Assembly: GCA_946478965.1 (NCBI GenBank)
Contig: CAMLDQ010000027.1
Location: 1-24,599 of the forward strand
Direction of reading: 5' to 3'
Length of the DNA: 24,599 bases
DNA from: an uncultured Methylobacillus sp.
Lineage (GTDB): Bacteria; Pseudomonadota; Gammaproteobacteria; Burkholderiales; Methylophilaceae
The notes beneath the pieces are model-generated. The model ran no database searches. It was not told where the DNA came from and saw only the letters and a list, made by a program, of their open reading frames with translations. Shown in pieces: positions 1 through 24,599 of the stretch (positions are counted from its first letter, which is position 1; every line of letters starts with the position of its first letter). The translations under genes were made by a program, and so were the position numbers.

Positions 1-1057
1 CCAGATCATGGCGGTGCCCTCGGTCTACCTCAACGGCCAGAAGTTCGGCGACGGCCGCATGGAACTGGGTGAAATCCTCGCCAGGATCGACACCAACGCC
101 GCGGCGCGCGACGCCGGCAAGCTATCGCAGAAGGATCCGTTCGACGTACTGATCGTCGGTGGCGGCCCGGCCGGCGCTTCCGCCGCGATCTACACCGCGC
201 GCAAGGGCATCCGCACCGGCATCGTCGCCGAGCGTTTCGGCGGCCAGGTGATGGATACGCTGGGCATCGAGAACTTCATCTCGGTAAAGGAAACCGAAGG
301 ACCCAAGCTGGTCGCGGCGCTGGAAGAGCACGTCAAGAGCTACGACGTCGACATCATGAACCTGCAGCGTGCCGAGCAGCTGACGCCGGGCGAAAACGGC
401 GGCTTGATGGAAATCCGCCTGACCAATGGCGCGGTGCTGAAGAGCAAGGCGGTGATCCTCGCCACCGGTGCGCGCTGGCGCGAAATGAACGTGCCGGGCG
501 AGAAGGAATACCGCGGCAAGGGGGTGGCCTACTGCCCGCACTGCGACGGCCCGTTGTTCAAGGGCAAGCACGTGGCGGTGATCGGCGGCGGCAACTCCGG
601 CGTCGAAGCGGCCATCGACCTCGCCGGCATCGTGGCCCACGTCACGCTGTTCGAATTCAACGACCACTTGCGCGCTGATGCCGTGCTGCAGAAAAAGTTG
701 CACACCCTGCCCAACGTCACGGTGATCTTGAATGCCCAGACAACAGAAGTGATGGGCGACGGCCAGAAAGTCAGCGGCCTCAACTACACCGACCGCGCCA
801 GCGGCCAGTGGCACCATATCGAGCTAGCCGGCGTATTCGTCCAGATCGGCCTGGTGCCCAACACCGACTGGCTGAAGGACACGGTAAATTTAAGCAAGTA
901 CGGCGAGATCGAGGTCAACGCTCACGGCATGACCAGCATCCCCGGCGTATTCGCTGCTGGCGACGTCACCACCGTGCCCTACAAGCAGATCATCACCGCG
1001 ATGGGCGATGGCGCGAAAGCGGCTCTCGGCACCTTCGACCATCTGATTCGTCATTGA
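1..1057 (+). CDS. ahpF: Alkyl hydroperoxide reductase subunit F, 3' part (N-terminus outside window)
   Basis: This FAD- and NAD(P)H-dependent disulfide reductase recharges the peroxiredoxin AhpC in the cytosol. The reading frame is open from base 2, so the gene starts before the window. About 351 residues are visible of a family length near 520. Counting from the Met at base 8, the first 30 residues finish the N-terminal thioredoxin-like domain ([10 protein letters not shown]). The FAD-binding GGGPAGAS lies at 51-58, the redox-active CPHC at 176-179, and the NAD-binding GGGNSG near 193. The C-terminal FAD motif [15 protein letters not shown] follows. The N-terminal domain remnant and the CPHCDGP motif distinguish AhpF from the shorter thioredoxin reductase. 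The gene ends in TGA and is followed by a 12-bp inverted repeat. ahpC would be expected upstream, outside the window. Confidence 0.95.
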
Positions 1058-1497
1058 TGCATTTGGCCGCTCCAAGGCATTTCCAAAAAAATTAACGGAA
1101 TGTGGCAAGACATGTAAATGTCTTGCCACGCCGAGCGCCTTACTCATTTCCGCACAAAACAACTCTGCACAACAAAACCGTATTGGAAGCTTTTCCCGGG
1201 GTTTCGAAAGTCATTTTGCCAGCATCAAGACAAGTTCCGGCCCACTTTATCCCCCTATACCGGTCGCCCGTTAAACGCATAAAAATCAAGCGCCAATTGA
1301 ATTAGCCAGAACTCCCTTTAGCAAACCTGGTCGCTAAATAAGCGGTGCCATCATGCTTTAACTTTCAGTTTCCGATCTTCCACTCGGCCTTCCATCATGC
1401 ACATCGTGATCGGGAAGCCTGCGCATTCGAATGAATGCAATTGCTCCACCCACCCGCCGCGGAATCCCGGAAACCGATGTCTGGAAAGGGGACACGC
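1058..1497. other. 440-bp intergenic region between ahpF and the DUF481 gene
   Basis: This stretch is AT-richer than the flanking genes. Apart from the inverted repeat at 1102-1129, I see no coding frame with a ribosome binding site. I also see no promoter with both -35 and -10 boxes good enough to call. It must contain the 5' leader of the DUF481 gene. In-frame start codons at 1435 and 1474 exist but lack a Shine-Dalgarno sequence. Confidence 0.5.
1102..1129. repeat. Perfect 12-bp inverted repeat downstream of ahpF
   Basis: GTGGCAAGACAT is followed by a four-base loop GTAA and the exact reverse complement. It could form a stable stem-loop at the 3' end of the ahpF transcript. No T-tract follows on the plus strand, so it is not a textbook intrinsic terminator. 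Read on the minus strand, a T7 run does occur about 11 bases after the stem. It may stabilise the mRNA end or act as a weak terminator. Confidence 0.6.
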
Positions 1498-2532
1498 ATG
1501 TCATTTCAAAGAACCATTTTTCTTCCACTTCTTGCCGCATGCCTTGCGGGCGGATTCAGCAAAATAACATCGGCCGATGAAGTCCGGCTCAAAAATGGCG
1601 ACCTAATCAAGGGCAAAATCATTAAGAAAGAAAGCGACAAACTGATATTCAAAACCGAATATGCAGGTGAAATTGGAATCGCATGGAGCGCCATATCCGG
1701 CCTGAAATCGGATCAGGCCCTGAATATCGTATTGACCAACGACAGCAGTTTTCGGGGGCCATTGACTGATGGTTCACCGGGAAAGGCGAAAATTGAGCTA
1801 GCGCAACGCAAAGGCAAGATCGAAGTCGATCTCAACAACCTCAAGTACATCAATCCAAGCCCGGTGGTGTCCGGCAATGGCGTGGACTGGCATGGCCGTG
1901 CGAACGCCGGAGGCGGCATCACCCAGGGCAACACCGACACTCAGACATTTCATGTCGACGCGGAAGCAATTGCCCGCACAAGGGACAACCGTTTCACCAT
2001 AGGCGCTGTCGTCAACCATGCCAAGAGTGATGGCATCGAGACCCAATTCAATAGCCGGAGTTACATGAAATACGATCATTTCCTGACCAAGAAATGGTAT
2101 CTGTATGCGAATAACACACTTGAGAATGACAAGTTTCAGGACCTCAATTTGCGCACGACGATCGGGGTCGGGAATGGCTACCAGATTTTTGAGAGTGAAG
2201 ACCTGAGTCTCGCAGTGGAAGGTGGCCTCAACTACGTCAGCACGGACTATCGGACTGGGGCGGATGAAAACTACCCGAGCGCTCGCTGGGCAGTCAAATA
2301 CGAACAGAAAATCTTCGGTGGGAACACGCGCCTGTTCCATGAACATCAATTGCTTCTAAGTCTGGAGGACATGAAAAACAATTTGTTCTTTTCCAAGACG
2401 GGGCTACGCTTTCCGCTGGGAAAGGGATTCAATGCCTCGACCCAGTACAACTTCGATTACACCCAAACACCAACCGACAGCCGCAAGCACTCCGATAGCG
2501 CCTTGCTGTTCAACCTCGGATACGATTGGTAG
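1498..2532 (+). CDS. Exported DUF481 (YdiY-like) outer membrane beta-barrel protein
   Basis: The protein has 344 residues. I chose ATG 1498 because a GGGGA lies seven bases upstream and the protein then begins directly with a signal peptide: MSFQRT, a hydrophobic stretch, and cleavage near ITSA-DEV (residues 25-27). Longer starts at 1435 or 1474 would bury the signal. Mature residues 27-75 form a small beta-rich, LSm/SH3-like segment (VRLKNGDLIKGKI). From about residue 125 the sequence fits DUF481: alternating aromatic and polar strands, the motif GGGITQGNTDTQTF, and an ending aromatic pair YDW typical of outer membrane barrels. The family is widespread in Proteobacteria with no settled function; a salt-induced outer membrane role was proposed for some members. 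It stands alone between two gaps. The assignment to the family is good; the function is unknown. Confidence 0.85.
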   Translation: MSFQRTIFLPLLAACLAGGFSKITSADEVRLKNGDLIKGKIIKKESDKLIFKTEYAGEIGIAWSAISGLKSDQALNIVLTNDSSFRGPLTDGSPGKAKIELAQRKGKIEVDLNNLKYINPSPVVSGNGVDWHGRANAGGGITQGNTDTQTFHVDAEAIARTRDNRFTIGAVVNHAKSDGIETQFNSRSYMKYDHFLTKKWYLYANNTLENDKFQDLNLRTTIGVGNGYQIFESEDLSLAVEGGLNYVSTDYRTGADENYPSARWAVKYEQKIFGGNTRLFHEHQLLLSLEDMKNNLFFSKTGLRFPLGKGFNASTQYNFDYTQTPTDSRKHSDSALLFNLGYDW

Positions 2533-2603
2533 ACAACGCGCCCCAGGCTCCAGAGCCGCCAGACAGGGCGACGCGCCGAACCGCGCAAAATGCTGATCCC
2601 CGG

Positions 2604-2634
2604 TTCATGAAAATCAGCAGCCGCCTTTCATGAA
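2604..2634. promoter_or_regulatory. Two TTCATGAA palindromes 23 bp apart upstream of pqqA
   Basis: The self-complementary octamer TTCATGAA occurs at 2604-2611 and again at 2627-2634, about two helical turns apart. A further inverted pair, TACCTG (2644-2649) and CAGGTA (2661-2666), lies just downstream and overlaps a possible -10 box, TATAGT, at 2665-2670. I see no good -35 box, which would suit an activator-dependent promoter. The regulator is unknown and the regulatory role is inference. Confidence 0.35.
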
Positions 2635-2690
2635 GTAGCCGAATACCTGAACGATTTGCCCAGGTATAGTTGGTTTCAGGGGGAGAGACA

Positions 2691-2732
2691 ATGATTCCCG
2701 ATACCCAACAACCGATTAAAAAAGGAGACTGA
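2691..2732 (+). CDS. Possible 13-codon leader ORF upstream of pqqA
   Basis: ATG at 2691 follows the purine-rich GGGGGAGAGACA, a credible Shine-Dalgarno sequence. It encodes MIPDTQQPIKKGD and stops at TGA 2730-2732, two bases before the pqqA start. The pqqA ribosome binding site (AAAGGAGA, 2721-2728) lies inside its last codons. Translation of the leader would therefore pass over the pqqA initiation site and could couple or tune pqqA expression. I recognise no peptide family. It may be a chance ORF. Confidence 0.3.
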   Translation: MIPDTQQPIKKGD

Positions 2733-2734
2733 CC

Positions 2735-2806
2735 ATGTGGACCAAACCTGAAGCTACCGAAATGCGTTTCGGCTTTGAAGTGACCATGTACGTCTGCAAC
2801 CGCTGA
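2735..2806 (+). CDS. pqqA: PqqA, precursor peptide of pyrroloquinoline quinone
   Basis: This 23-residue peptide begins MWTKP, contains RFGFEVTMY and ends CNR. Length and pattern match classical PqqA. Glu15 and Tyr19 (E-V-T-M-Y) are the two residues that the radical SAM enzyme PqqE cross-links while PqqD holds the peptide; both become part of PQQ. The preceding AAAGGAGA (2721-2728) is a strong ribosome binding site with six-base spacing. A strong terminator follows 21 bases after the stop. The usual partners pqqB, C, D and E are not here, so either the maturation genes lie elsewhere or the peptide is an orphan. PQQ serves periplasmic alcohol, methanol and glucose dehydrogenases. I am confident of the identity because of the exact length and the spacing of the two modified residues. 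Confidence 0.9.
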   Translation: MWTKPEATEMRFGFEVTMYVCNR

Positions 2807-2827
2807 TCCCCATACGGTTGCAAGTAG

Positions 2828-2850
2828 ACGGGGGCTGCGGCCCCCGTTTT
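2828..2850 (+). terminator. Intrinsic terminator after pqqA
   Basis: ACGGGGGC pairs with GCCCCCGT across a TGCG loop, an eight-base-pair GC-rich stem, followed by TTTT. It sits between pqqA and the metallopeptidase gene. Most transcripts from the pqqA promoter should end here, giving a short abundant pqqA mRNA. Readthrough could feed the next gene at a low level. Confidence 0.85.
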
Positions 2851-2877
2851 CATTCCCCCGTTCACCAGGAGCCGATC

Positions 2878-4119
2878 ATGACTGCAACGACCACGCTTTT
2901 TCTCGCCCTGCTTGCCGCCACCGTCGCCGTGCGCCTGTGGCTGGGCCTGCGCCATGTCGGCCACATCGTCGCACACCGCGACGCCGTTCCGACACCTTTT
3001 GCCGCCAGCATCCCCTTGGCCGCGCACCAGCAGGCCGCAGACTACACGGCCGCCAAAACACATCTCACGATCATACAAGCTGTGGCGCAGACGCTGCTGC
3101 TGGCCGTCTTGACCGTGGGCGGCGGGTTGCAGCTCCTCGACCATGCCTGGCGCGGCATGCTGCCCGACACGGAACTGCTGCGCGGTGCGCTGGTGATCGT
3201 GTCGGCGCTCATCATCAGCGGCCTGGTCGAAATCCCGTTCGATTACTACAAGCAGTTCACGCTGGATGAACGCTTCGGCTTCAACCGCATGTCGCGCGGA
3301 CTGTTTTTCGGCGACATCGCCAAGCATGCGCTGGTCGGCGCCGCCATGGGAGCACCGGTACTGTTTGTTGCGCTGTGGCTGATGCAGGCGGCCGGCAGTG
3401 CCTGGTGGCTGTACCTGTGGGTGGTATGGTCGGCATTCAACCTGCTGATGCTGGCGGTCTACCCGACCTTCATCGCGCCGCTGTTCAATAAATTCGAGCC
3501 GCTGCAGGATGACGCCTTGAAGCAGCGCATCGAGGCGCTGCTCGCCAAATGCGGCTTCCGCTCGCAAGGGCTGTACGTGATGGACGGCTCCGCGCGCAGC
3601 AGCCACGGCAACGCCTATTTCACCGGCTTCGGCGCCGCCAAGCGCGTGGTGTTCTTCGACACCCTGCTGTCGCGCCTGGCGCCGGACGAGATCGAGGCCG
3701 TGCTGGCGCACGAACTCGGGCACTATCACCATCGCCATGTATACAAACGTATCGGCATGCTTTTCGCAGCAAGCTTCGCCGGTCTGTCCCTGCTCGGCTG
3801 GCTGATTGGCCAGCCCGGGTTCTATACCGGGCTCGGAGTGGAGACTCCCAGCCATTACATGGGCCTGCTGCTGTTCCTGCTGGTGAGCCCGGTGTTCATG
3901 TTTTTGCTGCGCCCGCTGCTATCCGGCTATGCGCGCCGGAACGAATTCGAGGCCGACACCTATGCCGCCGCGCACGCGAATCCGCAACGCCTGGTGGATG
4001 CACTGGTCAAGCTGTATCGCGACAACGCCTCCACGCTGACGCCGGATCGCCTGCACTCCGCGTACTACGACTCGCATCCGCCGGCCAGTGCGCGTATCGC
4101 GCGCTTGCAGGCGGCATAA
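2878..4119 (+). CDS. M48 family membrane zinc metallopeptidase (Ste24/CAAX protease 1-like)
   Basis: The protein has 413 residues from ATG 2878, which has AGGAG six bases upstream. An in-frame TTG at 2818 has no such site and overlaps the terminator stem. The zinc motif HELGH is at residues 278-282 (H278, E279, H282), and NEFEAD supplies the likely third ligand, Glu358. Several hydrophobic segments (roughly residues 1-20, 60-85, 100-115, 150-205, 300-320 and 330-350) place it in the inner membrane with the active site between membrane helices, as in Ste24p. The N-terminal Ste24 domain (FDYYKQFTLDERFGFN) supports this subfamily rather than HtpX. Bacterial members are thought to act in membrane protein quality control; no substrate is established. 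Only a terminator separates it from pqqA, but PQQ pathways are known to use M16-type, not M48, peptidases. Confidence 0.92.
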   Translation: MTATTTLFLALLAATVAVRLWLGLRHVGHIVAHRDAVPTPFAASIPLAAHQQAADYTAAKTHLTIIQAVAQTLLLAVLTVGGGLQLLDHAWRGMLPDTELLRGALVIVSALIISGLVEIPFDYYKQFTLDERFGFNRMSRGLFFGDIAKHALVGAAMGAPVLFVALWLMQAAGSAWWLYLWVVWSAFNLLMLAVYPTFIAPLFNKFEPLQDDALKQRIEALLAKCGFRSQGLYVMDGSARSSHGNAYFTGFGAAKRVVFFDTLLSRLAPDEIEAVLAHELGHYHHRHVYKRIGMLFAASFAGLSLLGWLIGQPGFYTGLGVETPSHYMGLLLFLLVSPVFMFLLRPLLSGYARRNEFEADTYAAAHANPQRLVDALVKLYRDNASTLTPDRLHSAYYDSHPPASARIARLQAA

Positions 4120-4123
4120 CAAG

Positions 4124-4144
4124 GGGCCGGCGGCCCTGGTTTTT
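4124..4144 (+). terminator. Probable terminator after the M48 gene
   Basis: GGGCC, loop GGC, GGCCC, then TGGTTTTT. The stem is only five base pairs and the T-run starts after three bases, so this is a modest intrinsic terminator five bases after the stop codon. Confidence 0.5.
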
Positions 4145-4214
4145 ACCGCTCTTCCGCCGGCACCTGTTCCTGGTCGACGAGATGATCCAGCACCTGCAGG
4201 AAACTGCTCAGACT
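4143..4214 (-). pseudogene. Possible 3' remnant of an unidentified gene
   Basis: Read on the minus strand, this segment ends in TAA (4145-4143). Before it, it translates as LSSFLQVLDHLVDQ and then EQVPAEER, GC-rich and with the codon choice of a normal gene of this genome. Further upstream the frame gives Cys-rich, unprotein-like sequence with no usable start. It may be the tail of a convergent gene that was cut when the AT-rich WG-repeat gene arrived. I could not name the parent gene, and chance coding is possible. Confidence 0.25.
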
Positions 4215-4331
4215 AGGAGTGCAGACAAGGTACAAGCACGCTTGAAAGTGTCTAGTGCGGGCGGGGCGACAGGCTATTCCAAAGACCCAACCGATCAATC
4301 TTGCACCTCAAGAATTAGCCGAGGTAAAAGA

Positions 4332-6755
4332 TCAATATTTTGCGCCTTTTGCTTTAAGCAACTGAATGATCTCAGGGTTATTGGTCAAGCTCAAAGCCGT
4401 ATTGCCTTTGATAGTGCTTTTATTCACATCTGCACCGCTGTCCAGCAACAGTTTCACCATCGCTACATTGTCGTTGCCGCTTGCAAACATCAAAGGAGTT
4501 ATATGCGCATCGAAAAGTGAAAAATCAACGTCACTGCCAATAGACGGCGAAGAAATTGGCGTCATAACATTTACTTTTGCACCCTTAGCAATTAATAGCC
4601 TCGCAACTTCGACATTACCTTGATTGGCCGCCATATTAAGTAATGATCCATATCTATCGTCTGGATTGTTTGGATCTGCGCCACGCTCGAGTAAAGCGCG
4701 CACCATATCAGGCTTAGAGCGCATAACTGAAACGACAATAGCGCTCGCCTCAGAGACATCCAGCTTGCCTTTGTTTTGCTTCAATGCAACCTGAAAAAGA
4801 TCATCTCGATCTTTATAGATCGTCCAGGCAATAGGGCCGAGTTGCACTTGATGGCCGTATATATTTTCCGTTTTAGCTGGTGGAATTACTTTCCCACCCC
4901 GACTCACTAAGAGTTTGATCACTTCGTCATCATCTTTTGAGGTCATCATCAGCGGCGTCAGATCTGGTGCCCCCTTATTGGGGTCCGCCCCATGGTCAAG
5001 CAGCATTTCAGCCCACATCTTGCGGTCGTATTGCTCTGCGTCGATTGTGTCGCAGTGCATATCTCCGTACGCAGATTTCCCGCATGCCCGTATCTGACCT
5101 TGAGGCTTATAGGTCACAACGAAGCCGAGTGGTGTCATTCCTAATTTTGTTGCGGCATTCGGGTTGGCGTGATGCTCCAGCATTGCAATCACAAGTGAAG
5201 GGCTTTTTAATGCCAGTGCCTTCATCAGCAGTGGGTTAGTTCCATTGATGTTTGGATTGGCCCCAAGGGCAATCAGAGTCATCGCGAGTTCTGGTTTGCG
5301 TTCCTCGATTGCCTTGCCAAGTATAGGCCGCGTACTGTTAGGAGGAATACCATTAGGGTCTGCGCCATTTGCAACCAGAGCTTTAATTGTTTCGATCTGG
5401 TGATTAATAAACGCCTGTTTTTCTACATCGCCGACTCCTTGAGGTGGCCAACTATCAATTACTTTATACAGACTGCTCACATCGCCCTTGGAAATTGCTC
5501 GCCGGTTAGATCTGATTGCCTCGGCATCCAAGCTATTAACTGCATTGGACATTCGGATGCAATCAACAACCCGCTGACCATCCGCCGGCCAGATGACTTG
5601 ATTATTGCCATTCATGACAATCGTGGAACCACAACCGCTCATTGGGATAGCAACAACATGACCCTTAGTATCGATAAACCCTCGAATATTCTGGAGCGTT
5701 GCTAAAGCGAGGCCCGAGCTTCCGAAAGGCTGCACAGCATTGAATTTCGGTGGGATGACCATATCGCCTTTGGTATTGATATAGCCCCATTTTCCATCTA
5801 TCTTCACCTGCGCTAAGCCATCCGAAAATGAGGAGGCACCTTCGAAGCCAGGCTTAATAACGAATTGTCCTCTCGTATCGATAAAGCCATACTTCTTGCC
5901 ATCAACACTGGCATAAGCGAGTTGATCATCATAAAACCAACCTGCATCTTGAAATTGCGGCTCGATTGCGAAACGTCCTTGAGTATCGACAAAGCCTATT
6001 TTTCCATCGACAGCCTCTTTCGCTAAGCCCTGAGAACCAAAAATCAGACTCTGGTTAAACTTGGGCTCAATCACGAACTTACCCGTTTTATCTATAACGC
6101 CCCACTTCTTATCTATACTTACTGAAGCAAGGCCATTCGCTTCAAAGGTTAGTGCGCGGTCAAAAGAAGGTGGGATGACGATTTCTCCATTGATATCTGT
6201 GTAGCCCCATTTACTCCCAATTCGAAAGGTAGATAGCCCGTAAACCGGGCCACTGATATCTTCGAATTTAGGCTTTAAGACGAGGTTGCCATTACTGTCA
6301 ATTAACCCCCACTTCCCACCAATATTTACAGATCCAAAATTGTTCTCTTTTCCCCAACTAAAGCAACTTGCCCAATTGTATTGGGGCTGAATAACGAAAG
6401 CTCCCTTAGTGTTGATAAAACCCCATCTGCCATTCAGTTTCGCAGGATGAAACTCACCTTTACCACAGAAATGGACGCCCTCGAATTGTGGTGCAACTGC
6501 CATCTCACCATTAGAATCAATCAACCCCCACTTGCCGTTGAGCAACACTGCGGCCATTTCCCTTCCACGGAATCCCTCAGCTTGCTCAAATTGCGGATCA
6601 ACAACCATATGCCCCTGCAGGTCGATATAGCCCCATTTATCGCCCACATCAATTGGAAGGATCTTATCTGCAGGCGCAGCATAAGCAGTGAAAGAGCGAA
6701 TTACTGCAAAGAGAGAAATTACAAGAAGGGATAGGCCCGAATTAATTTTTCTCAT
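4332..6755 (-). CDS. Exported WG-repeat and ankyrin-repeat protein
   Basis: The protein has 807 residues. Residues 1-27 form a signal peptide (hydrophobic core LSLLVISLFAVI, cleavage near AYA-APAD). Residues about 40-380 hold ten WG repeats of roughly 35 residues, each like KWGYIDxxGxxVxxPxF, predicted to be short beta-strands. Residues about 430-807 hold ankyrin-type units marked by NGADPN, LGANPN, HGADPN, ERGADPN and DSGADVN. An insert near 560-590 contains Cys residues. Both repeat types are binding scaffolds; no catalytic motif is visible. The export signal argues for a periplasmic or surface role. The gene is clearly AT-richer than its neighbours and stands alone between a terminator and a possible gene remnant, which suggests horizontal acquisition. 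The ribosome binding site is weak (AAAAAGA). The partner is unknown. Confidence 0.88.
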   Translation of the reverse strand: MRKINSGLSLLVISLFAVIRSFTAYAAPADKILPIDVGDKWGYIDLQGHMVVDPQFEQAEGFRGREMAAVLLNGKWGLIDSNGEMAVAPQFEGVHFCGKGEFHPAKLNGRWGFINTKGAFVIQPQYNWASCFSWGKENNFGSVNIGGKWGLIDSNGNLVLKPKFEDISGPVYGLSTFRIGSKWGYTDINGEIVIPPSFDRALTFEANGLASVSIDKKWGVIDKTGKFVIEPKFNQSLIFGSQGLAKEAVDGKIGFVDTQGRFAIEPQFQDAGWFYDDQLAYASVDGKKYGFIDTRGQFVIKPGFEGASSFSDGLAQVKIDGKWGYINTKGDMVIPPKFNAVQPFGSSGLALATLQNIRGFIDTKGHVVAIPMSGCGSTIVMNGNNQVIWPADGQRVVDCIRMSNAVNSLDAEAIRSNRRAISKGDVSSLYKVIDSWPPQGVGDVEKQAFINHQIETIKALVANGADPNGIPPNSTRPILGKAIEERKPELAMTLIALGANPNINGTNPLLMKALALKSPSLVIAMLEHHANPNAATKLGMTPLGFVVTYKPQGQIRACGKSAYGDMHCDTIDAEQYDRKMWAEMLLDHGADPNKGAPDLTPLMMTSKDDDEVIKLLVSRGGKVIPPAKTENIYGHQVQLGPIAWTIYKDRDDLFQVALKQNKGKLDVSEASAIVVSVMRSKPDMVRALLERGADPNNPDDRYGSLLNMAANQGNVEVARLLIAKGAKVNVMTPISSPSIGSDVDFSLFDAHITPLMFASGNDNVAMVKLLLDSGADVNKSTIKGNTALSLTNNPEIIQLLKAKGAKY

Positions 6756-6806
6756 TCTTTTTACGTCTTTTGATGTCCGGTTGTCACTACTATATGTGAA
6801 ATCAGG

Positions 6807-6833
6807 ATTACCAAGTACTACTTGGCTGGTAAT
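6807..6833. repeat. Nested palindrome upstream of the WG-ankyrin gene
   Basis: CCAAGTA-C-TACTTGG (6811-6825) is a perfect seven-base inverted repeat with one central base. It is nested in an outer pair, ATTACC (6807-6812) and GGTAAT (6828-6833). It lies about 50 bp upstream of the minus-strand start at 6755 and just after the htpG terminator, where an operator would be expected. A possible -10 box (TATAGT on the minus strand) lies between it and the gene, but I find no matching -35 box. Confidence 0.4.
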
Positions 6834-6842
6834 TCTTAAAAC

Positions 6843-6868
6843 AAAAGGCTGCCATTTGGCAGCCTTTT
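6843..6868 (-). terminator. Intrinsic terminator of htpG
   Basis: AAAAGGCTGCC, loop of four bases, GGCAGCCTTTT: a perfect 11-bp stem. On the minus strand it lies 18 bases after the htpG stop and is followed by GTTTTAAG, so it ends htpG transcription before the WG-ankyrin gene. The A/T ends make it nearly symmetric. Confidence 0.85.
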
Positions 6869-6886
6869 GGGTGAAGCGCGTCAGGA

Positions 6887-8785
6887 TTAGCCCATCAACG
6901 CCAGTAGCGAATTCAGCCGCTTCACGAAGCTTGCCGGATCCTCCAGTTGCCCGCCTTCGGCCAGCAAGGCCTGGTCGAACAGCAGATGGGCCCAGTCGGC
7001 AAAGCGTGCATCGTCGGCCTCGGCCTTGAGACGCGTCACCAACGCGTGCTTGGGGTTGATTTCCATGATCGGCTTGGCCCCCGTCCCTTTCTGGCCGGCA
7101 GCCTTTAGCAGGCGCTCCAGATTGGCACTCATGTCGTGCTCGCCCGTGACGATGCAGGCTGGGGAGTCGGTCAGGCGGTGCGTGACACGCACTTCGCGTA
7201 CCTTATCCTCACCCAGGATGGTTTTGACCTTCTCGACCAGGTCCTTGAATTCGTCTTCCGCCCGCTTCTGCGCTTCCTTGTCGGCCTCGTCTTCCAGTTT
7301 TCCGAGATCAAGATCGCCCTTGGCCACGGATTGCAGCTTCTTGCCTTCGAACTCGGTCAGGCCGCCCACCAGCCATTCGTCCACGCGGTCGGACAGCAGC
7401 AGAACCTCAATGCCCTTCTTGCGGAAAATCTCGAGGTGCGGGCTGTGCTTAGCCGCAGCAAAGGAATCCGCGGTAACGTAGTAAATGGCTTCCTGGCCAT
7501 CCTTCATGCGGGCGATATAGTCCTTGAGCGAGACGTTTTGCTCTTCTGTATCCAGATGCGTGGAAGCGAAGCGCAGCAGACCGGCGATCTTTTCCTTGTT
7601 GCCGAAATCCTCGGCCGGACCTTCTTTCAGCACGCGGCCGAATTCGTTCCAGAAGGTGGCGTACTTCTCCTTGTCGTTCTCGGCCATGTCTTCCAGCACG
7701 CTGAGCACCTTCTTCACGGAGCCGGCCTTGATGCCATCGATTTCCTTGGAATGCTGCAGGATTTCACGCGACACATTGAGCGGCAGGTCGGCGGAATCGA
7801 TCACCCCGCGCACGAAGCGCAGGTACTGCGGCATCAGCTGCTCGGCATCATCCATGATGAATACGCGCTTCACATACAGCTTGATCCCGTGGCGGCGTTC
7901 GCGGTCGTAGAGGTCGAACGGCGCGCGACCGGGAATGTATAACAGCGAGATGTATTCCTGCTTGCCCTCGACCCGGGTGTGGGACCAGGCCAATGGCTTG
8001 TCGAAGTCGTGCGCGACATGCTTGTAGAATTCCTCATACTGCTCTTCGCTGATGTCGTTCTTGGCCCGTGCCCATAGTGCGGAAGCCTGGTTGACGGTTT
8101 CATCCTCATCGGTCGGCACTTGCTCGCCGTCCTTCCACTCGGATTTCTTCATCACGATAGGCAGCGTGATGTGGTCGGAATACTTGCGCACGATGGACTT
8201 CAGCTTCCAGTCGTTGAGGAATTCGTCCTCGCCGTCCCTGAGATGCAGCACGATTTCCGTGCCGCGGCTGGCCTTCTCCACCGTTTCCAGCGTGTAGTCG
8301 CCGGTGCCGTCGGATTCCCAGCGCACGCCGTGCTCGGCGGTGAGGCCGGCGCGGCGCGTGGTCAGCGTCACCTTGTCGGCGAGGATGAAGGCGGAATAGA
8401 AGCCGACGCCGAACTGGCCGATCAGCGCGGCGTCCTTCTGCTGGTCGCCGGACAATTGGGAGAAAAATTCGCGCGTGCCGGACTTGGCGATGGTGCCGAT
8501 GTTGTCGATCACTTCCTGGCGGCTCATGCCGATGCCGTTGTCGGCAATGGTCAGCGTGCGGGCGGCCTTGTCGAAGGCGATGCGTACCTTGAGTTCGCTA
8601 TCGTTCTCGTACAGCGCACCGTCCGACAGGCCTTCGAAGCGCAGCTTGTCAGCGGCATCGCTGGCATTGGAGATCAGTTCGCGCAGCACGATTTCCTTGT
8701 TGGAGTACAAGGAGTGGATCATCAGGTGCAAAAGCTGTTTGACTTCGGCCTGGAAGCCCAGCGTTTCTTTGGTGGCGGTCGTCAT
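6887..8785 (-). CDS. htpG: Molecular chaperone HtpG (bacterial Hsp90)
   Basis: This 632-residue cytosolic ATP-dependent chaperone has the normal length for HtpG. The N-terminal GHKL ATPase domain (about 1-230) shows [14 protein letters not shown] with the catalytic Glu and Mg-binding Asn, DNGIGM, and the glycine-rich lid [11 protein letters not shown]. The middle domain follows (about 235-510) with the conserved [16 protein letters not shown]. The C-terminal dimerisation domain ends without the eukaryotic MEEVD tail. The start is supported by GAGGAAAC upstream. A sigma-32-type promoter lies about 55-80 bases upstream and a strong hairpin terminator follows, so htpG is probably a single heat-inducible transcription unit. 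Confidence 0.98.
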
Positions 8786-8837
8786 CGTGTTTCCTCTGGT
8801 TTGACGTGTTGATTATCAGGATTCAGACAAAACCGTA

Positions 8838-8865
8838 TAGTGGGGATGCTCCGCAGGATTTCAAG
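8838..8865 (-). promoter_or_regulatory. Sigma-32 (heat-shock) promoter of htpG
   Basis: On the minus strand CTTGAAA (8865-8859) is followed by a 13-base spacer and CCCCACTA (8845-8838). The consensus for RpoH promoters is CTTGAAA, 13-15 bases, CCCCATnT. The -35 box is perfect and the -10 box has the CCCCA core. The start of transcription is expected near 8830, giving an untranslated leader of about 45 bases. Confidence 0.85.
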
Positions 8866-8884
8866 GCCGAGGATTGGAAGAGAG

Positions 8885-9820
8885 TTAACGTGGCCGCCGC
8901 TGCCTGATCTCCGCGAGCGTCTCGAGGACCAGCGGGCGTAACGATGAGTCCGGCGCCACCAGCGACAGCGCGCGCTCGGCGTGCTGCTGCGCTTCGGCGT
9001 AATGCCCCAGCGCCAGCTCGACGTTGGCGAGGTTGTTGTGCGCCGCGGCAGAGTCGGGATGGGCATCGACCGCTTGCGCAAACGCCGCCTGCGCGGCGAT
9101 GAAATCGTGCTCGGCGTAGGCGCTGTTGCCGGCACCGATGGCGAGCACCAGGTTGTCGCGCCAGCGCCCGGCGGCGGCGGCGTAAGCTTTCCGTACATCC
9201 GCGGGCGGCGCCGATTTCTCGTATTCAAGCAAAGCGCGGGTGAATGTGTCCTGATCGACGCTGGCCGGCAGCCTGCCAGGCGACAGGACCACAAAGGCCC
9301 AGTTGCCACTGCGCGCCCAGGTGCGGGCGAAGGTATCGAGGCCCATTTCCTCACGCTTCGTCGTACCGGAGCGCAACCAGACCTGCCTGCGGTCGAGGTC
9401 GTAGCCGACCACCACCGCGTAATGCCAAACCGGCACCCAGGAGAACCCCAGGTTCTGCAGCACCAGCACCGGATTGCCCGCTGCCACTTCCGCCAGCAGC
9501 GCATCGAGCCGCGGCGGGATCACCAGGGTGAGTGCCCCGTGGCGACGCGCGGCCGCCAGCATTTCCACCTGCAGGCTGCCTTGCCGCGCGGGCACATACA
9601 CTTGCGATACGAGGGCCTCCGGCTGCACAGGATATCCCGCTGCCGTCAGAACCGTCGCCAGGGCGGCCGGGCCGCACTGATAGGCTTCCTGGGAGAAAAA
9701 TGGCGTGCCGGCCAGCTCCTGGCGCCGCGGCTGCTCGTAGCGCTGCAGAGTCTCCTTCACGCCAGGCCCCGCGCAGGCGGTCAATGCGACCGCAAGCGCA
9801 AGGATTACGCAGCGCAGCAT
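8885..9820 (-). CDS. PA2778-family C39-like cysteine peptidase lipoprotein with TPR repeats
   Basis: The protein has 311 residues. A lipoprotein signal (hydrophobic stretch ending LTAC, Cys16) predicts anchoring to the outer face of a membrane. Residues about 35-180 are papain-like, C39-type: FFSQEAYQCGPAALATVL carries the catalytic Cys (residue 49) and VPVWHYAVVVGYD carries the catalytic His. Residues about 215-305 contain TPR-like helices (AYAEHDFIAAQAAFAQAV, AHNNLANVELALGHYAEAQ). C39 peptidases in ABC exporters cut double-glycine leaders; here there is no transporter domain. The gene starts nine bases after the PA2779-family stop, so the two are surely co-transcribed. The ATG lacks a clear ribosome binding site, which suggests translational coupling. 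The physiological substrate is not known to me. Confidence 0.88.
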   Translation of the reverse strand: MLRCVILALAVALTACAGPGVKETLQRYEQPRRQELAGTPFFSQEAYQCGPAALATVLTAAGYPVQPEALVSQVYVPARQGSLQVEMLAAARRHGALTLVIPPRLDALLAEVAAGNPVLVLQNLGFSWVPVWHYAVVVGYDLDRRQVWLRSGTTKREEMGLDTFARTWARSGNWAFVVLSPGRLPASVDQDTFTRALLEYEKSAPPADVRKAYAAAAGRWRDNLVLAIGAGNSAYAEHDFIAAQAAFAQAVDAHPDSAAAHNNLANVELALGHYAEAQQHAERALSLVAPDSSLRPLVLETLAEIRQRRPR

Positions 9821-9829
9821 ACAGAACGG

Positions 9830-10225
9830 TTAACGAACCGAACGGGTGAAAGGAAATACCTTGGTGAAGCCGAGAATATCCGTCACCAGCAGCACCAGGA
9901 AGACCAGCACAATCGCGCCGACGATGCCGGCGCCGGCAGGCGCGTTGTCGAGGTCGTGCGCCAGCCTGGCGACCTCGTCGTCGCTCAAGGCCGCGATGCG
10001 CGCTTGCGCCTGCGCCGGATCGACGCCGTGCTTGACCAGTTCGGCTTGCACTTCAGGGCGCGAAAGCGCTGCCATGACCTTGGCACGGTCTCCGACGGAT
10101 GCGGGCGCCATTGTTTCCTGCGCCACCTGCGCACTGGCGATCATGCCGGCCTGGGCGGTCTGGAGCGCCCCCATGAAGAACATGGAAACAGCCACGAAAA
10201 CCGCCAAGAAACGTTTCAGGCTCAT
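9830..10225 (-). CDS. PA2779-family small exported membrane protein
   Basis: The protein has 131 residues from ATG 10225, which has AAGGAGA six bases upstream. An in-frame ATG at 10258 would put eleven charged residues before the signal and lacks such a site. Residues 1-26 are a signal peptide (SLKRFLAVFVAVSMFF, cleavage near AQA-GMIAS). Residues about 45-95 form short amphipathic helices including GVDPAQAQARIAALSDDEV. Residues about 99-118 form a transmembrane segment (GIVGAIVLVFLVLLV), and a basic tail FTRSVR ends the protein. It is the first gene of a pair with the PA2778-type peptidase. Family membership rests on the leader, the DPAQAxxRxxALxDxEV motif and this neighbour. The function is unknown; it could be a partner, activator or substrate of the peptidase. 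Confidence 0.82.
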   Translation of the reverse strand: MSLKRFLAVFVAVSMFFMGALQTAQAGMIASAQVAQETMAPASVGDRAKVMAALSRPEVQAELVKHGVDPAQAQARIAALSDDEVARLAHDLDNAPAGAGIVGAIVLVFLVLLVTDILGFTKVFPFTRSVR

Positions 10226-10326
10226 GATCTTCTCCTTCTCGTAAAATCCTTTTGACATCGGGGAAAAAGGAAAAGTTGAAGGCTATCCTGTGCCGAACGG
10301 ACTATTGACCAGAAGGGGTTTATTCC

Positions 10327-11103
10327 TTAGCGGGACGGTTTGGCGCAATGCAGCAGCACGCGTGCGCTCATCATCAGGCCGAAGCTCGCGGTGACCGCCA
10401 TTGCGGCGCCGAAACCGGCGCAATTGATCCCGGTGATCGGCTTGTCATCCACATCGCAGGATTCGCCATTTTCGGGCAACCTGAGCGGCTCCTCGGAAAA
10501 TACGCACTCCACGCCGAATTTCTTTTTCGGATCCCTGGGAAAACCGTACTCGCGCCGCAGCAGAGTGCGCACGCGGGAAAGCAGCGGATCCTGGACAGTG
10601 CGCGCCAGGTCGTCGAGCCGGATGCGGCCCGGATCGATGCGCCCGCCGGCGCCGCCGGAGGCAATCAGTTTGACTTTGTGCCGCCGGCACCAATGGATCA
10701 TCGCCGCCTTGACGCGCGCATTGTCGATGGCATCGACAACAAAGTCATACCCGCGATTAAGCAGATCATCGATATTTTCGACAGTAACGAAATCCTCTAT
10801 CTCGGTCACCCGGCAAGACGGGTTGATTGCCAGGATGCGCTGCGCCATCGCCGTCACCTTGGCCTTGCCGTAGTCGTCGCCGAGCGCGTGAATCTGGCGA
10901 TTGGTGTTGGATTCTGCGATATTATCGAGGTCGATCAGCGTGATGCGGCCGATTGCGCTTCTGGCAAGCGCCTCGGCCACCCAGGAGCCGACCCCGCCGA
11001 CGCCGACGACGCAGACATGCGCTTCCTGGAATTGCTGGAATGCGGCGTCGCCATACAAGCGCCGAATACCGCCGAAGCGACGCTCGAAATCCATCGACAT
11101 CAT
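10327..11103 (-). CDS. tcdA: tRNA threonylcarbamoyladenosine dehydratase TcdA (CsdL/YgdL)
   Basis: This 258-residue E1-like enzyme of the ThiF/MoeB superfamily uses ATP to cyclise t6A at position 37 of ANN-decoding tRNAs to ct6A. The nucleotide-binding VGVGGVGSW lies near residues 33-41, and [15 protein letters not shown] gives the acidic and Arg residues that hold [15 protein letters not shown] and the TcdA-type segments [11 protein letters not shown] and [16 protein letters not shown] follow. The C-terminal [14 protein letters not shown] is hydrophobic, as in family members that associate with the membrane. The ATG overlaps the acpS stop by four bases, so it is the last gene of the operon. 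In many relatives another gene follows acpS here. Two further Met codons at residues 2 and 4 make the exact start uncertain. Confidence 0.93.
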
Positions 11104-11477
11104 TGCTCAAGAACGACGAAAGCAACCGCAAGCGCCTTCTCGTCGCTGATCGAAAGGTGCATCATTTTGACGCCACGCTCATCCACCCAGGCTTGCAGTT
11201 CGGCCGATAATACCAGCACCGGCTTGCCCAGATCATTGTGGCCGACGCCGATCTGCGGCATCGTCACCGGCGCACGCAGTCCGGTACCGAGTGCCTTGCC
11301 GAATGCCTCCTTGGCGGCAAAGCGCTTGGCGAGAAAACGTCCTTTGACCTGGCTCAGTTCGAATTCAAGGTATTCTTCTTCAGTGAGAATGCGCTGGGCG
11401 AAGGCAGTGCCGAACCGGGCCAGCGACTGCTCGATTCGCGCAACTTCGACGATGTCGGTGCCAATGCCGTAAATCAT
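11100..11477 (-). CDS. acpS: Holo-[acyl-carrier-protein] synthase
   Basis: This 125-residue phosphopantetheinyl transferase moves 4'-phosphopantetheine from CoA to apo-ACP in fatty acid synthesis. The Mg-binding motif [11 protein letters not shown] is near residues 6-16, and [15 protein letters not shown] (about 52-66) carries the second acidic ligand and the CoA-binding Lys. Length is typical of the trimeric AcpS type. It overlaps pdxJ upstream and tcdA downstream by four bases each, so translation is likely coupled. The pdxJ-acpS pairing is classic in Proteobacteria. Confidence 0.97.
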
Positions 11478-12205
11478 CTGCCGGCGGCGGCTGCGACCAT
11501 CAGGCTCTTCATCTCGCGCACCGCATTATCCCAACCGACGAACAGTGCATGCGCAACGATGGCATGGCCGATGTTCAGTTCCTCGATGCCCGGCAGGCAG
11601 GCGATGCGGTGAACGTTGTGATAATGCAAGCCATGCCCCGCATTCACCGAAAGTCCCAGCGCAACGCCATGCACCACGGCATTGCGGATGCGACCCAATT
11701 CCGCCTCGGCCAAAGCCTCGTTCGCCGCATCGGCAAAAGCGCCAGTATGTATTTCCACGACCGGGGCTCCGGCTGCTTTGGCAGCGTCGAGTTGCGTCTC
11801 GTCCGGATCGATGAACAGCGACACGCGGTTGCCCGCTTCCGCCAGACGCTGGCAGGCGGCCTGCACTTTCTCGAAATGCCCGATCACATCCAGCCCGCCT
11901 TCCGTGGTCAGTTCCTCGCGGCGTTCCGGCACCAGGCAGACATCCTGCGGCTTCACCTCAAGCGCGATACCGACCATCTCCTCGGTTACGGCCATTTCCA
12001 GGTTCATGCGTGTCTGCAGCAAGCCGCGCAGGGTATGCACGTCCACGTCCTGGATATGGCGCCGGTCTTCCCGCAGGTGCAGGGTAATCGCGTCGGCGCC
12101 TGCCTGTTCCGCACGCAAAGCCGCCTGCACGACGCTTGGGTAACGGGTGCCACGCGCCTGGCGGATAGTGGCGATATGGTCGATGTTAACGCCCAGTCTG
12201 ATCAT
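11474..12205 (-). CDS. pdxJ: Pyridoxine 5'-phosphate synthase
   Basis: This 243-residue TIM-barrel enzyme condenses 1-deoxyxylulose 5-phosphate with 3-amino-2-oxopropyl phosphate (made by PdxA) to give pyridoxine 5'-phosphate, the final ring-closing step of the DXP-dependent vitamin B6 pathway. The N-terminal [17 protein letters not shown] is diagnostic. [14 protein letters not shown] supplies phosphate and active-site residues, and [13 protein letters not shown] and [15 protein letters not shown] are the later phosphate-binding loops. The length is normal. The start overlaps the recO stop by four bases. Confidence 0.98.
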
Positions 12206-12924
12206 AGTTCCTGTAAATCGATGAGTAGTTGTCGGGTATGCAAAGGCTGGTCGCCGAGATAATGCGCCAGCAGCATGCGCATCAATTGCTTGCTCTGCAG
12301 CAGGGTCTGCGTGTCGGAATAGTCGTCGCAGGCCATGTCCAGCAACGTTTTCCCGCGCAATTGTACACCGCTTTCCGTCTCCTCCGGCGGCAGTGCCCCC
12401 AGTTCGGGCTGGTAGGTGTAATTACGCTCGGCCTCTATCGCCGTGCCGTCCACTCGCTCCCGCAACGGCACCGCATAGCCAAGTTCCTGCAGAAGTTTCA
12501 ATTCCAGGCGGCGCAGGGTGGGCGCCAACAGTTCTCCCTGGGAAAGGAGTCGCAGGGATTGGGTGTAATAATCGAACAGGGCTTCGTGCGGATCTTCGCG
12601 CGGCAATAGCCGCAGCAGAAGCTCGTTGAGGTAAAAACCGCACATCAGGGCTTCGCCACTGAGCAGCAGCAGCCCCTCGCCCCAGTCCAGGGAGTGCAGG
12701 GTACGCAGCTCACTCTTGCCCGACCAGGTGGCCTTGAGCGGCTGAAAGGACTGCAACATGCCCCGCATCGCCGAGCGCGGGCGGCGAGCACCCTTGGCAA
12801 CCGCGGCGACCCGTCCGAAATCGCGGCTGAATAGCTCGACGACCAGACTGGTTTCCTTGAAGGGATAGGTATGCAGCACGAAGACCGGCTGCTGATCCTG
12901 ACGTGCGATACCGCCGGCAGCCAT
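12202..12924 (-). CDS. recO: DNA repair protein RecO
   Basis: This 240-residue protein works with RecR and RecF to load RecA on SSB-coated single-stranded DNA during gap repair. The N-terminal OB-fold is seen in [35 protein letters not shown] (two stretches about residues 13-47). The helical C-terminal part begins near residue 90 with [18 protein letters not shown]. The zinc-binding Cys cluster of some RecO proteins is not evident, as is usual in betaproteobacteria. It starts 12 bases after the era stop with little ribosome binding site and overlaps pdxJ by four bases. Confidence 0.93.
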
Positions 12925-12936
12925 GGGGCGGTTGCG

Positions 12937-13818
12937 TCAGTAACCCAGGCTTTTCAAGGCCCGCTCGTCGTCCGCCCAGCCGCCGCGCACCTTGACCCAG
13001 GTTTCCAGCCAGACCTTGCCGCCGAACAGTTTTTCCATGTCCTGACGCGCCTCGCTCGAAATCTGCTTGAGCTTCTCGCCGCCCTTGCCGATCAGGATCG
13101 GCTTCTGGCCTTCCTTGTCGACGATGATGGCCGCATGGATGCGCCGCAACGCACCTTCCTGCTCGAATTTTTCGATCTCTACCGTGACGGAGTAAGGCAG
13201 TTCCTCCCCCAGCAGGCGGAATATTTTTTCACGCACCAGTTCAGCCGCCAGGAAGCGTTCGTTGCGGTCGGTCAGCTCGTCCTCGGCATAGATGGCCGGC
13301 TGTTCCGGCAGATGCTTGCGAATGGCCAGCAGCAACTCGTCCAGGTTCTGGTTCTTCCTCGCGCTCACCGGCACGACGTCGGCGAATGGGAAAAAGCTGC
13401 TTTGCTGCTGAATGAAAGGCAGCAGTTGCCCCTTGTCCTCCAACAGGTCCGCCTTATTGATCACGAGCAACACCGGCGTGCTCTTCGGCAGGATCTCCAG
13501 CACCTTGCGATCGGCGTCGCCGAAGCGTGTTGCCTCAATCACGAACAATACCGCATCGACCTCGGACATCACCTGCTTCACCGTCCGGTTCATGCCGCGA
13601 TTGAGCGCATTGATATGCTTCAGCTGGAAGCCAGGCGTGTCGACGAACAGGTATTGCGCGTTGTCCGTTGTGTGGATGCCTAACAGCCGATGCCGCGTCG
13701 TCTGCGCCTTGCGCGAAGTGATGCTGAGCTTGGCGCCGAGGATATGGTTCAGCAGCGTCGACTTGCCGACATTCGGCCGGCCAACGATGGCAATGGTGCC
13801 GCAACGAAAATTCGTCAT
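12937..13818 (-). CDS. era: GTPase Era
   Basis: This 293-residue GTPase binds the 3' end of 16S rRNA and helps 30S subunit assembly. G1 is GRPNVGKS at residues 13-20, the G2 region contains the QTTRHR segment near 39-44, G3 is DTPGF near 59-63, G4 NKAD near 122-125 and G5 SAR near 150. The C-terminal KH domain shows [20 protein letters not shown] near residue 240-260 and binds RNA. It sits 11 bases after rnc, an arrangement conserved across many bacteria and consistent with their joint role in rRNA processing. Confidence 0.98.
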
Positions 13819-13829
13819 GATGTGGTGGC

Positions 13830-14495
13830 CTATTTCAACATGCTATAGGCGGCTTCCGCCGCCTGTTGTTCGGCGGCACGTCGGCTGCCGCCCTCCCCCG
13901 GCGCCTGGACATTCAGGGACGGGATGCGACACTCGACGCGAAATGTCTGGCAATGCGCCTCGCCCTCGGTCGCCAGCAGCACGTATTCCGGTAGTGCCAG
14001 CTTGCGCCCCTGGAGGTATTCCTGCAGCAGGGTTTTGGGATCCTTGCCGATCGATTTGGGATCGAGATCTTTCAGCAACGGCTCGTACAAGCGCGTCACC
14101 ATCGTCTCAGCCGCCTGGAACCCGGCATCCAGGAAAACTGCGCCGATGATGGCTTCCAGGGTATCGGCAAGCAGCGAGGGGCGACGCCAGCCGCCGCTTT
14201 TGAGCTCGCCTTCGCCCAGCCGCATGTGATCTCCAAGCGCAAGCGACGTGGCCAGGCTGCTCAGCGTCGCTTCCTTGACGAGGTAGGCACGTATGCGGCT
14301 TAGATCGCCTTCGGGAAGCTTGGGGAAGGTTTGATACAGCAGATGGGCGACGATGCAATTGAGCAAGCCATCGCCCAGGAATTCCAGTCGCTCGTTGTTG
14401 AGGCTGCCATGGCTGCGATGCGTAAGCGCCTGCTCAAGCAAGGTCTTTTGCGCAAAATCATGGCCGAGCCGTCTTGCCAAACCGCTATAAGACAT
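13830..14495 (-). CDS. rnc: Ribonuclease III
   Basis: This 221-residue double-strand-specific RNase processes rRNA precursors and structured mRNAs. The signature [21 protein letters not shown] (the core is residues 33-46) contains the catalytic acidic residues. [18 protein letters not shown] (about 108-125) contains the second Asp/Glu pair. The C-terminal double-stranded RNA binding domain starts near residue 150 ([20 protein letters not shown]) and ends with [18 protein letters not shown]. It follows the DUF4845 gene by five bases. Confidence 0.98.
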
Positions 14496-14500
14496 TCGGG

Positions 14501-14884
14501 TCAGGGCAGATTCTTTCCTGCAGGGGCATTATCCGTGGAGGCATGGAATGTCAGCAAAGCGCTGATATTGCCAACCAGCGGGATCACCACCTCATAATCG
14601 GCACTGACCACTGTGTCCCCATCGCCGTTCCGGGAAATTTCCAGATCCGTCGGCTTCACGCTATGGAAATCATCGATATCGGAAGAGCGCTCGAATGCTT
14701 TTTGAATGTCGCGCTTGTCCATGCTGGAAAGATTCCCTTCGGTGGCCAAGCGGTTGATTGCCTTCTTGATGGCAAAATATTCGGAATAGGCCGGGAACAG
14801 CTTCATCCCCAACAAGGCGACAATGACAATCGTGCCAACAGTGAATGTCAGGCTCCAAAAAGTAAATCCCTTTTGCTTGTTCAT
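14501..14884 (-). CDS. DUF4845 pilin-like membrane protein
   Basis: The protein has 127 residues. The N-terminus [12 protein letters not shown] followed by the hydrophobic stretch [19 protein letters not shown] resembles a type IV prepilin leader (Gly-Phe after a short basic leader). It therefore has a single membrane helix with the rest outside the cytoplasm. The remaining 90 residues ([30 protein letters not shown]) match the DUF4845 family, which typically sits between lepB and rnc in beta- and gammaproteobacteria. Its function is unknown. It starts nine bases after the lepB stop with a GGAGGGTGCG ribosome binding site. Whether the leader is cut by a prepilin peptidase is open, since the Glu5 of true pilins is not clear. 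Confidence 0.88.
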
Positions 14885-14893
14885 CGCACCCTC

Positions 14894-15640
14894 CTAGTTG
14901 ATGGTTTTGCCAATTCTGCCGAAATTATCGAAATTCCACCAGATCATGAACGCCCGCCCCACGATGTTCTTTTCCGGGACAAACCCCCAGAAGCGACTGT
15001 CGTTGCTGTTGTCGCGATTGTCACCCATGACGAAATACTCACCCGGCGGCACCACGACTTCTCCGTCCATGGCCGGTGCATCATTCACCAGCAGAATTTC
15101 GTGCTTGTGCGAACCGAGCGTTTCCTGGAACTGCTTGGCCGCGATCTGGTTCAATCCGGGTGCGACGTAGGAGTAATCGCTCTCGAATGCGGTATCCAGC
15201 GGCTTGCCGTTCAGAAACAGTCGCTTGCCACGATAAGCGATGTGGTCTCCCGGCACGCCGACGACGCGCTTGATGTAGTCCTTGGAAGGATCCTGCGGGT
15301 AGCGGAACACCATCACTTCGCCGTTTTTCGGATGACCGACGCCGATGAAAGTATTGTTAATAATGGGCACGCGCAACCCGTAGGTGAACTTGTTGACCAG
15401 GATGAAATCGCCCACGAGCAGCGTCGGAATCATCGAGCCGGAGGGAATCTTGAACGGCTCCACAATGAAGGAGCGGATCATGAACACCGCGAGGATCACC
15501 GGGAAAAAGCTCTTCGAGTATTCCACCACCCAGGATTCCGCGACACCCGCCACCCTCACCTTGCGCAGGTACACGATATCCAGCAGCCACACCGCACCCG
15601 TGACCAGCAGCGCGACCAACATGAACAAAGCGAACATCAT
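14894..15640 (-). CDS. lepB: Signal peptidase I
   Basis: This 248-residue inner membrane serine peptidase removes signal peptides from exported proteins. There are two membrane segments, about residues 3-24 and 45-60. The catalytic Ser69 is in [15 protein letters not shown] and the catalytic Lys124 is in [12 protein letters not shown]. Near residue 190-210 the motif [17 protein letters not shown] marks box E. The residue count is near normal for betaproteobacteria. The start overlaps the lepA stop by four bases. Confidence 0.98.
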
Positions 15641-17430
15641 TTGTCTTCAACCCTCAAAATAGCCAGGAATGCCTCCTGCGGAATTTCCACGTTCCCTACC
15701 TGTTTCATGCGCTTCTTGCCTTCCTTCTGCTTCTCCAGCAATTTCTTCTTGCGCGTGATATCGCCGCCGTAGCATTTTGCCAGCACATTCTTACGCATCG
15801 CTTTCACCGTCTCGCGGGCGATAATGTTGGCGCCGATCGCCGCCTGGATCGCCACATCGAACATCTGGCGCGGAATCAGCTCACGCATCTTGGCGGCCAG
15901 TTCGCGACCGCGGTACTGGCTGTTGGCGCGATGCACAATCAAGGACAACGCATCCACGCGCTCGCCGTTGACCATGATGTCCAACTTGACCAGGTCGGCG
16001 GGGCGGAATTCCAGGAATTCGTAGTCCATGGACGCATAGCCGCGCGAGGTGGATTTCAGCTTGTCGAAGAAATCCAGCACCACTTCATTGAGCGGCATCT
16101 CGTAGGTCAGCATCACCTGCCGGCCCATGTATTGCATGTTGCGCTGCACGCCGCGCTTATTGTTGCACAGTGTCATCACCGGGCCGACATATTCCTGCGG
16201 CATCAAAATGGTCGTGGTGATGATGGGTTCGCGGATTTCCTCGATGCGCGAAGGCTCCGGCAGCTTGGAAGGATTTTCCACCAGCAGCGTCTCGCCCGCC
16301 TTGGTGACGATTTCGTACACCACGGTCGGCGCCGTGGTAATCAGATCCATGTCGTACTCGCGCTCCAGCCGCTCCTGCACGATCTCCATGTGCAACAAAC
16401 CGAGGAAGCCGCAACGGAAGCCGAACCCGAGCGCCTGGGACACTTCCGGTTCGAACTGCAAGGAGGCATCGTTCAGACGCAATTTTTCCAGCGCGTCTCG
16501 CAGGGCATCGTACTGGTTGGACTCTACCGGATAGAGTCCGGCGAACACTTGCGGCTTGATTTCCTTGAAACCCGGCCACGGCTGCTGCGCAGGATGGGTC
16601 GCCAGGGTGACGGTATCGCCCACCTTGGCCGCTGCCAGTTCCTTGATGCCGGCGATGATGAATCCCACTTCGCCGGCCGACAAGGAGTCACGGGCACGCG
16701 ACTTTGGGGTGAACACGCCCACCTGCTCGCACAGGTACTGCGCCCCGGTCGCCATCAGGCGGATCTTGTCCTTGGGGCGCAGTACGCCGTCAAAGACGCG
16801 CACCAGCATGATCACGCCGACATAGTTATCGAACCAGGAGTCGATGATAAGCGCGCGCAACGGCGCATTCCCGTCTCCCTTGGGCGGCGAAATCCTGGCC
16901 ACCACCGCCTCCAGCACATCCTCAACGCCTTCGCCGGTCTTGGCCGAGCAGCGCGTCGCATCCGAGGCATCGATACCGATGACATCCTCGATTTCCTGCA
17001 TCACGCGTTCCGGCTCGGCGGAAGGCAGGTCAATCTTGTTCAGGATAGGCACAACCTCAACGCCGAGATCGATCGCGGTATAGCAGTTGGCGACACTTTG
17101 CGCCTCCACTCCCTGCGAGGCATCGACCACCAGCAACGCGCCCTCGCAGGCCGACAGCGAGCGCGACACCTCATAGGAGAAGTCCACATGTCCTGGCGTA
17201 TCGATCAGGTTAAGCTGATAAATCTGGCCATCGCGCGCCTTGTAGCTGAGCGCCGCGGTCTGCGCCTTGATGGTGATGCCACGCTCGCGCTCCAGATCCA
17301 TGGAATCCAGTACCTGGGATTCCATTTCACGGTCGGACAAGCCGCCGCACATATGGATGATGCGATCGGCCAGTGTGGATTTGCCGTGATCGATATGGGC
17401 AATGATCGAGAAGTTTCGGATATTTTTCAT
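15637..17430 (-). CDS. lepA: Elongation factor 4 (LepA)
   Basis: This 597-residue ribosomal translocase-like GTPase acts on stalled or mistranslocated ribosomes and in 30S assembly. G1 is AHIDHGKST (residues 11-19), G3 DTPGHVDF, and G4 NKIDLP. The LepA-specific C-terminal domain begins near residue 490 ([21 protein letters not shown] in two pieces) and ends with the basic [19 protein letters not shown] region. The upstream leader has no recognisable Shine-Dalgarno sequence. Instead a 12-bp perfect stem-loop ends 11 bases before the ATG. The gene follows degQ after 102 bases and overlaps lepB by four bases, so LepA and signal peptidase are co-translated. Confidence 0.98.
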
Positions 17431-17441
17431 TTATCAGGTAA

Positions 17442-17469
17442 CAAGAAGGGCGCCGCAGCGCCCTTCTTG
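17442..17469 (-). repeat. Perfect 12-bp stem-loop in the lepA leader
   Basis: CAAGAAGGGCGC, a four-base loop, and GCGCCCTTCTTG. In the minus-strand mRNA it lies between the degQ stop and the lepA ATG, ending 11 bases before the start codon. Only TT follows it, so it is not a standard terminator. The only Shine-Dalgarno-like bases, AAGAAGG, are inside the stem. Confidence 0.65.
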
Positions 17470-17532
17470 CCATAACAGACTGTTCAATCCAGGATTTTAC
17501 AGTAAAGCGAACCGATCCGCATCCGACGCTTC

Positions 17533-18930
17533 TTACTTGCCGTTTACTTTCACGGGCACATACAGCGTGCTGTCCCCACGTAAAATCAGCAAGGCCACGG
17601 TCTTGCCCGAAGGCGCAGCCGCAAGCAGCTTGTTGAACTGTTCCAGCCCCTGGATTTCGCTGTTGTTCATGGCCAACACTACATCGCCGCGACGAATGCC
17701 GGCTTGAGCCGCAGCTCCTTCCGCACCGATTACCAGCAGCCCGGTCTTGTCGCCCAGTTTCTTCTGCTGCTGCGGAGTCAGTTCGCGTAGCAGCAATCCC
17801 AAACGATTAGTTTCCGGCTTGGCCGGGCCGCGCGAAGGATGCGCTTCCTGCTTGCCATCTCCGGGCATCTCACCGACAGTGACACTCAGCGTACGCGTGC
17901 TGCCGCGACGCAGCACATCGACCGGCACCTCCTTGCCTGGCTTGGTAGAGCCTACCGCACGCGGCAGATCGGAGGATGCGCCGATACTCTTGCCGTCGAA
18001 CTTAAGGATGATGTCGCCCGCCATCAGCCCCGCCTTCTCCGCCGGGCTGCCTTTTTCCACACCGGCGACCAGCGCCCCGCTCGGCGACTTCATGCCGAAT
18101 GAATCGGCCAGCTCCTTGGTGATTTCCTGAATGCTGACGCCCAGCCAACCGCGCGTCACCTTACCACCAGCGCGCAACTGGCTCTGCACGTCCATGGCGA
18201 CGTCGATCGGAATCGCGAAGGAGAGCCCCATGTAGCCGCCGCTACGGCTGAAAATCTGCGAATTGATGCCGACCACCTCTCCCTTCAGGTTGAACAGCGG
18301 CCCGCCGGAATTACCGGGATTGATCGCAACGTCGGTCTGGATGAAAGGTACGTAGTTTTCCTGCGGCAACGCGCGCCCTTTCGCACTGACGATACCGGCG
18401 GTGACGGTATTCTCCAGCCCGAACGGCGATCCGATCGCCACCACCCATTCGCCGACCTTGAGCTGACTGGAGTCCCCCAGCACCACTTTGGGCAGGTTGG
18501 TCGCGTCGATCTTGACCAGCGCCACATCGGTGCGGCGGTCGATGCCGATGATCTTCGCCTTGAACTCGCGCTTGTCAGTCAGCTTGACCAGGACTTCGTC
18601 CGCATCGTTGACCACATGCGCATTGGTCAGGATATAACCGTCGCTGCTGATAATGAACCCTGAACCGAGCGATTGGGTCTTGTAATCGTGTTCCTCACCG
18701 CCAGGAGGCCCGAAACGGCGGAAAAACTCGTAGAAAGGATCGTCCTCGGGCAGGTTGGGCATGGGCACCGCACTCTGGCCCTCCGCATGCACCGTCTGCG
18801 TGGAACTGATATTGACCACCGCCGGACCCTGTTTTTCATAGAGCTCCGTAAAATCAGGCAAGTCTTTGGCAAGCACGGGTACGGAAAAAGCCAGCACCCA
18901 AACAAAAACGGCAAAAAGCTTCTTTATCAT
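17533..18930 (-). CDS. Periplasmic serine protease of the DegP/DegQ/MucD family
   Basis: The protein has 465 residues. A signal peptide (residues 1-21, ending PVLA) directs it to the periplasm. The trypsin-like domain has the triad His105 (TNAHVV), Asp135 (RRTDVALVKI) and Ser208 (NPGNSGGPLF). Two PDZ domains follow, about residues 260-350 (RGWLGVSIQ, GSPAEKAGLMAGDIIL) and 375-460 (GAAAQAGIRRGDVVLAMN). HtrA proteases degrade or refold damaged envelope proteins. Its position right behind rpoE-rseA-rseB-rseC matches the mucD gene of the algU cluster in Pseudomonas and degQ/degP of other betaproteobacteria. The ATG directly abuts the rseC stop, with GAGGTG as ribosome binding site. It is probably under sigma-E control. 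Confidence 0.95.
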   Translation of the reverse strand: MIKKLFAVFVWVLAFSVPVLAKDLPDFTELYEKQGPAVVNISSTQTVHAEGQSAVPMPNLPEDDPFYEFFRRFGPPGGEEHDYKTQSLGSGFIISSDGYILTNAHVVNDADEVLVKLTDKREFKAKIIGIDRRTDVALVKIDATNLPKVVLGDSSQLKVGEWVVAIGSPFGLENTVTAGIVSAKGRALPQENYVPFIQTDVAINPGNSGGPLFNLKGEVVGINSQIFSRSGGYMGLSFAIPIDVAMDVQSQLRAGGKVTRGWLGVSIQEITKELADSFGMKSPSGALVAGVEKGSPAEKAGLMAGDIILKFDGKSIGASSDLPRAVGSTKPGKEVPVDVLRRGSTRTLSVTVGEMPGDGKQEAHPSRGPAKPETNRLGLLLRELTPQQQKKLGDKTGLLVIGAEGAAAQAGIRRGDVVLAMNNSEIQGLEQFNKLLAAAPSGKTVALLILRGDSTLYVPVKVNGK

Positions 18931-19410
18931 TTAATCACCTCGATGACATGAACGATATTGGGCGCCGGTATCGGCAGCCCTCAATACGACAGGGCGGCTA
19001 CGCTGATCGTTCCATCGACGCGCAGCATGATGCCGGAGCCAGAGAAGTCCCAGGCCAAGGCCGCATGCCGCCCCGCCGACTGCGTTCCAGTCCCCGTTTC
19101 CGGAAGCAGGGGCGAACATGCCAGCCAGTACGGCCCCTGCCAGCAAAGCACACAAAGGAATCACATAAGCCACCACGGAACTGGACAACAGTGCCTGTTC
19201 GTCGATACCGACCACAACCATGTCGCCGGCCTGGGCGCTGATCGGATTGGCGGCCCGGAACGCGCCGGCGCGATGTCCGAGCAATCGCCCCCACAGCGAT
19301 ACACCGCAGCCGCGCGTCTGGCCGCATAGTCCACACGGCTGCTGGCGTACAACCTCCAGCAGCGCGTCGTTCCGCTCGACCCCGACGACGACGGCTTGTT
19401 CTTCTATCAT
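18931..19410 (-). CDS. rseC: RseC/MucC-family sigma-E regulatory membrane protein
   Basis: The protein has 159 residues. The N-terminal domain starts MIEEQAVVVGVE and holds a Cys cluster (CGLCGQTRGCG, near residues 26-36) typical of RseC. Two membrane helices follow, about residues 80-97 (VVAYVIPLCALLAGAVLAG) and 108-125. RseC affects sigma-E activity mildly, and a relative is part of the SoxR-reducing system. It begins 17 bases after rseB and abuts the protease gene. The C-terminal tail (CHRGD) is not conserved in my view. Confidence 0.88.
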   Translation of the reverse strand: MIEEQAVVVGVERNDALLEVVRQQPCGLCGQTRGCGVSLWGRLLGHRAGAFRAANPISAQAGDMVVVGIDEQALLSSSVVAYVIPLCALLAGAVLAGMFAPASGNGDWNAVGGAACGLGLGLLWLRHHAARRWNDQRSRPVVLRAADTGAQYRSCHRGD

Positions 19411-19427
19411 GGGGAAACCTTCAGAAT

Positions 19428-20402
19428 TTATTTATTAAAGCTGACGGCACTAGCAATCAGCTTGACGGTCGCTTCAGGCACTTCGCCGACCACGACGATC
19501 TGATGCCCATCCACGGCAGTGGCATAGACATTGGTGCAACCCTGAACAGCGAGTCCTTGCTTGGGCGGGGAGGACTTGTTCAACGCTTCGATGAACAGCG
19601 AGACCGAAGCCAATCCATCCGAAAATATCAGGTGGTGCACCGGTCCTGGCTTACCCGGAATCTTGCGTACGACCTGATCGATCTGACGGAAGCCGGGCGG
19701 CAACTGCGCAATCGTCCAGCCATCGCCATCCACGGTCGGGGAAACGGTTTCCTCAGGCTGCATGACATAGGTTTTGCCCGGCGTCACCGTAGGATGGAAC
19801 CAGTCCATGTCCTGGGTATCAAGCAGCGAGAGCTGGTTGAATGCGACCTGCTCAATGGCCTGGCTATGTTCGTCCAGCATGATGGACTTGAGTAGCAGAC
19901 CGTACTCCTGATCCACCGAGAAACGGTAGCCGTAGCGATAATGATCGCGCGGATCGAGATAGACAACGGTACTGTCGCGCCCGCCCACACGCTCCGACCC
20001 GGCCATGCGTATCTGGTAACTCTGCTTGAGCGCATCGGACACGCCGGGCAGCAGTGCTGGAAACGTGCTCTGCACGCGGCGACGCTGAATCATCACTTTT
20101 TCGTTGCGCGGACTGTAGATCACCACGTCGTTGCCTTGGCGCAATACTTCCCGCGGCGCGCCATCCAGTGAAATCAGGCGGGCAAATTCACCTTGCGCGT
20201 AATTCATGTGGGTGATCTGCATCGAGCTGATATTCGGCCCGGCCTGAAACACAAACACGCCCTTATAACTCAGTTTGTGCGCGGCCTGGCCGGCCTTGTC
20301 GAGCAAGACCCATGCATCGTCATCCGGATCAGCAGCATGTGCGGCGACCGGAGCAAGCAATAACAGGATAAGAAAAAAGCGTCGCAAAGACGGGAAGAGC
20401 AT
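19428..20402 (-). CDS. rseB: Sigma-E regulator RseB/MucB (periplasmic)
   Basis: The protein has 324 residues from ATG 20402; a TTG one codon earlier (20405) is less likely. The ATG overlaps the rseA stop (TGATG), indicating coupled translation. A signal peptide occupies residues 1-24 (FFLILLLLAPVAAHA). The large N-terminal domain, about 28-210, has a LolA/LppX-like lipoprotein-binding fold (YKGVFVFQ, RGNDVVIYSPRNEKVMIQ, DPRDHYRYGYRFSVD). The smaller C-terminal MucB/RseB domain follows from about 220 (PPGFRQIDQVVRK, LIFSDGLASVSLFIEALN). RseB binds the periplasmic part of RseA and shields it from the protease DegS until lipopolysaccharide or mislocalised lipoproteins displace it. Confidence 0.95.
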   Translation of the reverse strand: MLFPSLRRFFLILLLLAPVAAHAADPDDDAWVLLDKAGQAAHKLSYKGVFVFQAGPNISSMQITHMNYAQGEFARLISLDGAPREVLRQGNDVVIYSPRNEKVMIQRRRVQSTFPALLPGVSDALKQSYQIRMAGSERVGGRDSTVVYLDPRDHYRYGYRFSVDQEYGLLLKSIMLDEHSQAIEQVAFNQLSLLDTQDMDWFHPTVTPGKTYVMQPEETVSPTVDGDGWTIAQLPPGFRQIDQVVRKIPGKPGPVHHLIFSDGLASVSLFIEALNKSSPPKQGLAVQGCTNVYATAVDGHQIVVVGEVPEATVKLIASAVSFNK

Positions 20403-20863
20403 CAACGATCACTCTCCGAGTAGATCACGGGACGGAAACCACTCTCGGGGGAAAACTCCTGATGCGCCAGCAGATAGGAATTGACCGCTTCCGGAGAAAC
20501 GCTGTTTTGCGCCACGGTGGCCGCACCGAGGCTCTGCGCGGGGGACTGCGCCTGTTGCTGCAGCACCATCCAGCCCACGAACATCACCGCAGCCACCGAA
20601 GCGGCCAGCGACATCACATGCGTACGCTTCACCGCAAGCCTGCGCTTGGGCGCCAGCACCACCGGCTCGGCGTCGAGCCGCTGCATCAGGCGCTGCTCGA
20701 ACCCCATGCTGACGTGGTGTTCTCCACGCAAGGCGTCGCCGATCACATGGTAGGTCGACCAACACGCATACAGATCGCTATTCTTCTTCATGGCATCGAA
20801 AAGATGATCCGAATCCTCCACATCCAGCTCATCGTCCATCAAGGCAGATATTTGATCCTTCAT
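20402..20863 (-). CDS. rseA: Anti-sigma-E factor RseA/MucA
   Basis: The protein has 153 residues. ATG 20863 is chosen because AGGAG lies six bases upstream; an in-frame ATG two codons earlier touches that site. The start overlaps the rpoE stop by one base (TAATG). Residues 1-75 form the cytoplasmic sigma-binding domain (MKDQISALMDDELD, WSTYHVIGDALRG). A single membrane helix lies at about 85-105 (MSLAASVAAVMFVGWMVLQQ). The periplasmic tail is short and Gln/Ala-rich, ending in a region expected to contact RseB. It holds RpoE inactive at the membrane and is destroyed by stepwise proteolysis under envelope stress. Confidence 0.95.
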   Translation of the reverse strand: MKDQISALMDDELDVEDSDHLFDAMKKNSDLYACWSTYHVIGDALRGEHHVSMGFEQRLMQRLDAEPVVLAPKRRLAVKRTHVMSLAASVAAVMFVGWMVLQQQAQSPAQSLGAATVAQNSVSPEAVNSYLLAHQEFSPESGFRPVIYSESDR

Positions 20864-21462
20864 TACCATCTCCTGTTTTCAGGGGTATCCAGCAAGGGCC
20901 GCAACTTCTCGGCAATGGTCTCGCGTGCACGGAAGATACGCGAGCGCACCGTACCGATCGGGCAGTTCATCAAGGTTGCAATTTCCTCATAACTCAGACC
21001 CTCGATTTCGCGTAGCGTAATCGCCGTGCGCAATTCCTCGGGCAGTGCCTCGACCGTATCGTTCACGGTTTTGGCAATCTGTTTGGACATGAGTTCAGTT
21101 TCGGGCGTATCTATCGTTCGCAGTTCCTGCCCGTCCTCGAAGTTTTCCGCATCTTCCACTTCGATGTCGGTACTGATCTGCGGCCGGCGCCCCATCGCCA
21201 CCAGATAATTCTTGGCGGTGTTGATGCCAATACGATACAACCAAGTATAGAAGGCGCTATCGCCCCGGAAATTCGGCAAGGCGCGGTAAGCCTTGACGAA
21301 CGCCTCCTGCACCACGTCTTCCACTTCTGCCTGGTCCCGTATCATGCGCGACAATAGGCGCCCCAACTTGCGCTGGTACTTCTGCACCAGCAAGCCGAAA
21401 GCGCGCTTATCGCCGCGTTGCGCACGCTCTACCAACTCCTGATCTAGTTCACGCTCGCCCAT
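20863..21462 (-). CDS. rpoE: RNA polymerase sigma-E factor RpoE/AlgU
   Basis: This 199-residue ECF sigma factor controls the envelope stress response. Region 2 is at about 20-90 (FGLLVQKYQRKLGRLLSRMI, DVVQEAFVKAYRALPNFRG, FYTWLYRIGINTAKNYL). Region 4 is at about 135-185 (LPEELRTAITLREIEGLSYE, then EIATLMNCPIGTVRSRIFRA, the helix-turn-helix for the -35 box). The C-terminus LRPLL matches family members. It opens the rseA-rseB-rseC-protease cluster and is divergent from nadB, as in E. coli. In the 127 bases before it I see a possible sigma-70 -10 box (TATACT on the minus strand, near 21518-21523) but no clear sigma-E type promoter (GGAACTT/TCTGA). Confidence 0.98.
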   Translation of the reverse strand: MGERELDQELVERAQRGDKRAFGLLVQKYQRKLGRLLSRMIRDQAEVEDVVQEAFVKAYRALPNFRGDSAFYTWLYRIGINTAKNYLVAMGRRPQISTDIEVEDAENFEDGQELRTIDTPETELMSKQIAKTVNDTVEALPEELRTAITLREIEGLSYEEIATLMNCPIGTVRSRIFRARETIAEKLRPLLDTPENRRW

Positions 21463-21574
21463 GCGGGCGTTCTCCCTGTCTTATTTTGATGAGCCAATAT
21501 CCATATACCCGGAACGGCTCTTTAGTATACCGTGACCTAGCATGATGCCATAACTCTATACGGGTGTAAGAGAC

Positions 21575-21588
21575 CGCAGTAAACTGCG
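21575..21588. repeat. 14-bp palindrome CGCAGTAAACTGCG upstream of nadB
   Basis: CGCAGT, two bases, ACTGCG. It lies 28 bases upstream of the GTG start of nadB and about 113 bases upstream of rpoE, in the shared intergenic region. It is shaped like a repressor site or a small leader hairpin. I do not recognise the binding protein. Confidence 0.4.
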
Positions 21589-21616
21589 ATTGGTTCAAAC
21601 CCGACAACAAAAAACC

Positions 21617-23239
21617 GTGCTCCGTTTCGACGTCCTCATCATCGGCAGCGGCCTTGCCGGCCTGACACTGGCATTGCAGCTCGCCCCGCATAAAAAAGTC
21701 TGCCTCGTCACCAAGCGCGAGCTCAACGACAGTTCGAGCAGTTGGGCGCAAGGCGGCATTGCCGCCGTGCTCACCGACGAGGACTCCATCGAAGCCCACA
21801 TCCAGGACACGCTGATCGCCGGCGCAGGCCTGTGCGATCCGGAGGTCACGCGTTATGTGGTCACGCACGGCCGCGCCACCGTGGAATGGCTGATCAAGCA
21901 AGGCGTGCCGTTCACCCGCGAACAAGACGACAGCGGCTATCACCTGACGCGCGAAGGCGGGCACAGCAAGCGCCGCATCATTCATGCGGCAGATGCGACC
22001 GGCCACGCGGTACAGGAAACGCTGGCCGCCAAAGTGCGCGCGCATCCCGGCATCACGGTGCTGGAAAACCATATCGCCGTGGATCTCATCACCGCACGCA
22101 AGCTGGGAAAGCGCAAGGATCGCTGCCTGGGCGCCTACGTGCTGGACAAGGTCAGTGGCAAGGTGCTCACCATTTCCGCCGACCATACCGCATTGGCCAC
22201 CGGCGGAGCCGGCAAGGTCTACCTGTACACCACGAATCCCGACGTTGCCACCGGCGACGGCGTAGCGATGGCCTGGCGCGTCGGCTGCCGCGTGGCAAAC
22301 ATGGAATTCATCCAGTTCCACCCGACCTGCCTCTACCACCCGCAGGCAAAATCTTTCCTGATTACGGAAGCCGTGCGCGGCGAAGGCGGCATCCTCAAGC
22401 TGCCGGACGGCACTCGCTTCATGCCGGCGCACGATCCGCGCGCGGAGCTCGCCCCGCGTGACGTGGTCGCGCGCGCCATCGACTTCGAGATGAAAAAGCG
22501 CGGCATCGAGTGCGTGTATCTGGACATTTCGCACCGCCCGGCGGATTTCATCCTGTCGCATTTCCCGACCATTTACCGGCGCTGCATGGAACTGGGCATC
22601 GACATCACAAAGCAGCCCATTCCGGTCGTGCCGGCCGTTCATTTCAGCTGCGGCGGGGTTCTCACAGACCATTTCGGCGGCACCGACATTCCCAATCTCT
22701 ACGCCATCGGCGAAACCGCCTGCACCGGGCTGCACGGGGCCAATCGCCTGGCCAGCAACTCGCTGCTGGAATGCATGGTCTATGCGCACGCCGCGGCACA
22801 AAACATCCTCTCCGGCACCGCGCCGGAGCCGCTCTCCCTGCCTGACTGGGATGAAAGCCGGGTCACCGATGCCGATGAGGAAGTGGTGATTACCCACAAC
22901 TGGGACGAACTGCGGCGCTTCATGTGGAATTACGTCGGCATCGTGCGTACGGACAAGCGCCTGGAACGCGCCATGCACCGCATCCATATGCTGCGTGACG
23001 AAGTGCACGAGTTCTACAGCAATTTCCGCATCAACAACGACCTGATCGAGTTGCGCAACCTGCTGCAGGTGGCGGAATTGATCGTGCGCTGCGCGCTGGA
23101 ACGGCACGAAAGCCGCGGCCTGCACTACAGCAAGGATCATCCCGACATGCTGCCGGATGCGATCCCCACTGTACTTACGCCGCTCAACTACTACAGCCTG
23201 CTCGACAACAAGCACGGGAAGAAACACCACAGGCACTGA
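21617..23239 (+). CDS. nadB: L-aspartate oxidase
   Basis: This 540-residue cytosolic flavoenzyme oxidises L-aspartate to iminoaspartate, the first step of de novo NAD synthesis (NadA and NadC follow, not in this window). The FAD-binding [19 protein letters not shown] is at residues 4-22, [13 protein letters not shown] near 46-58 and the active-site [13 protein letters not shown] near 236-248. [16 protein letters not shown] and [20 protein letters not shown] follow, then the C-terminal helical domain of the succinate dehydrogenase/fumarate reductase family. The start is uncertain: GTG 21617 gives the compact N-terminus usual in the family, TTG 21590 would add nine residues, and neither has a convincing ribosome binding site. 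Confidence 0.95.
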
Positions 23240-23322
23240 GGCGACGGAGCGGCCACGGCTTCACGCCTGCTGCGAGGGCTTATCCGGGCAAAGTTTTGTA
23301 AACGGTCTCCACCCGCCACGCC

Positions 23323-23352
23323 TTGGCAAGAGCGGAATAGATGGCCTATCAT
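23323..23352 (+). promoter_or_regulatory. Sigma-70 promoter of the cupin gene
   Basis: TTGGCA (23323-23328), an 18-base spacer and TATCAT (23347-23352). Both boxes are close to consensus, though the spacer is one base longer than the optimum. The start of transcription is expected near 23359, giving a leader of about 34 bases before the cupin gene. Confidence 0.55.
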
Positions 23353-23392
23353 GCATGCTCTTCATCGTACATTGGAACGAAAGGAGGGCAGC

Positions 23393-23668
23393 ATGAGCAA
23401 GATCACGGTCGAACACAATCCAGATTCTTCCCGTCTTGATGCGCTTGGAGTTTCCTCCTGGCCCACCTGGTCCAAGGAAGTTTCGACCTTTCCGTGGACC
23501 TACAGCGATCAGGAAGTCGCTTACGTACTGGAAGGTGAAGTAGTGGTCACGCCCAAGGGCGGCGATCCGGTCAAGTTCGGCAAGGGGGACCTGGTCACCT
23601 TCCCCGCCGGAATGGCCTGCACCTGGGAGGTAAAACAGCCGTTGCGCAAGCACTACCGCTTCGGCTGA
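23393..23668 (+). CDS. Small cupin-domain protein
   Basis: The protein has 91 residues from ATG 23393, chosen because of the near-perfect AAAGGAGG upstream; an earlier in-frame ATG at 23351 overlaps the promoter. One cupin barrel fills the protein: YSDQEVAYVLEGEVVVTPKGGDPVKFGKGDLVTFPAGMACTW spans both cupin motifs (residues about 37-78). The pattern fits the Cupin_3 (ethanolamine utilisation EutQ-like) group with Trp-rich edges (WPTWSKEVSTFPWTY). Metal-binding His residues of classic cupins are largely absent, so enzymatic activity is doubtful. It has its own promoter and terminator and is not linked to nadB. The function is unknown. Confidence 0.85.
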   Translation: MSKITVEHNPDSSRLDALGVSSWPTWSKEVSTFPWTYSDQEVAYVLEGEVVVTPKGGDPVKFGKGDLVTFPAGMACTWEVKQPLRKHYRFG

Positions 23669-23684
23669 GTGAAGCTGTCAAATG

Positions 23685-23713
23685 AAAAAAGCCGGGATTT
23701 TCCCGGCTTTTTT
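23685..23713. terminator. Bidirectional intrinsic terminator between the cupin gene and tRNA-Pro
   Basis: AAAAAAGCCGGGA, loop TTT, TCCCGGCTTTTTT: a perfect 13-bp stem with an A-tract before and a T-tract after. It can therefore end transcription from both sides. It lies 16 bases after the cupin stop codon and 12 bases beyond the tRNA 3' end. Confidence 0.93.
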
Positions 23714-23724
23714 ATCGAATTGGC

Positions 23725-23802
<78 letters not shown>

Positions 23803-23841
23803 AACCGTCGCGCGCGACATCATCCACGCGCGAGAGGCGGC

Positions 23842-23870
23842 ATTATAACGGAAAGCGGGAAACCCGCCAA
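23842..23870 (-). promoter_or_regulatory. Sigma-70 promoter of tRNA-Pro
   Basis: On the minus strand TTGGCG (23870-23865), a 17-base spacer and a perfect TATAAT (23847-23842). A GC-rich discriminator (GCCGCC) follows, as in stringently controlled stable RNA promoters. Transcription should start near 23835, giving a 5' leader of about 33 bases to be trimmed by RNase P. Confidence 0.88.
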
Positions 23871-23885
23871 ACAGAGAAACGCGTC

Positions 23886-24317
23886 TTAGGAAGCCGATGC
23901 GCGCAACAGGCTCAGCACATCGGCGAGTTCATGGCGCAGATGGGAAATATCAATGCCGGGGACCGATATCGCAAGCGCAGGAGTTTCATGCGGATCGGCA
24001 ACCTGCGCGGCAGATACCGCAGCAGTCGCTCGCTCCTCCTGAACACCCGGAGATTCTTCCAGGCGATTGCGCGCACCGCTGATGGTAAACCCCTGCTCGT
24101 ACAGCAATTCGCGTATGCGGCGGATCAGCAGGACTTCATGGTGCTGGTAATAGCGGCGATTGCCGCGACGTTTGACCGGTTTGAGCTGCGTGAACTCCTG
24201 CTCCCAATAGCGCAGCACGTGCGGCTTTACGCCGCACAGTTCACTCACCTCGCCAATCGTGAAATAACGCTTGGCGGGGATCGGCGGCAAGGCAACTTTA
24301 GCTGCCTGCTCCGCCAT
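23886..24317 (-). CDS. MerR-family transcriptional regulator next to ihfA
   Basis: The protein has 143 residues. The winged helix DNA-binding domain lies at about 17-85: [20 protein letters not shown] and the wing [20 protein letters not shown]. The C-terminal part (about 90-143) is short, Ala-rich and without the Cys metal-binding pattern of MerR, CueR or SoxR, so any effector is unknown. Its start lies inside the end of ihfA (20-base overlap), so the two are co-expressed. The pheT-ihfA-merR-tRNA-Pro order is widely conserved in betaproteobacteria, and the target genes are not established. Confidence 0.93.
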
Positions 24318-24599
24318 AGTTCTCTTCTACCTTGCTCTTCAGTTTCTGGCTGGCGTGAAATGTCACCACACGACGTGCGGTGATCGGGATTTCCTCGCCG
24401 GTTTTCGGATTACGGCCGGGGCGTTCGGACTTCTGACGCAATTCGAAATTGCCGAAGCCGGAGAGCTTGACGCTATCCCCTGCTTCCAACGAACTGCGCA
24501 CTTCTTCGAAAAAAGCCTCGACCATGTCCTTGGCTTCCCTTTTGTTCAACCCGACCTGCTCGAACAGCATATCGGCCAAATCTGCTTTTGTAAGTGTCA
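24298..24599 (-). CDS. ihfA: Integration host factor subunit alpha (start one base outside the window)
   Basis: IHF-alpha pairs with IHF-beta to bend DNA at specific sites in recombination, replication and transcription. The minus-strand frame enters the window as TG-ACA-CTT, so the ATG begins one base beyond the end. The complete protein would be 100 residues, beginning [15 protein letters not shown]. An internal TTG at 24579 is not the start. The HU/IHF signature [20 protein letters not shown] (about 60-79) carries the DNA-intercalating Pro, and [10 protein letters not shown] precedes it. It ends 20 bases inside the MerR gene. pheT would be expected just upstream. Confidence 0.97.

Follow-up and report, generated by a model that had tools for sequence, protein, structure and literature searches.

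The window, by which we mean the whole 24,599-nucleotide stretch of DNA analysed here, carries a solitary pqqA gene with its own upstream and downstream signals between a gene for a DUF481 protein and a gene for a membrane metallopeptidase of family M48 (Table 1). Beyond the WG/ankyrin-repeat gene that adjoins the latter, the window continues with common chromosomal genes, namely htpG, pdxJ, era, rnc, lepB, lepA, a Do-family protease gene, rseB and nadB. The encoded LepA is 92% identical to the LepA proteins of two genomes (G058 and G059) in our family set of 187 Methylophilaceae genomes. Together with the names that sources give to near relatives of the M48 protein (a Methylophilaceae bacterium and Methylotenera sp.), this places the host, a bacterium of a methanol-using type, in this family. 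The pqqA product, MWTKPEATEMRFGFEVTMYVCNR, had been recognized in the first-pass annotation as a canonical 23-residue precursor, and profile searches bear this out: it scores 44.6 bits against the NCBIfam equivalog TIGR02107 (PqqA; cut-off of 20, E value of 8.7e-12) and 41.4 bits against Pfam PF08042 (cut-off of 21.1), and its translation has the cross-linking residues Glu15 and Tyr19 in register with three residues between them. As that annotation also stated, the gene stands apart from pqqB–E: no PQQ proteins, PqqB–E included, were found among the 17 other window proteins (a subset of the open reading frames) scanned against NCBIfam. The genome of this organism presumably encodes PqqBCDE elsewhere.

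Table 1. Features at and around the solitary pqqA gene (window coordinates)
Feature	Position	Strand	Basis
ahpF, C-terminal part	8–1057		
DUF481 protein	1435–2532		
Operator: degenerate palindrome TTCATGAAAATCAGCAG (2604–2620) and third half-site TTCATGA (2627–2633)	2604–2634	+	35.4 bits
Predicted −10 element, TATAGT	2665–2670	+	recurrent column position among pqqA copies
Ribosome-binding site, AAAAGGAGA	2720–2728	+	sequence
pqqA, 23-residue PQQ precursor peptide	2735–2806	+	TIGR02107 and PF08042 matches
Terminator-like hairpin with short T run	2826–2852	+	fold z = −2.52; not listed by consensus scan
M48 (Ste24/CAAX-type) membrane metallopeptidase	2878–4119	+	PF16491, 188.6 bits; PF01435, 122 bits
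807-residue protein with WG and ankyrin repeats, adjoining the M48 gene	4332–6755	−	

The signals around the gene are consistent with a separate transcription unit. The good ribosome-binding site noted in the first-pass annotation is present, and the gene is followed by a stem of 10 pairs closed by a 4-base loop (2826–2849), within a segment (2807–2870) that folds at −26.5 kcal/mol. Because the T run behind this stem is short (TTTTC) and a simple consensus scan did not list the hairpin, we retain the strong stem of the earlier description but not its strong terminator. Transcription is predicted to start at about position 2677. A sigma-70 scan returned no promoter upstream of the window pqqA, and no −35 element was seen in the window. 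The pqqA leader in the window folds no more stably than its shuffles (z = 0.73 and 1.05), and an Rfam search of positions 1–8000 gave one chance match (E value of 0.49).

Solitary pqqA copies are common among the relatives of this organism. Of the 187 Methylophilaceae genomes, 185 contain pqqA, 14 of them in one copy and 171 in two or more, with a maximum of 12; two contain none. A pqqE match is present in 172 genomes (168 above cut-off) and is usually single, with two or three matches in 14 genomes and none in 15 (0.7–2.6 Mb, with completeness not given). In a set of 88 pqqA copies with flanks, chosen rather than random and including the window, pqqB follows pqqA in 18 copies and is absent behind the other 70. 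Among the neighbors of these copies, 342 proteins in 198 clusters, two places recur: in one, the neighbors are an LplT-type transporter and an acyltransferase, with clusters of 12 and 11; in the other, they are PrmA and a DUF3426 protein, with clusters of 7. Most of the remaining neighbors occur once or twice. In the genome with 12 copies (G189), some, including L212 and L218, resemble one another over a stretch that reaches from well ahead of the operator described below to the terminator, which indicates recent copying of whole units. Five solitary copies (L086, L116, L131, L133 and L135) have inverted repeats of differing sequence in their leaders, just past the predicted start, and these may form an mRNA-stabilizing hairpin that is not evident in the window.

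This distribution agrees with the literature as far as the accessible text goes. Multiple pqqA genes alongside single copies of the other pqq genes are described as typical of Methylophilaceae, with 3–12 pqqA copies per genome and one exception (PMC4109929). Because this arrangement is already published for the family, the solitary pqqA in the window is of an ordinary, known kind. The same account and our counts, with many dispersed pqqA and usually one pqqE per relative, also support one proposal of the first-pass annotation, that the locus is a split one in which extra precursor is made apart from pqqB–E; the other, that the peptide serves in a different setting, found no support in this analysis. 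Excerpts of other reports suggest that separate pqqA copies matter: in strain FJNU-6, one of the two most highly expressed of five copies lies at a separate location (PMC9851590), and orphan pqqA copies of Methylorubrum extorquens respond to the form of lanthanide (PMC11317620). The orphan pqqA2 and pqqA3 genes of strain AM1 (PMC11317620) are likewise solitary, lie off the biosynthesis operon and have their own expression pattern, but they belong to another bacterial class, the accessible text mentions no operator, and we liken them to the window copy by description rather than by sequence. The accessible main text of a transcriptome study of three Methylophilaceae (PMC3728764) does not contain the term 'pqq'.

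Upstream of the pqqA copies we identified a 31-bp operator, which does not figure in the first-pass annotation and which consists of the palindrome CTCATGAAAATCATGAG followed by TTCATGA. An unsupervised motif search of the 220 bases that precede each of 87 pqqA copies, with the window left out and 10 random starts, returned nCTCATGAAAATCATgAGncgnnaTTCATGA at 31.9 bits, compared to 7.0–7.4 bits in three letter-shuffled sets (five random starts each). The first 17 bases of this motif form the palindrome CTMATGAWWWTCATKAG, whose arms covary, with CTAATGA paired with TCATTAG. The matrix reaches at least 19.7 bits in 86 of the 88 copies (87 of which are the training rows), solitary and pqqB-linked alike. 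In the window, which did not contribute to the matrix, the operator scores 35.4 bits at −131 from the start codon, and the next best site anywhere in the window scores 6.2 bits; the second half-site of the window palindrome has decayed (TCAGCAG for TCATGAG). Two divergent pqqA copies, L240 (G185:C12) and L245 (G058:C1:697839), both lack the operator; a further pqqE lies close to L245, in an arrangement of the pqqADE type.

Relative to the predicted start, the palindrome is centered near −65 and the additional half-site near −47, which we take to be the geometry of an activator's site. Beginning 61–62 columns past the operator start, a −10-like TAT[AG][AGC]T hexamer is present in 31 of the 68 copies that are not linked to pqqB and in none of the 18 linked copies, which have other bases there. 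We infer that the operator is bound by a single transcription factor that acts as an activator.

The operator recurs outside the training set. All 33 further Methylophilaceae pqqA copies that we scored reach at least 18.0 bits, a set in which one copy (L103) is also among the training sites and some of the genomes are closely related to those used for training; one more copy was excluded because its upstream DNA was too short, as was one region that contained no pqqA. The second family that we examined, to which a Dechloromonas genome belongs, is also betaproteobacterial; pqqA is present in 74 of its 249 genomes, and an unsupervised search of 32 copies returned TCATGAttTTCatGAGc at 21.9 bits (against 7.9). 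The first matrix reaches at least 9 bits in 30 of these 32 copies, compared to 1.7% of 953 background stretches. The copies tested outside the training set are the best loci of the searches rather than every copy.

Genome-wide, the operator is largely confined to pqqA. When at most three mismatches were allowed, the three-part pattern yielded 31 sites in 20 genomes (four of which had none), with 29 of the sites directly before pqqA; the reversed pattern yielded none. The palindrome alone, allowing one mismatch, yielded 38 sites in 10 genomes and none in the control, and 30 of them precede pqqA, including 24 of the 27 exact ones. Of the eight palindromes away from pqqA, one lies in G001 ahead of the gene for a PqqU-like receptor, two are upstream of glycine-zipper protein genes (G193 and G194), one is in a unit devoid of pqqA (G185) and four carry one mismatch. 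Operator sites elsewhere are thus few, and some have no visible link to PQQ.

The G001 receptor gene led us to a second group of genes with this operator. Its product has the PqqU profile NF041535 as its best NCBIfam match, at 554 bits and below the curated cut-off of 1200. Matches to NF041535 at an E value of 1e-90 or better occur in 107 of the 187 genomes, and none of the 187 exceeds the cut-off; we therefore refer to these proteins as PqqU-like and not as PqqU, and we consider PQQ to be their putative import substrate. We collected 50 receptor upstream regions, consisting of the 30 best-scoring and 20 chosen ones, the latter including G001, whose site had prompted the idea. An unsupervised search of these regions, two of which (L362 and L377) were slightly misplaced, returned TCATGAAAATCaTGATG at 18.9 bits, compared to 7.7 and 8.0 bits in two shuffled sets. 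The pqqA matrix itself reaches at least 14 bits in 26 of the 50 regions and at least 7 bits in 45, with five below that level. As background, 207 kb of 45 other loci contained two independent sites of at least 14 bits, one of which, an orthologous site, is repeated in 27 M48 loci and inflates this background; the unsupervised result is independent of the background. In two small genomes, a PqqU-like match lies ~1.5–1.8 kb after pqqE (G103:C1:594027-598542 and G099:C36:2011-6507).

These observations bear on a published view of PQQ uptake. PqqU, the TonB-dependent PQQ importer described in PMC12124388, resembles the G001 receptor by best match, with the score under the curated cut-off noted above. 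The accessible text of that report states that PqqU genes and PQQ operons are generally not syntenic, with four exceptions in Burkholderiales, and suggests from this that uptake and synthesis are independently regulated. The operator shared by pqqA and PqqU-like genes suggests instead, at the level of sequence, that in Methylophilaceae synthesis and uptake may be under common control without synteny.

Our preferred reading, to which we assign a probability of roughly 0.85, is that the feature in the window is a self-contained pqqA unit, one among several scattered in the genome that serve a shared PqqBCDE under a common regulator. Each unit would comprise the operator, a promoter with no clear −35 element, pqqA and a terminator, and would yield PqqA peptide as the substrate for one PqqBCDE set encoded elsewhere. 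A single transcription factor acting at the operator would activate these units, the window copy probably among the expressed ones, such that peptide supply could be both raised and tuned through copy number and the common regulator. One PqqA peptide is consumed per PQQ. In Methylovorus, according to work cited in the accessible part of PMC11317620, the availability of PqqA limits PQQ synthesis.

A wider proposal seems to us reasonably probable, although we hold it less firmly than the reading of the window unit: an undescribed transcription factor of Betaproteobacteria may run a PQQ regulon through CTCATGAWWWTCATGAG and TTCATGA, acting before nearly every pqqA, solitary or operonic, and before the gene for the PqqU-like receptor. 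Precursor supply and cofactor import would then answer to one signal, with the dispersed pqqA genes acting as dosage units of the regulon. What is new here is the shared operator before pqqA copies and PqqU-like genes, which points to a PQQ control system not previously described. The accessible text of PMC4109929, which concerns dispersed pqqA in the same family as the window, reports several copies alongside a single set of the remaining pqq genes and mentions neither a shared operator nor a link to PQQ uptake, unlike the present finding.

A shared operator that precedes almost every pqqA copy examined, and many PqqU-like genes as well, offers a direct route to the regulator and to the signal behind it. 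It bears on the reason for the many pqqA copies in methylotrophs and on PQQ production, as well as on the suggestion of independently regulated uptake and synthesis. In the accessible literature on orphan or multiple pqqA genes, operators, regulons and promoter motifs, which mostly excludes subscription journals, we found no description of the operator. A 2015 study by Ge et al. reportedly deals with the multiple pqqA genes of Methylovorus and could describe it.

A competing account of the motif is simple descent, in which units were copied together with their promoters and the conserved block is no regulator's site. Dispersed copies must indeed carry their flanks along, and some G189 copies resemble one another even well upstream of the motif. 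We nevertheless consider this account unlikely because the operator is conserved across pqqA copies while most of the flanking and following columns are not, both arms covary and the motif was recovered unsupervised before the PqqU-like genes and in another family.

Also improbable is that pqqA and the M48 gene form a functional pair in which the membrane protease would replace or complement the M16 peptidase in cleaving cross-linked PqqA. The first-pass annotation had correctly called the next gene a membrane zinc protease: both domains of the Ste24-type CAAX peptidases, Peptidase_M48_N and Peptidase_M48, are present, so the neighbor is not of the M16 type to which PqqF and PqqG belong. The protein has relatives of 79–93% identity, including one of 81% in a Methylophilaceae bacterium, and another relative comes from Methylotenera sp.; its best relative in our genomes (G001, 73%) has orn upstream and no pqqA. 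Indeed, all 30 Methylophilaceae M48 loci examined (L152–L181) have orn as a neighbor, unlike the window M48, and contain no pqqA within flanks of up to 1.5 kb. Neither six wider M48 loci (L183–L188) nor 80 further ones, searched with one strict pattern and mostly from other families that possibly have no pqqA altogether, contain pqqA.

The adjacency does recur once. In G056, the gene order is ahpC–ahpF–CMAS (cyclopropane synthetase family)–pqqA–M48; this M48 gene is split over two contigs with an exact overlap of 141 bases, and its product is 76% identical to the window M48 in the main part (271 residues) and 59% in the N-terminal part (167 residues). G056 also carries the usual M48 beside orn. 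In a tree built by a quick method, the window and pqqA-linked G056 copies fall outside the remaining 37 rows of the family, among which G001 appears twice. The fork is weak, with a support of 82; it was drawn open, and the long branches carry a flag. The window and G056 being the known holders of this divergent M48, both have pqqA adjacent, which is a point in favor of a pair. The first-pass annotation had named two findings as telling against its idea, a complete pqqABCDE operon elsewhere in the genome and a lack of conserved adjacency; pqqB-linked copies do occur elsewhere in relatives (18 of 88), but the adjacency is not unique to the window. Against a pair also stand the separate terminator-like stem of pqqA, the weak tree fork and the listing of pqqF and pqqG for Methylophilaceae in the accessible text of PMC4109929. 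In G058, a pqqA copy lies between the CMAS gene and ahpCF, so the place of pqqA near ahpCF is partly conserved. CAAX proteases reside in the membrane and PqqA in the cytoplasm, which likewise counts against pairing. An effect of the M48 enzyme on PqqA, such as cleavage, is possible but unsupported, and the likeliest reading of the M48 gene is that of an unrelated neighbor in one lineage, outside the pqqA unit.

That the solitary pqqA is a redundant or decaying duplicate with no function is about as improbable: one operator half-site in the window has eroded, but the peptide matches copies in G056 and G058 residue for residue, the operator scores 35.4 bits, the ribosome-binding site and terminator stem are intact, and the operator is kept across copies where most following columns are not.

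Returning to the regulated units that we favor, several loci merit mention. Six solitary pqqA copies (L191, L192, L193, L196, L199 and L200) are faced by a neighbor from one protein cluster, of which the one member scanned is of LysR type; we considered this gene as the operator's regulator and set it aside, as six copies are too few to name one. Two units have the operator, a −10-like site and a terminator-like hairpin with no pqqA frame (L317:2612-2640, G001:C25:302911; L318:2423-2451, G185:C18:156422; both on the minus strand), and both contain ATCTCCT, the complement of the pqqA ribosome-binding site. They may be relic units or small RNAs, possibly directed against pqqA; a strict pattern for such an RNA, run across the 187 genomes, recovered only these two sites and two chance-looking ones. 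The exact palindromes upstream of the glycine-zipper protein genes (L352, G193:C2:20097; L353, G194:C17:52300) mark possible regulon members, and the divergent gene at the G194 palindrome encodes a pentapeptide-repeat protein.
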